Assembly: GCA_019973575.1 (NCBI GenBank) | Contig: BPUI01000001.1 | Coordinates: 1,054,001 to 1,118,000 of the forward strand | Direction of reading: 5' to 3' | From: Gemmatimonadetes bacterium T265 | GTDB lineage: Bacteria > Gemmatimonadota > Gemmatimonadetes > Gemmatimonadales > Gemmatimonadaceae | DNA: 64,000 bases | In this document: positions 1 through 64,000 of the stretch, in pieces | How positions within the stretch are numbered: the stretch's first letter is position 1 | Layout: each line of letters begins with the position of its first letter | Translations under genes and position numbers: made by a program | Notes under the pieces: model-generated | Database searches by the model: none | What the model saw: the letters and a program-made list of their open reading frames with translations, nothing else | What the model was told of the DNA's origin: nothing

Positions 1-1264
1 GCCCGAAGCGCTTCGCGAAGCCGAGGCTCCATTCGAAGTTGTCGAGCAGGCTCCACGCGTAGTAGCCGCGCAGGTCGACCCCCGCGGCGAGCGCGTCGTG
101 CGCCGCCCGGAGGTGCTCGCGGTAGTACCAGACGCGGAGCGGGTCGTCCACGCGCGGGCCGTCCGGCCCCTCCACCGCGTGCGGCGGGTCGTAGAACGCC
201 GCCCCGTTCTCGGTCACGTAGAGCGGCACGCGGCCGTAGCGTTCCGTCACCCAGCGGAGCGCCCGCGTCAGCGCCGGCGGGTACACCTCCCACCCCGTCT
301 CGGTGTAGGCGTGCCCCGGCTGCCTAACCGTCGCGGCGCGAACCGGCAGCACGCCCGGCCCGTCCTGCGTCACCGCGCGCGTGTAGTAGTTGACGCCGAT
401 CCAGTCGACCGGCGCGCGGATCACGTCGAAGTCGGCGTCCGGCCACGCGGGCCACGCCGCGCCGAACACCTCCGCCAGCTCCTCCGGGTAGTGCCCGAGA
501 AAGACGGGGTCGAGGTACTGCCGGTTCATGTACGCGTCGGCCCGCCGCGCGGCCGCGAGGTCCTCCTCCCGGTCGGTCGCCGGGTCCTTGGGCTCGAGGT
601 TGACGACGAGCCCCACCTGCCCCGCCCCTGCCGGCGCCTCGGCGCGGTACGCCTGCACGCCGAGGCCGTGCGCGCGCAGCAGGTTGTGCGCCGCGATCGG
701 CGCCTCGTACAGGTTGCGGTGCCCCGGCGCGATCACGCCGTGCAGGTAGCCCCCGTCGGTCACGACCCACGGCTCGTTGAGCGTCGCCCACAGCGGCACG
801 CGGTCGCCGAGCGCGCGCACGACGACGCGCGCGTAGTCGGCGAACCACTCGGCCACGTCGCGGTTGAGCCACCCGCCGCGGTCGTCGAGCGCCGCCGGCA
901 GGTCCCAGTGGAAGAGCGTGAGGTTGGGGCGGATCCCCCGCGCGAGCAGCGCGTCGACGAGCCGCTCGTAGAAGCCCAGCCCGGCCGGGTTGACGCGCCC
1001 CGTCCCCGCGGGCAGGATACGACTCCAGCTCACCGAGAAGCGGTACGACTGCAGCCCGAGGTCGGCCATCAGGGCGACGTCGTCCGCCCACCGGCGGTAG
1101 TGGTCGCAGGCGACGTCGCCGGTGTCGCCGCCCGCGGTGAGGCCCGGCGAGTGCGTGAAGCGCTGCCAGATGCTCGGGCCCGCGCCGTCGGCCAGCGGCG
1201 AGCCCTCGATCTGGTAGGCCGAGGTCGACGCGCCCCACACGAACCCGTCGGGAAAACGATACGA

Positions 1265-1273
<9 letters not shown>
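1..1273 (-). CDS. GH1 family beta-glucosidase, C-terminus cut by window edge
   Basis: Glycoside hydrolase family 1 retaining beta-glucosidase that cleaves terminal glucose from beta-glucosides, probably in the cytoplasm since no signal peptide is visible. The N-terminus reads [18 protein letters not shown], the family opening. The acid/base motif is present as ATLNEPWV and the nucleophile motif as YVTENGAAF. About 424 residues are inside the window; the family is usually about 450, so only a short C-terminal tail is missing. I chose the GTG at 1273 because it sits just before the conserved opening and no better start is near. That start overlaps the divergent ABC ATPase start by 9 bases, so one of the two may begin later. 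The ABC neighbour suggests sugar uptake and hydrolysis. Confidence 0.9.
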
Positions 1274-2470
<1,197 letters not shown>

Positions 2471-2515
2471 GGAGCGGGTGCAGCACTCCCGTCAGCGGCA
2501 CCAACGCGAACGGTA

Positions 2516-3976
2516 CTACCGTCCCGCCCCTCCATACACCCGCGGAACCTCCACAACGAACGTACTCCCCTCCCCTACGACACTCGTCGCGCTCACCTCT
2601 CCACCGAGCAACCGGGCCAGCTGCCGCACGATGCTGAGCCCGAGTCCCGTCCCCCCCGCCGGCCGCGTCGTCGTCTGCCCTCCCGGCCCGGCCGCCGCCT
2701 GCACGAACGGCTCGAACACCCGCGCGAGCTGGTCGGCGGCGATGCCGATCCCCGTGTCGCGGACCGTGACGCGCAGCCGCGCGCCCGCGACCGCGTCGTG
2801 CACCACCGCCGCCTCGGCCGTGACGCGGCCTCGGTCCGTGAACTTGACCGCGTTGGCGACGAGGTTGGTGACGATCTGCCGGAACTTGCGCTCGTCGCTC
2901 ACGACCGCCACGTCGGACGGCGCCCCTTCCTGCACGAGCTCGACGCCCTTGCGGCCGGCGAGCGGCGCGGCGATGTCGAGCACCTGCACGACGACCGCCG
3001 CCGCGTCGAACGCCGCCGCGTCGACCACCTCCTTGCCGGCCTGCGCCCGCGCGAAGCCGAGCAGGTTCTCGATCGTGTCGAGCAGCTGGCCGCCGGCCGC
3101 CTGCACGCGCCGCACGTAGTCGTGCTGCCGCGGCGCGAGCGGGCCCGCGATTTCGGTGCCTAACAGGTCCGAGAAGCCGAGGATCGCCTGCATCGGCGTG
3201 CGCAGCTCGTGCGAGACCACCGCGAGAAAGTCGTCCTTCGCCCGGTTGGCCGCCTCGGCCTCGCGCCGCGCCGACTCGGCCTGGTCCCGCAGGCGCTCCG
3301 CCTCCGCGTGCGCGGCGCGCTCGGCGTAGTACAGGCGCGCGTAGGCCAGCGCCCGCGCCAGCCGGCCGGCGCGCGCGTGCAGCTGGGTCTGCTCGGCCGA
3401 TGTTAGGCGCCGGGGCGTGTCCCAGGCCAGCACGAGCGCCCCGTGCACGCGCCCCATGTGCCGCGCGGGAAACGCCGCCGCCGCCTCGATCCCCATCCGC
3501 TCCACGGCCGGCCGGAGCTCCGGGTAGCTCGTCAGCAACGCCGCGCGCGTGGGGCGGTGCAGCACGCGCCCGGTGCGCACCGCGTCACACACGAGCAGGT
3601 CGGCCGACACCGGAACGTGCCGGCCCCCGAACGGCAACTCCGCCAGGTCGCGCGTCGCCCCCACCGCCTCCACCGTCTCGCCGTCGTCGGCGACCCGGTA
3701 GGCGACGGCCATCGCCGCCCCGAGCTCGGCCAGCACGCCCTCGACGAGCTTGACGGCGCTCGCCTCGGGCGTGGGCATCGTGTCGCCCACGTGCAGGAGC
3801 TTCCCTTGCAGCGCCTGCGCGTGCTCGACGGCGAGCGCCGAGGCCGCGCGGATCGCCCGGCGCCCGGACGCGTGTGCGGCGGGAGACCGGATGGCGGACG
3901 GCGGGCCGTCCGCACGATCGTCCGCAGGCGCTCCACCCGGGGGCGGGAAATCGGCGGGCAGCGCGGGCGGAGTCAT
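2516..3976 (-). CDS. Soluble GAF-domain sensor histidine kinase
   Basis: Two-component sensor kinase of 486 residues. A GAF-like sensory region spans about residues 65-215, followed by a charged coiled coil (about 215-250). The HisKA dimerisation domain carries phospho-acceptor His256 in VVSHELRTPMQ. The ATPase domain has the N-box (NLVANAVKF, about 371-379), the G1 box DTGIGI and the G2 box GTGLGLSIV. No transmembrane segment or signal peptide is visible, so it should sense a cytoplasmic signal. No response regulator is adjacent. The zinc-ribbon gene upstream on the same strand resembles a domain often attached to such kinases. The start codon is ATG 3976, with a TATAT run just upstream. Confidence 0.9.
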   Translation of the reverse strand: MTPPALPADFPPPGGAPADDRADGPPSAIRSPAAHASGRRAIRAASALAVEHAQALQGKLLHVGDTMPTPEASAVKLVEGVLAELGAAMAVAYRVADDGETVEAVGATRDLAELPFGGRHVPVSADLLVCDAVRTGRVLHRPTRAALLTSYPELRPAVERMGIEAAAAFPARHMGRVHGALVLAWDTPRRLTSAEQTQLHARAGRLARALAYARLYYAERAAHAEAERLRDQAESARREAEAANRAKDDFLAVVSHELRTPMQAILGFSDLLGTEIAGPLAPRQHDYVRRVQAAGGQLLDTIENLLGFARAQAGKEVVDAAAFDAAAVVVQVLDIAAPLAGRKGVELVQEGAPSDVAVVSDERKFRQIVTNLVANAVKFTDRGRVTAEAAVVHDAVAGARLRVTVRDTGIGIAADQLARVFEPFVQAAAGPGGQTTTRPAGGTGLGLSIVRQLARLLGGEVSATSVVGEGSTFVVEVPRVYGGAGR

Positions 3977-4031
3977 ATAAAAGGTCTCAGAAGAGCAAAA
4001 TACGGGCGCACGCCGGGCGCGGCCGCCGACG

Positions 4032-4445
4032 TCAATCCATCCCGCGCTGCCGCGCGCACGCCGGACACATGCCGTGCGAGGGGATCACGCGCAGCTTGCC
4101 CTCGCGCAGCCCGTCGCGCACCCAGTGCGGGACCGGGCGCCACGCCGCGTCCGCCTCGGCCTCGTCGCGCGCGAGATCCAGCGCCGAGTGCACGCGCGCG
4201 CAGTACATGCACACCCGCACGAGCGGCCGGGCCTGCCCCGCGCGCCCCGACACCGGCCCGCCAACGGCGACGTGGCTCCACAGGCGGTGCCACCGCCGCC
4301 ACGCGTGGCTCTGCTCGGCCATGAGGTCGCGCAGCTCGACCGCGCGGCGCCGCTCGGCGTCGGCCCGCGCGCAAAAGTGCAGACTCGCCGCCCGCTGTGC
4401 CCGGAGGCGCGCCCACAGCTCCTCGCGGCCGGCCGGCGCGTCCAC
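4032..4445 (-). CDS. Zinc-ribbon protein resembling the Cys4 tail of signalling proteins
   Basis: A 137-residue protein without a firm family name. The first half is Arg/Ala-rich and helical. The second half has CMYC and, about 50 residues later, SHGMCPAC. The spacing with an intervening W-x-P-V and the SHG-x-CP-x-C ending resemble the small Cys4 domain found at the C-terminus of many bacterial histidine kinases and response regulators. I infer a zinc- or iron-binding sensor module encoded as a separate gene. It lies 8 bases after the MarR-like gene on the same strand, and the histidine kinase lies about 55 bases downstream, so the three are likely cotranscribed. Confidence 0.55.
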   Translation of the reverse strand: MDAPAGREELWARLRAQRAASLHFCARADAERRRAVELRDLMAEQSHAWRRWHRLWSHVAVGGPVSGRAGQARPLVRVCMYCARVHSALDLARDEAEADAAWRPVPHWVRDGLREGKLRVIPSHGMCPACARQRGMD

Positions 4446-4453
4446 CGCGGCCC

Positions 4454-5017
4454 CTACGGCGCGTCGACGGCGAGGAGATCCCGCTCGGACGGCTCGGCCC
4501 CGTCGGCCCCCCGCGCGGTCGTCAGCCGCGCCGCCAATCCGTCGAGCCGGGCCGCCAGGGCCCGCACCTCGCCCGCGTCGAGCGGCGCGGCGGCGCGGGC
4601 GACGCGGGTGTGCGCGGGCTCGGGCGCGGCGCGCAGCACCCGGCGGCCCGCGGCCGTGATCGCGATCGGCGTGCGCCGCCGGTCGTCGGGCGCGACCGAG
4701 CGCGTGACGAGCCCGCGCTCGACCAGACCGCGCACCACCACGCTCGCGGTGCTCGGGTCGGTCTGCGTCCGCGCCGCCAACTCGGCCAGCGCGGCGGCGG
4801 GCTGCTCGGCGAGCTTGCGCAGCACGTGCAGCTCCGCGCCGTGCACGCCGAGTTGCTGCTCCGCCGTGCGCGACGCGCCGCGCAGCGCGTGGACGACGCC
4901 GCGCAGGGCGTCGACGAGCGCGCCCGCGGCCGCGTCGAGCTCGGCGTCGACTTGGGGGCGGGTGGTGGGACCGGCCGACCCGGGGAACGGGCGGACCACG
5001 AGATTCTGAATCGACAT
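4454..5017 (-). CDS. MarR family transcriptional regulator
   Basis: Winged-helix DNA-binding repressor of about 187 residues. The MarR core is clear: a helical dimerisation segment, then ELHVLRKLAEQPAAALAELA, recognition region TDPSTASVVVRGLVERGLV, and the wing with SVAPDDRRRTPIAITAAG. The D-x-R-R wing sequence is typical of the family. It is first in a run with the zinc-ribbon protein and the histidine kinase. The start is ATG 5017; a GTG directly upstream at 5020 would add one residue. Its ligand and targets cannot be told from the sequence. Confidence 0.85.
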   Translation of the reverse strand: MSIQNLVVRPFPGSAGPTTRPQVDAELDAAAGALVDALRGVVHALRGASRTAEQQLGVHGAELHVLRKLAEQPAAALAELAARTQTDPSTASVVVRGLVERGLVTRSVAPDDRRRTPIAITAAGRRVLRAAPEPAHTRVARAAAPLDAGEVRALAARLDGLAARLTTARGADGAEPSERDLLAVDAP

Positions 5018-5055
5018 CACACCACGAAGGTTACAGAAGCGGGCAGCAGACGAGG

Positions 5056-5712
5056 TCAGACGAGGTCGTCACCGAGCTCCCACGGCTCTTCGGTGATGAC
5101 CCAGTGCAGGACGGACGGCGCCGCGCCGTCGGGCGCCGCCGGGTGCGACGCCGCGCGCACCGCGCGCACATGGACGCGGCACTCGACCGGCTCGCCCGCG
5201 CGCGGGACGAAGCGGACCCGCCACGTTTCGGTCTGCCCGCTCCCGACCACGCGCGCGAGCGCCGTGCGGAACGCCGTGCGGTCGGCGAGGGCCACGTACG
5301 CGGCGAGCGGCTTTCCGAAGGCCACGTTGGCCGGCCGCGCGAGCAACGCGAGCGCCGCCTGGTTGAGCCGGACGAGCACCCCGCCCGCGTCCGTCACCAC
5401 GTACGCGGCGGGCGCGAGGTCGAAGAGGTCGCGGAGCGCCTGCTGTTCGCCTTCGAGCTCGGTACGCGCGGCGAACAGGGCCTCGTTCTGCGTGCGCAGC
5501 TCTTCCTCCGCACGCCCCAGGTCGTCGAGCGTGTCGGCGAGCAGGTGCGAGGCGGCGCGGAGCGGGGCCGCCGGCGCGCGCGCCGCAACGTCGAGCGCCG
5601 GCCCTGCGACGAGCCCGAGCGCGAGCAGGAGCGGCGGCGTCAGCCGCTCGGCCCGGCGGCGCCGCTCGCCGATCTGGTCGGCGAACTCCTCGAATTCCGC
5701 GTACGTCGTCAC
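5056..5712 (-). CDS. PAS-domain protein, small cytoplasmic sensor
   Basis: A 218-residue protein with a coiled-coil stretch (about residues 50-95) leading into a single PAS domain (about 95-210, beginning DLFDLAPAAYVVTDAGG). There is no kinase, GGDEF or other output domain, so it presumably acts through a partner. The N-terminal region includes a short hydrophobic patch (PPLLLALGLVAGPAL) that is too short to be called a membrane span with confidence. The GTG start at 5712 is chosen because a strong ribosome site (GGGGAGG) precedes it by about seven bases. It is divergent from the CheB-CheR pair, suggesting one signalling unit. Confidence 0.7.
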   Translation of the reverse strand: MTTYAEFEEFADQIGERRRRAERLTPPLLLALGLVAGPALDVAARAPAAPLRAASHLLADTLDDLGRAEEELRTQNEALFAARTELEGEQQALRDLFDLAPAAYVVTDAGGVLVRLNQAALALLARPANVAFGKPLAAYVALADRTAFRTALARVVGSGQTETWRVRFVPRAGEPVECRVHVRAVRAASHPAAPDGAAPSVLHWVITEEPWELGDDLV

Positions 5713-5775
5713 TATTGTCCTCCCCGCGTCCCGTCGGCGCCCGCCCCCGTCGTACGCAGTGTATAGTGTTGCTAC

Positions 5776-7026
5776 ATGGAAGCCAAACGAGATGCTCGTC
5801 CGTTCGAGAACGACGAGGTGGTGGACGCGCCGGATCCGACCCCCGCGCCGCCCGCGACGAGCGTCCGGCGCGACATCGTCGTCATCGGCGCGTCCGCGGG
5901 CGGGGTCGAGGCGCTCAAGGTCGTCCTCGGGACGCTCCCGCCGGACTACAACGGCACGGTCTGCGTGGTGCTGCACATCCCGCCATCGGTGCCGAGCGTG
6001 CTCGCGCACATCCTCGGCCGCTCGACACGCCTCGTGTGCGTGAGCGCCTACGACGGCGCGCCGGTGCGCCCGGGCGTCGTGTACGTCGCCCCCCCGGATC
6101 ACCACCTGCTGCTCGAGGACGACCGCGTGCGCCTCCTACGCGGCCCGCGCGAGAACGGCCACCGCCCGGCCATCGACCCGCTCTTCCGGAGTGCCGCGGC
6201 GGCGTACGGCCCGCGCGTGGTCGGCGTGGTGCTCACCGGCAACCTCGACGACGGCACCCGCGGGCTCTTCGCGATCAAGCACCGCGGCGGACTCGCCGTG
6301 GTCCAGGACCCGGAGGACGCGCTGTACCCGAGCATGCCGCGGAACGCGATCGAGAACGTCGACGTCGACTGGGTCCTGCCGGCGCCCGAAGTCGGCCCCT
6401 TGCTCGCCGCCCTCGCGACCGACACGCCGTGGCCAGCGCGTTCCGCGCCGCCGGCGGACGCGCTCGCGCTCGACGCCGTGACGGAGGTCGCCGCCGTCGA
6501 TCCCGACGAGCATCAGTTGGCGGAGAACGGCACGACCGCCGCCGCGGCCGGCGCCGGCCCGAATGGGGGGGCCGCACGGGCCGCGCCCGCGGAGCTGTGC
6601 GACGACACGCCGCTCCACCACGCCGCCGACCTCGCGACCGGTATCGGCCACGTCGACGGCGGCGCGCGTATCAACGAGCGTCTCGGCGGGACCGTGTCGG
6701 GCTATACCTGCCCCGAGTGCCACGGCAGCCTGTGGGAGTTGGAAGAGGGGAAACTCGTGCGCTACCGCTGCCGCGTCGGGCACTCGTACACCGAGCCGGG
6801 CCTGGTCGACCACAAGGCGCACTCGGTCGAGGACGCGATCTGGACCGCGCTCACCGCGCTCGAAGAGAGCGCGGCCATTGCCGCGCGCGTCGCCGACCGA
6901 TCGGGCCGGCAAGGGCGCTCGCAGAGCGCGACGTACTTCCGGGCGCGCGCGGCGCACCTCGAGCGGCGCGGCGCGGTGCTCCGCGACCTCCTCGCCGAGC
7001 TCCCGGGCCACGTCGACGCGGCCTGA
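5776..7026 (+). CDS. cheB: CheB-type protein-glutamate methylesterase without receiver domain
   Basis: Removes methyl groups from chemoreceptor glutamates. The catalytic domain opens with VVIGASAGGVEAL (Ser40), has the His67 region VVLHIPPS, and the Asp region VVLTGNLDDGTRG (about 158). The usual N-terminal response-regulator receiver is missing, so activity is not controlled by direct phosphorylation of this protein. The C-terminal third carries a small Cys cluster, CPEC and a second Cys in RYRCRVGHSY, a tail known in CheB homologues paired with CheR-PAS proteins. 416 residues. Its stop overlaps the cheR start (TGATG), so the two are translationally coupled. No receptor, CheA or CheW gene lies in the window. 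Confidence 0.9.
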   Translation: MEAKRDARPFENDEVVDAPDPTPAPPATSVRRDIVVIGASAGGVEALKVVLGTLPPDYNGTVCVVLHIPPSVPSVLAHILGRSTRLVCVSAYDGAPVRPGVVYVAPPDHHLLLEDDRVRLLRGPRENGHRPAIDPLFRSAAAAYGPRVVGVVLTGNLDDGTRGLFAIKHRGGLAVVQDPEDALYPSMPRNAIENVDVDWVLPAPEVGPLLAALATDTPWPARSAPPADALALDAVTEVAAVDPDEHQLAENGTTAAAAGAGPNGGAARAAPAELCDDTPLHHAADLATGIGHVDGGARINERLGGTVSGYTCPECHGSLWELEEGKLVRYRCRVGHSYTEPGLVDHKAHSVEDAIWTALTALEESAAIAARVADRSGRQGRSQSATYFRARAAHLERRGAVLRDLLAELPGHVDAA

Positions 7027-8951
7027 TGTCCGACCGCCGTCCGGCGACGCCGCCCTCCGAACCCGGCCCCGACTTCGACGCCCTCCTCGACGATCTGCGC
7101 GCCGAACGCAACTTCGACCTCCGAGGCTACAAGCGCGTGGGGCTCGCACGGCGCGTCGCCAAACGCATGCGCGTCGTCGACGTCGAGGACTTCGCGACCT
7201 ATCGCGACTTTCTGCGGACCCACGCCGAAGAGTACATCCAACTCTTCAACACGATCCTCATCAACGTGACCACCTTCTTCCGCGACGACGAGCCGTGGGC
7301 GTACCTGCGCGCCGAGGTGCTGCCGCGGCTGATCGAGGCCAAGGCGCCGGGCGACCCGATCCGCGTCTGGTGCGCGGGCTGCGCCACGGGCCAGGAGGTG
7401 TACACGCTGGCCATCGTGCTGGCCGAGGCGCTCGGGGCCGAGCAGTTCCGCGACCGCGTGAAGATTTACGGCACCGACGTCGACGACGAAGCGCTCGCGG
7501 TCGCGCGCCAGGGCACGTACGACGAGCGCGACGTGGCCGACCTGCCCGCCGAGCTGCTGGAGCGCTACTTCGAGCGCGACGGGGTGCGCTGGTGCTTCCG
7601 CAAGGACCTGCGCCGGCTGCTCATCTTCGGCCGGAATGATTTGATGCGCGACGCGCCAATCTCGCGCATCGACCTGCTCACGTGCCGCAACACGCTGATG
7701 TACTTCGACGCGCCCACCCAGGGGCGCGTGCTGGCGCGCTTCCACTTCGCCCTCAACGAGGGCGGCGTGCTGCTGCTCGGCCGGGCCGAAACACTGCTCA
7801 CGCAGACCACCCTGTTCGTCCCGCTCGACCTCAAGAAGCGGGTGTTCGCGAAGGCCGTGCGCGCAGGCGGCCTCGCGCGGCGCGACCGCGGCGCGGCCGA
7901 TGGCGCGCCCCCGCGCGGCCCCGCCGGCGACGGGGCGCGGTCGCCCGACGGCGACCTGCGCGAGGCCGGGTTCGACGCGAGCACGGTGGCGCAGTTCGTC
8001 GTCGACCGCGGCGGGCGGATGGCGGCCGTGAACGACCGCGCGCGCGCCCTCTTCCACCTGAGCGCGCCCGACCTCGGGCGCCCGCTGCAGGACCTGGAGG
8101 TGTCGTACCGGCCGTTCGAGCTGCGCTCGGTCATCGACCAGGCGCACGTGGAGCTGCGCACGGTCGCGCGCCAGGAGGTGCCGTGGCGCGCCCCGGACGG
8201 CGAGCAGCGCTGGTTCGACATCGTCGTCACGCCGCTGTTCGCCCCGCCCGACGGGGCCCCCCCCTTCGGCGCGGCCTCGACCGGCGCGAGCGTGACCTTC
8301 ACCGAGGTCACGCGCCACAAGCAGCTCGAGCAGCAGCTCCAGGAGTCGCAGCAGGAGCTGGAGGCGGCCTACCAGGAACTGCAGAGCACCAACGAGGAAC
8401 TCGAGACCACGAACGAGGAGCTGCACTCCACGGTCGAGGAGCTCGAGACGACGAACGAAGAGCTCCAGAGCACCAACGAGGAGCTCGAGACGATGAACGA
8501 GGAACTCCAGAGCACCAACGAGGAGCTGCAGACGATCAACGACGAGCTGCGGCAGCGCAGCGACGAGCTGAACCAGCTCAACGACTTCCTCGACTCGGTG
8601 TTCTCGAGCGTCGGGAGCGCGGTCGCGGTGCTCGACCCCGAGCTCCGTGTTCTCGTGTGGAACGCGCGGGCCGAGGAATTGTGGGGGCTGCGCGCCGATG
8701 AGGTCATGGGGCTTCCCTTCCTGTCGCTCGACATCGGCTTCCCGGTCGCGCGCCTCGGCGACGCCGCCCGCGCGGCGCTCGGCGGCGACGCGCCGCGCTA
8801 CGAGGTCACGCTCGACGCGACCAACCGGCGCGGGCGCGCGATCCGGTGCCGCACCTCGGTCCTGCCGCTCGCCGTGCGGGGCGAGCCGGCGCCGGCCGGG
8901 GTGATCGTGCTGATGGACGACCCGCCCGCGGACGAGGGCGCGGACGCCTAA
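7026..8951 (+). CDS. cheR: CheR-type methyltransferase with PAS domains and long coiled coil
   Basis: S-adenosylmethionine-dependent methyltransferase acting on receptor glutamates, 641 residues, more than twice the size of simple CheR. The N-terminal helical CheR domain leads into the SAM-binding site RVWCAGCATGQEVYTLA (about 115-131) and the LTCRNTLMYF region. A PAS-like domain (about 310-430) follows. Next is a regular heptad coiled coil built from near-identical units around STNEELETTNEEL (about 435-515), then a second PAS domain to the end. This architecture is known from CheB/CheR hybrid proteins; here CheB is a separate overlapping gene. The coiled coil probably dimerises the protein and relays PAS signals. 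Confidence 0.9.
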   Translation: MSDRRPATPPSEPGPDFDALLDDLRAERNFDLRGYKRVGLARRVAKRMRVVDVEDFATYRDFLRTHAEEYIQLFNTILINVTTFFRDDEPWAYLRAEVLPRLIEAKAPGDPIRVWCAGCATGQEVYTLAIVLAEALGAEQFRDRVKIYGTDVDDEALAVARQGTYDERDVADLPAELLERYFERDGVRWCFRKDLRRLLIFGRNDLMRDAPISRIDLLTCRNTLMYFDAPTQGRVLARFHFALNEGGVLLLGRAETLLTQTTLFVPLDLKKRVFAKAVRAGGLARRDRGAADGAPPRGPAGDGARSPDGDLREAGFDASTVAQFVVDRGGRMAAVNDRARALFHLSAPDLGRPLQDLEVSYRPFELRSVIDQAHVELRTVARQEVPWRAPDGEQRWFDIVVTPLFAPPDGAPPFGAASTGASVTFTEVTRHKQLEQQLQESQQELEAAYQELQSTNEELETTNEELHSTVEELETTNEELQSTNEELETMNEELQSTNEELQTINDELRQRSDELNQLNDFLDSVFSSVGSAVAVLDPELRVLVWNARAEELWGLRADEVMGLPFLSLDIGFPVARLGDAARAALGGDAPRYEVTLDATNRRGRAIRCRTSVLPLAVRGEPAPAGVIVLMDDPPADEGADA

Positions 8952-8966
8952 CGCGCCTAACGCGCC

Positions 8967-8984
8967 GCGGCCCTCGCGGGCCGC
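8967..8984 (+). terminator. Hairpin after cheR
   Basis: Perfect 7-bp GC stem (GCGGCCC / GGGCCGC) with a TCGC loop, 15 bases after the cheR stop and just before the convergent hypothetical gene's stop at 9005. It has no T-run but could stop transcription from either side. Confidence 0.5.
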
Positions 8985-9004
8985 CCCGGTCAGGTGACTA
9001 CCGG

Positions 9005-9433
9005 TTAGGCCGCCGCGTAGTACGCGCCGATCCCGCAGCGGACGGCGTCGCCCATCAACTCGCGTACGACGGCCGGGTCGGTGCCGGCGGGCGCGCCGCC
9101 GCGCACGGCGTCCTTGACGAGGACGAGCATGCGCTCGGGCGGTGCGCCGTCGGCGCGCAGGCGCGCGGCGAGGGCCCGCACCGCGTCGCAGAGCGCCACG
9201 CGCGTGGCGTCCAGCTCGGTCCGGAGCACGTCCCGCGCGTCGACGGCCGCATGGGCGCGCTCGATCGCGGGCTGCAACCCCGCGTGGGCGATCGCGTCGA
9301 GCGCGCGCGCCGCGGTCGTGCGGACGCGCGCTTCGGCGACGCCGTCGGAATCCGGGGCACGGGGCGCCGGGCCGAGATCGGACCGGGACAGCGCGAGCTC
9401 TCGCACGCCCGGCAACAGCGGGGTGTCGCTCAT
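9005..9433 (-). CDS. Hypothetical protein, helical
   Basis: A 142-residue Ala/Arg-rich protein I do not recognise. It looks fully helical, with no signal peptide, membrane span or cysteine cluster. The most regular part is RALAARLRADGAPPERMLVLVKDAVR, an amphipathic segment that looks like real coding sequence. It ends in GCC-TAA within a GTTAGGC heptamer, as several real genes here do. It is convergent with cheR and lies downstream of the aminotransferase on the same strand, with 136 bases between. No function can be inferred. Confidence 0.5.
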   Translation of the reverse strand: MSDTPLLPGVRELALSRSDLGPAPRAPDSDGVAEARVRTTAARALDAIAHAGLQPAIERAHAAVDARDVLRTELDATRVALCDAVRALAARLRADGAPPERMLVLVKDAVRGGAPAGTDPAVVRELMGDAVRCGIGAYYAAA

Positions 9434-9569
9434 CGGCGGGGCGAGCAGCGGGAGGGGAAAGGTGGGGTCCGGCGGCCGCCAAACGGTGTGGCCGCAACGG
9501 AATTCGTCCGACCCTACCGCCCGCGAACGCGCCCGTCAAGCAAGGAGTTCCACGGGGGCGTGGGCGCCG

Positions 9570-10727
9570 CTACCGCCCGACGATCTCCGCGAGCGCCTCC
9601 GTGCATGCGGCCAGGCAGCCGGCCAGCCCCTCGGCTGTGTGGTCGCCCATGTGGCCGATGCGGAACGTCGACCCCTTGCCCGCGCCATACCCGCCGCCCA
9701 CGACGTAGCCGCGCCGCGCGACCGCCGCCACCACCGCCGCGGGCGCCACGCTCGTGGGGAGTGTGATCGCGCTCACCGTCGGCGACCGCTCCCCTTCCGG
9801 CGCGAGCACCGCGATTCCGAACCGGCCCCCGCACGCTTCGGCCCACGCCCACGTCTGCGCGGCGAGCGCCGCGTGCCGCGCCCAGCGCGCCTCGACCGGC
9901 TCCGGGGCGAGCGCCGCGGCGGCGCCCGCGGCGGCGTCGACGCCGACCGTGCGCGCGAGCTGCGCCTCGAGCGCGTAGAAGAGCGAGAGCGCGGGCGTGT
10001 TGGGCGTCTGCCGCTTGGCGGCGAAGGCGGCGAACTCGGCGACGTCGAAGTAGCGCCCGCGGTCGGGCGCCGCGCCGACCTCCGCCAGGTAGCCCTCGCC
10101 CACGGCCGCGAACGCGAGCCCCGGCGGCAGCGCGAGCGCCTTTTGGGAGCCGGTGAGCACGAAATCGAGCCCCGACGCGTCGAAGTCGAGCGGCGCGGCG
10201 CCGAGTGCGGTGACGCTGTCGACGAGCATGCGGGCGCCGTGCGCGCGCGCCGCGGCGCCGAGCGCGACGACGTCGGTGAGCGCGCCGCTCGACGTCTCGG
10301 AGTGGGCGACGGTGACCGCGGCGTACGCCCGCCGGCTCAACTGCCGCGCCACGTCGTCCGGGTCCGCCGCGCGCCCGAACGGCACGGCGAGCACGTCGAC
10401 CTCCCGCCCGCACGCGCGCGCGATCTCGGCGAAGCGCTCGCTGAACGCGCCGTTCACGACCGCGAGTACGGGGCCCGGGCGGGCGCAGCGCACCGCCGCC
10501 TCCATGAGCCCCGTCGCCGAGGAGCTCGAGATGAACACCGGGCGGGCCGTCTTGAAGACGCGCCGCAGCCCCGCGTCGCAGCGGGCGTAGAGCGCCTCGA
10601 ACGCCGCGCCGCGGTGCGCGATCATCGGCCGCGTCATCGCGGCGAGGACCTCGGGGCGGACCTCGGTGGGGCCGGGGAGGAAGAAGGTGCCGAAGGAGCT
10701 GTTAGGCACGACGTTCGGCGTGGTCAC
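9570..10727 (-). CDS. Class V aminotransferase (alanine-glyoxylate / serine-pyruvate type)
   Basis: PLP-dependent aminotransferase of 385 residues. It opens with FFLPGPTEVRPEVLAAMTRP, typical of the alanine-glyoxylate/serine-pyruvate group. The Schiff-base lysine is Lys196 in LTGSQKALALPPG, and the PLP-binding aspartate is in RMLVDSVTALG. It may interconvert glyoxylate or pyruvate with alanine or serine, and could act with the SerA and SerB-like enzymes encoded elsewhere in the window. The GTG start at 10727 overlaps the stop of the preceding PIN gene as GTGA, so translation may depend on ribosomes finishing that frame. The frameshift in the PIN gene could therefore reduce its expression. Confidence 0.88.
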   Translation of the reverse strand: MTTPNVVPNSSFGTFFLPGPTEVRPEVLAAMTRPMIAHRGAAFEALYARCDAGLRRVFKTARPVFISSSSATGLMEAAVRCARPGPVLAVVNGAFSERFAEIARACGREVDVLAVPFGRAADPDDVARQLSRRAYAAVTVAHSETSSGALTDVVALGAAARAHGARMLVDSVTALGAAPLDFDASGLDFVLTGSQKALALPPGLAFAAVGEGYLAEVGAAPDRGRYFDVAEFAAFAAKRQTPNTPALSLFYALEAQLARTVGVDAAAGAAAALAPEPVEARWARHAALAAQTWAWAEACGGRFGIAVLAPEGERSPTVSAITLPTSVAPAAVVAAVARRGYVVGGGYGAGKGSTFRIGHMGDHTAEGLAGCLAACTEALAEIVGR

Positions 10728-11178
10728 GACGCGTTCGGGGCGAGCATGGTAAGGCGGTCGGGGGGAAGCGGGCGCACGAAGTCGTGGTCCAAGGTGACGA
10801 GGTGTTCGTCGAGGTGCAGCACGGCGGCGGCAATCCACGCGTCGGTCACGTCACCCCCGACTGGTGCGCGCGTCCGGTACAGGTCGGCGAACACGGGCCA
10901 TTCGCGCCCTACCGATGCGAGCACGACATTCGGCCGCTGCAACAACTCCTCGACAAACGTCAGGGCCCGCGTCGCCGAGATGGGCGTGGGAGTGATCGAC
11001 GCGATGCGGACCACCCGCAAGTAGCCCGCGACCACCATCGGCAGCAGGACAAACATCCCGCCGCGTGCGGCGTGGTCGAGCGCCCCGTCGATCCACGTAG
11101 TCGCGACGGCGTGGTGTGCGTGGTCGAAGCGGGCCGCCGCAACTAAGCCGCAACTAACACGTTGACGTCGGGAGTCAC
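10724..11178 (-). pseudogene. PIN-domain (VapC-type) toxin gene, frameshifted by an 11-bp duplication
   Basis: The intact reading would begin VTPDVNVLVAA and continue ARFDHAHHAVATTW, a standard PIN-domain opening with the first catalytic Asp. A tandem duplication of 11 bases (11136-11146 and 11147-11157) shifts the frame, so the N-terminal frame stops after 11 residues at a TAG. The rest of the domain is intact in the other frame, including DAWIAAAVLHLDEHLVTLDHDF with two more acidic residues. No good start lies just upstream in that second frame. The GTG start at 11178 overlaps the antitoxin stop (GTGA). The toxin is probably inactive unless the repeat slips back. Confidence 0.8.
11136..11157. 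repeat. 11-bp tandem duplication inside the PIN toxin gene
   Basis: Two exact adjacent copies of GCCGCAACTAA (plus strand). Removing one copy restores an unbroken PIN reading frame. The structure fits replication slippage. Confidence 0.9.
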
Positions 11179-11483
11179 GTCGCGGGCAATTCTCCACGGG
11201 CGAATCGCAGGTACTTCTCGTCTTCCTCGGCGTCGACCGCCGCCGACGCGTTGCGGTACGGGGCGACGCTCGGCGGGAAACCCCCGCCGTCGAACACAGG
11301 GAGGGGCGGGCAGGCACGCTGTGCAGGGATGGCGGGTGCGGACGCCGCCGCATGCGCCGCCGCGCCGCCCAGCTGAGTCTCTACAATCCGCCCGACGAGT
11401 TGCGCGGGCGTGGTACCCTCGCGCGCTGCCTGCGCCTCTACACGTGCGAGGAGCGCGGGGTCGAGGTCGATCGTCACGGTCAT
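11175..11483 (-). CDS. Ribbon-helix-helix antitoxin of a VapBC-type module
   Basis: A 102-residue protein whose N-terminus (TVTIDLDPALLARVEAQAAREGTTPAQLVGRIVETQL) has the short strand and two helices of ribbon-helix-helix DNA-binding antitoxins (shown here only as TVTIDLDPAL and AQLVGRIVETQL for positions 2-11 and 27-38). The C-terminal half is Ala/Pro-rich and ends ARGELPAT, fitting a toxin-binding tail. A very strong ribosome site, AGGAGGGAGGT, directly precedes ATG 11483. Its stop overlaps the toxin start as GTGA. It should bind and repress its own promoter. The paired toxin is frameshifted. Confidence 0.72.
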   Translation of the reverse strand: MTVTIDLDPALLARVEAQAAREGTTPAQLVGRIVETQLGGAAAHAAASAPAIPAQRACPPLPVFDGGGFPPSVAPYRNASAAVDAEEDEKYLRFARGELPAT

Positions 11484-11557
11484 ACCTCCCTCCTGTGGTG
11501 TAACGCTCGCAAGCTAGCCGAGCCATCCCGCCGCTCAACTCGGCGGTCCGCGTTCGG

Positions 11558-12241
11558 TCAGTTCCCGCGGAGCACGAGTGCCGCGAGCGCGTCGAAGCCG
11601 TCGACGACGTAATCGGCCGCCGCGACCACCGCCTCGCGCCGCGCGATGCCGGTGAACGCCGCCAACGCGTCGCACGCGCCGTCGCCGCGCAGCGCCACGT
11701 CGGTACTCCCGTCGCCGCAGCCGAGCGCGGGACGCGCCCCGTCGCCCCACGCCGCGAGCACGCGCCGGGCGACCTCCCCCTTGCCGCCCTGCGTCGCGAG
11801 CGGCGAGCCGGCGTCGTAGGCGAAGTAGCCGCCCCCCGCGTCGAAGACGACGTCCACCGCGTACACGTCGTCGGGCGCGAAGCCGAGCGTGCGCGCGAAC
11901 GGGAGGATGCCCTGCCGCAAGCCGCCGCTGACGAGCGCGACGCGCGTCCCCGCCGCGCGGATGCGGGCGAGCGCGTCGGCCGCCCCCGGCGCGATCGCGG
12001 CGGCGTAGGCGTCGGCGAGCGCCACACAATCCGCGCGGCCCGGCCGCACGCGCGCGAGCCGCTCGCCGTAGACCGCGTCGAGCGGCAGTTCGCCGCGCAT
12101 CGCGCGCTCGGTCGCGTCCGCCACCGCCGCGGCCGCCTCGGACCCGCGGCGCGCGGCGAGCCAGTCGATCCCTTCGACCCCGGCGAGGGTCGAATCGACG
12201 TCGAGCAGGAGCGAGCGAAAGAGTCGCGAGGCGGGCGGCAT
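11558..12241 (-). CDS. HAD-family phosphatase, SerB-like
   Basis: Haloacid-dehalogenase superfamily phosphatase of 227 residues. Motif I is LLLDVDSTLAG (nucleophile Asp14 and Asp16), motif II is RVALVSGGLR, and motif III/IV is ALGCGDGSTDVALRG. The DVDSTL motif and the following helical cap match phosphoserine phosphatase, so it may complete serine biosynthesis begun by SerA at 26.7-28.3 kb. The assignment as SerB rather than another small-molecule HAD phosphatase is an inference. ATG 12241 is chosen because the upstream extension of the frame is low-complexity and lies in the intergenic operator region. It is divergent from the TetR-efflux operon. Confidence 0.75.
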   Translation of the reverse strand: MPPASRLFRSLLLDVDSTLAGVEGIDWLAARRGSEAAAAVADATERAMRGELPLDAVYGERLARVRPGRADCVALADAYAAAIAPGAADALARIRAAGTRVALVSGGLRQGILPFARTLGFAPDDVYAVDVVFDAGGGYFAYDAGSPLATQGGKGEVARRVLAAWGDGARPALGCGDGSTDVALRGDGACDALAAFTGIARREAVVAAADYVVDGFDALAALVLRGN

Positions 12242-12343
12242 GGGGCGGACGGCGAGCGGGAACGCGCGGGCAAACTCATCAACAGGCAGACGTACAAAGT
12301 GCCCGACCCGGCCCCGCGCACAACGCCCGGCCGGTTTCCTGCG

Positions 12344-12359
12344 TTTACTGAGGAGTAAA
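12344..12359. promoter_or_regulatory. Inverted-repeat operator upstream of the efflux operon
   Basis: Perfect dyad TTTACT-GAGG-AGTAAA, AT-rich in a very GC-rich region, 73 bases before the TetR start at 12432 and in the divergent space shared with the phosphatase gene. Position and symmetry fit a TetR-family operator used for autoregulation. Confidence 0.65.
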
Positions 12360-12431
12360 GCCACCGAACGCGCGGGCCAGATCGATGACTCCGCGGTCGG
12401 GGCCTTCATTGTTCAACGCCGGAACTCATCG

Positions 12432-15137
12432 ATGGACCTCCCCCGCCCCGACGGGCGACCCGACGCGCTGTCGTGGCAGGAACGGCAGCGGCGGATGCGC
12501 GAAGCCGCCATCCTCGACGCGGCCACCGAACTGCTCGCCGAGCGCGGCTACGCCGCGACGAGCATGGACGAGATCGCCAGTCACGTCGGGATCTCCAAGC
12601 CGACGCTCTATCAGCACTTCCCGTCCAAGGACGCGGTGGCCGTGGCGGTCACGCTCCGGCGGCTCGGCCGCGCGACCGACGACCTCGAGGGCGCCGAACG
12701 GGCGATCCGTGAGGGCGCACGGGCGCGGCCCCAGCTGGAGCGCGTGCTGCGCGGCGCGCTCGCCCGGCGCGCGGGCGTGTGGGCCACGCGCGTCGAGCTG
12801 CCGCGGAGCGTGGTCGACGGCTCGGCGGCGGTGGTCGCGGCCCGCCGCGGCGTGTGGGAGCGGATCGGCGCCCTCGTCGACCGGGCCAAGGCCGAGGGCG
12901 ACTGCCGCGCGGACATCCCGACGCCGGTGATCGTGCGCTATTTCGCGGCGATCTTCCGCGGCGACTACGGCGACCGCATCGAGCACGCGTCGGCGGACGC
13001 GGGCGGGCCGGACGCGCCGGCGTCGGTGATCGTCTCGCTCGCCTTCGACGGGCTCGCGCCGCGCCCGGGCGCCGTCGATCCCGTGGATAGCGACGTCGAA
13101 CGCGCGGTCGCGCGCTCGGGCGGGCGCCGCATCACGCGGCGAGCCTCGGCGCTCCTCGCCGGTTTCGTGGGGGTGGGAATCATGGCGCCCGCGCGGGCGC
13201 GCGCGCAGCAAGCGCCGCAGGCGCAGCCGGCACCACAGGTCCGGCCAGCCGCCGCGCGCGACACGACGAGCGGCGCCCCCGCTCCGGCGACGACGGCGAG
13301 CCCCGCCAACGCGCCCGCGACCGGTCCCGCGACCGGTCCCACCGCCGCTCAGGGGCCGCTGGCCGCGGCGCTCCGCGGGCCGACCGCGCGCGACCTGCGC
13401 GGCGCCGACCCGCGCGCGGTGGACCCGCCCGCGGGGCGTCCACCGGTGCCGCCGCTCGACAGTCGCGCGCCGATCGGCGCGCCCAGCACCGCGGCGCGCG
13501 TCGTCCCGCCGCAGCCGCTGTTCGGCGGCACTGTGCCCGCGCAGACCGAGCGCGTGCCGGACCTGCCCCGGCAGGCGGGCGGACTCGCTCCCGGCGCGCC
13601 GGCCACGCCCGCCGCGCTCGCCGGGCGGCCGCTCAGCCTGGCGGACGTGCTCGACGCGGCGCTCCGCGCCAACCCGTCGACCACCGCGGCCGTGGCGAAC
13701 GCGCAGTCCGCGCGGGCGCAGTTCCTCTCGACGCGTGCGGCCGTCTTCCCGGTCGTCGCCTTCAACCCGGGGTTCACCCACTCGCGCACGCTCGGCCTCG
13801 CCGGCGGCGGGGTCACAACCACCGCGTCCGGCGGTACCGGCACCGGTGGCGCCGGCTCGGGCGGGACGGGGACCGGCACCGGCGGCACGGGGACCGGCAC
13901 GGGGACCGGAACGGGAACGGGCACCGGTACAGGCACCGGAACGGGGACCGGCGGCACCGGGGCGGGCGGGACGACCACGACGACGTCGCTCCCCGTCGCC
14001 GGCACCGCGGCCACGACGCGCACCGCGTTCACCCCGTCGGTCGGGCTCACCTTCCTCGCCTTCGACTTCGGCGGGCGCTCGGGGCAGATCGGCAGCGCGC
14101 GCGAGACGGCCAACGCCGCGGGCGCGACGCTCGACGCGACGGTCGTCAACACGCTGCTGCAGGCCGAGACGGCGTACTTCGGCTACCAGAGCTCGCGCGA
14201 CGTCGTGACGGCGGGCGAGGCCAACGTGCGTACCGCGACGGCGAGCCGCGACGCCTCGGTCGCGCTCTTCCGCGCCGGGCTCGCCACCGTGGCCGACACG
14301 CTGCAGGCGGCGACCGCGCTCGCGCAGGCGCGCGTCACGCTGCTCAACGCGCGCACCAGCCTGTCCAACTCGCGCGACACGCTCGCGACGATCATCAACA
14401 CGCGCTCCGACGTGCCGTTCTCGATCGCCGCCGAGCGGGCGCCGACGGGGAGTGCGGCGACCGACGTGACCACGCAGCTCACGGCGCGCGTGGACACGCT
14501 GGTGGCGCACGCGGTGCGCACGCGCCCCGACGTGGACGCGTCGCGCGACCAGGCGCTCGCCGCGCAGCAGCAGGTGCGCGTGGCGCGCTCCGCGCTGCTG
14601 CCGCAGGTGACCGTGAGCGGCACGGCGGGCTACAACCAGATCTACGGCGGCGCGGTGCCGATCAACGGGACGACGTACAACGTCTCGGTCGGCCTGTCGC
14701 TGCCGTTGTTCGACGGCGGGGCGCGGCGGGCGACGCTCGAGGCGGCCAACGCGAACGCCGACGCCGCGCGCTCGCGCGCCGACGCGCTCACCACGTCGAC
14801 CGTCAACCAGGTCGTGACCGCGGCCGACGTGCTGCGCCAGAGCGCCGACCGCCTCACGGCCAACGAACTCCTGCTCGCTAGCGCGGAGCGCAACGCCGAG
14901 GTGGCGTTCGGGCGCTACCAGGCGGGGGTGGGGACGATCGTCGACCTGCTCAACGCCCAGACCACGCTCGCCACCGCGCGCTCGCAGCTGGCGCAGGCGC
15001 GCTGGGCGTGGGCGACCTCGCTCGCCCAGCTCGCGCGCAACGCGGGCATCCTCGGCCTCCGGGGCGAGCTGCCCGCGGTGGCCGCGCCCGCGGTGCCCGC
15101 TTCTACGCCGCTCTCGACTTCGAACTCTTCCCGGTGA
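12432..15137 (+). CDS. TetR regulator fused in frame to a TolC-type outer-membrane efflux protein
   Basis: One uninterrupted frame of 901 residues holds two normally separate proteins. Residues about 10-215 are a TetR repressor, with HTH region MDEIASHVGISKPTLYQHFPSKDA. At about 232-260 is a signal peptide (basic RITRR, hydrophobic ALLAGFVGVGIMA, then ARAQQ). Residues about 395-890 are an outer-membrane efflux protein with two repeats and the conserved YNVSVGLSLPLFDGG strand. An in-frame GTG at 13083 (residue 218) could start the efflux protein separately. A Gly-Thr tract lies at about 468-514. The stop overlaps the adaptor start (TGATG). A cytoplasmic repressor and an exported barrel cannot easily work as one chain, so internal initiation, processing or a lost stop is likely. 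Confidence 0.8.
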   Translation: MDLPRPDGRPDALSWQERQRRMREAAILDAATELLAERGYAATSMDEIASHVGISKPTLYQHFPSKDAVAVAVTLRRLGRATDDLEGAERAIREGARARPQLERVLRGALARRAGVWATRVELPRSVVDGSAAVVAARRGVWERIGALVDRAKAEGDCRADIPTPVIVRYFAAIFRGDYGDRIEHASADAGGPDAPASVIVSLAFDGLAPRPGAVDPVDSDVERAVARSGGRRITRRASALLAGFVGVGIMAPARARAQQAPQAQPAPQVRPAAARDTTSGAPAPATTASPANAPATGPATGPTAAQGPLAAALRGPTARDLRGADPRAVDPPAGRPPVPPLDSRAPIGAPSTAARVVPPQPLFGGTVPAQTERVPDLPRQAGGLAPGAPATPAALAGRPLSLADVLDAALRANPSTTAAVANAQSARAQFLSTRAAVFPVVAFNPGFTHSRTLGLAGGGVTTTASGGTGTGGAGSGGTGTGTGGTGTGTGTGTGTGTGTGTGTGTGGTGAGGTTTTTSLPVAGTAATTRTAFTPSVGLTFLAFDFGGRSGQIGSARETANAAGATLDATVVNTLLQAETAYFGYQSSRDVVTAGEANVRTATASRDASVALFRAGLATVADTLQAATALAQARVTLLNARTSLSNSRDTLATIINTRSDVPFSIAAERAPTGSAATDVTTQLTARVDTLVAHAVRTRPDVDASRDQALAAQQQVRVARSALLPQVTVSGTAGYNQIYGGAVPINGTTYNVSVGLSLPLFDGGARRATLEAANANADAARSRADALTTSTVNQVVTAADVLRQSADRLTANELLLASAERNAEVAFGRYQAGVGTIVDLLNAQTTLATARSQLAQARWAWATSLAQLARNAGILGLRGELPAVAAPAVPASTPLSTSNSSR
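13834..13974 (+). repeat. Gly-Thr coding microsatellite in the efflux protein
   Basis: Run of GGN-ACN codons giving mostly Gly-Thr dipeptides (about residues 468-514 of the fusion). It lies in the segment between FTHSRTLGLAGG and the next predicted beta strand (FTPSVGLTFLAFDFG), so it should extend a surface loop. Such a six-base repeat is prone to length change in steps that keep the frame. Confidence 0.75.
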
Positions 15138-16393
15138 TGCGCCCTTCGTCTTCGTTCCGCCGACTCGCCCTCGGGCTCGCCGGCGTGCTGTTCGCGGCCT
15201 GCAAGCGCGAGCCGCCTCCGCGGCCCAAGTCCGCCGTGCCGGTCACGGTCGCGACGGCGACCACGGGCACCGTGCCACTCACCTTCGTCACCAACGGCAC
15301 CGTCGAGCCCACCCAGACGGTCGCGATCCAGCCGCAGGCGCAGGGCGCGATCACCGAGGTGCGCTTCAACGAGGGCGACGAGGTGCGCGCGGGGCAGGTG
15401 CTCTTCGTCATCGACCCGCGGCCGTACCAGGCCGCGCTCGCGCAGGCGCAGGCGACGCTGGCGCGCGACCAGGCCACGGCGGTGGCGAGCCGTGCCGACG
15501 CGGCGCGCTACGGCTCGCTCGTCAGCCAGGGCTACGTGACGCAGTCGCAGGCGCAGACCATCCAGGCGCAGGCCAACGCGATCGGCGCGACGATCGCGGC
15601 CGACCAGGCGCAGGTCGACGCCGCGCGCGTCAACCTGAGCTACACGGCCATTCGCGCGCCAATCAGCGGCAGGACGGGCAACCTCAACGTGCGCCTCGGC
15701 AACCAGGTGCGCGCGCCCAACCCGGTGCCGCTCGTGACGATCAACGCGATCGCGCCGGTGCTCGTGCGCTTCCCGGTGCCCGACGGCGTGCTGCCGCAGG
15801 TGCGGCAGGCGCGCCAGGCGGGGCACCCGCTCGACGTGACGATCACCGGGCCGCTCGTCAACGGCGCGGTCGAGCACGGCTCGGTCGACTTCATCGACAA
15901 CGCGATCGACACCGTGACGGGCACGCTCAACCTCAAGGCGCGCTTCGCCAACACGGACCGGCGGCTGTGGCCGGGCTCGTTCCTGCCGCTGACGCTGACG
16001 CTGGGCGAGACGCGGAACGCTGTCCTGGTGCCGAGCACGGCGGTGCAGGAGGGGCCGCAGGGCGAGTACGTGTTCATGCCCGGGCCCGGCGGGAAGGCCC
16101 GGCAGGTGGCGGTCACGGTCGACCGCGCGGCCGGGCCGGTCACGATCATCACGAAGGGGCTGTCGGTGGGCGACACGGTCGTCGCCGACGGGCAGTCGCG
16201 CCTCACGCCCGGCGCTGACATGAAGGTTGCGCGCACCGTGGCCGTGCAGGTGCCGGGCGCCGCGCAGCCCGGGGCTGCGGCCAACGCCGAGCGCGGCCCG
16301 AACGGGCCGACGGCCCCGGGCCGGGGCGGGACCGCCAGCGGCACCGCCCCCGAGCGCGTCGCCGCCTCCGGCGCCGCGGGCCGGAACAACTGA
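15137..16393 (+). CDS. RND efflux periplasmic adaptor lipoprotein
   Basis: Membrane-fusion protein (HlyD/AcrA family) of 418 residues linking the inner-membrane pump to the outer-membrane channel. A lipoprotein signal is clear: LALGLAGVLFAAC, with the lipid-modified Cys in a lipobox. Next come the barrel-sandwich half (VAIQPQAQGAITEVRFNEGD), a helical hairpin rich in Ala/Gln (about 100-170), the second lipoyl half (IRAPISGRTG) and beta-barrel domains. The C-terminus is a Pro/Gly/Ala-rich tail. The start overlaps the stop of the upstream TolC frame by one base. It forms one operon with the outer-membrane protein and pump. Confidence 0.93.
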   Translation: MRPSSSFRRLALGLAGVLFAACKREPPPRPKSAVPVTVATATTGTVPLTFVTNGTVEPTQTVAIQPQAQGAITEVRFNEGDEVRAGQVLFVIDPRPYQAALAQAQATLARDQATAVASRADAARYGSLVSQGYVTQSQAQTIQAQANAIGATIAADQAQVDAARVNLSYTAIRAPISGRTGNLNVRLGNQVRAPNPVPLVTINAIAPVLVRFPVPDGVLPQVRQARQAGHPLDVTITGPLVNGAVEHGSVDFIDNAIDTVTGTLNLKARFANTDRRLWPGSFLPLTLTLGETRNAVLVPSTAVQEGPQGEYVFMPGPGGKARQVAVTVDRAAGPVTIITKGLSVGDTVVADGQSRLTPGADMKVARTVAVQVPGAAQPGAAANAERGPNGPTAPGRGGTASGTAPERVAASGAAGRNN

Positions 16394-16439
16394 CCGCCGT
16401 TTAGGACCGTTTAGGACCGCCCAGGACCAGGACCCTCCG
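16394..16439 (+). repeat. Short tandem repeat before the RND pump gene
   Basis: The gap between the adaptor and pump genes consists largely of repeated units of the form CCGTTTAGGA and degenerate copies (CCGCCCAGGA, CCAGGA). It includes the GGACCCTCC preceding the ATG. No other function is apparent. Confidence 0.5.
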
Positions 16440-19400
16440 ATGAATTTCGTCGCCCCGTTCATCCGGCGGCCGGTGATGACCACGCTGTTCCTGCTGTCGC
16501 TCTTGGCGGCGGGCTTCTTCGCGTGGCGCTCGCTGCCGGTGAGCGACCTGCCCAACGTCGACTACCCGACCGTCACCGTCAACGCGTCGCTCCCCGGCGC
16601 GAGCCCCGAGACGATGGCCTCGTCCGTGGCCACGGTGCTCGAGAAGCAGTTCTCGACCATCGCCGGCATCGACAACATGACGTCGTCGAGCACGCTCGGC
16701 TCGACGTCGATCACGATCCAGTTCTCCCTGGACCGCGACGTCGACGCGGCCGCGCAGGACGTGCAGGCGGCGATCAGCGCGACGCTGCGCACGCTGCCGC
16801 AGGGCATCATCCCGCCCTCGTACCAGAAGGTGAATCCGGCCAACACGCCGATCCTCTACGTGACGCTCTCGTCGCCGACGATGAAGCTGTCGGACGTCGA
16901 CGAGATCGCGGAGACCAACCTCGCGCAGCAGATCTCGACGATCAACGGCGTCGCGCAGGTGCAGGTCTTCGGCGCGCAGAAGCGCGCGGTCCGGGTGCAG
17001 ATGGACCCGCGCCGCCTGGCGCTGCTGCAGCTGGGCACGCAGGACGTCGCGACCGCGGTGGCCGCGCAGAGCCCCAACCTGCCGAGCGGCACGCTCTACG
17101 GGCCCAACCGGGCGTACGTGGTGCAGGCCAACGGCCAGCTGAGCGAGGCCTCGGAGTTCGGCAACCTGGTCGTGACGTACCGCAACGGCGCGCCGATCCG
17201 CCTGCGCGACGTGGCCAACGTCGTCGACGGCGTGCAGAACGACAAGACGGCCGCGTGGTTCGGCAACCCCGAGGCCGGGCGGCCGATCACCCGCTCGATT
17301 ACGCTCGCCATCCAGCGCCAGCCGGGGACCAACACGGTCGAGGTCGCGGACAACGTCAAGGCGCTGCTGCCCAAGCTCACGGCCAACGTGCCGGCGGGCA
17401 TCAACATGGCGATCCTGTACGACCGCTCGCAGACGATCCGCGAGGGCGTGCGCGACGTCGAGCTCACGCTGCTGCTGACGCTCGCGCTCGTCGTGCTCGT
17501 GGTGTTCCTGTTCCTGCGCTCGCCGCGCGCGACCGCGATCCCGTCGCTCGCGCTGCCGCTGTCGATCGCCGGGACGTTCGCGGCGATGAAGGCGCTCAAC
17601 TACTCGCTCGACAACCTGTCGCTCATGGCGCTGACGCTGGCCGTGGGCTTCGTCGTCGACGACGCGATCGTCGTGCTCGAGAACATCGTGCGCCACCGCG
17701 AGATGGGCAAGGACGCGATGACGGCCGCGCTGGACGGGTCGCAGGAGGTCGCGTTCACCGTGCTCTCGATGACGCTCTCGCTCTCGGCGGTGTTCCTGCC
17801 GCTGCTCTTCATGGGCGGGATCATCGGGCGGCTGTTCCGCGAGTTCTCGGTCACGATCGCCGTCTCGATCCTGATCTCGGGCGTGGTGTCGCTGACGATC
17901 ACGCCGATGCTCGCCTCGCGCTTCCTGAAGGACGCCGCCCCCGAGGCGGCGGGCGACGAGGGGCAGCGCCTCGCGGACCCGAAGACGGGCGAGCAGGCGC
18001 ACGCGACGGCGACCGGCGCGCCCGTGCCAGCGCAGGCCTCGGCGAACGCCGGGCAGCCGTCGCTCGCGCACCCGTCGGGCAACCCGGCCGCGTCGGCCCA
18101 GCACAAGGACTCGCTGCACGACGAGGCGCCGCGGATCCTGCGCCCCGCGCTCGACCTGTTCGAGCGCGGCTACGAGTGGGTGCACCGCACGTACGAGCGC
18201 ACGCTGCGCTGGACGATGCACCACCGCCCGCTCGTGCTCGCGCTCTCGGCGGTCACGCTCGTCGGCACGTACTTCGTGTACAAGGCCGTGCCGACGAGCT
18301 TCCTGCCGAGCGACGACACGAGCTTCCTGACGGCGACCACGTTAGGCGCGCAGGGCGCGAGCTTCGAGGACATGGTCGCGCACCAGCAGCAGGCGGCGCA
18401 GATCGTCCAGCAGGACCCCAACGTCGCCGCGTTCGTGAGTTCCGTCGGCTCGTCGTCGCAGGGCAACCAGGGGCGGCTCGTGATGCGCCTCAAGGACCCC
18501 AAGGCGCGCGCGCTCGACGCCGACGCGGTAGCGCGCGAGCTGACGGGGAAGCTCAACCGCATCCCCGGCCTGCAGAGCTTCGTGCAGAACCCGCCGACGA
18601 TCCAGATCGGCGGGCGGCAGACGGCGGCGCTCTACCAGTTCACGATGCAGGGCACCGACCTCAAGTCGCTCTACGCCGCGGCGAGCGCGCTGCAGCTCCG
18701 GCTGCAGAACTCGTCGCTCCTGAGCGACGTGACGAGCGACCTGTTCCTCTCCAACCCGACCGCGTCGCTCGCGATCGACCGCGCCCGCGCGGCCGCGTAC
18801 GGCGTGAGCGTGCAGACGATCGAGCAGACGCTCTACGACGCCTACGGCGCGCGCCAGGTGTCGACGATCTACACGCCCACCAACCAGTACTGGGTGGTGC
18901 TGGAGCTCCAGCCGCAGGACCAGCGCGACCCGAGCGCGCTCAACCTGCTCTACGTCAAGAGCACGACCGGCGCGTCGGTGCCGCTCGGCTCGGTGACGAC
19001 GACGGTCGACACGGTCACGCCGCTCTCGGTCAACCACTCGGGGCAGGTGCCCTCGGTGACGATCTCGTTCAACCTGCGCGCGGGCGTCGCCCTCGGCACG
19101 GCCACGCAGTACGTCGAGCAGCAGGCCGCGCAGGTGATCCCGGCGTCCTCGTCGATCATCACCAGCTTCGGCGGCACGGCGCAGGCGTTCCAGTCGAGCC
19201 AGGCCGGGCTGGCCGCGCTCCTCGTACTCGCGATCCTCGTCATCTACGCGATCCTGGGCGTGCTCTACGAGAGCTTCATCCACCCGATCACGATCCTCTC
19301 GGGGCTGCCGTTCGCGGTGTTCGGGGCGCTGCTCGCGCTCTACGTGTTCAACCAGGAGCTGTCGGTCTACGCCTTCATCGGCCTCGTGCTGCTGATCGGC

Positions 19401-19856
19401 CTCGTGAAGAAGAACGCGATCATGATGGTCGACTTCGCGGTCGAGGCCGAGCGGACGCGGAACCTCGACCCCGAGGAGAGCATCTTCGAGGCGTGCCTGG
19501 TGCGCTTCCGGCCGATCACGATGACCACGCTCGCGGCGATCGTCGGCACGCTGCCGATCGCGCTCGCGCTCGGCGCCGGCGCCAAGAGCCGCCAGCCGTT
19601 AGGCATCGCGGTCGTCGGCGGCCTGCTCTTCTCGCAGCTCGTCACGCTGTACCTGACGCCGGTGATCTACACGTACCTCGACACGCTGCAGCAGCGCTGG
19701 GCGCACCGGAAGGCGAGGGGCACGGTGGCCCGGCCGGGGCAGGACGCGGGCGACGACGACCGCGGCGACCAGGGCGGGCGCGGCGTGCCGACGCCGGCCC
19801 CGGCGCCGCGGCCGGTGCCGCAGCCGCTGCCGGCCGCCGCGGCGGTCCGGGCCTAA
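16440..19856 (+). CDS. RND multidrug efflux transporter, inner-membrane pump (HAE1/MdtBC type)
   Basis: Proton-driven multidrug exporter of 1138 residues, slightly longer than the usual 1030-1060. The N-terminus MNFVAPFIRRPVMTTLFLLS is typical, the first helix leading into SDLPNVDYPTVTVNASLPG. The proton-relay aspartates are in LAVGFVVDDAIVVLENI (about 406-407). The second half repeats the pattern, with LVKKNAIMMVDFAVEAER. An extra hydrophilic insert of about 70 residues (about 500-573, rich in Ala, Gly and Pro) lies after the sixth helix region, before the second hydrophobic half. The C-terminal tail is Asp/Gly then Pro-rich. It works with the upstream adaptor and TolC-type channel, likely under control of the fused TetR domain. 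Confidence 0.95.
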   Translation: MNFVAPFIRRPVMTTLFLLSLLAAGFFAWRSLPVSDLPNVDYPTVTVNASLPGASPETMASSVATVLEKQFSTIAGIDNMTSSSTLGSTSITIQFSLDRDVDAAAQDVQAAISATLRTLPQGIIPPSYQKVNPANTPILYVTLSSPTMKLSDVDEIAETNLAQQISTINGVAQVQVFGAQKRAVRVQMDPRRLALLQLGTQDVATAVAAQSPNLPSGTLYGPNRAYVVQANGQLSEASEFGNLVVTYRNGAPIRLRDVANVVDGVQNDKTAAWFGNPEAGRPITRSITLAIQRQPGTNTVEVADNVKALLPKLTANVPAGINMAILYDRSQTIREGVRDVELTLLLTLALVVLVVFLFLRSPRATAIPSLALPLSIAGTFAAMKALNYSLDNLSLMALTLAVGFVVDDAIVVLENIVRHREMGKDAMTAALDGSQEVAFTVLSMTLSLSAVFLPLLFMGGIIGRLFREFSVTIAVSILISGVVSLTITPMLASRFLKDAAPEAAGDEGQRLADPKTGEQAHATATGAPVPAQASANAGQPSLAHPSGNPAASAQHKDSLHDEAPRILRPALDLFERGYEWVHRTYERTLRWTMHHRPLVLALSAVTLVGTYFVYKAVPTSFLPSDDTSFLTATTLGAQGASFEDMVAHQQQAAQIVQQDPNVAAFVSSVGSSSQGNQGRLVMRLKDPKARALDADAVARELTGKLNRIPGLQSFVQNPPTIQIGGRQTAALYQFTMQGTDLKSLYAAASALQLRLQNSSLLSDVTSDLFLSNPTASLAIDRARAAAYGVSVQTIEQTLYDAYGARQVSTIYTPTNQYWVVLELQPQDQRDPSALNLLYVKSTTGASVPLGSVTTTVDTVTPLSVNHSGQVPSVTISFNLRAGVALGTATQYVEQQAAQVIPASSSIITSFGGTAQAFQSSQAGLAALLVLAILVIYAILGVLYESFIHPITILSGLPFAVFGALLALYVFNQELSVYAFIGLVLLIGLVKKNAIMMVDFAVEAERTRNLDPEESIFEACLVRFRPITMTTLAAIVGTLPIALALGAGAKSRQPLGIAVVGGLLFSQLVTLYLTPVIYTYLDTLQQRWAHRKARGTVARPGQDAGDDDRGDQGGRGVPTPAPAPRPVPQPLPAAAAVRA

Positions 19857-19888
19857 CGCAGCACAACCCAACGCCTCCGCGCGCCGCG

Positions 19889-20647
19889 ATGAGCCACTAC
19901 CCGCCGGTCCCCGAGCAGATCACCCCGACGCCGGTCGTCCCCGGCGTCTGGGACCTGCCGATCAGCATCGTGCACGCGTACCTGATCGCCGACGGCGACG
20001 CGCCCGGCGCGCCGCTGGCGCTGGTCGACACCGGCCTCCCCGGCAGCGCGCGGGCGATCCTGAGCGGGGTCGCCGCCCTCGGGCGCCGGCCGGAGGACGT
20101 GCGCTGGATCGTCGCGACCCACCTGCACGTGGACCACACGGGCAGCCTCGCGGAGCTCAAGCGCCTGACCGGCGCCGAGGTGATGATGCACCCCGCCGAC
20201 GCGGCGATGGTGGCCGAAGGGCGGGGCGGGCGGACGATGCACGAAACCCCCGCGCCCGGCTCCGCCACGTTCGTCGCGGGGTTCGACCCCGCGACGCGGC
20301 GCATGGAGCCGTGCGCGACCGACCGGCCGCTCGCCGACGGCGACGAGCTGCCCTTCGCCGGCGGTGTGCGCGTGGTGCACGCGCCGGGGCACGCGGCCGG
20401 GCAGGTGGCGCTGCTGGTCCCGGGCGCGGGCGGGGTGCTGGTGGCCGCCGACGCGCTGGCCAATGGCAACGGCCTCGGCTGGAGCCTGGGCTACGAGGAC
20501 CTCGTGTTAGGCGCCGCGTCGGTCGGGCGGCTCGCCGGCCTGACGTTCGACGCCGCGGTGTTCGGGCACGGGGATCCGCTCGTGGGCGGGGCGGACGCGC
20601 GGTTCCGCGAGGCGGCGCGAACGGTTTTCGGCGCGGGCTCGGCCTGA
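19889..20647 (+). CDS. Metallo-beta-lactamase-fold hydrolase
   Basis: A 252-residue cytoplasmic metal-dependent hydrolase. The zinc motif is ATHLHVDHTG (about 77-86), with further ligands in HAPGHAAGQ and FGHGDPL. The glyoxalase II/hydrolase branch is more likely than an antibiotic beta-lactamase because no signal peptide is present. It lies 32 bases after the RND pump gene on the same strand and may share its transcript. The substrate is unknown. Confidence 0.82.
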   Translation: MSHYPPVPEQITPTPVVPGVWDLPISIVHAYLIADGDAPGAPLALVDTGLPGSARAILSGVAALGRRPEDVRWIVATHLHVDHTGSLAELKRLTGAEVMMHPADAAMVAEGRGGRTMHETPAPGSATFVAGFDPATRRMEPCATDRPLADGDELPFAGGVRVVHAPGHAAGQVALLVPGAGGVLVAADALANGNGLGWSLGYEDLVLGAASVGRLAGLTFDAAVFGHGDPLVGGADARFREAARTVFGAGSA

Positions 20648-20703
20648 GGACGCCTCGGCGGTAGCTTGCGGGCGGACCCGGGCCCGCCTTCGACGGAGGT
20701 TAC

Positions 20704-21300
20704 GTGGCGACCATCCTGCAGCCCGCGGCCGTCCCGAAGCGGATGACCGCCGAGGAGTTCCTCAACTACCCGTGGGGGGACACCCCCGTGGAGCTCGTGC
20801 ACGGGGAGGTGCGCGTGGCACCGTTCCCGGCCGGCGCGCACGCGCACGTAGTCGACAACATGTACGGCGCGCTCCGTGACTACGTCCGCGCGCACCAGCT
20901 CGGCCGCGTCTACGGCGACAACACGGGCTACGCACTCCCGCATCGGGACGACACGATCCGCGGGCCGGACGTGTCGTTCGTCCGCGCGGGGCGCCTACCC
21001 GACGAGCTTCCCCTCAAGGGCCTGTTCCAGATCGCGCCCGACTTCGGCGTCGAGGTGCTCTCGCCCAGCGACACCTACGCGGAGGTCGCCGAGAAGCTCG
21101 ACGATTTCTTCTCGGCCGGCGTCGAACTGATGTGGCTGCTCGACCCGCGCCGGCGCCGCGTCGAGGCGGTGGCCCCGGACGGCGCGCGGCGCACGTTCGC
21201 CGAGCGCGGGGCCGCCGAGGTCGCGGACGCCGCGCCCGTGCTCCCGGGGTTCACGATGGCCGTCGCGGACGTGTTCGCGGGCGTCGCGCGCGAGGCGTAA
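20704..21300 (+). CDS. Uma2-family PD-(D/E)XK-like protein, copy 1
   Basis: A 198-residue protein of the Uma2 (DUF820) family, a restriction-endonuclease fold of unknown role that is expanded in some bacteria. Family landmarks are MTAEEFLNYPWGDTPVELVHGEV, GPDVSFVRAGRLPD and FGVEVLSPSDTYAEVAEKLDDF, which supply the Asp, Glu and Lys of the putative nuclease core. WLLDPRRRRVE follows. The GTG at 20704 is preceded by GGAGGT. It is closely related to the copy at 22.9 kb (both contain GPDVSFVRAGRLP). No partner gene suggests a specific role. Confidence 0.82.
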   Translation: MATILQPAAVPKRMTAEEFLNYPWGDTPVELVHGEVRVAPFPAGAHAHVVDNMYGALRDYVRAHQLGRVYGDNTGYALPHRDDTIRGPDVSFVRAGRLPDELPLKGLFQIAPDFGVEVLSPSDTYAEVAEKLDDFFSAGVELMWLLDPRRRRVEAVAPDGARRTFAERGAAEVADAAPVLPGFTMAVADVFAGVAREA

Positions 21301-21342
21301 CACGTCGGCGCGCGGCGCCCGTGGGCGCCACGCCGTCGGACG

Positions 21343-22755
21343 TTAGGCCATCTCCTCCTGCGGCGCCGGCCCGCGGAACGCGTCCTTCCCCGCCACCGCG
21401 GCGAGCGTGGCGGGCCGCCCGGTGCGCGCCGCCTCGTAGATCGCCGCCTGGACGCGGTGGTCCTGCACGCCCTCCTCGCCCGGCGTATACGGCTGGCGGT
21501 TCTCCCGCACGCACTGCGAGAAGTGGTCGGCCTCGCGCGCGAACTGGCTCTTCTGCGACATCGGCAGCTCGGCGATCCGCTCCTGCCCGTTCTCCGCACG
21601 CGCGGCGCGCATGCGGAGCCCGTCGTAGCTGAACGCCGGGTCGACCTCCACCCAGCCGTCCTCGCCGTTCACGCGGTAGCGGCGCGACTGGTGAATGCCG
21701 TAGCTCGTCGAGCAGTTGGCGAGCGTGCCCGACGGGAAGCGCATCGACCAGACGACCGTCTCCTCGACCTCGCGGAAGCGCGGGTCGTCCTTGGGGTCCA
21801 CGAGCTGCGCGCGGACCTCGACGGGCTCCTCGCCGGTGAGGAAGCGCGCCGTGTTGAAGCAGTAGATGCCGACGTCGGGGAGCGCGCCGCCCCCGGCGAG
21901 CGCGAGCTTCTGCCGCCACTGCGTCGGGTCGCCCTGCGCCTGGCCGTTGGCCATCTCGATCAGCGTGATCTTGCCTAACGGCCCGCGCCCCGGGCCGGAG
22001 TCGCGCACCATGCGCATCGCCGCGCGGTTGTGCGGCTCGTACTGGATGCGGTAGGCGACCATGAGCCTGCGCCCCGCCGCCGCGCACGCCCGCACCATGC
22101 GCTCCGCGTCGGCGACGTTGGTCGCCATCGGCTTCTCGCAGAGCACGTGCTTGCCCGCCCCCGCCGCGCGCACCACCTGCTCGGCGTGCAGCGCGTTGGG
22201 CGTCGCGACGTAGACCGCCTCGACCGCGCGGTCGTCGCGCAGCCGGTCCCACTCGTCGTAGCCGTAGACGCGGCGCGGGTCGAGCCCGTACTGCGCTGCG
22301 ACCGCGCGCCCTTTGTTCGGGTCCCCGGTCATCACGGCGACGAGCTTGGAGCGCTTCGACTCTCCCATCCCCGGGATCATCTGCGTGAGCGCGATGCGGC
22401 CGAGCCCGATCACGCAGTAGCCGACGCGCTGGTCCGGCGGCTCGGGGGTGGGCGGGCCGCCCTCCTTCCGCTCGGTCGACTTCTGGGTCGGCGGGAACTC
22501 GACCTTGGGCGGCTGCGCGCCGGGGCCGTTCCCGCTCCCGGGCGTGGTCTGGCCGCGGTCGACCGGGGCCTGGGCGCGCGCCGTGCCCCCGTCGAGCAGG
22601 GTAAGCGCCCCGCCGGCGATCGAGAGCGCGCCGAGTCCGGCGCCGGCGTGGGCGAGGAAGTCGCGGCGCGACGAGTCGATCGCGGGGGCGACGGCGGACG
22701 CGTCGCCAGCGCCGGCCTGGGCGGCGTCGGGCGAGCGGGACAGGGCGTCGGACAT
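21343..22755 (-). CDS. Gfo/Idh/MocA-family oxidoreductase with Tat signal
   Basis: NAD(P)-dependent sugar or cyclitol oxidoreductase of 470 residues. The N-terminus carries a twin-arginine signal, SSRRDFLAHAGAGLGALSIAGG, so the folded enzyme is exported with its cofactor, as known for glucose-fructose oxidoreductase. The Rossmann motif is VGYCVIGLGRIALTQ and the catalytic-region motif is CEKPMATNVADAERM. A Pro-rich linker separates the signal from the domain. ATG 22755 is chosen because it gives the complete Tat signal. It ends in GCC-TAA inside a GTTAGGC heptamer. Two Uma2 genes flank it on the other strand, without obvious functional link. Confidence 0.88.
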   Translation of the reverse strand: MSDALSRSPDAAQAGAGDASAVAPAIDSSRRDFLAHAGAGLGALSIAGGALTLLDGGTARAQAPVDRGQTTPGSGNGPGAQPPKVEFPPTQKSTERKEGGPPTPEPPDQRVGYCVIGLGRIALTQMIPGMGESKRSKLVAVMTGDPNKGRAVAAQYGLDPRRVYGYDEWDRLRDDRAVEAVYVATPNALHAEQVVRAAGAGKHVLCEKPMATNVADAERMVRACAAAGRRLMVAYRIQYEPHNRAAMRMVRDSGPGRGPLGKITLIEMANGQAQGDPTQWRQKLALAGGGALPDVGIYCFNTARFLTGEEPVEVRAQLVDPKDDPRFREVEETVVWSMRFPSGTLANCSTSYGIHQSRRYRVNGEDGWVEVDPAFSYDGLRMRAARAENGQERIAELPMSQKSQFAREADHFSQCVRENRQPYTPGEEGVQDHRVQAAIYEAARTGRPATLAAVAGKDAFRGPAPQEEMA

Positions 22756-22863
22756 GAGGGGCGCGCGGGTACGAAGTGGTCGTCCGAAGTGGGCGCGCCC
22801 GCACCGCGCGGGCGCCGGTCCGAGCGCTTGCACGGGGCGCACCACGCACGCGCCTGACGCTGG

Positions 22864-22869
22864 TATACT
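22864..22869 (+). promoter_or_regulatory. Possible -10 box for the second Uma2 gene
   Basis: TATACT sits 33 bases before the GTG start at 22903, in an otherwise GC-rich gap, followed by GTGAGGAGAG as ribosome site. No convincing -35 element is seen, so this is tentative. Confidence 0.35.
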
Positions 22870-22902
22870 TCGGTCCCTTCACCGCGTGAGGAGAGTCCCG
22901 TC

Positions 22903-23595
22903 GTGGCCACAGCCGTCGCATCAGCCCTCGTGCCCGCCGCGCCGGCGGTCGGCGACACACCGGACGACGCATCCGACACGGTCTACGTCGGTGGCTATGC
23001 GGTGCCGCGGTACATGACGCTCGAGCAGTTCGAAGACTTCCCGTTCGCCGGCGACGAGCGGGTCGAACTCGTCCTGCGCGAGGTACGCGTGTCGCCACTG
23101 GCCGGCGGGTCGCACGGCTGGATTGTGCGCAACGTGTTCCTGGCGCTGTACGCCCACGTCGCGGCGGGCAAGCTCGGCGAGGTGTTCGGCGACGGGGCGG
23201 GGTACGTGCTGCCCAACCTGCCGCACACCCTGCGCGGCCCGGACGTGTCGTTCGTCCGCGCCGGGCGGCTGCCGCCACTCATCCCGCTCGAGGGCGGCCT
23301 CCGCCTGGCGCCCGACCTGGTCGTCGAGGTGCTCTCGCCGCGCGATACCTACGTGGCGGTCGACGAGAAGCGCGAGCAGATGTTCGAGGCCGGCGCCGGG
23401 TGTTGGTGGCTCGTCGACCCCCGGCGGCTCCGGGTCGAGGTCCACGTGCCCGGCGAGCTGCGCCGCGTGCTGCGCGAGGGCGAGACGCTCGGCGGCGCGC
23501 CCGTCCTGCCCGACTTCGCGATGCCCATCGCGGACGTGTTCGCGGACGTGTTCGCGGGGGTGGAGCGGCCGGCCCGGCCGCCTCGGAACGCCTAA
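22903..23595 (+). CDS. Uma2-family PD-(D/E)XK-like protein, copy 2
   Basis: A 230-residue paralogue of the protein at 20.7 kb. Shared landmarks are MTLEQFEDFPFAGDERVELV, GPDVSFVRAGRLPPLIPLEG, LVVEVLSPRDTYVAVDEKRE and WWLVDPRRLRVEV. An extra N-terminal segment of about 35 residues precedes the domain. The GTG start at 22903 follows GAGGAGAG; an ATG at 23014 would remove the extension, so the true start is uncertain. The gene ends in GCC-TAA within the recurrent heptamer. Function unknown. Confidence 0.8.
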   Translation: MATAVASALVPAAPAVGDTPDDASDTVYVGGYAVPRYMTLEQFEDFPFAGDERVELVLREVRVSPLAGGSHGWIVRNVFLALYAHVAAGKLGEVFGDGAGYVLPNLPHTLRGPDVSFVRAGRLPPLIPLEGGLRLAPDLVVEVLSPRDTYVAVDEKREQMFEAGAGCWWLVDPRRLRVEVHVPGELRRVLREGETLGGAPVLPDFAMPIADVFADVFAGVERPARPPRNA

Positions 23596-23616
23596 CGCCA
23601 GCCCGCGGGCGCGGGC

Positions 23617-25068
23617 CTACCGCGTCGCCGGCACCGCGTCCGCCGCGTCGGGTGCGGGCGGCGCGAAGACGTTCCCCGGCGCGAGGATCCCGCGCGGGTC
23701 CAGCTCGCGCTTGAGCGCCCGCATCGCGCCGAGCTGCACGGGCGAGAGCTGCAACGGCAGCCAGCGGCGCTTGAGCTTCCCCACCCCGTGCTCCGCCGCG
23801 ACCGTGCCCCCCATGCCGAGCACGTGGCGGAGCGTCGCGGCCACCGCCTCCTCCACCCGCTCCAGCTCCGCCGCGTCGCGCGCGACGAAGTGCTGGTGCG
23901 GGTGCCCGTTCCCCGCGTGCCCGAACACCGCCGCGACCTCGACCCCGTGCGCGCGCGCGATCGCCGCCGACGCGTCGAGCGCCTCGGCGAGCCGCGCGTA
24001 CGGGACCGCCCAGTCCGTGCTCACCTTGCGCCCGCCCGCGGCGCGGTAGCGCGCCGCGCGCTCGTTGAGCGTCGCCGGCACCGCGTGCCGCATGCGCCGC
24101 GCGTCGCGCAGCGCGCTCTCCCCCTCGAACACCTGCACGTCGTCGGCGAGCGCGTCGTGCCGCTCGGCCAGCTCCAGCCAGCGGTCGAGCGCGGCCTCCC
24201 CCGCGTGCTCCTCCTCGAGGTAGACGTAGGCCGCCGCGCCCTCCCCCCACGACCCGCCGAAGAGCTGCCGCGCGTAGTCCCGGGCGATCGCGAAGGCCGG
24301 CGCGTCGAGGTACTCCAGGCAGCGCGGGTCTAACGCGCCCGCGTCCCGCGCCGAGCGTGCCTCCGCGACGAAGGCGAGCGCGCCCGCCGCCGTCCGGAAC
24401 GGCACGCCGAGCCCGGTCACCGCGCCGGGGAGCGGCAGCAGGTCGAACTCCGCCGCGAGCACCACGCCTAACGTACCCTCGCTGCCCACGAACCAGTCGA
24501 CCGGGTCGTGCGCCATCGCGTAGCCGGCCGTGTTCTTTTCGAGCCGCGGCCGGCGCAGCTCCAGCACGCGCCCGTCCGCGAGCGCGACCGTGAGCCCCCG
24601 CACGTGCGCGCGCGTCGCGCCGTACTTGAGCGAGCGCCCGCCGCTCGCGTTCGCCGCGACCGCGCCGCCGACCGAGCACTCCTCCTCGCTCGTCGGGTCG
24701 GGGGCGAGGAGGAAGCCGTGCGCGGCCGCCGCGCGCTTCACGTCGCCCAGCAGCGCGCCCGGCTCGGCGCGGATCGTCCGCGCCGCGGGGTCGACGTCGA
24801 GGACGCGGTCCATCGCGCGCAGCGAGAGCACCGTCCCCACGTCGGTCACCGCGCCGCCCGAGTAGCCCGTGAGCGCCCCCGCCGGCGTGACCGGCGCGCC
24901 GGCCGCGGACGCCGCCCGCAGCACCGCGACGACCTCGTCGGCCGTGGTCGGGCGCGCGACGGCTTCGGGGGTGAGGACGAGGCCGGACGCGTCGGCCGCG
25001 AACGCGGTGCGGACGCCGAGGTCGTCGGTGGTCGAGGGGAGCGTGGGGGCGGGCGCGAGGAGGGACAT
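23617..25068 (-). CDS. FAD-linked oxidase (GlcD / D-lactate dehydrogenase type)
   Basis: Flavoprotein 2-hydroxyacid dehydrogenase of 483 residues. The PCMH-type FAD-binding domain covers about residues 25-210, with GALTGYSGGAV, APDPTSEEECSVGGAVAANA and NTAGYAMA. The C-terminal substrate/cap domain includes VFGHAGNGHPHQHF, the metal-binding His motif of the lactate/glycolate group, and GGTVAAEHGVGKLKRRWL. It probably oxidises D-lactate or glycolate; glycolate would yield glyoxylate for the class V aminotransferase. No GlcE or GlcF partner is adjacent. It is divergent from an aminotransferase gene with only 25 bases between starts. Confidence 0.88.
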   Translation of the reverse strand: MSLLAPAPTLPSTTDDLGVRTAFAADASGLVLTPEAVARPTTADEVVAVLRAASAAGAPVTPAGALTGYSGGAVTDVGTVLSLRAMDRVLDVDPAARTIRAEPGALLGDVKRAAAAHGFLLAPDPTSEEECSVGGAVAANASGGRSLKYGATRAHVRGLTVALADGRVLELRRPRLEKNTAGYAMAHDPVDWFVGSEGTLGVVLAAEFDLLPLPGAVTGLGVPFRTAAGALAFVAEARSARDAGALDPRCLEYLDAPAFAIARDYARQLFGGSWGEGAAAYVYLEEEHAGEAALDRWLELAERHDALADDVQVFEGESALRDARRMRHAVPATLNERAARYRAAGGRKVSTDWAVPYARLAEALDASAAIARAHGVEVAAVFGHAGNGHPHQHFVARDAAELERVEEAVAATLRHVLGMGGTVAAEHGVGKLKRRWLPLQLSPVQLGAMRALKRELDPRGILAPGNVFAPPAPDAADAVPATR

Positions 25069-25093
25069 GCGCCGGAAGATAGATTCTGCCGCC

Positions 25094-26422
25094 ATGACCG
25101 TCGCCGACCGCCCCGCGCCCCCGGACTCCGCCGCCCACGCCGGTAGCCAACCCTTTCCGCCCGCCGTCTCGCAGATGGCGGCCGCGCTCGTCGGCTCGGA
25201 GATCCTCAAGATCGCGGCCGAGATCCGCGCGATGCGCGCCGCGGGCGCGACCGTCTGCAACCTCACGGTCGGCGACTTCGACCCGGCGCAGTTCCGCATC
25301 CCGCGCCCGCTCGAGGAATTCATCGTCGACGCGCTGCGGGCGGGCGAAACCAACTACCCGCCCTCGGCCGGCATCGACCCGCTCCGCGCCGCCGTCAGCG
25401 GCTTCTGGCAGCGCCGCCTCAACCTCGACTACCCGGCGGGGAGCGTGCTCATCACCGGCGGCTCGCGCCCCGGCATCTACGGCACCTACCGCACGCTCGT
25501 CGACGCGGGCGACAAGGTCGTCTACCCGGTGCCGTCGTGGAACAACAACCACTACGTCCACCTCGTCGACGCCGTCGGCGTGCCGCTCGTCTGCGGCCCC
25601 GAGAGCGGCTTCCTTCCGACCGCCGACGCGCTCGCGCCGCTCGTGCGCGACCCCGCGGTGCGCCTCGTCGCGGTGAACTCGCCGCTCAACCCGGCGGGCA
25701 CGTGCTTCACCGCCGACCAGTTGGAGGCGCTCTGCGACGTCATCCTCGCGGAAAACCGGCGCCGCGGCGCGCACGAGCGCCCGCTCTACCTGCTCTACGA
25801 CCAGGTCTACTGGACGCTCACCTTCGGTACGACGCGCCACGTCGACCCGGTGTCGCTCCGGCCGGCGATGCGCGACTACACGGTCTACGTCGACGGCATC
25901 TCGAAGGCGTTCGCGGCGACCGGCGTGCGCGTCGGCTGGGTCGCGGGCCCGGAGCGCGTCGTGCGCGCGATGAGCGACGTGCTGGGTCACGTGGGCGCCT
26001 GGGCCCCGCGCGCCGAGCAGGCCGCGACCGCGCGCTTCATCGCCGACGACGCGGCGGTCGACGCCTACCAGGGCGCGTTCATCGCCGGCGTGCGCGCGCG
26101 GCTCGACGCGCTCCACGACGGCTTCGTCGCGCTCCGCAACCGCAACCTCCCGGTCGAGGCGTTCGCGCCCGCGGGGGCGATCTACCTCTCGGTGCGCCTG
26201 AACGTCCTCGGGCGGCGGACGCCCGACGGCCAGGCGCTCGACACGAACGAGGCGATCCGGCGCTGGCTGCTCGACGCGGCGGGGCTGGCGCTCGTGCCGT
26301 TCCAGGCGTTCGGGACGCGGACGGAGGACGGTTGGTTCCGGGCCTCGGTGGGGGCGACGTCGGTGGAGGAGATCGCGGCGGTGATGCCGAGGGCGCGGGA
26401 GGCGTTAGGCGCGTTGGCGTGA
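25094..26422 (+). CDS. Class I/II PLP-dependent aminotransferase
   Basis: A 442-residue fold-type I aminotransferase. Conserved parts are VCNLTVGDFDP, ETNYPPSAGIDPLRAAV, the PLP-contact region VNSPLNPAGTCF and the Schiff-base lysine in YVDGISKAFAATGVRVGW. The C-terminus holds RASVGATSVEEI, placing the substrate-binding Arg. It resembles aspartate-type aminotransferases but the exact amino donor is not clear. The start at ATG 25094 shares a 25-base gap with the divergent FAD oxidase. It ends immediately before a long imperfect palindrome and is convergent with serA. Confidence 0.87.
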   Translation: MTVADRPAPPDSAAHAGSQPFPPAVSQMAAALVGSEILKIAAEIRAMRAAGATVCNLTVGDFDPAQFRIPRPLEEFIVDALRAGETNYPPSAGIDPLRAAVSGFWQRRLNLDYPAGSVLITGGSRPGIYGTYRTLVDAGDKVVYPVPSWNNNHYVHLVDAVGVPLVCGPESGFLPTADALAPLVRDPAVRLVAVNSPLNPAGTCFTADQLEALCDVILAENRRRGAHERPLYLLYDQVYWTLTFGTTRHVDPVSLRPAMRDYTVYVDGISKAFAATGVRVGWVAGPERVVRAMSDVLGHVGAWAPRAEQAATARFIADDAAVDAYQGAFIAGVRARLDALHDGFVALRNRNLPVEAFAPAGAIYLSVRLNVLGRRTPDGQALDTNEAIRRWLLDAAGLALVPFQAFGTRTEDGWFRASVGATSVEEIAAVMPRAREALGALA

Positions 26423-26440
26423 CCGCGACGGGGGGGGACG

Positions 26441-26633
26441 GGGCGGTCGGGACGGCGCGGTTGGAGAGGCGCTGTTGAGACCCGGCTGTTGGTCCGACGC
26501 TGTTGAAACGGCGCGGTCGGTGGTGCGGCGCGCCCGGCCGGGGTCCCCGCCGTCCCGGCCGCGCCCCGCCAACCGCGCGGCACCAACAGCCGGGTCTCAA
26601 CAGCGCCTCTCCGACCGCGCGTCCCGACCGCCC
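26441..26633. repeat. 193-bp imperfect palindrome between convergent genes
   Basis: Left arm 26441-26493 pairs with right arm 26582-26633. The central 35 bases of each arm (26459-26493 and 26582-26616) match with one mismatch, and the outer parts match with one inserted base and one mismatch. The loop region also shows weaker pairing. It occupies nearly the whole 239-base gap between the aminotransferase and serA stops. It could be a bidirectional terminator or a remnant element; no gene was found in it. Confidence 0.8.
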
Positions 26634-26661
26634 TTCCGTTCGTCCCGCAGCCCCCGGCGGG

Positions 26662-28284
26662 CTACCCCCGCCAGACGGCGACGGCGGCCCCGTGTACCTC
26701 CGGCAGATCCCGCAACGCCGCCCGCACCGCCTCGCTCACCGCCCCGTCCACCGCCACCACCGCCAGCGCCTCCCCCCCCTGCGCGAGCCGCGCCTGGTGG
26801 TACTCCGCGATGTTCACCCCCGCGTGCCCGAGCAGCGTCCCGACCCGCCCGATCACGCCGGGCACGTCGCGGTTGGTGAGTACGAGCAGCGTCTGCCGCG
26901 GGTTCACGTCGACCGGGTACGCCCCGATCCGCGTCAGCCGCGGGCTCCCGTCCGCCGGCGCGACGCCGGCCACCGTCAGCTCCTGCATCGCGCCGCGGAG
27001 CGAGACCTCGACCGCGTTCGGCGCGAGCGCCCCGCTCTCGCCCGCGGCCAGCTCCAGCCCGCGCCCCGCCGCGACCGCGCGCGCGTTGATCAGGTTGAGC
27101 CGCTCCTGCTCCACCACCCCCTCGACCGCGCCGAGCGCCGCCGCGCCTAACAGCGCCTCGCGCCCCGCGGCGAGCCCCGCGCCCGTGCGCACCGTGAGCC
27201 GCTGCACGGCGCGCACGCCGAGGTCCGCGAGCACCGCGCGCGCCACCGCCGCCGCCCGCCGCGCGACGAGCATCGCCGGCCCGAGCGCGGCCCACGAGTC
27301 GCCCGTCCCGTCCGCCCCGGCCACGTTCATCGAGCGCGACAGCTCCCCCGAGACGAGCGCGTCGCGCACCGCGGCGCACACGTCGACCGCCACGTTCCGC
27401 TGCGCCTCCGCCGTGTTGGCGCCGAGGTGCGGCGTGAGGAATACGTTGGGCAGCGCGCGCAGCGGGTGGTCCGCCGGCGGCGGCTCGCTCGTGTAGACGT
27501 CGAGCACCGCGCCCCGCAGCGCGCCGCCCCCGGGCAGGCCGTGCTCCAGCACGGCGAGCAGCGCGCCCTCGTCGACGATCCCGCCGCGCGCCATGTTCAC
27601 GACGATCGACCCCGGCTTGAGCCGCCCCAGTTCGCGCCGGCCGACCAGCCCCCGGGTCTCGTCAGTGAGCGGCGTGTGCACCGTGAGGACGTCCGCCTCG
27701 TCGGCCAGTGCGTCCAGCGTCGCGGCGCGGCGCACGCGCAGCGCGGTGAACCGGCCGTCCGCCACGTACGGGTCGAACGCGACCACCTCGGCGCCGAAGG
27801 CGTGCGCGCGCCCGGCGATCTCGCCCCCGATGCGGCCGAGCCCGGCGATGCCGATCGTCCGCCCCTTGAGCTCGGCGCCGACGAAGCTGCCGCGGTCCCA
27901 GCGGCCCGCGCGCATCGCCTCGTGGGCGCGGGGCAGCTCGCGCAGCAGGCCGATGACCGCGCCGAAGAACAGCTCGGCGACCGCGACCGTATTCCCGGCG
28001 GGGGCGTTGATCACGGCCACCCCCAACGCGGTCGCGACGTCCATCGCCACGTTGTCGACCCCGACCCCTGCACGTCCGACGACCTTCAGCCGCTTGCCCG
28101 CTTCGAGCAGTTCGGGCGAAATCTTCGTCGCGCTCCGGCCGACGATCGCGTCGTAGTCGCCGATGCGCTCAAGCAGCGCGGCCGGCGGGAGCGTGGGCAC
28201 CTCGTCGACCCGCAGACGCGGGTCGGCGGCGAGGAGGGCGAGACCGTCGCGGTCGACGTCGTCGGTGACGAGAATGCGGTACAT
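26662..28284 (-). CDS. serA: D-3-phosphoglycerate dehydrogenase
   Basis: Catalyses the first step of serine synthesis, oxidising 3-phosphoglycerate with NAD. 540 residues, matching the long class with an extra ASB domain. It begins MYRILVTDDVDRDGLALL. The nucleotide-binding motif is GIAGLGRIGGEIAGRA (about 147-162), the catalytic region includes VVNMARGGIVDEGAL, and the Glu/His part is FLTPHLGANTAEAQRNVA. The ASB domain covers about 320-455 and the ACT domain starts near RQTLLVLTNRDVPGVIGRVG, for serine feedback control. The class V aminotransferase and the SerB-like phosphatase elsewhere in the window could supply later steps. Confidence 0.95.
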   Translation of the reverse strand: MYRILVTDDVDRDGLALLAADPRLRVDEVPTLPPAALLERIGDYDAIVGRSATKISPELLEAGKRLKVVGRAGVGVDNVAMDVATALGVAVINAPAGNTVAVAELFFGAVIGLLRELPRAHEAMRAGRWDRGSFVGAELKGRTIGIAGLGRIGGEIAGRAHAFGAEVVAFDPYVADGRFTALRVRRAATLDALADEADVLTVHTPLTDETRGLVGRRELGRLKPGSIVVNMARGGIVDEGALLAVLEHGLPGGGALRGAVLDVYTSEPPPADHPLRALPNVFLTPHLGANTAEAQRNVAVDVCAAVRDALVSGELSRSMNVAGADGTGDSWAALGPAMLVARRAAAVARAVLADLGVRAVQRLTVRTGAGLAAGREALLGAAALGAVEGVVEQERLNLINARAVAAGRGLELAAGESGALAPNAVEVSLRGAMQELTVAGVAPADGSPRLTRIGAYPVDVNPRQTLLVLTNRDVPGVIGRVGTLLGHAGVNIAEYHQARLAQGGEALAVVAVDGAVSEAVRAALRDLPEVHGAAVAVWRG

Positions 28285-28351
28285 GCCGGCTGGGTGTGGG
28301 TCAGGGGCGCCGATCCGGCACCCCCGTCAACTTACCCCGCCCCCGGAACGG

Positions 28352-28379
28352 CCGGACCCCCGCCTGCGCGGGGGTCCGG
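28352..28379 (-). terminator. Strong hairpin after the anti-sigma gene
   Basis: Perfect 12-bp stem CCGGACCCCCGC / GCGGGGGTCCGG with a four-base CTGC loop, 41 bases after the anti-sigma stop at 28420 and before the serA start at 28284. No T-run follows. Confidence 0.65.
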
Positions 28380-28419
28380 GGAACCGCCGTCGTCGTACGG
28401 CCGCTCGAACGTGACGACG

Positions 28420-29328
28420 CTAGTGCGACAGCCCGACCAGTCGGACCGACGGCGCGCCCGGCGCCGCGGTGCGGAGCTGCGACGGCGCCTCGCCCGCGAG
28501 GAGTGCGGCCGGCCAAACCGGGATGCCCGCCGACGTCGGCCCGAGCAGCGCCGCCGCTTCGAGCGCACCCGCGGGGAGTGGGATGTAAACGGGCGCGCCA
28601 AGGTCGTCGGTGTCGCGCACATCCGCGAAGCGACTGCCCGTCTGACGATCGGCCGCCAGGCGCTCCGCCGCCCGCGACCGGGCGGGGTGCGTCGCGCCGG
28701 CGACCGCCGGCGGGCGCGCGACACTCTGCGCGGGCGTGGCAGCGACCTCAGTCGCGGCGGGCATCGCGCCGGCGAAAGCCGGGCCGCCGAAAACCCGCCC
28801 GCCGAACGGCGTGTCGCGAGCCGGCGCGTCGCGAGCCGGTGCGTCCGCCGCGCCCACAGTCGAAGCGTTAGGCCCAACGGCTGCGGGCGTCACGTCGCGC
28901 CCGCCGCGGATCGCGTACCCCGCCGACACCGCCGCGAGCACGACCGCCGCGGCGACCGCCTGCCGCCCCCAACCGCCGGCGTCTTGCGCCAACCGCTCGT
29001 ACCACCGCGCCTCGTAATGCCGCGCCTCGGACCAGCCCGCGTCCATCCGCCGCGCCAGCGACCAGGCCGTCCGCCCCTCGGCGTGCGTTTCGCCGCGCGA
29101 CTCGGTGCGCACGTCGCGCAGCCGCGCCTCCAACCGCGCCGCGAAGTCGGCCGAGGGCTCGATCGTCGGCAGGTTGCGGGCAAGGAGGAGCGACCGGCGG
29201 ACCAGCGTGTCGTGCGCGCCGCACGCGGCGCACTCGACGCGGTGCCGCTCCGCCGCCACGAGCACGTCACCCGGGAGGGTATCGTCCACGTACGCGAGGT
29301 GATGCCGACGGAATTCGGAGCAGTCCAT
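28420..29328 (-). CDS. Anti-sigma factor with zinc-finger domain and one membrane span
   Basis: A 302-residue membrane protein predicted to hold the upstream ECF sigma factor inactive. The N-terminal domain (MDCSEFRRHHLAYVDDTLPG) contains the ZAS zinc motif HRVECAAC (H-x3-C-x2-C). A single hydrophobic span, AVAAAVVLAAVSAGYAI, lies at about 125-141. The remaining about 160 residues are Ala/Pro-rich and should be periplasmic. ATG 29328 is chosen because it gives the canonical domain start. The gene follows the sigma gene on the same strand after 174 bases containing a hairpin, so expression may be lower than that of the sigma factor. Confidence 0.85.
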   Translation of the reverse strand: MDCSEFRRHHLAYVDDTLPGDVLVAAERHRVECAACGAHDTLVRRSLLLARNLPTIEPSADFAARLEARLRDVRTESRGETHAEGRTAWSLARRMDAGWSEARHYEARWYERLAQDAGGWGRQAVAAAVVLAAVSAGYAIRGGRDVTPAAVGPNASTVGAADAPARDAPARDTPFGGRVFGGPAFAGAMPAATEVAATPAQSVARPPAVAGATHPARSRAAERLAADRQTGSRFADVRDTDDLGAPVYIPLPAGALEAAALLGPTSAGIPVWPAALLAGEAPSQLRTAAPGAPSVRLVGLSH

Positions 29329-29455
29329 GACGGGGCAGCGGTGGGGGGAATCGGCGTCCGGTACCCGGCGGCAGGGGTAGGGGTTCCGGATGTTCCCGGA
29401 GTGGTACGCGGCGGGGCCGCTGCGTCGCGCCGCAGTCCCGCCCCTCGAAACACGA

Positions 29456-29479
29456 ACGGGCGCCCCCAAGGACGCCCGT
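29456..29479 (-). terminator. Hairpin between sigma and anti-sigma genes
   Basis: On the minus strand this reads as a 10-bp stem (one G-U pair) closed by a TTGG tetraloop, 24 bases after the sigma stop. It may act as a terminator or attenuator that sets the ratio of sigma factor to anti-sigma factor. Confidence 0.55.
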
Positions 29480-29502
29480 CACGCCAACGATCCCCGCCGC
29501 GC

Positions 29503-30156
29503 TTACCGCAGCTTCGGCTCGATCAGATCCGCAAAACTGTTCCGCGCCCGGTTGAGCCGCGACTTCACCGTCCCAAGGTTGGTGTGCGTGATGTCGGCGA
29601 TCTCCTCATAGCTCTTTCCCTCGAGCTCGCGGAGTACGAACACCTCGCGGTGGTGCGCCGGGAGCTTGGCCACACTTTCCTCGACCAGCTCGCGCAGGTG
29701 GCGCTTGCGGTAGAGGTCGTCCGGGCGGCTGGCCGAGTCTTCGAACTGGAGCGGCCGGTCGTCTTCCTGGCTCGTCTTCTTGATCGCCTGAAAGAGCACG
29801 AGCGGGTTGCGCGAGCGGTTGCGCAGCTCGTTCTTCGCCAGGTTGCTCGCGATCGTGTAGATCCATGTCGAAAACTTCTTCGAGCGGTCGAAGCGACCGA
29901 TGTGCCGGTACACGCGGATGAAGACCTCCTGGACGAGGTCCTCCGCCTTCTCCCGATCGCCGATCGTGCGATAGATGAAATTCAGGAGTCGCGTCTGGTA
30001 CCGCGACACGAGCTCCTGGAAGGCGCGCTCCTCGCCGCCGAGGAAGGTGGCGACGACGTCGCCGTCCTCCATCGACTTGAGCTGCTCGCGCACCGCGGCG
30101 CCCTGCTGGGCCGCGCTGAGCTGCGAGGTGCCACGCTTGAGTGCGACGTCCGCCAT
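29503..30156 (-). CDS. ECF-type RNA polymerase sigma factor (RpoE-like)
   Basis: Group IV sigma factor of 217 residues. Region 2 reads LLNFIYRTIGDREKAEDLVQ through VFIRVYRHIGRFD and KFSTWIYTIASNLAKNELRN. Region 4 reads LPAHHREVFVLRELEGKSYE then EIADITHTNLGTVKSRLNRA, the -35-binding helix-turn-helix. A charged linker of about 45 residues separates them. It is followed by its likely anti-sigma gene. ATG 30156 has a GGGGGAGCAG ribosome site; the upstream extension in frame is low-complexity. The nested dyad at 30368-30402 lies about 210 bases upstream. Confidence 0.93.
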   Translation of the reverse strand: MADVALKRGTSQLSAAQQGAAVREQLKSMEDGDVVATFLGGEERAFQELVSRYQTRLLNFIYRTIGDREKAEDLVQEVFIRVYRHIGRFDRSKKFSTWIYTIASNLAKNELRNRSRNPLVLFQAIKKTSQEDDRPLQFEDSASRPDDLYRKRHLRELVEESVAKLPAHHREVFVLRELEGKSYEEIADITHTNLGTVKSRLNRARNSFADLIEPKLR

Positions 30157-30367
30157 CTGCTCCCCCGAGATGCCTGCGTCTGCGTAGTGCGTGCGTCGTA
30201 GTGTGCCGAGGTGCCGCGGGCTTCCGAAGGCACCCCGTGTGCCTTCCGCCCTACCACCCGGGGTGCGCGCGCAACTCGTTGACACGCAACGCGATCGCTC
30301 CCCCTACGACCTGACCAATCTAGCCACTCCCAGCCCCGCTGTCCACTCACGGCCACACCCCGGGAGG

Positions 30368-30402
30368 ACAAATCTGCACGACGTGACACGTAGCAGATTT
30401 GT
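30368..30402. promoter_or_regulatory. Nested inverted repeat between Nudix and sigma genes
   Basis: Perfect arms ACAAATCTGC (30368-30377) and GCAGATTTGT (30393-30402) enclose a second dyad ACGTGACACGT. It is AT-rich compared with its surroundings. It lies 20 bases after the Nudix stop and about 210 bases before the sigma start, so it could be the Nudix terminator or an operator for the sigma promoter. The rest of the 265-base gap shows nothing else. Confidence 0.5.
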
Positions 30403-30421
30403 GCCGACCGGCGCCGCCGGG

Positions 30422-30982
30422 CTACCGCCCCAGCCGGAAACCGGCCGCGAAGAGGAGCGACGACACCGTCTTGCCGTCCCGGATCTCCCCGCGCTCGATC
30501 ATCGCCAGCGCCTCCGACAGCGCACGCGGCTCGAGCGTGAGAAACTCGTCCTTCTCCCGGTGCGCCGCCCCGCGCGTGAGCCCCGTCGCCATGAACAGGT
30601 GGATCTGTTCGTCGCAGAACCCCGGTGTCGTCCAGATCGTCGTGAGCCGCTCCATACGGTCCGCCGTGCAACCGGTTTCTTCCTGCAACTCGCGCCGCGC
30701 GCACACCGCCGGGTCCTCCCCCGCGTCCAGCCGCCCGGCCGGCACCTCCCACAAGTAGCCGCCCGTCGCATACCGGTACTGGCGGATGAGCAGCACCTGC
30801 GGATCCTCCCCCGCCGGGTCGCTCAGGAACGGCACCACCGCGCTCGCGCCCGGGTGTCGAAACATCTCGATCTCGCCCGTCGACCCGTCGGGGTAGCGGA
30901 CCGTGTCGACGTCGACGTGAACGATGCGGCCCGTGTAGACACGCGTCGAGGAGATCTGGCCGGGTTCGGAGTGGTCGGGCAT
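30422..30982 (-). CDS. Nudix hydrolase, ADP-ribose pyrophosphatase type
   Basis: A 186-residue enzyme that hydrolyses nucleoside diphosphate-linked compounds, most likely ADP-ribose. The Nudix box is complete: AGRLDAGEDPAVCARRELQEETG, with key residues G, E, R-E and E-E at the standard spacing (quoted fragments AGRLDAGED and RRELQEETG). The N-terminal strand region RVYTGRIVHVDVDTVRYPDG and EMFRHPGASAVV are typical of the ADP-ribose pyrophosphatase group, as is the downstream TPGFCDEQIHLFMA. ATG 30982 starts the family-like opening. It is followed on the same strand by the sigma factor after 265 bases. Confidence 0.9.
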   Translation of the reverse strand: MPDHSEPGQISSTRVYTGRIVHVDVDTVRYPDGSTGEIEMFRHPGASAVVPFLSDPAGEDPQVLLIRQYRYATGGYLWEVPAGRLDAGEDPAVCARRELQEETGCTADRMERLTTIWTTPGFCDEQIHLFMATGLTRGAAHREKDEFLTLEPRALSEALAMIERGEIRDGKTVSSLLFAAGFRLGR

Positions 30983-31021
30983 GCGGGCGTTCGGAGTGGA
31001 GACAAGGGCCAGCTGCGTGCG

Positions 31022-31129
31022 GTCATCCTGAGCGCAGCGAAGGATCGCTGCCCCCGCTGACGAGCCCCGACGGGTCTGTCACCAGGGACAGCGATCCTTC
31101 GCCTTCGCTACGCTGCGGCTCAGGATGAC
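31022..31129. repeat. Interspersed palindromic repeat, copy 1
   Basis: Element bounded by TCCTGAGCGCAGCGAAGGAT on the left and its inverted counterpart (GATCCTTCG then CGGCTCAGGATGAC) on the right, in the 221-base gap between the SET and Nudix genes. Related copies lie at 48769-48896 and 53189-53308. Confidence 0.85.
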
Positions 31130-31203
31130 GACGCTTCCCGTGTTCCGACGCAGCGCACCCATCATACCGCCGCCCCTCGGCCGGCACGGGCACCGGCCGA
31201 CCG

Positions 31204-31749
31204 CTACTTCCTTCCCCGCCCCTTCTTCCGCGGCGCCAAAATTGTCCCCCGGCAACTCGGCGTCCCACACCGGCACGCGTAAAACCGCTCGTCCTCCTCG
31301 GTGTGCGCGTCGGTCCGCTCGTACTGGTAGTCGTACGTCAGCTCCGTCCCCGGCTGGAGATTCTTCAACGTGTGGATGAAGATCCGCCCGTCGTCGATCC
31401 ACGCCTCGCAGTTCGGCTCGCACGAGTGATTGATGAACCGCGAGTCGTTCCCGCCCCGCCGCCCGTCGATCACCTCGTCCTCGTCGAGCGTGAACAGGAA
31501 CGTGTGGTGCCGCTTCATCCCCGCCTCGGCGTACCGCCGGTCCGCCTCCGCCTGGGTGATGTGCTCCCCCTCGTACTCCGCGATCCGCTGCCCCTTGCGC
31601 AGCCGCCGCGTCGCGAACGCGCCGCGCCCCTGAATCGCCGACCGCCGGATCTCGAACGGCAGCGGCGTCCCGTCGACCATCGTCGCCGGCCGCACCTCGT
31701 CCGGCTTCGCCGCCTTCTCCGCCCTCCCCGCGGGCGCACGCGCGGCCAT
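31204..31749 (-). CDS. SET-domain protein-lysine methyltransferase
   Basis: A 181-residue SET-domain protein, predicted to transfer methyl groups from S-adenosylmethionine to protein lysines. The signature elements are present: SAIQGRGAFATRRLRKGQRI at the N-terminus, SRFINHSCEPNCEAWI, and ELTYDYQYE with the catalytic Tyr. A post-SET cysteine cluster CRCGTPSCRGTI follows. The C-terminus is basic (PRKKGRGRK). Its ATG 31749 overlaps the stop of the inactive-type M16 gene (TGATG), so it is the third gene of a coupled M16-M16-SET operon. The substrate is unknown; the operon context is unusual. Confidence 0.88.
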   Translation of the reverse strand: MAARAPAGRAEKAAKPDEVRPATMVDGTPLPFEIRRSAIQGRGAFATRRLRKGQRIAEYEGEHITQAEADRRYAEAGMKRHHTFLFTLDEDEVIDGRRGGNDSRFINHSCEPNCEAWIDDGRIFIHTLKNLQPGTELTYDYQYERTDAHTEEDERFYACRCGTPSCRGTILAPRKKGRGRK

Positions 31750-33137
31750 CAGCGCACCACCGCGTCGACGTCGTGCACGACGAGCGGCCCGAACCCGAGC
31801 GCTTCGAGCGGCCCCTGCACCGCCGCCGGGTCGCCGACGACGAGCAGTTGCAGCGCCTCCGGCCGCAGGTGCTCGCGCGCCACGCGCCGCACGTCCTCGG
31901 CCGTCACCCCGCGCACCCGCTCGCGGTACGCGTCGAAGTAGTCGTCCGGCAGCCCGTACACGACCGCGCTCGCGAGCGCCGACGCGATCGCCGCCGTCGT
32001 CTCGTAGCGGATGGGGAACACGCCGTCGAGGTAGCTCGTCGCGAGCGACAGCTCGTCGTCGCCCACCGACTCCTCGCGGACGCGGTCGATCTCGATCAGC
32101 ATCTCCTTCGCCGCCGCGACGGTGACGTCGCTCGCCACCGCGCTCTCGACCGAGAACGGCCCCGCCGCGCGCCGCCAGTCGAACCCCGAGCGCGCGCCGT
32201 ACGTGTAGCCGTGCCGCTCGCGCAGGTTCATGTTCACCCGCGAGTTGAACAACCCGCCGAGGATGCTGTTCATGACGAGGAGCGGGAAGTAGTCGGGCGT
32301 GTCGCGCGGCACGCCGACGTGGCCGAGTCGCACCTCGCTCTGCGCGGCGTCGGCCTTCGGGACGAGGTGCACGCGCCGCGTCGCCGACCCCGGCGCGTCG
32401 ACCGGCGCCGGCGCCGGCGCGGCCGGCCCGCCCCACGTGCCTAACGTCCGCGCCACGAGCGCCTCCGCCTCGTCCGCGGTCACGTCGCCCGCGACGACCA
32501 CGGTCGCCGCCGCGGGGTGGTAGCGCGCCGCGTGGAACGCGCGCACGTCCGCCTCGGTGAGCGCCGCGACCGACGCCTCGCCCCCCGCCTCCGCGCGCGC
32601 GTACCGCGAGCCGCCCGCGTACACGGCGCGCGCGAACGCCTCCTCCGCGAGCCCCCGCGGCTCCGAGCGCAGGTGCAGCAGCTCGGCCAGCCGCTCGCCC
32701 TTGAGCCGGTCCACCTCGCGCACCGGGAACGCGGGGCGCACGAGCACGTCCGCGAGCACCTCGAATGCCTCCGCGAGCTTCGGCGCGAGTGCGGTGAGCG
32801 AGACGACCGCCGCGTCCCAGTCCGCCCCGCTGTCGAGCGCGGACCCCAGCCGCTCCACGCGCTCGACGAGCGCGACGGCGTCCATGGTCGCGGTGCCCTC
32901 GACGAGCGCGCGCGCCGTGAGCACCGCGAGCCCCTCCTGCCCGGCCGGGTCCGACGCGGCCCCCGCGTCCACGACGACGACCACGCTCACGAGCGGCAGC
33001 CGGTGCACGGGCGCGACGACGAGTCGCAAGCCGTTCGGCAGCGCGCGCCGCTCGAAGTGCGGGAAGTGGTACGGCCGCGGCGCCCCGGCACCCGGCCGCG
33101 GCGGGGCCTCCGGCGCGACGGTCCCGACGGCCGTCAC
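31749..33137 (-). CDS. M16-family peptidase-like subunit lacking the zinc motif (pair 1)
   Basis: A 462-residue pitrilysin-family protein. At the position of the HxxEH zinc site it has GQEGLAVLTARAL, so it cannot bind the catalytic zinc. It keeps the C-terminal-domain motif RERHGYTYGARSGFDW, with the Arg/Tyr pair that contacts substrate in M16B heterodimers. It therefore looks like the non-catalytic partner of the upstream active subunit. The GTG start at 33137 overlaps the upstream stop as GTGA. No signal peptide is seen, implying a cytoplasmic complex, unlike the second M16 pair. Confidence 0.9.
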   Translation of the reverse strand: MTAVGTVAPEAPPRPGAGAPRPYHFPHFERRALPNGLRLVVAPVHRLPLVSVVVVVDAGAASDPAGQEGLAVLTARALVEGTATMDAVALVERVERLGSALDSGADWDAAVVSLTALAPKLAEAFEVLADVLVRPAFPVREVDRLKGERLAELLHLRSEPRGLAEEAFARAVYAGGSRYARAEAGGEASVAALTEADVRAFHAARYHPAAATVVVAGDVTADEAEALVARTLGTWGGPAAPAPAPVDAPGSATRRVHLVPKADAAQSEVRLGHVGVPRDTPDYFPLLVMNSILGGLFNSRVNMNLRERHGYTYGARSGFDWRRAAGPFSVESAVASDVTVAAAKEMLIEIDRVREESVGDDELSLATSYLDGVFPIRYETTAAIASALASAVVYGLPDDYFDAYRERVRGVTAEDVRRVAREHLRPEALQLLVVGDPAAVQGPLEALGFGPLVVHDVDAVVR

Positions 33138-34513
33138 GCGGCGACCTCGCCCGCCACGGTCGTCCCGAGCGCCCGGGTCGCGAGCACCTCCGCCTCGACG
33201 TCCGCGTCCGACACCGCGTCCGCGCCGTCGCGCGGCACGTAGACGAGGTACGCGCGGTTGTCCTCGCTTAACTGCTCGCGCGCAAACGCGGTCACCTGCT
33301 CCGCCGTGACGGCCTGGTAGCGGGCCACCTGCGCGTTCACGAGCGAGGGGTCGCCGAAGTAGCAGGCAAAGCGCGAGATCTGGTCGGCCCGGTCCCCCGC
33401 CGACTGCAGCGCCACGACGAACCCGCTCTCGACGAGCGCCCGCGCGCGCTCCAGCTCCTCCGCCGTCACACCGCCCGCCCGCATCCGTTCGACCTCGGCC
33501 GCGACCGCCGCCTCGAGCTGCGCCGCGCTCACCCCCGGCCGCGCCACCGCGTCGACGACGAGGAGGTCCGCCCCCTTGGGCAGGTCGTACGTGAACGCGT
33601 GGACGTCGCTCGCCACCTGCTGCTCGCGCACGAGCGCGCGCACGAGCCGGCTCCCCTGGCGCACGCCGAGCACCGCCGCCGCCATTTCGGCGACGTAGTG
33701 CGCCTCGGTCCCGAACGGCGGGATGCGGAAGGCGAGGAGGACGCGCGGCAGCTGCACGTCGTCGGCGACCTCCTCGCGCAGCGTCCGCCCGAACGTCGCG
33801 GGCAACTCCATCGGCGGCAGCGGCGGCCGCCCCACGCCGCGCGGGATCGGTCCGTACAGCTCCTCGATCAGCCGCTTCGCCTCCCCAGACTCGAAGTCGC
33901 CGGCCACGGTCAGCACGGCGTTGTCGGGCGTGTAGTACGTCGCGAAGAACTGCCGCACGTCGTCGAGCGACGCCGCGTCCAGGTCGGTCATCGACCCGAT
34001 GAGCGAGTGGTGGAACGGGTGCCCCTCGGGGTAGGCGAGCGCAGGCAGCCGCTCCCACCACGTGCCGTAGGGCTGGTTGTCCATGCTCCACCGGCGCTCG
34101 TTCTTCACGACGTCGCGCTGCGTGTCGAGCTTGTCCTGCGTCATCGCCGGCAGCAGCCGCGCCATGCGGTCCGCCTCCAGCCACAGGGCGAGCGCGAGCT
34201 GGTTGCTCGGCACGGTCTCGAAGTAGTTCGTGCGGTCGAGCCAGGTCGAGCCGTTGAGCGTGCCGCCCGCGCGCTGCACGAGCTCGAAGTGCTCGTTCGC
34301 GCCGACGTTCGCCGACCCCTGGAAGAGCATGTGCTCGAACAGGTGCGCGAACCCGGTGCGCCCCGCGCGCTCGTTGGCCGAGCCGACGTGGTACCAGAGA
34401 TTGACGGCGACCACCGGGGCGGAGTGGTCTTCGGAGAGCGTGACGCGCAGCCCGTTGGGCAGCGTGTAGGTCTCGAGCGGGATGTCGAGCGTGGGGATTT
34501 CGGCGGATGGCAT
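33134..34513 (-). CDS. M16-family zinc peptidase, active subunit (pair 1)
   Basis: A 459-residue zinc metallopeptidase. The inverted zinc motif is complete, GFAHLFEHMLFQG (His57, Glu60, His61), with the third ligand Glu139 in DVVKNERRW. The start is the family opening ETYTLPNGLRVTLSEDHSAP. It lacks the Tyr-containing substrate motif in its C-terminal half, which the partner encoded next supplies. No signal peptide is visible. ATG 34513 is used; TTG 34522 would add three residues. It is divergent from the YtxJ-like gene with 121 bases between, and leads an operon with the inactive subunit and the SET protein. Confidence 0.92.
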   Translation of the reverse strand: MPSAEIPTLDIPLETYTLPNGLRVTLSEDHSAPVVAVNLWYHVGSANERAGRTGFAHLFEHMLFQGSANVGANEHFELVQRAGGTLNGSTWLDRTNYFETVPSNQLALALWLEADRMARLLPAMTQDKLDTQRDVVKNERRWSMDNQPYGTWWERLPALAYPEGHPFHHSLIGSMTDLDAASLDDVRQFFATYYTPDNAVLTVAGDFESGEAKRLIEELYGPIPRGVGRPPLPPMELPATFGRTLREEVADDVQLPRVLLAFRIPPFGTEAHYVAEMAAAVLGVRQGSRLVRALVREQQVASDVHAFTYDLPKGADLLVVDAVARPGVSAAQLEAAVAAEVERMRAGGVTAEELERARALVESGFVVALQSAGDRADQISRFACYFGDPSLVNAQVARYQAVTAEQVTAFAREQLSEDNRAYLVYVPRDGADAVSDADVEAEVLATRALGTTVAGEVAA

Positions 34514-34634
34514 AGGCAGCAAAGATGACGCACGGGTCGGGTTGCCGGAACGGGGCCGGTCGACGTGCCGGTCGCCCCGCGGGAACGCGTTGTGCCACGA
34601 GGACCCGCGCCCGCCCCGACCCCCAGGTGCCCCG

Positions 34635-35000
34635 ATGGCCGAACCGACCGCCCCGCGCCCCCTCGTCTCGCCCGAGCAGCTCGACGCCGTGCTCGCCGCC
34701 CCGCTCGCGCTCGTCTACAAGCACAGCAACCGCTGCCCGATTTCGGCGGCCGCGATGCAGGAGGTGCGTCAGCTGCTAGAGGACCGCCCCGACGCGCCCG
34801 TCTGGATCGTCGACGTCAACGTGCAGCGCGCCCTCTCGCGCGAGGTCGCCGACCGCACGGGCGTCACGCACGAGTCGCCGCAGGCGATCCTGCTGGCGAA
34901 CGGCGAGGTGCTCTACGACGCCTCGCACTTCGACGTCAAGGCCGACGACCTCGCGCGGGAGCTGGACGCGGCGGGGGAGGGAGCACGGGGGGCGGCGTAG
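34635..35000 (+). CDS. ytxJ: YtxJ-type monothiol bacilliredoxin
   Basis: A 121-residue thioredoxin-fold protein of the YtxJ (DUF2847) group, which removes bacillithiol from oxidised proteins in bacteria that make that thiol. The active-site region is ALVYKHSNRCPISAAAM with single Cys34, followed by WIVDVNVQRALSREVADRTG and HESPQAILLANGEVLYDASH, all typical. Whether this organism makes bacillithiol cannot be told from the window. The gene is divergent from the M16 operon and convergent with the third Uma2 gene. Confidence 0.85.
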   Translation: MAEPTAPRPLVSPEQLDAVLAAPLALVYKHSNRCPISAAAMQEVRQLLEDRPDAPVWIVDVNVQRALSREVADRTGVTHESPQAILLANGEVLYDASHFDVKADDLARELDAAGEGARGAA

Positions 35001-35018
35001 CCGCCACGACTTCTGCGG

Positions 35019-35684
35019 CTACCGCCCGCGCCCGCCGACCCGGGCGAAGTAGGCCGCGACGTTGATGACGAGTGGCTCCGGCGCTCCCGTTGGGTGCCAC
35101 CGCAGCTCGCGGTCGACCGGCTCGACGCGCGACGGGGCCTCCGGCCGCGTCACCTCGATCACGCGCTTGTCGCAGTCCACGACCCAGTACTCCACGTTGT
35201 GGCGGGCGTGGAGCGCGCGCTTCTTCGTCTGGTCGTTGCGGGCCGTACTCGGCGACAGCACCTCGGCGGCGAGGGTCAGCCGCGTCACGGATTCGTCCGA
35301 GACGGCGCCGCGGTCGTCCGGCGGCACCACGAGCACGTCCGGTTGCGTGATCTCGTCCGGACTGGGTGACACGTCCAGCGGCGACGTGAGCACCTCCCCG
35401 AGCTGGTAACGCGTGACGTACGGCTCCAACAGCAGCAGGAGTACGACCACCGCCCGCTGGTGCCGACGCGTCGGACTCGGGCTCACCGCGTCGCCCGCGT
35501 GACTGACGAGGAGCTCCCCGTCGACGAATTCGTACCGCGGCCACGGGTGGTAGTCGCGCAGGAGTTCGCGGCGCACCCGCTCCGCCGTCCACACCTGCGA
35601 GGCGAGGTACGCCGCACTCGGGGGTACGGAGCGGTCGGGCCAGTCGGCGACCGGCGGCGCGGCGGGAGAAGTGGCCATGCCCAT
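35019..35684 (-). CDS. Uma2-family PD-(D/E)XK-like protein, copy 3
   Basis: A 221-residue Uma2 (DUF820) protein, more distant from the two copies at 20.7 and 22.9 kb. Landmarks are YEFVDGELLVSHAGDAVSPS, TQPDVLVVPPDDRG, LAAEVLSPSTARNDQTKKRA and VEYWVVDCDKRVIEV, supplying the Asp, Glu and Lys of the putative nuclease core. Two in-frame ATGs six bases apart (35684 and 35678) are both possible starts. It stands alone, convergent with ytxJ and downstream of a terminator hairpin. Function unknown. Confidence 0.82.
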   Translation of the reverse strand: MGMATSPAAPPVADWPDRSVPPSAAYLASQVWTAERVRRELLRDYHPWPRYEFVDGELLVSHAGDAVSPSPTRRHQRAVVVLLLLLEPYVTRYQLGEVLTSPLDVSPSPDEITQPDVLVVPPDDRGAVSDESVTRLTLAAEVLSPSTARNDQTKKRALHARHNVEYWVVDCDKRVIEVTRPEAPSRVEPVDRELRWHPTGAPEPLVINVAAYFARVGGRGR

Positions 35685-35786
35685 AGTGTGCTCGGCTCGG
35701 CGGAACGTTGGCAAGGGGACGAGCGGCAGGAGGAACGCACGCGCGCACGGTACCGCACGCGCGCCCACCCCACCGCACCCAAACGT

Positions 35787-35817
35787 TGCGGGGTGCATCA
35801 GAACGATGCACCCCGCA
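35787..35817 (-). terminator. Strong hairpin after the second M16 pair
   Basis: Perfect 13-bp stem TGCGGGGTGCATC / GATGCACCCCGCA with a five-base loop, 26 bases after the M16 stop at 35843. On the minus strand it is followed by a short T-containing stretch (GTTTG). Confidence 0.75.
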
Positions 35818-35842
35818 CGCGTCGTCCCGGGCGTCGCGCGCG

Positions 35843-37384
35843 CTACCGCGCCCCTGGCCCCCCCGCCGCCCCGCCCGGCACCGCCGCGGCCGCGCCGAGC
35901 ACGTCGCCCGCGCTGCGGATCTCGACCGGGCCGAGGCCCAGCGCGCGGAGCTTCGGCTCGACCGAGGCGCGGTCGCCGACGACGACGATCGTCAGGTGCG
36001 TCGGGTCCACGTACCGCCGCGCCACGCGCTGCACGTCGGCCTGCGTCACCGCCTGCACCTTGGCCGCGTACGAGTTGTAGTAGTCGAGCGGCAGCCCGTA
36101 GGTGACCACGGGGATGAGCCCTCCCGCGATCCCGCCCGTCGTCTCGAACTCGCCGGGCATCTGCAGGACGAGGTAGCGCTTCGCCTTGTCCAGCTCCGCG
36201 GCCGGCACCGTGTCGCCGACCGCGCGTAGCTCCTTCATGAACTCGACGAGCGCGCTGTCCGTCTTCGTCCCCGTGACCTCCGCGCTCGACACGAACGGGC
36301 CCGCCGAGCGGCGCAGGTCGAAGCGCGAGCTCGCGCCGTACGTGTAGCCGTGCGTCTCGCGCAGGTTCTGGTTGAGGCGGCTCGTGAAGCTCCCGCCTAA
36401 CACGGTGTTGAGCACGACGAGCGGGAAGTAGTCGGGCGTCGCGCGCGCGGCCGAGGGCATGCCGATGCGCACGCTCGACTGCGGCGCGCCGGGCTTGTCG
36501 ACGAGCACCACGCGCGCCGCGCCCGCCGCGCGCGCGGGCGGCGCGACCGGGCCCGCGAGCGCCGCGCCCGCCGGGGCACGCCACTCGCCGAACGCCCGCT
36601 CCACGCGGCGCGCCACGTCGTCCGGCGTGACGTCGCCGACGACGACGAGCGTCGCGTTGTCGGGGCGCCAGTAGGTCGAGTAGAAGCGCTGGACGTCGTC
36701 GCGCGTGAGCGCGCGCGTGCTCGCCTCGGTGCCGTCGGCGGGGCGGCCGTACGGGTGCGCGCCGCCGAACACGGCCTGCGCGAAGGCGCGGTTCGCGATC
36801 GCCGGCCCGCGGTCGCGCAGCTCCAACAGCTCCGTGAGGCGTTCCTTCCGCAGGCGGTCCAACTCGGCCGCCGGGAAGCTCGCCCGCACGGTGACGTCCG
36901 CCATGAGGGCGAGCGCGCTGTCGAGCTGCGCGGTCGGCGTGTGGAGCAGGACGCGCGACCCGTCCCACCCCGCGCCGGTGTTGAGCGCCACGCCGAGGTA
37001 CGCGGCCTGGTCGGCGATCTGGAGCGACGAGCGCGACGTCGTGCCCTCTTCGAGCAGGTCGGCGGTCATCGTCGCCAGCCCCTCGCGCCCGGCCGGGTCG
37101 GCCTCGGTGCCCGTGCCGACGACGAGGGCGAAGTCGGCGAGCGGCAGCTCGTGCTGCGGCACCACGACGAGGCGCAGGCCGTTGGGCAGGCGCCGGTCGG
37201 ACGCCGCCGGCAGACGGAGCGCCTTGGGCGGCCCGAGCGTCGGCCGGGTGGTCGGGAAGCTGTCGGCGCGCGGCGCGGGGGCCATCTGGCCAGACGCCGG
37301 ACCGGCGGCGAGGGCGAGGCCGAGGGCGAGGGCCGCGAGCGGCGCGCGGCGCGCGGCGCGGATCTCCAGAGCGCGGGTCTCCAT
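35843..37384 (-). CDS. M16-family peptidase-like subunit lacking the zinc motif (pair 2, secreted)
   Basis: A 513-residue pitrilysin-family protein with an N-terminal export signal (RRAPLAALALGLALAAGPASG). The zinc-site position reads GREGLATMTADLLEEG, so the HxxEH motif is absent. The substrate motif RETHGYTYGASSRFDL is retained. It is the predicted non-catalytic partner of the upstream gene. Its ATG at 37384 overlaps the upstream stop (TGATG). The C-terminus is a Gly/Ala-rich tail. Compared with pair 1, this complex should be periplasmic. Confidence 0.9.
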   Translation of the reverse strand: METRALEIRAARRAPLAALALGLALAAGPASGQMAPAPRADSFPTTRPTLGPPKALRLPAASDRRLPNGLRLVVVPQHELPLADFALVVGTGTEADPAGREGLATMTADLLEEGTTSRSSLQIADQAAYLGVALNTGAGWDGSRVLLHTPTAQLDSALALMADVTVRASFPAAELDRLRKERLTELLELRDRGPAIANRAFAQAVFGGAHPYGRPADGTEASTRALTRDDVQRFYSTYWRPDNATLVVVGDVTPDDVARRVERAFGEWRAPAGAALAGPVAPPARAAGAARVVLVDKPGAPQSSVRIGMPSAARATPDYFPLVVLNTVLGGSFTSRLNQNLRETHGYTYGASSRFDLRRSAGPFVSSAEVTGTKTDSALVEFMKELRAVGDTVPAAELDKAKRYLVLQMPGEFETTGGIAGGLIPVVTYGLPLDYYNSYAAKVQAVTQADVQRVARRYVDPTHLTIVVVGDRASVEPKLRALGLGPVEIRSAGDVLGAAAAVPGGAAGGPGAR

Positions 37385-38808
37385 CACTTGGTCCCCCCGC
37401 CCGCCGCGGCCGCGGCGCCCGGCACCGGCGTCGCCGACGCGCCGCCTAACGCGAGCGCGCGCTGTCCGGCCGGCACCACGGTGAGCACGACCTTGTGCGC
37501 GGCGAGGTACTGGCGCGCGACGCGCTGCACGTCGGCCGCGGTGACGGCGTCGTAGCGCGCGGCGTCGCGCTGCGCGTAGCCGGGCGTGCCGGCGAAGTAG
37601 TTGTAGGTGTTGAGCACGTCGGCCTTGGTGTTCACGCTCGCGAGCCGGTCGAGGAAGCCGGTCCGGATGCTGTTCTTGGCGCGGTCGAGTTCGCGCGCGG
37701 TCGGGCCCTCGCGGGCCAGGCGCGCGATCTCTTCGTCGGCCGCCGCCGCGAGCGCGGCCGGCGTCTGCCCGGGTTTCGCGGTCACCACGAGGGCGAACGC
37801 GCCCGCGAGGCGGCCGCCGTCCTGGCCGGCGAACACCTCCTGCGCGGTCTGCTGCTCGTAGACGAGGCGCTTGTAGAGGCGCGAGTTCTTGTCGCCCGCG
37901 AGTACGGCGGCGAGGATCTCGAGCGGCGCGTCGTCGGGCGTGAAGACGCGCACCGTCGGCCACGTGTAGTAGAAGCGCGGCAGCTGCACGTTGTCCTCGA
38001 GCACGAGCATCGTGTCGCGCGCGAGCGTCACGCGCGCCGGGTCCGGCCGCGCGGGGAGCGCGGGGCCGCGCGGGATCCCGCCGAAGTACTGCCGCACCCA
38101 CGCCCGGACCGAGTCGGGGGCGAAGTCGCCCGCGACGACGAGCGTCGCGTTGTTGGGCGCGTAGTAGGTGCGGAAGAAGTTCTTGACGTCGCCGAGCGTC
38201 GCCGCCGACAGGTCGGCCATCGAGCCGATCACGGGCCACGAGTACGGGTGCCCGGCGGGGTAGAGCGCGGCGCGGATCGTCTCGTCGGCGCGGCCGTAGG
38301 GCACGTTGTCGACGCGCTGGCGCCGCTCGTTCTTCACGACGTCGCGCTGCAGGTCGACCTTCGCCTGGTCCATCGTCGGCAGCAGGCGCCCCATCCGGTC
38401 GGCGTCGAGCCAGAGCGCGAGCGGCAGCGCGTTGCTCGGCATCCACTCGTAGTAGTTGGTCCGGTCCTCGGTGGTCGAGCCGTTGTTGTTGCCGCCGGCC
38501 GCCTCGAGCCACCGGTCGAACGCGCCCACGGGCACGTGCTCGGAGCCCATGAACATGATGTGCTCGAAGAGGTGCGCGAAGCCGGTGCGCCCCGGCTTCT
38601 CGTCCCCCGAGCCGACGTGGTACCAGGTGTCGACGGCGACGAGCGGCACCGAGTGGTCCTCGTGCAGGACCACCTCGAGTCCGTTAGGCAGCGTGTACTT
38701 CTCGAAGCGGAGCGCGGGCACGGCGGCCTGCGCGCGGGCGGCCGCCGGCGCGGACGCGGCGAGCGCGGCGGCGGCGAGCGCGAGAACTCTCCTAATTCGC
38801 GGAGTCAT
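37384..38808 (-). CDS. M16-family zinc peptidase, active subunit (pair 2, secreted)
   Basis: A 474-residue zinc metallopeptidase with a cleavable signal (VLALAAAALAASAPAAARAQ). The zinc motif is GFAHLFEHIMFMG (His79, Glu82, His83), with the third ligand in DVVKNERRQ. It opens TLPNGLEVVLHEDHSVPLVA, close to the active subunit of pair 1. The start at ATG 38808 overlaps the end of the YdcF-like gene by 17 bases. The gene is third in a run TetR, YdcF-like, M16 active, M16 inactive, so the TetR protein may control the complex. Confidence 0.92.
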   Translation of the reverse strand: MTPRIRRVLALAAAALAASAPAAARAQAAVPALRFEKYTLPNGLEVVLHEDHSVPLVAVDTWYHVGSGDEKPGRTGFAHLFEHIMFMGSEHVPVGAFDRWLEAAGGNNNGSTTEDRTNYYEWMPSNALPLALWLDADRMGRLLPTMDQAKVDLQRDVVKNERRQRVDNVPYGRADETIRAALYPAGHPYSWPVIGSMADLSAATLGDVKNFFRTYYAPNNATLVVAGDFAPDSVRAWVRQYFGGIPRGPALPARPDPARVTLARDTMLVLEDNVQLPRFYYTWPTVRVFTPDDAPLEILAAVLAGDKNSRLYKRLVYEQQTAQEVFAGQDGGRLAGAFALVVTAKPGQTPAALAAAADEEIARLAREGPTARELDRAKNSIRTGFLDRLASVNTKADVLNTYNYFAGTPGYAQRDAARYDAVTAADVQRVARQYLAAHKVVLTVVPAGQRALALGGASATPVPGAAAAAGGGTK

Positions 38809-39454
38809 GGGCGGGCGGGGTGAGCAGGACGGTGAACGGCACCTTGAGCGACTCCCGCACGAGGTACGTCCAGGCCACGCGGGGGCGGGCGGAAATCGGA
38901 CTGGTCGGGGTCGGCGAGCCGTAGGCGGTGATGCCGTACCGCCGTGCCAGTACCCCGAGGCGGAGCATGTGGAACGGATCGCTGACGAGCACCGCGCGGG
39001 CGGGCAACGACTCCGGGACGGCGCGCCCCAGCTGCCGCAGCATTACGGCCGCGGCGCGGAGCGACTGCTCGGTGGTCTGCCCCTCGCTCTCGAGCAGAAC
39101 CGCCGAGTCGGGAACGCCCAGGCCGACCACATAGTGCCGGCTCGCGGCGGCCTCGGTCGTACGGTCGCCGGCGCGGCGCCCCCCGGTGACGATCACCCGC
39201 GGCGCCGCGCCCGCACGCCAGAGCGCGACGGCGTGGTCGAGTCGCGCCTTCAGCACCGGCGACGGCCGCCCGTCGTACTGCGCGGCGCCGAGCACGATGA
39301 TCGCGGCCGCGGGCCCGGGCATCGCGGCGGCGGCGTCCTCCCGCCCGGCGTGCCACACGGCGGCGAGCGACGCGACCCACCCCACCGCGACAACACCTGC
39401 GAGCACTGCGGCCGTCCGGCGGACCCACCGTGTCGTCGTGCGCCGGCCGCTCAT
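38792..39454 (-). CDS. YdcF/DUF218-family membrane-anchored protein
   Basis: A 220-residue protein with one N-terminal membrane span (TAAVLAGVVAVGWVASLAAV) and a DUF218 domain (about 45-205). Family motifs are AAIIVLGAAQYDGRPSPVLK, RVIVTGGRRAGDRTTEA, LESEGQTTEQSLRAAA and LVSDPFHMLRL. Related proteins (SanA, ElyC) act in the envelope and are linked to peptidoglycan or outer-membrane integrity; the enzymatic activity is unclear. The ATG overlaps the TetR stop as ATGA. It precedes the secreted M16 pair. Confidence 0.85.
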   Translation of the reverse strand: MSGRRTTTRWVRRTAAVLAGVVAVGWVASLAAVWHAGREDAAAAMPGPAAAIIVLGAAQYDGRPSPVLKARLDHAVALWRAGAAPRVIVTGGRRAGDRTTEAAASRHYVVGLGVPDSAVLLESEGQTTEQSLRAAAVMLRQLGRAVPESLPARAVLVSDPFHMLRLGVLARRYGITAYGSPTPTSPISARPRVAWTYLVRESLKVPFTVLLTPPAHDSAN

Positions 39455-40161
39455 TCGGCGAGGTTGAGCACCGAGAGCCAGAACACGTCGAAGCGCAGGC
39501 GGTGGTTCGCCTCGGGCTCGACCGTCGCCTCGCCCGCGAGCCCGTCGAGGAAGGCGACGGTGACGTCGGCGACGAGCGGGGCCGGCAGCCGGGGCGTGAG
39601 CGACAGCGCCTGAAACAGCCACTCGATGGTGCGCGTGGCCTGCGCGCGGCGCGCCTCCCGCGAGCGGCGCACGGCGGCGCGCACGGCCGCCCCCTGCTCC
39701 TGGCCGAGGTCGACGAGCGCACGAATGTGCCCGCTCGCGAGCTCGCCGCCGAGCCATTCCCAGAGCGCGTCGAGCCCGCCCGTGGGCGGCGCGTCGGCCA
39801 GCGCGGCCGCCTCGCCCGCGACCACCGCGTCGGACAGCCAGTCAGCCAGGCGGGCGAGCAGGGCGTCGCGGTCGCGGAAGTGGTAGTGGATGAGCGCCTT
39901 GCTCACCCCGGCCACGCCGGCCACGGTCTGCAGCGACACCTGCGCCACGCCCTGCTGCCCGGCGCACGCGGCCGCGGCCGCGAGGATGCGCTCGGGGGCG
40001 CCGATGCGCGGCTCGCCGGGGGAGGGCTCGCCGGCAGCGGGCCCGCCGGCGGCGCGCTCGCCGCCGCGGGGCTCGCGCGAGCCGTCCGGCGCCGGCACGC
40101 CCGGCGTCCCCGGTGGCGCGACGGACCGGACGCGCGGGCGCGGCGTGGGGGACGGGGGCAT
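39451..40161 (-). CDS. TetR family transcriptional regulator
   Basis: A 236-residue repressor. A Pro/Gly-rich, poorly conserved N-terminal extension of about 55 residues precedes the HTH domain, which reads ILAAAAACAGQQGVAQVSLQ then TVAGVAGVSKALIHYHFRDR. The ligand-binding C-terminal part is helical. ATG 40161 is used; an internal start could remove the extension. It leads the operon with the YdcF-like and secreted M16 genes. The dyads at 40201-40213 and 40224-40240 in the divergent gap are candidate operators. Confidence 0.85.
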   Translation of the reverse strand: MPPSPTPRPRVRSVAPPGTPGVPAPDGSREPRGGERAAGGPAAGEPSPGEPRIGAPERILAAAAACAGQQGVAQVSLQTVAGVAGVSKALIHYHFRDRDALLARLADWLSDAVVAGEAAALADAPPTGGLDALWEWLGGELASGHIRALVDLGQEQGAAVRAAVRRSREARRAQATRTIEWLFQALSLTPRLPAPLVADVTVAFLDGLAGEATVEPEANHRLRFDVFWLSVLNLAE

Positions 40162-40200
40162 CGTGAAAATGTATGCCGCCGCGACACGTCGGGGTGACGC

Positions 40201-40240
40201 GGGTGCTACACCCGCGCGAGCCTCGTGCACACCGTGCACG
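40201..40240. promoter_or_regulatory. Two dyads in the TetR / hypothetical divergent gap
   Basis: GGGTG-CTA-CACCC at 40201-40213 and CGTGCAC-ACC-GTGCACG at 40224-40240, both perfect with three-base spacers. They lie 40-80 bases upstream of the TetR start and 60-100 bases before the divergent membrane-protein gene, the expected place for a TetR operator. Confidence 0.5.
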
Positions 40241-40299
40241 GGGCGGCGTGCGGTCGGACGACCTGTAACCCGGGCCGCGGCGCGCGCGTACGGCGCGGC

Positions 40300-40938
40300 A
40301 TGCAGACCCCCACGCCGGCGCCCGCCCCGGCCGTTCCACCCGCGCCGGCCGCTCCCGCGATCCCGGGCGCCGTACCCCAGGCGCTCCCCCGCACGGGAGA
40401 CGAGCTCGCCGCACTGCGCCACCGCCGCTCCGAGATCAGCGACCAGCTGTCGAGCGTGCAGCACCGGCGCGACCAGCTCGCGCGTGAGCTCCGGCAGCCG
40501 ATGGGTCCGGCCGGCGGCGCCGACCGCACCGGCATCGAGCAGCGCCTGGCCGTGCTCGACGGGCGCATCGTCGGCCTCGAAAACGACCTCAACACCACGG
40601 GGCAGCTGATCGCGGCCGCGCCGGCGTCCGCGCTCGCGTCGGGCGTCGACGGGATGACGTCGCCGTACGGGCACGCGTTCCGGGCCGGCGCCGGGGTCGG
40701 CTTCGGGGTGAGCGCGGTGCTCGCGCTCCTCTACGCGCGCCTGCGCCGGGCCGGCCGGCGGCGCGACGCGCGCGCGCCCGTCGCCGCGGGCGCCGATTCC
40801 GCGCGCCTGGCCCGCGTCGAGCAGGCGGTCGAGGCCGTGGCGATCGAGGTCGAGCGAATCTCCGAGGGGCAGCGGTTCGTCACGCAGCTACTCGCCGAGC
40901 GGCGGGACGAGGCGCGCCTCGGCGAGGCGGCGCGTTAG
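40300..40938 (+). CDS. Hypothetical coiled-coil protein with one membrane span
   Basis: A 212-residue protein I cannot assign. An Ala/Pro-rich N-terminus is followed by a coiled coil (about 35-85, including LRHRRSEISDQLSSVQHRRD), one membrane span (AGAGVGFGVSAVLALLYARL, about 125-145), a basic stretch RRAGRRRD, and a second coiled coil to the end (RVEQAVEAVAIEVERISEGQ). It probably forms a membrane-anchored oligomer. The stop codon CGT-TAG lies inside a GTTAGGC heptamer. ATG 40300 is chosen over ATG 40225 because the upstream extension has no conserved character. Confidence 0.6.
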   Translation: MQTPTPAPAPAVPPAPAAPAIPGAVPQALPRTGDELAALRHRRSEISDQLSSVQHRRDQLARELRQPMGPAGGADRTGIEQRLAVLDGRIVGLENDLNTTGQLIAAAPASALASGVDGMTSPYGHAFRAGAGVGFGVSAVLALLYARLRRAGRRRDARAPVAAGADSARLARVEQAVEAVAIEVERISEGQRFVTQLLAERRDEARLGEAAR

Positions 40939-40969
40939 GCGCCGGGGCGCGCGGCGGCGACCCCCCGGA

Positions 40970-41494
40970 TCACCGCAGCCCGAACCCGACCAGCTTCACC
41001 CGAAACACCAGCACCGAGTTGGCCGGGATCCCCGGCTGCGACGCGCCGCCGTAACCGAGTGCGGGCGGCACGACGAGCGTGCGCGCGCCCCCGACGCGCA
41101 TGCCCTGGATCCCCTCGTCCCACCCCACGATCACCTCGTCCTGACCGAGGGTGAAGGCGAACGGACGGCCGCGGTCACGGTTCGAGTCGAACACGGTGCC
41201 GTCGGGCAGGTACCCCGCGTAGTCGACGAGCACGCTCTGCCCGTTCGTCGCGGCCGCGCCCTTGCCGAGCGTGTCGTCGTGCACGTACAGCCCGCTCGGC
41301 CGCTTGTTCATCTTGGCCAGCGTGACGCCGAGCGCCGGGGCGTAGGTGTTGGTCGCGGGATCGGGGTTCGCCGGCTTGAGCGCTACGGGCGGCGCGACCG
41401 CGCGGGCCGAGTCGCGGGCGGCGTCGGCGCCGGGCCGGCACGCGGCGGAGAGGAGGGCGGCGACGAGCAGCGGGCGGCGGGCGGACGGGCGCAT
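40970..41494 (-). CDS. FKBP-type peptidyl-prolyl isomerase, lipoprotein
   Basis: A 174-residue cis-trans prolyl isomerase. The lipoprotein signal is RRPLLVAALLSAAC, with lipobox LSAAC. The FKBP domain occupies about residues 75-174: VLVDYAGYLPDGTVFDSNRD, FAFTLGQDEVIVGWDEGIQG and VPPALGYGGASQPGIPANSV are standard family blocks. It should assist folding of periplasmic proteins while anchored to a membrane. It is convergent with the coiled-coil gene and divergent from the MarR-CLC pair, whose operator dyad lies in the shared upstream gap. Confidence 0.93.
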   Translation of the reverse strand: MRPSARRPLLVAALLSAACRPGADAARDSARAVAPPVALKPANPDPATNTYAPALGVTLAKMNKRPSGLYVHDDTLGKGAAATNGQSVLVDYAGYLPDGTVFDSNRDRGRPFAFTLGQDEVIVGWDEGIQGMRVGGARTLVVPPALGYGGASQPGIPANSVLVFRVKLVGFGLR

Positions 41495-41603
41495 CGGCGG
41501 GAGCGGCTGAGGAGGACCCGCGCGGGGCGCGAAGGGCGGGCGCGGGCCGGGTCGGACCGGCGACGTTAGCCGCCCCGCCCGCGGCGGACAACCGGGGCCC
41601 TGC

Positions 41604-41629
41604 GGAACATATCGGTTCCGATATATTCC
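41604..41629. promoter_or_regulatory. MarR operator dyad overlapping the translation start region
   Basis: Arms of 12 bases (41604-41615 and 41618-41629) with one mismatch and a two-base TT spacer; the core ATATCGG-TT-CCGATAT is perfect. It is strikingly AT-rich and ends 4 bases before the MarR GTG at 41634. It fits an autoregulatory MarR site and could also affect the divergent FKBP gene. Confidence 0.75.
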
Positions 41630-41633
41630 GCGC

Positions 41634-42170
41634 GTGTCCGACGCCGATCCTCCGCCGCCCGCCGACGCGCGCGTAATGAACGCGCTCCGGCGCGCCGTCC
41701 GCGCGCTCGGCGCGTCGGCACACGCGGCCGGCCGGCGCCCGGGCGTGAGCGGCGCGCAGCTGTTCGTACTGCGCCAGATCGCCGCCGCCCCCGGCCTCTC
41801 GCCCGGCGACCTCGCCCGGCGCACCCTGGCCGGGCAGAGCACCGTGTCGGAAGTCGTCGGGCGGCTCGTCGCGGCGGGGCTCGTCGAGCGGCGCCCGAGC
41901 GCGGCCGACGCGCGGCGCGCCGAGCTCACGCTCACCGCGCGCGGCCGCCGCGCCGTCGCGGGCGCGCCGCCGACCGCGCAGGAGCGGCTCGCCGCGGGCC
42001 TCGCCACCCTCGCGCCCGCCGACCGCGACGCGCTCGCCACCCTGCTCGACGCGTGGCTCGCCGCCGCCGGGCTCGCCGACGTGCCGGCCACCCTTTTCTT
42101 CGAACCGGGGCGCTCCGACGCGGCGAGCGCCGCCGCCGTGGCGCGTCCGCGCAATCCACCGTCCGCATGA
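41634..42170 (+). CDS. MarR family transcriptional regulator
   Basis: A 178-residue winged-helix repressor. The DNA-binding core reads AQLFVLRQIAAAPGLSPGDL, AGQSTVSEVVGRLVAAGLVE and the wing RRPSAADARRAELTLTARG. The C-terminal tail is Ala-rich. The GTG start at 41634 is supported by its position directly after the operator dyad; the transcript may have almost no leader. Its stop overlaps the start of the CLC-like gene as ATGA, so the two are coupled and the regulator may respond to a signal related to that transporter. Confidence 0.88.
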   Translation: MSDADPPPPADARVMNALRRAVRALGASAHAAGRRPGVSGAQLFVLRQIAAAPGLSPGDLARRTLAGQSTVSEVVGRLVAAGLVERRPSAADARRAELTLTARGRRAVAGAPPTAQERLAAGLATLAPADRDALATLLDAWLAAAGLADVPATLFFEPGRSDAASAAAVARPRNPPSA

Positions 42171-43468
42171 CCTCGTTCTCCCCTCCGCAGCCGACGCGCG
42201 CCGAAGGCCCCGCGGCCGGCGCGCCCGACGCGGACGCGCTGAGCGTCGCTCCCGGCCTCGACGTCGCGATCGCCGAATCCGGGGGCGGCGACGCGCACGC
42301 GGACCGCGAGTACGCGCCCGCCGACGCGCGGACGGTCGGCATCGCGCTGCTCGCCGTCGCGGTCGCGGCGGCGGCCGCGCTCGCCGCGCAACTGCTCCTG
42401 CGGCTGATCGCGCTCGCCACCAACCTCGCCTTCTACGGCCGCCTCGCGACCGTCGCCGCGTCGCCCGCCGGCGCGCACCGCGGCCCGCTCGCCACCCTGC
42501 TCATCCCGGTCGCGGGCGCGCTCGTCGTCGGCCTCGTCGAGCCGCGGGCGTTAGGCGTGAGCTACGACAACGTCACCGGCGCGATCGCGGGCACGATCGC
42601 CGGCCGCGCGCTGCTCGTGCTCGTCGTCGCCAAGTTCGTCGCCTGGGCGGTGTACCTGGGCAGCGGCACGTCGGGCGGCACGCTCGCCCCGCTGTTCACG
42701 ATCGGCGGCGGGCTCGGCGCGTGGGCCGGCGCCGGGGTCGCGGCCCTCGCCCCCGCGCTCGGCGTCGACCCGCGCGTGGCGGGGCTCGTCGGCATGGCGG
42801 CCATGTTCGCGGGCGCGTCGCACGCGCTCCTGGCCTCGGTGGTCTTCGCGTTCGAGACGACGCGCCAGCCGGCGGGGCTGCTGCCGCTGCTCGCCGGGTG
42901 TTCGGCGGCGTACCTGGCGTCGCTGCTGTTAGGCCGCCACTCGATCATGACCGAGAAGCTCGCCCGCCGCGGCGCGAGCGTGCGGGCGGAGTACACGGCC
43001 GACCCGCTCGCCGCGACGTTCGTGCGCGAGGTACTCGCCGTGCCCGGGCGCGGCGCGGTCGTCACGCGCCGCACGGACGACGTGTTAGGCGACGTCCGCG
43101 CGTGGATCGGCGCCGGCGCGCCCGGATCCGCGCACCAGGGCTTCCCGGTGCTCGACGCCGCGGGGCGCCTCGCCAGCGTCGTCACGCGCCGCGACCTGCT
43201 GGACCCGGCGCACGACGAAGCCCGGCGGGTGGGCGACCTCGTCCGCCGTCCGGCGGTCTTCGCCTACCCGGACCACACGCTCCGCGACGCCGCCGATCGC
43301 ATGGTGCACGCGGGCGTCGGACGCCTGCCCGTGGTCGAGCGGGGCGAGCCCGGGCGCGTGGTCGGGATCGTCACGCGGAGTGACCTGCTCGCCGCGCACG
43401 TCCCGCGGCTGCGGGCGGGGCGGCTGGAGGCGAGAAAGCCGCGCCACCGCGGTGGCCGAACGCCGTGA
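42167..43468 (+). CDS. Shortened CLC-family chloride channel-like protein with CBS pair
   Basis: A 433-residue membrane protein related to CLC chloride channels. It keeps the later motif VYLGSGTSGGTLAPLFTIGG and the helices after it, then a CBS-domain pair (about 285-420, with RRTDDVLGDVRAWIG and VTRRDLL). The earlier motifs GSGIP and GREGP, which form the selectivity filter in full-length CLC proteins, are absent. CLC-CBS proteins usually approach 580-600 residues. The N-terminus has one hydrophobic stretch (GIALLAVAVAAAAALAAQLL) followed at once by a later part of the fold. Transport is doubtful; it may be a deleted or repurposed sensor. Confidence 0.75.
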   Translation: MTSFSPPQPTRAEGPAAGAPDADALSVAPGLDVAIAESGGGDAHADREYAPADARTVGIALLAVAVAAAAALAAQLLLRLIALATNLAFYGRLATVAASPAGAHRGPLATLLIPVAGALVVGLVEPRALGVSYDNVTGAIAGTIAGRALLVLVVAKFVAWAVYLGSGTSGGTLAPLFTIGGGLGAWAGAGVAALAPALGVDPRVAGLVGMAAMFAGASHALLASVVFAFETTRQPAGLLPLLAGCSAAYLASLLLGRHSIMTEKLARRGASVRAEYTADPLAATFVREVLAVPGRGAVVTRRTDDVLGDVRAWIGAGAPGSAHQGFPVLDAAGRLASVVTRRDLLDPAHDEARRVGDLVRRPAVFAYPDHTLRDAADRMVHAGVGRLPVVERGEPGRVVGIVTRSDLLAAHVPRLRAGRLEARKPRHRGGRTP

Positions 43469-43477
43469 CGGCCGCGC

Positions 43478-44188
43478 TCAGCGGCGCAGCCCGTCCCCCT
43501 GAACCACCCGCCCCGCCGCCCCCGGATCACCCGCCAGCCGCACCAGCTCCGACGCCAGCGCCGCGCCCGTGATCGACCGGTACCGGTCTGCCGTCCGGCG
43601 GCCGCCTAACGAGGCCACCGGCGCCGCGAGCGCGTCCACCACCGCCGCCCCGACCCGCTCCGCCGGCCGCGACTCCCCGCGGTCCGGCCCCGTGATGAAG
43701 CTCGGCCGCACGACCGTCCACGGCAGCGGTCCGGCGCGCAGCTCCGCCTCGAACCGCCCGCGCGCGGCGAGGTACGGATTGCGCGACCCGGCGTCCGCGC
43801 CTAACGCCGAGAGGTAGACGAACCGCGGCGCCTCCGCCGCCGCCACGCGCACGGCGGCGCGGAAGAGCAGCGCCGTGAGGCCGTAGTCCACGCTCTCGTA
43901 CGTGTCCCCGCTCGCCGCGCCGCGCTTGCGCGTCGTGCCGAGGAGCGCGAACACCGCCGCCGGACGCACGCGCGCGAGCGTCGCGGTCAGCGCGTCCTCG
44001 TCCCACGGCGTCACGTCCACCGCGGCGCCGAGCGCGGCGAACCGCGCCCGCCACGCGTCGAGCGCGGGCGAGTCGGGGCGCACGTGCGCCACCGCGCGCG
44101 CGCCGAGCGCGGCGACGGCCGCGCGGCCGACGTAGCCGGTCGCGCCCGCGACGAACACGGCGCCGCTGCTCGTGGCGGCCTCAGGCAT
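43478..44188 (-). CDS. NAD(P)-binding epimerase/NmrA-like protein
   Basis: A 236-residue Rossmann-fold protein of the atypical short-chain dehydrogenase group. The nucleotide site is VFVAGATGYVGRAAVAALG near the N-terminus. Further segments are ALLGTTRKRG, VYLSALGADAGSRNPYLAARG and WTVVRPSFITG, resembling HTATIP2/NmrA-like proteins that may act as NADPH sensors or oxidoreductases. The start overlaps the upstream hydrolase stop by 8 bases. It is convergent with the CLC-like gene with only 9 bases between the stops. Confidence 0.82.
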   Translation of the reverse strand: MPEAATSSGAVFVAGATGYVGRAAVAALGARAVAHVRPDSPALDAWRARFAALGAAVDVTPWDEDALTATLARVRPAAVFALLGTTRKRGAASGDTYESVDYGLTALLFRAAVRVAAAEAPRFVYLSALGADAGSRNPYLAARGRFEAELRAGPLPWTVVRPSFITGPDRGESRPAERVGAAVVDALAAPVASLGGRRTADRYRSITGAALASELVRLAGDPGAAGRVVQGDGLRR

Positions 44189-45092
44189 CCGCCGGCACGT
44201 GCGCGTCGAGCCACGCGCCCGCGTGCGCCGCGACCGCGTCGCGCTCGTGGTCGGCGGCGATCACGTGCCCGCACCGTTCGAGCCAGACGAGCGTCGGCGC
44301 GGTCGCGCCCGGCACGTCGCGACCGATCCGCGCCACCGCGGCGGTCATCGCCGCGGGCGCGATGCGGTTGTCCTGCCGCGACGCGACGACCAGCGTCGGC
44401 GCGGCGATCCCGGGCAGCGCGGCGCGCCCCCACGCCACCGCACGCGCCAACTCGCGCACGAGTCGCGGTGCGACGACCTTCGGGCCGAGCGATACCGCAC
44501 GCGCGGCCGGGTCGTGCAGCGACCGCGCGCCGCCGTCGCTCGACAGGTACGGCGTCCCGAGCGCCAGCAGCGGTGCGAGGCGTGCGCCCCACCGCACGCT
44601 CGCCGGCGCGTCGAGGTAGGGAGCGAGTAGAACGAGTGCCGGCAGGCCCGCCCCGGGCGCCCGCGCTGCTTCGTCCGCGAGCACCGCCGCGAGCGCCCCG
44701 CCCATCGACTGGGCGACGATCGCGACCCGCGCGCGCCGGGCGCGGAGCGCGGCGTACGCGGCCCGCGCGCTCGCGAGCCAGTCCGCGGCCCCCGAGCGCG
44801 CGAACGTGCGCAGGTCCCGCCCGTGCCCCGCGAGCAGGGGGGCGTCGACGGTCCACCCGCGCGCGTGCAGGCCGTGTGCGACCGTCGCGACGCTCTCCGG
44901 CGTGTCGCCAAAGCCGTGGAGGACGAGCGCGCCGCGGTCGCCGTCCGCGTCGAGCGCGATCGGGCCGGCGCCGCGCACGATGCCGTCGGGGCCGAGCGGG
45001 AGCCGGGCGGCGACCTTTGCCTCCCATGCGGCGGCCCGCCGAGCGCGCCCCCTCAGCCGTGCGTCACCGGTCGCGTGCCGCCGCTCCCGCAC
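44181..45092 (-). CDS. Alpha/beta-hydrolase (esterase/lysophospholipase-like)
   Basis: A 303-residue serine hydrolase. The oxyanion-region motif is ALVLHGFGDTPESV, the nucleophile elbow is IVAQSMGGALA, the acid is in LVVASRQDNRIAP and the catalytic His is in LERCGHVIAADHERD. It resembles carboxylesterases of the Est30 type that act on short-chain esters, but the substrate is open. The GTG start at 45092 leaves a basic N-terminal segment of about 40 residues before the domain; a later start is possible. It is coupled to the downstream NmrA-like gene and follows the rhodanese gene by 13 bases. Confidence 0.83.
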   Translation of the reverse strand: MRERRHATGDARLRGRARRAAAWEAKVAARLPLGPDGIVRGAGPIALDADGDRGALVLHGFGDTPESVATVAHGLHARGWTVDAPLLAGHGRDLRTFARSGAADWLASARAAYAALRARRARVAIVAQSMGGALAAVLADEAARAPGAGLPALVLLAPYLDAPASVRWGARLAPLLALGTPYLSSDGGARSLHDPAARAVSLGPKVVAPRLVRELARAVAWGRAALPGIAAPTLVVASRQDNRIAPAAMTAAVARIGRDVPGATAPTLVWLERCGHVIAADHERDAVAAHAGAWLDAHVPADA

Positions 45093-45105
45093 GGTCGCCC
45101 CCGCC

Positions 45106-45486
45106 CTAATACCGAGGCACGCTCGGATCGACGTCCGTGCTCCACGCGTCGATCCCGCCTGCCAGGTGCGCGACCCTCGTCAGTCCGCGCTCGCGCAACA
45201 GGTGCATCCCCGTCAGGCTCCGCACGCCGTGGTGGCAGAGCAGCACGTAGTCCGCTTCGGGGTCGAAGGTCGAGAGCGCGGCCGGCAGCGTGCCGAGCGG
45301 GACGAGGCGCGAGCCGGCGATCTGGGCGATCCGGTACTCCCACGGCTCGCGCACGTCGATCACGGTCGGCGGCCGCGGCCCGCGCATCCGCTCGGCCAAC
45401 TCGTGCGGCGGCATGTCGGACGACATCGGCCCACCGGTTTCCGGACCGCTGGCGCCGCAGCCTGTACCCTGGTCAGCGGACGACAT
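45106..45486 (-). CDS. Single-domain rhodanese-like sulfurtransferase
   Basis: A 126-residue rhodanese domain. It contains TVIDVREPWEYRIAQIAGSR, the persulfide-forming loop LLCHHGVRS (Cys near residue 84) and the C-terminal LAGGIDAWSTDVDPSVPRY, which is usual for the GlpE/PspE-like group. It may carry sulfur or protect against cyanide or oxidants. ATG 45486 is the first good start; a second ATG lies 20 residues later. It sits on the same strand as the hydrolase and NmrA-like genes and downstream of the cold-shock gene, from which a strong terminator separates it. Confidence 0.9.
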   Translation of the reverse strand: MSSADQGTGCGASGPETGGPMSSDMPPHELAERMRGPRPPTVIDVREPWEYRIAQIAGSRLVPLGTLPAALSTFDPEADYVLLCHHGVRSLTGMHLLRERGLTRVAHLAGGIDAWSTDVDPSVPRY

Positions 45487-45542
45487 GGCGAGAATATACG
45501 GCCCGTCAGGACCGTGACGCCCGCGCAGCCCGACGGGCGTCA

Positions 45543-45586
45543 CGCAAACGGGGGCGGCGCCGTGTCCGGCGCCGCCCCCGTTTGCG
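45543..45586 (-). terminator. Terminator with a perfect 20-bp stem after the cold-shock gene
   Basis: CGCAAACGGGGGCGGCGCCG pairs perfectly with its complement across a four-base TGTC loop, 21 bases after the cold-shock stop at 45608. It lies between that gene and the rhodanese gene. Confidence 0.85.
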
Positions 45587-45607
45587 AACACGCAACGGCG
45601 TCTCAGA

Positions 45608-45817
45608 TCACGCCGACTTGGTCACGTTTGCCGCCTGCGGACCTTTCTGGCCCTGGACGATCTCGAACTCCACGTGATCGCCTTCCGCCAGGCTCTTGAA
45701 CCCGGACGACTGGATGGCGCTGAAGTGCACGAACACGTCCGGCCCGCCTTCGCGCGCGATGAAGCCGAAGCCCTTCGCGTCGTTGAACCACTTCACGGTG
45801 CCTGTCATACGAGCCAT
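45608..45817 (-). CDS. csp: Cold-shock domain protein
   Basis: A 69-residue single-stranded nucleic-acid-binding protein of the CspA family. It begins [20 protein letters not shown], with RNP1 KGFGFI and RNP2 VFVHF, and continues [20 protein letters not shown]. It is full-length for the family and should act as an RNA chaperone in the cytoplasm. A second ATG three codons in (MTGT) is an alternative start. The 194-base upstream gap up to 46011 probably holds a long 5' leader, as is usual for cold-shock genes, but I see no distinct motif in it. Confidence 0.97.
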
Positions 45818-46011
45818 GTGAAACGTCCCTCTTGCCCGGTGCGGATTGTGGGCGCCTGACGGTGGAGCGAGGTCCACGCCGCCCACAACCGGGCGTGTGG
45901 AAGAGCATGCGGCGTGGGGGCAAAATCCGTGCACACCTCCGGCATCTCCGGTCGAGAAGTGAGACGCGCGGCGGGGCGTCCGACCACGACAGCGACCTCA
46001 GGCGGGCGACC

Positions 46012-46221
46012 TCAGGCGGCGCCGGCGATGTAGCGCGCGAAGCGGCCGCAGGTCGTACACCGCAACGTGACGTGCACCCGCGGCGGTGGCGGCGCCATGC
46101 CGGGATCACGTTCGATCGAGCCGGAACACGACGGACAACTCAGCGCGGAGCCCGCGCGGTCGGTGGTGATGAGGTGGAGCGCCTGCGCCGGGTTGTACGT
46201 GTTCGGACGTGGCTTTCGCAT
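46012..46221 (-). CDS. Small zinc-ribbon protein
   Basis: A 69-residue protein with two CxxC pairs, CPSC near residue 30 and CTTC near residue 57, fitting a zinc ribbon that could bind nucleic acid or protein. The N-terminus reads MRKPRPNTYNPAQALHLITT. GGAGGGGTC directly before ATG 46221 is a strong ribosome site and decides the start. It is on the same strand as the cold-shock gene, 194 bases upstream of it. I do not recognise a named family. Confidence 0.6.
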   Translation of the reverse strand: MRKPRPNTYNPAQALHLITTDRAGSALSCPSCSGSIERDPGMAPPPPRVHVTLRCTTCGRFARYIAGAA

Positions 46222-46508
46222 GACCCCTCCGTGATGTCCTGCCCCCACCCGTGGCCAGACGAGCGGGGCGTTGCTGATGATGGACGTCGTCGCGCGCGCC
46301 GCCATCCTGCGCGGAGCCCACGCCGATCTGCAGGAAGCCGCATGTCGCAGCATACGGCCCACACCGCCGATTACGCGAACCGGTAATCCGGCGTTGGATC
46401 GAGCAATCTAACTCACCCGAACTTTCTATCAAACTATCGAACCGGTTCGAAATTTCGCACGCTGCGTCCTTTGTCACAGCATAATGTCCCGACAGCGCCC
46501 TGACACGC
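46222..46508. other. AT-rich intergenic region with two adjoining palindromes
   Basis: No convincing gene. The section 46380-46490 is the least GC-rich stretch of the window. It contains the perfect palindromes TCGAACCGGTTCGA (46437-46450) and CGAAATTTCG (46448-46457), which overlap. They lie about 220 bases upstream of the zinc-ribbon gene and may be a regulatory site or promoter region. Confidence 0.5.
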
Positions 46509-46539
46509 GACGCGGGCAGCCGATGAGGCTGCCCGCGTC
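46509..46539 (-). terminator. Strong hairpin after the NrtR-like gene
   Basis: Perfect 13-bp stem GACGCGGGCAGCC / GGCTGCCCGCGTC with a GATGA loop, starting 12 bases after the stop at 46551. The T-run is missing, as for other hairpins in this window. Confidence 0.8.
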
Positions 46540-46550
46540 ACAAACGCTAT

Positions 46551-47294
46551 TCAGGTATCGAACCGGACGCCCCGCGGAGCGACTCTCTTGCGCCGCGCCG
46601 CGTAGCGGAAGAGCTGGGCCGGCCGGCCACGCCCTTCGCTCCGCCACACGTCGGTCGCCTCGACGATGCGGGCACCCTGCAGCGCGCGGCGGAAGCTCGC
46701 CTTGTGGAGCTGGCGGCCGAGCAGGAGCTCGTAGCGCTCCTGCAGCTCGCTTAGGGTGAAGCTCGGCGGCAGGAGGCGGAAGGCGACCGGCGCCTGGCCG
46801 ACGCGGCTCCGCACGTGCGCGACCGCGGCGTCGACCATCGCGCGCTGGCGCGGGGCGAGCGGGGGGAGGGCGCTCATCGCAAAGAACTCGGCCCCCGCCT
46901 CGCCGTCGAGCGTCACGCCGGCCGGGACGAGCGCCACGTAGGCGACCGAGAGCGGGGCGGACGCGGGGTGGCGCCGGCCGTCGCCGAAGGCGCCGACCTG
47001 TTCCATCCACGCCGGCGCGTCGCCGAGCACGTCGGCGGCGACGCGGGCCGCGGCGGTCTGGAGCGGCTCGTCGGGCGCGCCGCCTTCCCACGGGAGCGAA
47101 TAGCGCTCGCGCGGCCGCACGCCGGCCTTGGCCGTCGGGTGCGCGTCCGCGCGCGTGAGGGCGACCCCGAGCTCGCCGTCCACGACGGTGAGGAGGACGA
47201 GGTCGACGGTGTAGGTGCTGTCCCGGCCGCCGCCCCGTCGCGCGGGGGCGCGCGTGCGGGCGGCGGGGGTCGAAGCGGCAAGGGCAGGGCTCAT
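46551..47294 (-). CDS. NrtR-like Nudix-fold transcriptional regulator
   Basis: A 247-residue protein combining a Nudix-type domain (about 25-160) with a C-terminal winged helix (about 175-245). The Nudix box is degenerate: PWEGGAPDEPLQTAAARVAA lacks the RExxEE residues, so no hydrolase activity is expected. The C-terminal part reads LPPSFTLSELQERYELLLGR, FRRALQGARIVEATD and GRGRPAQLFRYAAR, matching NrtR/NadQ-type regulators of NAD metabolism, which sense ADP-ribose. No NAD gene is adjacent, so the regulon is unknown. It is followed by a strong terminator. Confidence 0.82.
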   Translation of the reverse strand: MSPALAASTPAARTRAPARRGGGRDSTYTVDLVLLTVVDGELGVALTRADAHPTAKAGVRPRERYSLPWEGGAPDEPLQTAAARVAADVLGDAPAWMEQVGAFGDGRRHPASAPLSVAYVALVPAGVTLDGEAGAEFFAMSALPPLAPRQRAMVDAAVAHVRSRVGQAPVAFRLLPPSFTLSELQERYELLLGRQLHKASFRRALQGARIVEATDVWRSEGRGRPAQLFRYAARRKRVAPRGVRFDT

Positions 47295-47330
47295 GGCGTG
47301 CGAAGACTCACGGAAAGACGGGCGGGGGGC

Positions 47331-47630
47331 CTACCAGGCGACGGAGCCCTGGCGGCTCGTGTCGACCTCTTCCGCGCGCCCCGCCTTGAACAGGTAGGCC
47401 TCGCGGTTGCGGGACAGGAAGGTGCGGGCCTGCGGGTCCATCAGGTTCAGGCCGTAGTGGTTGATGAGCATCGTCTGCTGCTTGAGCCAGTCGGCCCAGC
47501 ACTGCTGGCAGATCTCGTCCACGATGCGCGCGCCGGCCGCGCCGGCGACGCCCACCGGGGGACGCTCGAAGCCGGCGCGGGTCTCGCCGCAGCGGGTGCA
47601 GGTCACGGAACGCTCGGTGGCGTCGGGCAT
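47331..47630 (-). CDS. YggX-like Fe(II)-trafficking protein with extra Cys pairs
   Basis: A 99-residue protein. The C-terminal two thirds match the YggX family: ICQQCWADWLKQQTMLINHY and GLNLMDPQARTFLSRNREAY, which contain the family's WxxWxxxQTMLIN and MDPQAR blocks. YggX proteins protect iron-sulfur clusters and help handle iron during oxidative stress. Unlike E. coli YggX, this one carries CTRC and CQQC pairs that could bind zinc or iron. It lies 36 bases before the NrtR-like gene on the same strand. ATG 47630 is the only reasonable start. Confidence 0.85.
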   Translation of the reverse strand: MPDATERSVTCTRCGETRAGFERPPVGVAGAAGARIVDEICQQCWADWLKQQTMLINHYGLNLMDPQARTFLSRNREAYLFKAGRAEEVDTSRQGSVAW

Positions 47631-47695
47631 GGCGCGGGGTTCGGGGGGACGACGTACAATCTAACCATGTCGCGCCAAAAACGGGTGCACGCAAA

Positions 47696-47724
47696 ACGCC
47701 CCGCGCCGGGAGGGCGCGGGGCGT
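47696..47724 (-). terminator. Hairpin after the desaturase gene
   Basis: Perfect 12-bp stem ACGCCCCGCGCC / GGCGCGGGGCGT with a five-base loop, 45 bases after the desaturase stop at 47769 and before the YggX-like gene. Confidence 0.75.
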
Positions 47725-47768
47725 GTGAGGCGCAGCGGGGCTGCTGCGGCGCCGGCGGGGCCGGGCGG

Positions 47769-48602
47769 TCAGGCCGCGCGGGCGTCCGGCGCGGGTGCGC
47801 CCGGCATCACGCGCGCCGTCGGGTCGTCGCCCCGGTCGCGGTCGTGGCCGTCCACGCCGCGCGCGTACCTCACCTGCGCCAGCCCGAACAGCGAGAGCAG
47901 CCGGATATAGATCCACCCGATGTCGAACTCGAACCACTTGTGGCCGAAGCGCGCCGAATGCGGGTCGGCGTGGTGGTTGTTGTGCAGCTCCTCGCCGCCG
48001 AGCCAGATCGCGATCGGCGTGATGTTGCGGCTCTCGTCCTTGACCTCGTAGTTGCGGTAGCCGAGCGCGTGCCCGACGCCGTTGATCACGCCCGCCGCCC
48101 AGAACGGGATCCAGATCATCTGGATGCCCCAGACGAGCGGCCCGACGAACCAGCCGAACAGCCACAGGTCGATGCCGAGCATGACGAGGATGCCGAGCTG
48201 CGAGCGCTTGTTGAGCACGTGGCGCTCGAGCCAGTCGTTGGGCGTCCCGCGGCCGTACTTGTCGAGCACGCCGGGCTGCCGCACCGCGTCGCGGTAGTAG
48301 AACGCGCCCTTCAGCATGATGTTGCGCAGCCCCTCGACGAGCGGCGAGTGCGGGTCGCCCTCGCGGTCGGCGAACGCGTGGTGCTTGCGGTGGCAGGCCA
48401 CCCACTCCTTGGTCTTGATCGAGGTGGACAGCCACAGCCACACGCGCATCGGGACCTCGGCCAGCGGGTGGAACTTCACCCCGCGGTGGGTCTGCGCGCG
48501 GTGCAGGAAGAGGGTGACGCACACGTTGGTGAGGTGGCCGGCGAGGACGACGAAGAGCACCGGCTTCCACCAGTGGGACGCCCAGCTTCCGAACTCGGGC
48601 AT
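47769..48602 (-). CDS. Membrane fatty acid desaturase (acyl-CoA delta-9 type)
   Basis: A 277-residue integral membrane di-iron enzyme that inserts a double bond into acyl chains. The three histidine boxes are HRAQTHRG, CHRKHHAFAD and ELHNNHHADPHS. Several hydrophobic spans are visible, including WWKPVLFVVLAGHLTNVCVT near the N-terminus and LWLFGWFVGPLVWGIQMIWI. The order and spacing match the stearoyl-CoA desaturase-like group of bacterial proteins. It probably adjusts membrane fluidity. The 326-base gap upstream contains copy 2 of the interspersed palindromic repeat. Confidence 0.93.
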   Translation of the reverse strand: MPEFGSWASHWWKPVLFVVLAGHLTNVCVTLFLHRAQTHRGVKFHPLAEVPMRVWLWLSTSIKTKEWVACHRKHHAFADREGDPHSPLVEGLRNIMLKGAFYYRDAVRQPGVLDKYGRGTPNDWLERHVLNKRSQLGILVMLGIDLWLFGWFVGPLVWGIQMIWIPFWAAGVINGVGHALGYRNYEVKDESRNITPIAIWLGGEELHNNHHADPHSARFGHKWFEFDIGWIYIRLLSLFGLAQVRYARGVDGHDRDRGDDPTARVMPGAPAPDARAA

Positions 48603-48768
48603 GACGAGAACTCCTGGGAGGGTCAGGGACGAGCGAGTGCAGGAACATACCTCCCCTAAACGGGCGTTCCCGCGCGACGGAGGGCGGAATCTATACGGGA
48701 CTGGCCGCGTGGTCAGGCCGGGGAAGTACGGAGGTGCGTGACTTCAGGGCTCCGCCGAAGCACGAGGT

Positions 48769-48896
48769 GTCATCCGGAGCGCAGCGAAGGATCCTTGCGT
48801 CCCCGCTGCGGGGCCGTACGGCGCGCGACGACGCCGGCCTGACGGCGCACGGCTCCACGTGCCGCACGCAAGATCCTTCGCTGCGCTCAGGATGAC
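48769..48896. repeat. Interspersed palindromic repeat, copy 2
   Basis: Begins with a variant of the shared left end (one base differs: TCCGGAGCGCAGCGAAGGAT) and closes with GATCCTTCGCTGCGCTCAGG and ATGAC. It lies between the desaturase start and the M1 peptidase stop. Its central part differs from copies 1 and 3. The remaining bases of this gap show no gene. Confidence 0.82.
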
Positions 48897-48928
48897 CGCC
48901 CTGCCCCATGATTGCTTCTTGGGGCGCC

Positions 48929-51019
48929 CTACCGCGCCCCCACCGCCCCCGCCATCCCCGCGCCCGTGACCAACCCCGGCGGATCGCCGTCGGGCGCGTT
49001 CCCCCACGTGTCGTTGGCCGAGTTGAGGTCGGGCACGCTGCCGTTCGGCCAGAGCCGCACGCCCGTCACGGCCGACGGCAGCGCGAACGACAGCTCGACC
49101 CGGTCCCCCGTCGCCGGACGCGCCCACACGTCGACCGGCGCGCGCACGTCGCGCGTCGACCCGTCCGCCAGCCGCAGGCGCATGACGGGCGGGAACGGGA
49201 TGCTCGAGTGGCGCCGCAGCTGCACGGTCGAGACGGTCTCGCCCCCCGACGCCCGCGTCGTCACCCCCTCGACGCCGATGTCGAGCACGTCGGTCGTGTA
49301 CCAGAAGCTCCGCCAGTACCACGACAGGTTCTGCCCCGACACGTTCTCGACCGTGCGGAAGAAGTCCCCCGGCGTGGGGTGCCGGAACGCCCAGCGCCGC
49401 ACGTACTCGCGCATCGCGCGGTCGAACGTCTCGGGCCCCACCACCGCGTTCCGCAGCGCGAGCAGCACCGCGCCCGGCTTGCGGTAGCCGATCGCGCCTA
49501 ACGCGGCGGCCTCGACGTGGTCGGGCATCGTCATGAGCGGCGACTGGGTGTTGTTCGCCACGACCTGCCGCCAGTTAGCCATGTACGACGCGAGCGGGCT
49601 CGGCGCCGACGGGAAGCGCCGCTCGAGGCTGAAGGTGTTCTGGTACGTGTTGAACCCCTCGTCCTGCCAGGCGTACCGCCGCTCGTTGCTGCCGACGACC
49701 ATCGGGAACCACTCGTGCCCGTGCTCGTGGTCCACCGTGCCGAAGATCGAGGCCGGGTCGGCGCTGCCGTAGTGGACCATGACGAACATCGGGTACTCCA
49801 TCCCGCCCACCGGGCCCGCGACGCTCGTCGCCTGCGGGTACGGGAAGGGGAACCAGAGGGTGCTGTAGGTGCGGATCGTCCAGCACGTCTGCTCGGCGCC
49901 GCTCTCCCACGCGCGCCCCGCCTTGGGGAACTCGTAGTAGGCCTGGCACGTCACGCCGTTCCAGCTCGTCGCGTCCCAGCGGAAGTCGGGCGCGCCGGCC
50001 CAGGCGACGTCGCGCACGTTGGTCGCCCGGAAGCGCCACGTCTTCGTCCCCGGCGCCGGCGTCCGCCCCGCCGCGTCCGCCTCGGCCTCCGTGATCACCT
50101 GCGCGACCGTCTCCGGACGGCCCGGCTGCGCGACGAGCGTGCGCGCGCGGGCGAGGCGCTCGCGTTGGGCGGGGGTGAGCACCGCCTGCGGGTTCTGCAG
50201 CACGCCGCTCCCGGCGATCACGTAGCCCGCGGGCGCGGTCACGCTGTAGTCGATGTCGCCGTACTCGAGGTAGAACTCGCCCTGGCCGAGGTACGGGTCG
50301 GTGTTCCAGCCGCGCACGTCGTCGTAGACGGCCATCCGCGGGTACCACTGCGCGATCTCGAACAGCCGCCCGTCGCGCCCCAGGCGGTCGCTGCCGTGCT
50401 CGGGGACGGCGAAGCGGAAGCGGAGCGTGATGGTGCTCTTGCCGCCGCGCGGGGCGATCGGCGCGGCGAGGTCGAGCCGCGTCATCGTGTCGTCGGTGTG
50501 CGGCGCGACGGGGCGGCCGTCGACGGCGACGTCGCTCAGCGCGTAGCCGCCCTGGAAGCCCCGGACGCCCCAGCGGGAGTCGGCCGGGAACATCGACGAT
50601 CCTTTCGAACCCGGACGGTACAAATTCTGGTCGAGCTGCAGCCAGACGAAGCGCAGCGTGTCGGGCGAGTTGTTGGTGTAGCGGATCGTGACCTGCCCGC
50701 TGACCGCGCCGCCGTTCGCGGTGTCGAGCGTCGCGAGGATGGTGTAGTCGGCGCGCTGCTGCCAGTACGCCGGGCCGGGCGCGCCGGAGGCGTCGCGGTA
50801 CTGGTTCGGTCCCGGCCAGTCGATGTGGTTGGTCGTGAACGCCTGGAAGGTGGCGAACGGGTCGGGGCTCCCCGGGGTGTTGCTCACGCCGGTGGCGGGC
50901 GGCGGGGTGAGCGGGGCGCGGGTGGTGTTCTGGGCGCCAAGCCGGGGGGTCGCGGCCAGCGAGGCCGCGAGCGCCGCCGCGAGGGGGGCGACCAGGGCGC
51001 GGAAGACGGACGGGGTCAC
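48929..51019 (-). CDS. Secreted M1-family zinc metallopeptidase
   Basis: A 696-residue aminopeptidase-type enzyme with an export signal (VAPLAAALAASLAATPRLGA). The substrate-anchoring motif is GGMEYPMFVMVHYG (about 405), the zinc motif is DHEHGHEWFP (about 428-437) and the third ligand is in WQDEGFNTYQN. The N-terminal beta domain and the Trp/Tyr-rich C-terminal helical part agree with M1 family proteins. The GTG start at 51019 overlaps the stop of the upstream Nudix gene as GTGA. It probably trims peptides in the periplasm. Confidence 0.92.
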   Translation of the reverse strand: MTPSVFRALVAPLAAALAASLAATPRLGAQNTTRAPLTPPPATGVSNTPGSPDPFATFQAFTTNHIDWPGPNQYRDASGAPGPAYWQQRADYTILATLDTANGGAVSGQVTIRYTNNSPDTLRFVWLQLDQNLYRPGSKGSSMFPADSRWGVRGFQGGYALSDVAVDGRPVAPHTDDTMTRLDLAAPIAPRGGKSTITLRFRFAVPEHGSDRLGRDGRLFEIAQWYPRMAVYDDVRGWNTDPYLGQGEFYLEYGDIDYSVTAPAGYVIAGSGVLQNPQAVLTPAQRERLARARTLVAQPGRPETVAQVITEAEADAAGRTPAPGTKTWRFRATNVRDVAWAGAPDFRWDATSWNGVTCQAYYEFPKAGRAWESGAEQTCWTIRTYSTLWFPFPYPQATSVAGPVGGMEYPMFVMVHYGSADPASIFGTVDHEHGHEWFPMVVGSNERRYAWQDEGFNTYQNTFSLERRFPSAPSPLASYMANWRQVVANNTQSPLMTMPDHVEAAALGAIGYRKPGAVLLALRNAVVGPETFDRAMREYVRRWAFRHPTPGDFFRTVENVSGQNLSWYWRSFWYTTDVLDIGVEGVTTRASGGETVSTVQLRRHSSIPFPPVMRLRLADGSTRDVRAPVDVWARPATGDRVELSFALPSAVTGVRLWPNGSVPDLNSANDTWGNAPDGDPPGLVTGAGMAGAVGAR

Positions 51020-51510
51020 GACGGCGATCCGGTAGGGGGCGTGGTGGCTCGCGGCGCGGGCGCGGGCACCGGCTCGGTGAGCCCGGAGCCCGCGGGGTCG
51101 GCACTCCGGACGCGTACGGGGACCCGCACGTCGCGGTCGAGCGCGAGCGGCACGAGCCAGCGCAGGTTGTCGATCACGTTAGGCGGGAGCGCGAGCGCGT
51201 CGGCCAGGAACACGTCCTGGTCCTCGGCCGTGTACGCCCGCTCCGCCGCGGGGTCGAAGGCGCGGCAGGCGTGCATGCGGTACTGGGCGTCGTCCCAGAC
51301 GAGGAACTCGTCCCAGCCGGCGACGTCGACGCCCGCCTCCTCGCGCGTCTCGCGCCGCGCGGCGTCGGCGGCCGACTCGCCGGGGTGGAGCTTGCCGCCG
51401 AGGGCGTTGACGCGGCCGGCCTGCCAGGCGGGGCGCGTCTTGTGGACGAGCACGACGCGGCCGCCGTCGGGGGTGAAGAGGAGCGCGAGGACGTAGACGA
51501 GCACGCGCAC
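51016..51510 (-). CDS. Nudix hydrolase (MutT/8-oxo-dGTP diphosphatase-like)
   Basis: A 164-residue Nudix protein. The box is complete, with ALGGKLHPGESAADAARRET followed by REEAGVDV. The surrounding segments VLALLFTPDGGRVVLVHKTR and WDEFLVWDDAQYRMHACRAF fit the MutT-like group that cleans the nucleotide pool. The C-terminal 40 residues are Pro-rich. GTG 51510 is chosen because it begins the first beta strand; there is no better upstream start. Its stop overlaps the M1 peptidase start. A 12-bp tandem repeat lies in the divergent gap upstream. Confidence 0.85.
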   Translation of the reverse strand: MRVLVYVLALLFTPDGGRVVLVHKTRPAWQAGRVNALGGKLHPGESAADAARRETREEAGVDVAGWDEFLVWDDAQYRMHACRAFDPAAERAYTAEDQDVFLADALALPPNVIDNLRWLVPLALDRDVRVPVRVRSADPAGSGLTEPVPAPAPRATTPPTGSPS

Positions 51511-51532
51511 AATGCTACCGCGTCGGGCGCGG

Positions 51533-51580
51533 CCGCACACGCGCCCGCACACGCGCCCGCACACGCGCCCGCACACGCGG
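51533..51580. repeat. 12-bp tandem repeat, four copies
   Basis: Four head-to-tail units of CCGCACACGCGC; only the last base of the final unit differs. It lies in the 172-base gap between the divergent Nudix and TetR genes, about 100 bases before the TetR start. The remainder of the gap shows nothing clear. Confidence 0.88.
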
Positions 51581-51682
51581 CGCGCTCGCCGGCGGCTTGA
51601 CACGTCTGCGCCCCGGCCCGTACGCTTTCGGGCTGCCCGCCCGAACGCCGTTCGGTCCCCGCCGCATCTCACTGCTGCCCGC

Positions 51683-52345
51683 ATGACCGCCGCGCCCACC
51701 GCGCCCGACGTCGCGTCCCCCGACGCCACGACGCCCGCCGCCCCGCCCCGCCGCGAGCGCGACGGCGACCTCCGCACCGCGATCCTCGACGCCGCGCGGC
51801 AGCTCCTGGTGCGCGAGGGGTACCGCGACCTCAGCATGCGCGACGTCTCGCGCGCGGTCGGCTGCAGCGTGAGCAGCATTTACCTCTACTTCGCGAACAA
51901 GGACGCGCTCGTCCACGCGCTCATGGACGAGGGCTTCGCCCGCTGGCACCGGCGGATGACCGAGCTGGCCGCGGAGGGCGCGGGCGCGCCGGCGCCCGCG
52001 CGGCTCGAGGCGGTGTGCCGGGCCTACGTGGCCTTCGGGCTCGCCAACCCGGAGTTCTACGAGATCATGTACATGTTCCACTCCGACCGGATGGCGCGCT
52101 ACCCGAAAGAACTCTTCCGGCGCGCGCGGCGGAACCTCGACCTGATGGGCGCGCTCGTGGCCGAGTGCCGCGCGGCGGTAGGCGTGGGGACCGGGGACGA
52201 CGTGCCGGTCGCGACGACGGCGCTCTGGGCCGCGCTCCACGGCACGGTGTCGACGATCATCGCCGACCGCCTGGACCGGCGGCTCGACCGGGAGCGGTAC
52301 GTGGAGGGCGCCGTGCGCTTCGCGCTCGCCGGGGTCCTCGCGTGA
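51683..52345 (+). CDS. TetR family transcriptional regulator
   Basis: A 220-residue repressor. The HTH region reads ILDAARQLLVREGYRDLSMR then DVSRAVGCSVSSIYLYFANK. The C-terminal domain includes AYVAFGLANPEFYEIMYMFH, which matches the WHG-type ligand domain seen in a subset of TetR proteins. ATG 51683 is used since the upstream frame runs through the tandem repeat and is low-complexity. The stop overlaps the SDR gene start as GTGA, so the pair is coupled and the dehydrogenase is a likely target. It may sense a fatty-acid-like ligand, but that is an inference. Confidence 0.9.
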   Translation: MTAAPTAPDVASPDATTPAAPPRRERDGDLRTAILDAARQLLVREGYRDLSMRDVSRAVGCSVSSIYLYFANKDALVHALMDEGFARWHRRMTELAAEGAGAPAPARLEAVCRAYVAFGLANPEFYEIMYMFHSDRMARYPKELFRRARRNLDLMGALVAECRAAVGVGTGDDVPVATTALWAALHGTVSTIIADRLDRRLDRERYVEGAVRFALAGVLA

Positions 52346-53139
52346 GTGCGAGCGCGCCGGCCGGCGCCGCCGGCGGGGTCGCGGCGCGCTTCCGCCTCGA
52401 CGGCCGCGTCGCCGTCGTCACCGGGGCGAGCAAGGGGATCGGCGAGGCGATCGCGCGCGCGTTCGGCGAGGCGGGCGCGCGGGTGGTCGTCAGCAGCCGC
52501 AAGCAGGAGGCGGTCGACGAAGTCGCGCACGCGATCGGCGCCGCGGGGGGCGAGGCGATCGGGGTCGCCGCGAACGTCGGGCGCCCGGGCGAGGCGGCCG
52601 CGCTCGTCGAGCGCGTCGTCGCCCACTGGGGCGGGGTCGACGTGCTCGTCAACAACGCGGCGATCAACCCGACGTTCGGGCCGGTGCTCGAGGCCGACGA
52701 CGCGGTGTTCGACAAGATCATGGCCGTCAACGTCAAGGGCCCGCTCGCCGCGGCGCGCGCCGCGTACGCGTCGATGCGCGAGCGCGGGCACGGTTCGGTC
52801 ATCAACGTCTCGAGCATTGGCGGCGTCTCGCCCGAGCCCGGGCTCGGCCTCTACTCGGTGAGCAAGGCGGCGCTGATCTCGCTCACCAAGGTGCTCGCGC
52901 AGGAGTGGGGGCGCGCGGGGGTGCGGGCGAACGTGATCTGCCCGGGGCTGATCCAGACCAAGTTCTCCGAGGCACTCTGGGGGAACGAGCGGATCCTCCA
53001 GCACACGCTCGCGCAGCAGGCGCTGCCGCGCGTGGGGCGGCCGGAGGACGTGGCGGGGCTGGCGCTGTTCCTCGCCTCGGACGCGGGGGCGTACTGCACG
53101 GGCGGGGTGTACACGGTCGACGGCGGGTACCTGATCTGA
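52342..53139 (+). CDS. Short-chain dehydrogenase/reductase
   Basis: A 265-residue classical SDR oxidoreductase using NAD(P). The cofactor motif is VTGASKGIGEAIARAFGEAG, followed by VLVNNAAINPTFGP. The catalytic Ser is in SSIGGVSPEPG and the Tyr/Lys pair in LYSVSKAALISLTK. The C-terminal DVAGLALFLASDAGAYCTGG and VYTVDGGYLI are standard. The start at GTG 52342 is coupled to the TetR stop. The acyl-CoA dehydrogenase gene follows after a 205-base gap holding repeat copy 3, so a link to lipid or acid catabolism is plausible. Confidence 0.93.
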   Translation: MSASAPAGAAGGVAARFRLDGRVAVVTGASKGIGEAIARAFGEAGARVVVSSRKQEAVDEVAHAIGAAGGEAIGVAANVGRPGEAAALVERVVAHWGGVDVLVNNAAINPTFGPVLEADDAVFDKIMAVNVKGPLAAARAAYASMRERGHGSVINVSSIGGVSPEPGLGLYSVSKAALISLTKVLAQEWGRAGVRANVICPGLIQTKFSEALWGNERILQHTLAQQALPRVGRPEDVAGLALFLASDAGAYCTGGVYTVDGGYLI

Positions 53140-53188
53140 GCGCGCGGGGATGACGTTAGGCGCCACCGCGTGACGCACGGCGGCGTGT

Positions 53189-53308
53189 GTCATCCTGAGC
53201 GCAGCGAAGGATCGCCGTCCAAGGTGACCATCCCGGAAGGCAGCCGCCCGTGGGATCCTCTCAGGGACAGCGATCCTTCGCCTCCGCTGCGCTGCGGCTC
53301 AGGATGAC
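53189..53308. repeat. Interspersed palindromic repeat, copy 3
   Basis: Same left end as copy 1 (TCCTGAGCGCAGCGAAGGAT) and same right part (AGGGACAGCGATCCTTCGCC then CGGCTCAGGATGAC). It occupies most of the gap between the SDR and acyl-CoA dehydrogenase genes. Copies 1 and 3 are closer to each other than to copy 2. Confidence 0.85.
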
Positions 53309-53344
53309 ACACGTGCTTTTCACTCCTCCTTCAGACGTCCGACC

Positions 53345-54604
53345 ATGCCCGCCACCCCCGCCCCGCCCTTCGCCGACGGCCAGGTCGCCGCGCGCGCCGC
53401 GGCGCCCCCCGCCCTCCCCCGCGACGCCGCGGCCGACCTCTACGGCTGGTTCGCCACGCTCTCGCCCGAGGAGGACGCCGTCCGCCTCAAGGTCCGCGAG
53501 TTCATGGAGCGCCGCGTGCGCCCGATCGCGAACGACTACTGGGAGCGCGGCGAGTTCTACCACGAGGTCGTCCCCGAGTTCGTCGCCCTCGACCTGCTGC
53601 GCGACGCGTACGACCCCGCCGTGCCTAACGCGACCGTGCGCGACTGCCTGATCTCGGGCGAGCTGGCGCGCGTCGACCCGTCGATGGCGACCTTCTACGG
53701 CGTGCACGCGGGGCTCTGCATGGGCTCGATCGCGCTGCACGGGAGCGACGAACAGAAGGCCGAGTGGCTGCCCAAGCTGCGCCGCTGGGAGGCGATCGGC
53801 GGCTTCGGGCTGACCGAGCCCGAGGTCGGGAGCGGCGTCGCGCGCGGGCTCACGACGACCTGCCGCCGGGACGGCGACGCGTGGGTCCTCAACGGCCAGA
53901 AGAAGTGGATCGGCAACGCCACCTTCGGCGACGTGGTCGTCGTCTGGGCCCGCGACGAGGACTCCCGGCAGGTGAAGGGGTTCATCGTCCGCACCAGGCA
54001 CGACGACGGCCGTACGCACCGCGCCGGCTACGGCGTCGAGACGATGCGCGGCAAGATCGCGCAGCGCGCCGTCCAGAACGGCCTCATCACCCTCACCGAC
54101 CTCCGCGTGCCCGAGTCCGACCGCCTGCAGAAGGCCGACACCTTCGCCGCCACGCAGCAGGTGCTCGGCCTCGCGCGCTGCGGCACGGCGTGGCAGGGCG
54201 TCGGCTGCGCGATGGGCGCCTTCGAGGCCGCGTTAGGCTACGCGGCCGAGCGCACGCAGTTCGGCCGGCCGATCGGGGCGTTCCAGCTGGTGCAGGTCAT
54301 GCTCGTCAAGATGGCCGGGAATCTCACGGCGATGCTCGGCCTCGCGCTCCGCGCCGCGCGCCTGCAGGACGCCGAGGGGATGCGCGACGAGCGCTCGGCG
54401 CTCGCGAAGCAGTTCTGCGCGGCGCGGTGCCGCGAGGTCGTCGGGCTCGCGCGCGAGCTGATGGGGGGCAACGGGATCCTGCTCGAGTACGGCGCGGCGC
54501 GGCTGTTCGCCGACGCGGAGGCGATTTACTCGTACGAGGGGTCGAACGAGATCAACTCGCTCATCGTCGGGCGCGCGCTCACGGGCGTCGGGGCGTTCGT
54601 CTGA
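53345..54604 (+). CDS. Acyl-CoA dehydrogenase (glutaryl-CoA dehydrogenase-like)
   Basis: A 419-residue FAD-dependent acyl-CoA dehydrogenase. FAD/substrate segments are GGFGLTEPEVGSGVARGLTT and WVLNGQKKWIGNATFGDVVV. The C-terminal helical domain has YAAERTQFGRPIGAFQLVQV and MGGNGILLEYGAARLFADAE. The catalytic base is in IYSYEGSNEINSLIVGRALT, the position and context used by glutaryl-CoA dehydrogenases and peroxisomal-type oxidases. The exact acyl chain is uncertain. The stop overlaps the RNase gene start (TGATG), which couples two functionally unrelated genes. Confidence 0.9.
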   Translation: MPATPAPPFADGQVAARAAAPPALPRDAAADLYGWFATLSPEEDAVRLKVREFMERRVRPIANDYWERGEFYHEVVPEFVALDLLRDAYDPAVPNATVRDCLISGELARVDPSMATFYGVHAGLCMGSIALHGSDEQKAEWLPKLRRWEAIGGFGLTEPEVGSGVARGLTTTCRRDGDAWVLNGQKKWIGNATFGDVVVVWARDEDSRQVKGFIVRTRHDDGRTHRAGYGVETMRGKIAQRAVQNGLITLTDLRVPESDRLQKADTFAATQQVLGLARCGTAWQGVGCAMGAFEAALGYAAERTQFGRPIGAFQLVQVMLVKMAGNLTAMLGLALRAARLQDAEGMRDERSALAKQFCAARCREVVGLARELMGGNGILLEYGAARLFADAEAIYSYEGSNEINSLIVGRALTGVGAFV

Positions 54605-56115
54605 TGGCGCCCCCCGCCCCCGCGTTCGACCTGCGCGCCGCCGCGCGCGCCGCCGCGCTCGGCGCGGGCTTCGTCCCCGACCTCGACGACGCCGCGCGCG
54701 CGGAGCTCGCCGCGATCGAGGCCGGGCGGCCCAACCCGGGCGGGGCCCCGCCGGGCGGCGGCCTCCCGGTGCGGGACCTGCGCGCGCTCCCCTGGTCCTC
54801 GATCGACGACGCGTCGTCGCGCGACCTCGACCAGGTCGAGGTGGCCGAGTCGCTCCCCGACGGGACCGTGCGGGTGCGCGTCGGGATCGCGGACGTCGAC
54901 GCGCTCGTGCCGCGCGACTCCGCGCTCGACCGGCACGCGGCGGTCAACACGACGAGCGTGTACACGGGGCTCGTCACTTTTTCGATGCTCCCCGAGGCGT
55001 TGTCGACCGACCGCACGTCGCTCAACGCCGACGCGGACCGCGCCACGGTCGTGATCGACTTCGTCGTCGCCGCCGACGGAACGGTGTCGGAGGGAGACGT
55101 CTACCTCGCGCGCACGGTCAACCACGCGCGGCTCGCCTACGAGGAGCTCGGCGCGTGGTTCGACGGGCGCGGCCCGCTCCCCGCGGCGGCGGCGCGCGCG
55201 CCGGCGGTGTTAGGCATGGAGGCCCAACTCCGGCTGCAGGAAGACACGGCCGAGCGACTCCGGCGGCAGCGGGTGTCGCGCGGGGCGCTGCAGTTGGAGA
55301 CGATCGAGGCGCGGCCCGTCGTGCAGGGGGGCGCGGTCACCGGCCTCACGGTGACGCCCAAGTCGAAGGCGCGCGACCTGATCGAGGACTTCATGGTCGC
55401 GGCGAACGCGGTGGTGGCCGAAACGCTCGAGGCGGCGGGGGTGACGTCGATCCGGCGGGTGGTGCGCATCCCCGAGCGCTGGGACCGGATCGCCGCGCTC
55501 GCCCGGGCCCGCGGCGACGCGCTCCCCGACGCGGCCGACCCCGCGGCGCTCTCCGCCTTCCTCGGCCGGCAGCGCGCGGCGCACCCGGAGCAGTACGCGG
55601 AGCTCTCGCTCGCCGTCGTGAAGCTGTTAGGCCCGGGGGAGTACGCCGTCGAGCAGCCGGGCGACACGACGATGAACCACTTCGGGCTCGCCGCGCAGGA
55701 CTACACGCACGGCACCGCGCCCAACCGGCGCTACGCGGACCTCGTCACGCAGCGGCTCGTGAAGTACATGCTCGCGCGGCGGGCCGGCGGGGAACCCGCC
55801 CTGCCCTACTCGGACGACGCGTTGACCGCGATCGCGGCGCACTGCACCGAGCGCGAGAACGCGGCGCGCAAGGTCGAACGGCTGACGCGCAAGCAGGCCG
55901 GGGCCGCGCTGCTCGCGGGGCGGGTGGGCGAGACGTTCCGCGCGGTGGTGACCGGGGCACAGCAGAACGGGACGTACGTCCGGCTCGCGGCGCCGCCGGT
56001 CGAAGGGCGCGTGGTGCACGGGGCGGCAGGGCTCGACGTCGGCGACGCGGTGCCGGTGAAGCTCGTCTCGGTCGACCCGGCACACGGGTGGGTAGATTTC
56101 GCGCGCGCTTCGTGA
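54604..56115 (+). CDS. RNase II/RNB-family exoribonuclease
   Basis: A 503-residue 3'-5' exoribonuclease-like protein, shorter than RNase R (about 800) or E. coli RNase II (644). The catalytic RNB core begins LPWSSIDDASSRDLDQVEVA, with the metal-binding acidic residues. It continues DRTSLNADADRATVVIDFVV and NRRYADLVTQRLVKYMLARR near its end. A short C-terminal S1-like barrel follows (TGAQQNGTYVRLAAPPVEGR). The N-terminal cold-shock domains of larger members are missing, so it may be specialised, or a small-RNase II type. It is coupled to the acyl-CoA dehydrogenase upstream and the small membrane protein downstream. Confidence 0.88.
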   Translation: MAPPAPAFDLRAAARAAALGAGFVPDLDDAARAELAAIEAGRPNPGGAPPGGGLPVRDLRALPWSSIDDASSRDLDQVEVAESLPDGTVRVRVGIADVDALVPRDSALDRHAAVNTTSVYTGLVTFSMLPEALSTDRTSLNADADRATVVIDFVVAADGTVSEGDVYLARTVNHARLAYEELGAWFDGRGPLPAAAARAPAVLGMEAQLRLQEDTAERLRRQRVSRGALQLETIEARPVVQGGAVTGLTVTPKSKARDLIEDFMVAANAVVAETLEAAGVTSIRRVVRIPERWDRIAALARARGDALPDAADPAALSAFLGRQRAAHPEQYAELSLAVVKLLGPGEYAVEQPGDTTMNHFGLAAQDYTHGTAPNRRYADLVTQRLVKYMLARRAGGEPALPYSDDALTAIAAHCTERENAARKVERLTRKQAGAALLAGRVGETFRAVVTGAQQNGTYVRLAAPPVEGRVVHGAAGLDVGDAVPVKLVSVDPAHGWVDFARAS

Positions 56116-56429
56116 CCACCCCGCCTCATGACGTCCGGCCGATGACCCCGCCCCCCACCGCCCGGCCGAGCGACGCGCCGGACCCGCGGCTGCGCCCCAT
56201 GTACTGGGGCGTCCTCGTGCTGTCGCTGGTCGTGCTCGCCGTCAACCTCTGGCTGCCGTCGCACCGCGCGTCGCCCCGGCGGCACAACGACTGGGTCCTG
56301 CCGGTCGGGCTGATCTGCATCGGCGTCAGCGGCCTGGTCGGGATCCGCCACCCGGTCGCGCGCCGGGTACTGGTCGGCGCCGCGCTCGTCCTCGCGGTCG
56401 CGGGGCTCGTGTTCGCGATCACCGGGTAG
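56112..56429 (+). CDS. Small membrane protein with three predicted spans
   Basis: A 105-residue protein I do not recognise. Three hydrophobic segments are visible: MYWGVLVLSLVVLAVNLWLP, WVLPVGLICIGVSGLVGI and VLVGAALVLAVAGLVFAITG. The GTG start at 56112 overlaps the RNase stop as GTGA; ATG 56142 would start ten residues later. Its position as the last gene of a coupled run suggests cotranscription with the RNase, but not a function. Confidence 0.7.
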   Translation: MTTPPHDVRPMTPPPTARPSDAPDPRLRPMYWGVLVLSLVVLAVNLWLPSHRASPRRHNDWVLPVGLICIGVSGLVGIRHPVARRVLVGAALVLAVAGLVFAITG

Positions 56430-56460
56430 CCCCGCCGACGCGTCGCGCGGGCGCGGCGGC

Positions 56461-57495
56461 CTAACGCGCCCCGCGCAGGAACGCCGCCCACCCCGCCGCG
56501 TCGAACGCCTTCCCGGCCGCCACGGCGCGCGAGCGCGCCCGGTGCGCGCGCAGCAGCCCAGGGTCCGCGGCGTAGCACCGCGCGGCCCGCTCCACCTCGG
56601 CGTACGTGCGGCACACGAAGGCGTTCTCGCCGTCGCGCACCCACTCGGCCGTCTGCCCCACGGGGGTCGTGATCACGGCGAGCCCGGCGAGCACCGCCTC
56701 CATCACCGGCAGCGGCCCGCCCTCCATGTACGACGTGCACACGTACACGTCCGCTCCGGCGAGCCGCGCGAGGTACTCGGCCTCGCCGAGCTGGGTGTGC
56801 CGCGCGCCGTAGCGGAAGTCGGCGGCCGCGCGCGGCTCCGCGGCGAGCGCACGCTCCAGGCGCTCGAGCCACGGCACGTTCTTGCGGTGCACGCGCACGG
56901 CGGCGCTCCGCAGCTGGCGGGGGCTGAAGCGCCCGCGCTCGTCGGTCGCCCAGAAGAGGGGGGAGCGGGCCCGCGCGAGTACGCGCGCCCACGGCACGCG
57001 GCCCGGGCCTAACGCGGTGCTGACGAAGCGGACCGGCGCGCCGGCGCGCGGGGCCGTCGCGGGCGCGCGCGCGGCGAGCAGCGCCGCGGCGTTGTGCGGG
57101 TACGTGGCGGCGTGCCAGACCGGGACGCCGTACCGACCGCGGAGCACGTCGACCATCTCCCGGCTGCAGGTGAGCACGCGGTCGAAGGCGCGGAGGACGG
57201 GGAGGTGGTGCAGGGGCTCGTCGCGCCAGGCGAAGCGGTCGGTAAAGGTCGAGACCTCGTCGGGGTCGTGGACGACCGCGAACACCTCGCGGACGTGGTC
57301 GCGATACGGGAAGCCGGGCCAGTAGAAGCTGGTGTGCGCGAGGCAGACGGCGTCGGCGGGGGTGGGGCGCGCGAACCACTCGCGGCTGTCGACGACGTCG
57401 ACCCGGACGCCGTGCGGGAGGAGGGCCGGGGCGAGCGAGAGGCCGACGTTGTGGAGGGACCAACCGTTAGGCCAGCACAGATATAGGACGTGCAC
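56461..57495 (-). CDS. Glycosyltransferase, GT-B fold (GT4-like)
   Basis: A 344-residue glycosyltransferase. The C-terminal donor-binding half is recognisable: AEYLARLAGADVYVCTSYME, GGPLPVMEAVLAGLAVITTP and VGQTAEWVRDGENAFVCRTY, with the E-x7-E-like pattern of GT4. The N-terminal half opens VHVLYLCWPNGWSLHNVGLS and contains VFAVVHDPDEVSTFTDRFAW. It probably transfers a sugar in cell-surface glycan synthesis. GTG 57495 is used because the frame upstream runs into an inverted-repeat region. The stop codon CGT-TAG lies in a GTTAGGC heptamer. No other glycan gene is adjacent. Confidence 0.82.
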   Translation of the reverse strand: MHVLYLCWPNGWSLHNVGLSLAPALLPHGVRVDVVDSREWFARPTPADAVCLAHTSFYWPGFPYRDHVREVFAVVHDPDEVSTFTDRFAWRDEPLHHLPVLRAFDRVLTCSREMVDVLRGRYGVPVWHAATYPHNAAALLAARAPATAPRAGAPVRFVSTALGPGRVPWARVLARARSPLFWATDERGRFSPRQLRSAAVRVHRKNVPWLERLERALAAEPRAAADFRYGARHTQLGEAEYLARLAGADVYVCTSYMEGGPLPVMEAVLAGLAVITTPVGQTAEWVRDGENAFVCRTYAEVERAARCYAADPGLLRAHRARSRAVAAGKAFDAAGWAAFLRGAR

Positions 57496-57519
57496 GCGGG
57501 CCTCTCGGCGGGTAGTTCG

Positions 57520-57834
57520 GGGCGGGAAGGGCGACGAGTGGGGCGTGGGTGGACGGGCGCGCCAGATGGGCGCACGCGAGGAGGTCGTTGGGGCGGTTCC
57601 GGACCGGGCGGGGCAGAGTAACCGAAGCGAGCCCACGGGACGGGACGAGCGGCTGACTGCACGACCGGGTGGGGTAGCTCCTCCCGGCCGTGCCCGACCG
57701 GCCGCCGCTGTCGCCCCGCGTCACGGGCGCCCTGCGTGTCGCCCCGTTCTTCCGACCCCGCGCCAACGACCTGCCCGCGAGCGCCCACCTGGCGCGCTCC
57801 CCCACCCACGCCCCACCCGTCGCCCTTCCCGCCC
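57520..57834. repeat. Long inverted repeat upstream of the glycosyltransferase
   Basis: Two 72-base arms (57520-57591 and 57763-57834) are about 89% identical in inverted orientation, 8 mismatches by my count, separated by 171 bases. It fills most of the 403-base gap between the glycosyltransferase start and the S8 protease stop. I found no gene in the loop. It could form a large cruciform, or be a pair of inverted copies of a small element. Confidence 0.8.
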
Positions 57835-57898
57835 GGGACGGGTACGACGGCACGGGGACGGCGAAGCGGATACAGCGGAACGGATACGGCGGAACGCC

Positions 57899-59656
57899 CT
57901 ACCTCCCTCCCTTCTCCTGCTGCGCCATCCTCACCGCCTCGTACGCATTCACCACGCCCCCCGTCGTCGACAGCGTCGCGAACGGCACCGGGGCCTCATC
58001 GCCCGGCCGTGGCACCGTCAGCCCCGGGAACCTCGTCGCGGAGGCGAGCAGGATCCGCTTCACGTCCGCCGCCGTCAGCGACGGGAAGTACGCCATGAGC
58101 AGCGCCGCCACCCCGGTCACCGTCGGCGTCGCCATGCTCGTGCCGTCGAGCCGCCCGTACTTGTTGCCCGGCAGCGTCGAATAGATCGCCGACCCCGGCG
58201 CGAACAGGTCGACCGTGCGCTGGCCGTAGTCGGAGTACCGCGCCGCGAGGCCGTCGCGCCGGGACGTCGAGGCGCCGACCTCGATCCAGTTGGCCGCCCG
58301 CCCCCCGCCGACGTAGTCCGGCACCGGGTACTCGTGGTCGCGGTCGTTGTCGGCCGACTCGTTGCCCGCCGCGTGCACCATCAGCACCCCGTGCGCGTCG
58401 GCGTAGCGCACCGCGCTGTCGACCGCCGCCTTCTCGGGCGAGTAGGCCTTCCCGAAGCTCATGTTGATGACCTGCGCGCCGTGGTCGACGGCGTAGCGGA
58501 TCGCGTTGGCGACGTCCTTGTCGCGCTCGTCGCCGTTAGGCACCGTGCGCACCGCGAGGACGCGCACCGCCCCGGGCGGGGCGATGCCGCGCATGCCGCT
58601 GTCGGCCGCGGTCGCCGGGCCCTGCGGCGCGTCCCCCTTGGCCGCCGCGGCCGGCGAGACCGCGGTCGGCGGGCCCGCGGCCCGCGGGGCGACCGGCAGG
58701 GCGGCGATGATCCCCGAGACGTGCGTGCCGTGCAGCGGGTCCGGCCCGTCGACGTCGCCGTTGCCGTACAGGCGGCCCCGCGCGGGCGTGTCGCCGACGA
58801 GCGGGCGCGGGTCGTAGTCCGGGTTGAGGTCGTAGCGCGCCTGGTCGGCCACCTGCTGGCGCGCCTCGCGCAGGTCGGCCGGCGTCACGCCCTGCTCGGC
58901 CAGAAAGAGGAACTGCGCGCGCGCCCGCCGCCCGGCGTCGGTGGTCGGGGTGTAGCCCCGCACGCGGGCCGCGGTGAGCGAGTCGACGGGGACGCCGAGC
59001 GCCCCGGCGAGCGTCGCGGTCGCGCTGTCGAACGCCTGGCCGATCACCTCGTACTGCCGGCGCTGCGCCGCGTTGCGCCGCCGCGCGTCGTCGTAGCGCC
59101 GCTGCAGCTCGGCGCACGTCGCGTTCACCCCCGGGCCCGTCGGCACCGGGCGTCCCGCGCGGCACGCGGCCGCAAGGCGCGTCAGCTCCAGCCGCTCGTG
59201 GTCGACGCTGCGCCCGTCGGCCCCGCCGATGAAGTTCCACCCGTGCACGTCGCCCGCGAGCCCGTCGCCGTCGGTGTCGCCGCGCGTGCCGACCGGCTCG
59301 CGCGGGTTCGCCCAGAGCACGCCGCGGAGCGCGGCGTGGGCCGTGTCGATGCCGCCGTCGATGACCGCGACGACGACCGTGCGCCGCGGGGCCGCCCCGC
59401 GCAGCAACTCGCGGAGGGCGCGCGTGGCGCCCGTGCCGGGCACGCCGTCGGTGGCCGGGTCGAGGAGCTGCCAGTTCACGGGCGGGCCCGCGAGCGTGTC
59501 GACCGGCGGCGCCGGGGCGACGGGCGTCGGCGCGGGCGTCGCCGCGACCGGCGCGGGGGTGGGCACGGGCGCAGGCGCCGGGGCCGGCGGGCGCGCGGGC
59601 GCACAGGCGGCGAAGATGACGGCCGCAGCCGCTACGGTCAGACGAAACGATGACAT
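57899..59656 (-). CDS. Subtilisin-family (S8) serine protease, lipoprotein
   Basis: A 585-residue secreted protease. The N-terminus is a lipoprotein signal ending AAVIFAAC (Cys18), followed by a long Pro/Ala spacer (to about 55). The triad is in VVVAVIDGGIDTAHAAL (Asp about 98), LHGTHVSGIIAALP (His about 310) and RLDGTSMATPTVTGVAALL (Ser about 507). The oxyanion Asn is in MVHAAGNESADNDRD. An insert of about 170 residues lies between the Asp and His motifs, with helical, Arg-rich character. It likely sits on the outer membrane or in the periplasm and degrades proteins. Confidence 0.93.
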   Translation of the reverse strand: MSSFRLTVAAAAVIFAACAPARPPAPAPAPVPTPAPVAATPAPTPVAPAPPVDTLAGPPVNWQLLDPATDGVPGTGATRALRELLRGAAPRRTVVVAVIDGGIDTAHAALRGVLWANPREPVGTRGDTDGDGLAGDVHGWNFIGGADGRSVDHERLELTRLAAACRAGRPVPTGPGVNATCAELQRRYDDARRRNAAQRRQYEVIGQAFDSATATLAGALGVPVDSLTAARVRGYTPTTDAGRRARAQFLFLAEQGVTPADLREARQQVADQARYDLNPDYDPRPLVGDTPARGRLYGNGDVDGPDPLHGTHVSGIIAALPVAPRAAGPPTAVSPAAAAKGDAPQGPATAADSGMRGIAPPGAVRVLAVRTVPNGDERDKDVANAIRYAVDHGAQVINMSFGKAYSPEKAAVDSAVRYADAHGVLMVHAAGNESADNDRDHEYPVPDYVGGGRAANWIEVGASTSRRDGLAARYSDYGQRTVDLFAPGSAIYSTLPGNKYGRLDGTSMATPTVTGVAALLMAYFPSLTAADVKRILLASATRFPGLTVPRPGDEAPVPFATLSTTGGVVNAYEAVRMAQQEKGGR

Positions 59657-59702
59657 GGAGAGAAAGAGCTCTCGGAAGAACGCCGCGTGTGGGCGCCCGG
59701 GT

Positions 59703-60311
59703 TCATTGCACGACGCCGCGCGTGCCGTCCATCACCCGCACCCACCCGCGCATCGCGTCGAGCCCCGGGTAGCCCGGCAGCACGCGCGTCGCGTGCCCGG
59801 CCGCGTCGAGCGCGACGAACGTCGGCGTCCCCGCGATCGCGGTCGTGAAGTAGGCTTCGGCCGCGGGCGATTCTGGTCCTACGTATTCCGCCCCGCGCAC
59901 GCCGGCGCGCAGGGCGAGCGCGGGCCCCTCGCCCGCGCCTTCGAGCGTGAGCAGGTACAGCCGGGGCAGCGCGCGCCCCGCCGCCGTCCGCCCGAAGTCG
60001 GCGAGCGCCTCCTTGCACACGCCGCAGGTCGTCGAGACGACCATCACGACCGCGGGCGCGCCGAGTCGGGTGAGCGCGACCGCGCGCCCGTCGGCCGCCC
60101 GCACGGGAAGCGCGACCACGCCCGCGCCCGGGCCCGCGGTGAGGGTGAGAGCGCGCGCGTCCGCGTCGGCGTCGCCCGCCCCTCCACGCCGGCGCTCCTG
60201 CCACGCGCCGAGCGCAAGGGCGAGCGCGACCGTCCCGCCGACAAGCGCGAGCTGCGGCAGGGCGAAGCGCGCGCGGCCGGCGCGCGGCTGGCTCGCGCGG
60301 GCTCCGCTCAC
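59703..60311 (-). CDS. Membrane-anchored thioredoxin-like protein (TlpA/ResA type)
   Basis: A 202-residue protein with one N-terminal membrane anchor (LPQLALVGGTVALALALGAW) and a thioredoxin-fold domain outside the membrane. The redox site is VVSTTCGVCKEALADFG (CGVC, about 97-100), and the cis-Pro loop is AIAGTPTFVALDAAGHATRV. It may reduce or oxidise periplasmic thiols. The GTG start at 60311 overlaps the histidine phosphatase stop as GTGA. It lies 46 bases before the S8 protease gene on the same strand. Confidence 0.88.
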   Translation of the reverse strand: MSGARASQPRAGRARFALPQLALVGGTVALALALGAWQERRRGGAGDADADARALTLTAGPGAGVVALPVRAADGRAVALTRLGAPAVVMVVSTTCGVCKEALADFGRTAAGRALPRLYLLTLEGAGEGPALALRAGVRGAEYVGPESPAAEAYFTTAIAGTPTFVALDAAGHATRVLPGYPGLDAMRGWVRVMDGTRGVVQ

Positions 60312-61111
60312 GCGGGCCCGGCCGGCGTGCCCGACGCCGGCGGTTCCACGGTCACCGCCTCCCCTTCCGCACTCACCGGCACCGTGAAATTCAGCTGCCG
60401 CAGCGCGAGGCGCCCGCCGCGCGCCGCGTCGGGGCGGTACTCGGTGAGCGAGCAGTTGGCGAGGTCGTACGCGCGCCACGCGCGGTGCAGCTCGTCCTCG
60501 GTCATCCGCTCGAGCACGTAGCGCGCGCAGAGGATCGTGACCTGGTGGCAGACGACGAGCACGCGCTCGCCGGCGTGCTCGCGGGCGAGCGCGTCGAGCC
60601 CCGCGCGCACGCGGAAGGCGACGTCCGCGCCGCTCTCCCCGTTAGGCGGCCGGTAGTAAAAGAGGCCGAGCTCCTGGCGGAGCGCCCACTGCTCGGGAAA
60701 GCGGCGCTGCACGCCGCGGTAGGTGATGCGGTAGTAGAGGCCGAGCTCCTTCTCGCGCCACCGCTCGTCGAGGAGCAGGCGGTCGGCGGCGCGCTCGTCG
60801 TCGCCGAGCGGGCCGGACGTCATGCCGCCCGCGGCGACGACGTGCGCCGCGGTGTCGCGCGCGCGGCGGTAGGGCGATGCCACGACGACCGTCGGCCGCT
60901 CCGCCGCCGGCCGTTCGGCGAACCAGCGGCCGAGCGCGGCGGCCTGTCGCTCGCCGAGGGGCGAGAGGGGGACGTCCATGTCGCGCACGTCCATGTCCAC
61001 CTCCTCGTCGTCGCGCGCGAAGGCCGCCTCGCGGGCGACGTTCGCGGCGCTCTCGCCGTGGCGGACGAACCAGAGGACGGCGGGAGTGGACGGGGTGGCG
61101 GGCGCGGACAT
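60308..61111 (-). CDS. Histidine phosphatase superfamily protein
   Basis: A 267-residue phosphoglycerate-mutase-like phosphatase. The catalytic motif is VLWFVRHGESAANVAREA, with the phospho-histidine in RHGE. The second site is VVVASPYRRARDTAAHVVAA and the second catalytic His is in RVLVVCHQVTILCARYVLER. The family includes phosphatases for sugar phosphates and other small molecules; the substrate is not clear. It leads the pair with the thioredoxin-like gene. ATG 61111 is the first start of the domain. Confidence 0.9.
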   Translation of the reverse strand: MSAPATPSTPAVLWFVRHGESAANVAREAAFARDDEEVDMDVRDMDVPLSPLGERQAAALGRWFAERPAAERPTVVVASPYRRARDTAAHVVAAGGMTSGPLGDDERAADRLLLDERWREKELGLYYRITYRGVQRRFPEQWALRQELGLFYYRPPNGESGADVAFRVRAGLDALAREHAGERVLVVCHQVTILCARYVLERMTEDELHRAWRAYDLANCSLTEYRPDAARGGRLALRQLNFTVPVSAEGEAVTVEPPASGTPAGPA

Positions 61112-61190
61112 GCAGGGAAAGTAGCAGCGCGCGTGGCGCGTCCCGCCGTGGCGCGTCCCGCCGCGGCGCGGTCCCGGCGCGACGCCCCAG

Positions 61191-61697
61191 TTACGCCAAC
61201 GCGTTCGAGAACAGCAGGTCGTGCCGCCCGTCCGTCGGCGCGCCCTGCTGCCGCACGACCGTCGCGAGCTGCGCCCACGTGCGCACCGCGTGCAGCAGCG
61301 CGTGCGCGACGATCTTCCGCGCGCTCGCGCTCTGCGTGCCCGCGCTGATCGTCTCGAACGTGAGCCGCCGCGCGAGGTCGGCGTCGCTCGCCGTCGCGAG
61401 GAAGCGTTCGAGCCGCGCCCGCGCGTCGCGCCCGGCGGCGAACAGCGCCGCGGCCGAGTCCTGCGGGATCGCCTCGTACCCGGCCGGGGGGTCGCCGAGC
61501 AGCCGGTCGGCGTAGCGGCGCTCGACGGCGAAGATGTGCCGCACGACGCCGCGCACCGTCGCCGTGCGCCCCTCCGCGAACGGGAAGTCGAGCGCCTCGG
61601 GATGCGCGGCGAAGTACGTCGCCCACCGTTCGGCGTCGGCCGCGGTGTAGTCGAGCAGCTCGCGGAAGGTGAGGTCCGCGGTGGTCGGGGCGTTCAT
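61191..61697 (-). CDS. DinB-family protein, copy 1
   Basis: A 168-residue four-helix-bundle protein of the DinB/YfiT group, which is often metal-binding and in some members a thiol transferase. It starts TADLTFRELLDYTAADAERW and has GVVRHIFAVERRYADRLLGD and IVAHALLHAVRTWAQLATVV, which place the three metal-binding histidines. The ATG at 61697 overlaps the stop of the upstream DinB-like gene (ATGA). The substrate and induction by DNA damage cannot be judged. Confidence 0.82.
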   Translation of the reverse strand: MNAPTTADLTFRELLDYTAADAERWATYFAAHPEALDFPFAEGRTATVRGVVRHIFAVERRYADRLLGDPPAGYEAIPQDSAAALFAAGRDARARLERFLATASDADLARRLTFETISAGTQSASARKIVAHALLHAVRTWAQLATVVRQQGAPTDGRHDLLFSNALA

Positions 61698-62266
61698 GCG
61701 GCGTCCGCGGCCGGAGGGGACGCGCGGAACTCGGCCGCGATCTCGCGGATCTGGTCCGCGTGCCGCGCCTCGTGCCCGCCGACGGCGAGCGCCCACTGAT
61801 AAATGTCGAGCGCCCCGAACAGCGGGTGCGGGCGCGTCACGGCGCCGAGCGCGAGCCCGTCGCCGCGGGCGAGGGCGCCGAGCAGGGCGACGCGGGCCTC
61901 CTCGAGCGCCGCCCACGCCGCGTCCGCGTCCACCCCGCCGCGCGGGCGGGTGCGCTCGGCGGCCTCGACGCGGACGCTCCGGTCGCGCATGCGCTCCGCG
62001 TCGAACCGCGGCCGCACGCTCGACGCGTCGGCCTCGCGCGTGCCTAACGCCCGCGCCTCGTCGACCGCGGGGCCGAGCAGCGCCGTCACCGCGCCCTCGA
62101 GCACGGCGAGGTGCTCCAGCACCTCGGCGACCGACCAGCGGTCGGGCGCGGGGCGGCGGTCGCGGAGTCCGGGCGGCACCGCGTCGACCGCCGCGCGCAG
62201 GTCGACCCGCCGCTCGGTGAGGACCTCGACCAGCTCGCGCGTGCGCGGGTGCGCGAACTCGGTCAT
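61694..62266 (-). CDS. DinB-family protein, copy 2
   Basis: A 190-residue protein of the DinB_2 type, related only distantly to the downstream copy. Features are RRPAPDRWSVAEVLEHLAVL, with a first metal-ligand His, and ALDIYQWALAVGGHEARHAD, with the final His pair in HEARHADQI. The two DinB genes overlap as ATGA and are probably translated together. They may form a hetero-dimer, though that is an inference. Confidence 0.8.
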   Translation of the reverse strand: MTEFAHPRTRELVEVLTERRVDLRAAVDAVPPGLRDRRPAPDRWSVAEVLEHLAVLEGAVTALLGPAVDEARALGTREADASSVRPRFDAERMRDRSVRVEAAERTRPRGGVDADAAWAALEEARVALLGALARGDGLALGAVTRPHPLFGALDIYQWALAVGGHEARHADQIREIAAEFRASPPAADAA

Positions 62267-62464
62267 TGCGCCGCCTCCCCGCTCGGCGCGCCGGGGGCCG
62301 GCGCGAGGGCTCGGGTCGATCGGGAGCGCGCGTGAGAGGAGCGCGACATACGGCAGGGGTGCGAGAGTGGGCAGGGCGGCGCGGGCGCGCCGACCCCAAG
62401 CTGCGACGGGCGCGGCGGGGGCGCTACGGCGCGCCGACGGTGCTGCGGGTCTAACACCCGGCGC

Positions 62465-62650
62465 TCAACAGATCCCGACGGCCTTCGAGACGTCGTCCGG
62501 CGCGACCGGTCCACACAGGAACTCCGCCCAAGCCGGAGCGGCGATTGCGAGCGCGCGCTCGTCACGCACCCAGCCCCGGAGCCGCACGTACTCAGGCGAG
62601 CGGATCACGAACCCTCGGATGAGGAAGTTCGTGTCGATGTGCGTCACCAC
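62465..62650 (-). pseudogene. Truncated PIN-domain (VapC-type) toxin
   Basis: A 61-residue fragment: VTHIDTNFLIRGFVIRSPEY carries the first catalytic Asp and AAPAWAEFLCGP the conserved Glu, then the frame stops after SKAVGIC. Complete VapC toxins have about 130 residues with two further acidic residues, which are missing here. The next 198 bases up to the DinB gene show no recognisable remainder of the domain. Two GTG codons (62650 and 62647) can serve as start. The gene follows its antitoxin by 9 bases. Confidence 0.75.
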
Positions 62651-62659
62651 GCGGCGGGA

Positions 62660-62956
62660 CTACTTCTCCTCGTCGGGCCAGTAACGCCGGCCCGCGGGCG
62701 ACGCATCGCGCTCGGCACGCACGTCGGCGACCCACGCGTCCGCTGCGGCCTGGTCCAGCCCGAGGGACTGCTGGAGCTGGTCGAACAGATCGAGCCGGGT
62801 CGTGACGTGAGCGGACCGAACGCCCTCCGCGGCCGCGTGGATCGCACGACGGATCGCCTCGGATTTCGACACGCCCCAACGTTTCGCGACCTGTTCGAGC
62901 TCGCCTACGGTGCTCGGGTCGAGCGAGTAGGTCCCCTTGATCTTCGGTACGGCCAT
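62660..62956 (-). CDS. Ribbon-helix-helix antitoxin of a second VapBC-type module
   Basis: A 98-residue protein. The N-terminus KIKGTYSLDPSTVGELEQVA and the following KRWGVSKSEAIRRAIHAAAE match the strand-helix-helix of ribbon-helix-helix antitoxins. The C-terminal half is acidic and ends AGRRYWPDEEK, fitting a toxin-binding tail. ATG 62956 is chosen; TTG 62962 would add two residues. Its toxin partner downstream is truncated, so this antitoxin may only retain DNA-binding or cross-neutralising activity. Confidence 0.78.
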   Translation of the reverse strand: MAVPKIKGTYSLDPSTVGELEQVAKRWGVSKSEAIRRAIHAAAEGVRSAHVTTRLDLFDQLQQSLGLDQAAADAWVADVRAERDASPAGRRYWPDEEK

Positions 62957-63091
62957 ACCCAAACGCTACGGCCCGCCTAACCGCCCGTCAACGCTGCGAC
63001 TCACTTCTGCTTCCGGCACACAGAGCCGGGAGACGGCGGAATGCGACGAGCGGGCGCACGGCATGTCGGCGGGGGGAGACGCGGTGCGACT

Positions 63092-64000
63092 TCAAGAAGA
63101 TGCTCGCGCGGCCGTCAATCGCGCCGCCTTCAACGTGAGATAGTCCCGCTCCGGCACACTCGCCGTGCGCTCGGCCGCGGCGCGGTAGTGGGCGACGGCG
63201 CGCGCGTGATCCCCGGCCCGCTCCAGCAGGTGCGCGCGGACCGCGTCGAGCCGGTGATGCTCGGCCACGCGCGGGTCGGCGTCGAGCACGGTCAACCGCG
63301 CCAGCCCTGCCGCCGGTCCGTGCACCATCGCGAACGCGATCGCCTCGTTGAGCGCGACCATCGGGTTGTCGGACATGCGGCCGAGCAGGCCGTAGAGCGC
63401 GAGGATCTGCGGCCAGTCGGTGTCCTCCGCCCGCGCGGCCTCGTCGTGCACCGCCGCGACCGCAGCCTGCAGCTGGTACGGGCCGACCGCCCCCGCCGAA
63501 AGCGCCGCCGAGGCGAGCGCGACGCCTTCGGCGATCAGCCGCCGGTCCCACCGCGTGCGGTCCTGCTCGTCGAGCGGGACCAGCTCGCCGCCGGGGCCGG
63601 AGCGCGCGGCGCGGCGCGCGTCGGTGAGCAGCATGAGCGCGAGCAGCCCCGCGACCTCCGCGTCGCCGGGGAGCAACGCGCGCACGGCCCGCGTTAGGCG
63701 GATCGCCTCGCCGGAGAGGTCGGCGCGGTGGAGCGACGGGCCGGCGCTGCTCGCGTAGCCCTCGTTGAAGACGAGGTAGAGCACGTGCAGCACCGCGCGC
63801 AGGCGTTCACCCCGCTCCGACGCGGTCGGCATGCGGAACGGGATCCTCGACGCCGCGATGCGCTGCTTGGCGCGGCTGATCCGCTGCGCCATCGTCGCCT
63901 CGGGGACGAGGAAGGCGTGGGCGATCTCCGCGGTCGTGAGGCCGCCCACGGCACGCAGCGTGAGCGCGATCGCCGACGACGGCGTCAGCGCGGGGTGGCA
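63092..64000 (-). CDS. ECF42-type sigma factor with TPR-like tail, N-terminus cut by window edge
   Basis: The visible 302 residues include region 4 (GGLTTAEIAHAFLVPEATMA then QRISRAKQRI), which binds the -35 element. A C-terminal extension follows with GEALRL-like helices and the block GGELVPLDEQDRTRWDRRLI, then TPR-like repeats (AVAAVHDEAARAEDTDWPQI). This extended architecture defines the ECF42 group, whose tail controls activity without a classical anti-sigma factor. ECF42 genes usually neighbour a DGPF/YCII-domain gene, which would lie outside the window. Regions 1-2 are beyond the right edge. Confidence 0.88.
   Translation of the reverse strand, partial: CHPALTPSSAIALTLRAVGGLTTAEIAHAFLVPEATMAQRISRAKQRIAASRIPFRMPTASERGERLRAVLHVLYLVFNEGYASSAGPSLHRADLSGEAIRLTRAVRALLPGDAEVAGLLALMLLTDARRAARSGPGGELVPLDEQDRTRWDRRLIAEGVALASAALSAGAVGPYQLQAAVAAVHDEAARAEDTDWPQILALYGLLGRMSDNPMVALNEAIAFAMVHGPAAGLARLTVLDADPRVAEHHRLDAVRAHLLERAGDHARAVAHYRAAAERTASVPERDYLTLKAARLTAARASS

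Follow-up and report, generated by a model that had tools for sequence, protein, structure and literature searches.

A TetR-type repressor and a TolC-type channel share one reading frame at the head of an RND efflux operon in Gemmatimonadaceae

How can a cytoplasmic DNA-binding repressor and an exported outer-membrane channel be encoded in one chain? The question is raised by a gene of a soil bacterium, Gemmatimonadetes bacterium T265, located in the 64,000-nt stretch of DNA analyzed here (hereafter the window; positions 1,054,001–1,118,000 of a contig in a six-contig genome of 5.63 Mb).

One frame for repressor and channel

On the forward strand, 901 codons run without a stop from position 12432 to a TGA at 15135–15137, in a frame that leads from a complete TetR domain via an internal Sec-type signal sequence and a disordered linker to a complete TolC-type channel. 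Pfam places both TetR_N (PF00440) and OEP (PF02321, two stretches) in the same 901-residue chain. As G+C at third codon positions amounts to 0.83–1.00 from 12432 across the junction but is lower ahead of 12432, coding is continuous in the fusion frame and 12432 a sensible start. The original prediction, namely TetR and a TolC-type channel in one continuous frame, was thus confirmed by the frame itself, Pfam, codon statistics and a counterpart in the genus Gemmatirosa. Mechanically, the ORF opens further 5′, at ATG 12240 (965 aa); this start was rejected, as that stretch contains the operator-like site at 12344–12359 and coding statistics begin at 12432.

The TetR/AcrR-type repressor domain covers residues 1–211 (12432–13064, +), with its helix-turn-helix at residues 27–73 (PF00440, 1.8e-19; 69.6 bits vs. 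a cutoff of 24). In an AlphaFold2 model, built on a shallow alignment of 13 rows, the helices between residues 15 and 206 mostly reach pLDDT values of 74–96, dropping to 60 around residue 116. Foldseek matched this part to FadR (TMt 0.75), DarR (0.69) and MtrR (0.63), and in the model a helical ligand/dimer domain completes the TetR fold. TetR-family members are typically free-standing soluble proteins of ~200 aa; here, no stop precedes the channel. The window protein is 54% identical to its Gemmatirosa counterpart in the TetR part and 58% in the TolC part. When the divergence of the two halves was compared, identity was 52.5% for TetR vs. 55.4% for TolC; the TetR half has thus not diverged much faster than the channel, gives no sign of decay, and looks functional.

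The channel half comprises residues 392–901 plus stop (13605–15137, +) and carries two OEP repeats (PF02321; 173.7 bits, 4.5e-51, two stretches); its match to NCBIfam TIGR01844 scored 166 bits, under the cutoff of 225. Long TolC helices span residues 546–871 of the AlphaFold2 model, and Foldseek matched the E. coli TolC, OprM and OprJ-like chains. Both halves hence model as complete folds with a disordered linker between them. Within the first OEP repeat, positions 13830–13985 encode a Gly-Thr dipeptide repeat array (GTGTGT..., with tandem repeats of 12–24 bp) that is likely a loop. The genes that follow supply the remaining parts of a tripartite RND efflux operon: an HlyD/AcrA-type periplasmic adaptor (15137–16393, +; PF16576, and TIGR01730 [RND_mfp] at 2.5e-74), whose ATG overlaps the stop of the fusion gene (TGATG), and an RND permease of the AcrB/MdtBC type (16440–19856, +; PF00873 [ACR_tran] at 2e-297, NF033617).

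Upstream region and candidate operator

The region upstream of the fusion gene contains an operator-like palindrome, TTTACTGAGGAGTAAA, at 12344–12359. A scan for TTTACYNNNNRGTAAA (TTTACT-N4-AGTAAA) allowing up to one mismatch returned it as the single site in the 5.63-Mb genome. Since the motif was derived from the window, only other genomes count as tests. The same scan of the Gemmatirosa genome again yielded a single site, TTTACTAGCCAGTAAA, just upstream of its fusion gene, and in G329, a relative with separate genes, the sole site (one mismatch) lies directly upstream of tetR. Related sites matching 9–11 of 12 positions precede tetR in several Chloroflexota relatives (L090, L091, L095, L097, L098, L118), and weaker palindrome-like sites do so in the split relatives G343 and G367; no convincing palindrome was found ahead of tetR in the distant relatives L096, L099 and L100. 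Members of the TetR family typically have a palindromic operator near their own promoter, and TTTACTGAGGAGTAAA is a candidate for such a site. Judging from this distribution, the single TTTACT-N4-AGTAAA palindrome ahead of the operon is most likely bound by the TetR half.

In the Chloroflexota relatives L090–L094, we noticed two tandem sites of the TTTACT/AGTAAA type upstream of the regulator gene. The gene divergent to the fusion encodes a HAD-family phosphatase (PF12710; 11558–12241, −) with a likely start at ~12241, and the resulting 190-bp intergenic region holds the palindrome. As the palindrome sits between the two divergent genes, the phosphatase gene may share the operator and be co-regulated.

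Fused and split relatives

A search with the TetR half across 59 genomes retrieved one close match with an equally open frame. It belongs to a different genus, Gemmatirosa kalamazoonensis (G016), whose finished genome carries the fusion on plasmid NZ_CP007130.1. This protein of 693 aa has the same layout, with Pfam assigning TetR and OEP domains to one polypeptide, so that the check for the fusion in related genomes came out positive. Searches of the family, order, class and phylum, and of named genomes, turned up only five close members of this TetR clade in the phylum. Two belong to the family of the window and are fused; the other three, from different families, are split. In a tree of these five, the fused genes are sisters (support 92/92). 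Homologues are therefore not always split, and no stop or indel interrupts the join, the frame being open in the window and likewise in Gemmatirosa; either finding had been named in the original prediction as one that would speak against it.

In the split relatives G343, G329 and G367, a signal peptide follows directly after the tetR stop. In G343 and G329, tetR and tolC share a frame and the stop of the one abuts the start of the other (TAG|ATG), while the two genes overlap as ATGA in G367; in G343, an adaptor and an RND permease lie downstream in the same order as in the window. Since one TAG separates in-frame genes in two split relatives, the loss of a single stop would suffice for a fusion. 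Ancestrally, tetR and tolC were probably separate genes, each with its own start, and the simplest history would be that the stop between abutting genes was lost once. With regard to two relatives (L163:2346–2354 and L164) in which a single TAG|ATG lies between in-frame tetR and tolC, readthrough of the stop would also yield a fusion. Other long stop-to-stop frames near TetR genes in relatives were inspected and set aside, since most of them are open by chance in G+C-rich DNA.

A second kind of fusion was found in three species of one genus (g7; G006, G131, G132). There, a CecR-like TetR is joined via the signal-like RLKRASAFLLLLAGVACAGG to a YbhG-like HlyD adaptor, giving a protein of 538 aa (L042:1397–3010, corresponding to G006:C17:6396–8009; also L174 and L175). 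In several other genera, the same TetR and HlyD genes adjoin in a different frame. As both the TetR and the exported protein differ from those of the window, this fusion arose independently, which suggests a recurrent route in this family and offers a ready comparison. The TetR half of the TetR–HlyD fusion has a dN/dS of 0.07–0.09 between species, indicative of strong purifying selection; this ratio was taken on the TetR–HlyD set, the window and Gemmatirosa proteins being too diverged for dN/dS. Our search of the open-access literature found no report of TetR–TolC or TetR–HlyD fusions.

Parting of repressor and channel

Outer-membrane channels of this family typically start with an N-terminal signal peptide, but in the fusion the signal-like segment is internal, at residues 228–258 (13113–13205, +). 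Judged by simple rules only (hydropathy, charge, AXA motif), it consists of RSGGRRITRR, an h-region (residues 238–252) and ARARA, with a predicted signal peptidase I site after Ala258. The h-region, ASALLAGFVGVGIMA, is the most hydrophobic stretch in the whole protein, with RRITRR before and ARARA|Q after it. The junction reads RSGGRRITRRASALLAGFVGVGIMAPARARA|QQ in the window (residues 228–258 ahead of the bar) and RKRTVPRRALALAALSLVAHAVLLDA|QP in Gemmatirosa. Both fusions thus have a net positive charge ahead of the signal-type segment, followed by an A-x-A or L-x-A|Q site, and the segment takes the place of the N-terminal signal peptide found on TolC in the split relatives. The Pro/Ala-rich linker that follows (residues 259–391; 13206–13604, +; pLDDT ~30) is largely missing from the Gemmatirosa protein, as seen from an alignment gap. 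The model is disordered over residues 229–391, and its signal segment and the relative placement of the two halves are of low confidence.

We consider it somewhat more probable than all other readings together that the gene encodes a regulatory polyprotein, from which TolC is exported via the internal signal and cut off by signal peptidase, with TetR staying cytoplasmic and membrane-tethered. Loss of the stop between two abutting genes would have joined the repressor to the first exported subunit of the pump it controls. During synthesis, the Sec machinery would be engaged by the internal signal sequence and thread the TolC half into the periplasm, while TetR remains cytoplasmic. Signal peptidase would then cut after ARA258, so that the channel could go on to the outer membrane and TetR would keep a membrane anchor at its C-terminus; at 15 residues, the h-region is short for a permanent anchor, which counts against tethering. 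Because the TetR frame has no stop, each ribosome starting at tetR must also make the channel, so the repressor would be made 1:1 with it and be anchored where efflux substrates come in, at the inner membrane. On ligand binding, TetR would come off the operator, and all genes of the operon, that of the repressor among them, would be switched on. Autoregulation via the palindrome, Sec insertion, cleavage after Ala258, delivery to the outer membrane and a tethered TetR are all inferred from sequence. The initial view that a repressor and an exported barrel are incompatible in one chain proved too strong, since a cytoplasmic domain, a signal or anchor helix and an exported domain make up an allowed topology; that the fusion is an unusual way of coupling channel amount to its repressor held up, as it is real, recurs in a second genus and can couple doses.

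Of the three ways out that had been proposed, proteolysis (by signal peptidase) and membrane tethering seem more likely than internal initiation, now the weakest. The channel might nonetheless arise mainly from GTG 13083, or from another start or re-initiation event close to where tetR ends, with ribosomes starting at tetR making a minor full-length fusion that acts as the repressor; we regard this as possible, if doubtful. The ancestor probably had two independently started genes, and starting at GTG 13083 (residue 218; 13083–13085, +) would give a normal-looking signal peptide of 41 residues, as would an ATG at residue 200 in Gemmatirosa. However, these two candidates lack a Shine-Dalgarno sequence (−2.5 and −2.1 kcal/mol, respectively) and differ in position, so that GTG 13083, which is a non-conserved codon without Gemmatirosa counterpart, is disfavored as the main channel start. 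The missing Shine-Dalgarno counts only modestly against an internal start, since genuine starts in the operon are weak too (−3.5 for tetR, −3.0 for the overlapping start of the adaptor) and the genes of split relatives score mostly at background: of their values of −4.9, −5.9 and −11.6, only the last is clearly above a background in which 28% of positions reach −5. The sole strong start, ATG 13182 (−9.7), lies inside the h-region and was rejected, as most of the h-region would be lost, leaving a channel without signal. Moreover, in the TetR–HlyD fusions the only conserved ATG or GTG candidates fall within the TetR domain, and translation of tetR would make the fusion anyway.

Three further explanations bear on whether the chain is cut, whether it matters and whether it exists. 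An uncut TetR–anchor–TolC chain could remain inserted in the inner membrane, acting as sensor and regulator in one with the layout of CadC or ToxR, while another TolC serves the pump. Known membrane-bound regulators are indeed built in this way, from a DNA-binding domain in the cytoplasm, a single hydrophobic segment and a domain in the periplasm, and well over a dozen further OEP genes are present in the genome; yet both fusions keep a recognizable signal peptidase site, and the OEP half retains both repeats and strong conservation, as if working in the outer membrane, which makes this reading unlikely in our view. We give equally little credence to a neutral or decaying fusion, in which the lost stop is tolerated and the TetR half has ceased to regulate, or proteolysis hits the chain at random. 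That there are only two members, whose linkers differ widely in length, would fit; but the helix-turn-helix and the palindrome are conserved between two genera diverged to ~54%, the TetR half has no excess divergence, and the parallel TetR–HlyD fusion has its TetR-half dN/dS of 0.07–0.09. As only two fused members of the clade are known, the fusion as such may not have been selected for, and a harmless, neutral loss of the stop is possible. Finally, long G+C-rich repeats nearby could in principle have led to an assembly or sequencing error that removed a stop or frameshift. The same fusion in the finished Gemmatirosa kalamazoonensis genome and the continuous codon statistics of the window make this highly improbable, and judged from these sequences an error is refuted for the fusion as such.

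Returning to the polyprotein, the arrangement is an unusual form of the known repressor-efflux operon that, on the sequence evidence, is real and conserved in two genera. If the proposed scheme is true, a repressor would be made in one chain, in a fixed 1:1 ratio with the exported part of its own pump and probably membrane-held, a solution to pump regulation unlike separate repressor genes; annotation assumptions that export signals are N-terminal and that proteins with a TetR domain are soluble would be challenged. More speculatively, and with considerable doubt on our part, repression could run in step with channel export: the spent signal helix would tether TetR, the ratio of precursor vs. 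cut product would report export, and repression would thereby sense outer-membrane delivery as well as drug, such TetR–signal–exported-subunit polyproteins having arisen at least twice in Gemmatimonadaceae.

AcrR–AcrAB, MtrR–MtrCDE and split tetR-tolC-hlyD-acrB operons share with the window the same parts, the order of the split relatives and the same kind of autoregulatory palindrome. In operons of the AcrR/MtrR type, however, repressor and channel are separate proteins, whereas the window encodes one polypeptide with an internal signal. ToxR and CadC likewise combine a cytoplasmic DNA-binding domain, one hydrophobic segment and an extracytoplasmic domain in one chain, but have a winged helix and a periplasmic sensor in place of TetR and an outer-membrane channel with a predicted signal peptidase site. 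Signal peptidase parts two proteins encoded in one frame at an internal signal in FbcH, the cytochrome b/c1 polyprotein of Bradyrhizobium japonicum. The window has, by sequence rules only, the same combination of one frame and an internal signal with a cleavage site; in FbcH, both parts are respiratory-complex subunits, whereas here one part is a cytoplasmic DNA-binding repressor and cleavage is predicted only. The Streptomyces Rieske protein uses an internal Tat signal to export its C-terminal domain (PMC13186574). As in the fusion, the signal that exports this domain is not at the N-terminus, but the Rieske protein relies on the Tat pathway and a membrane-embedded N-terminal part (PMC13186574), whereas in the window a Sec-like signal follows a soluble DNA-binding domain.
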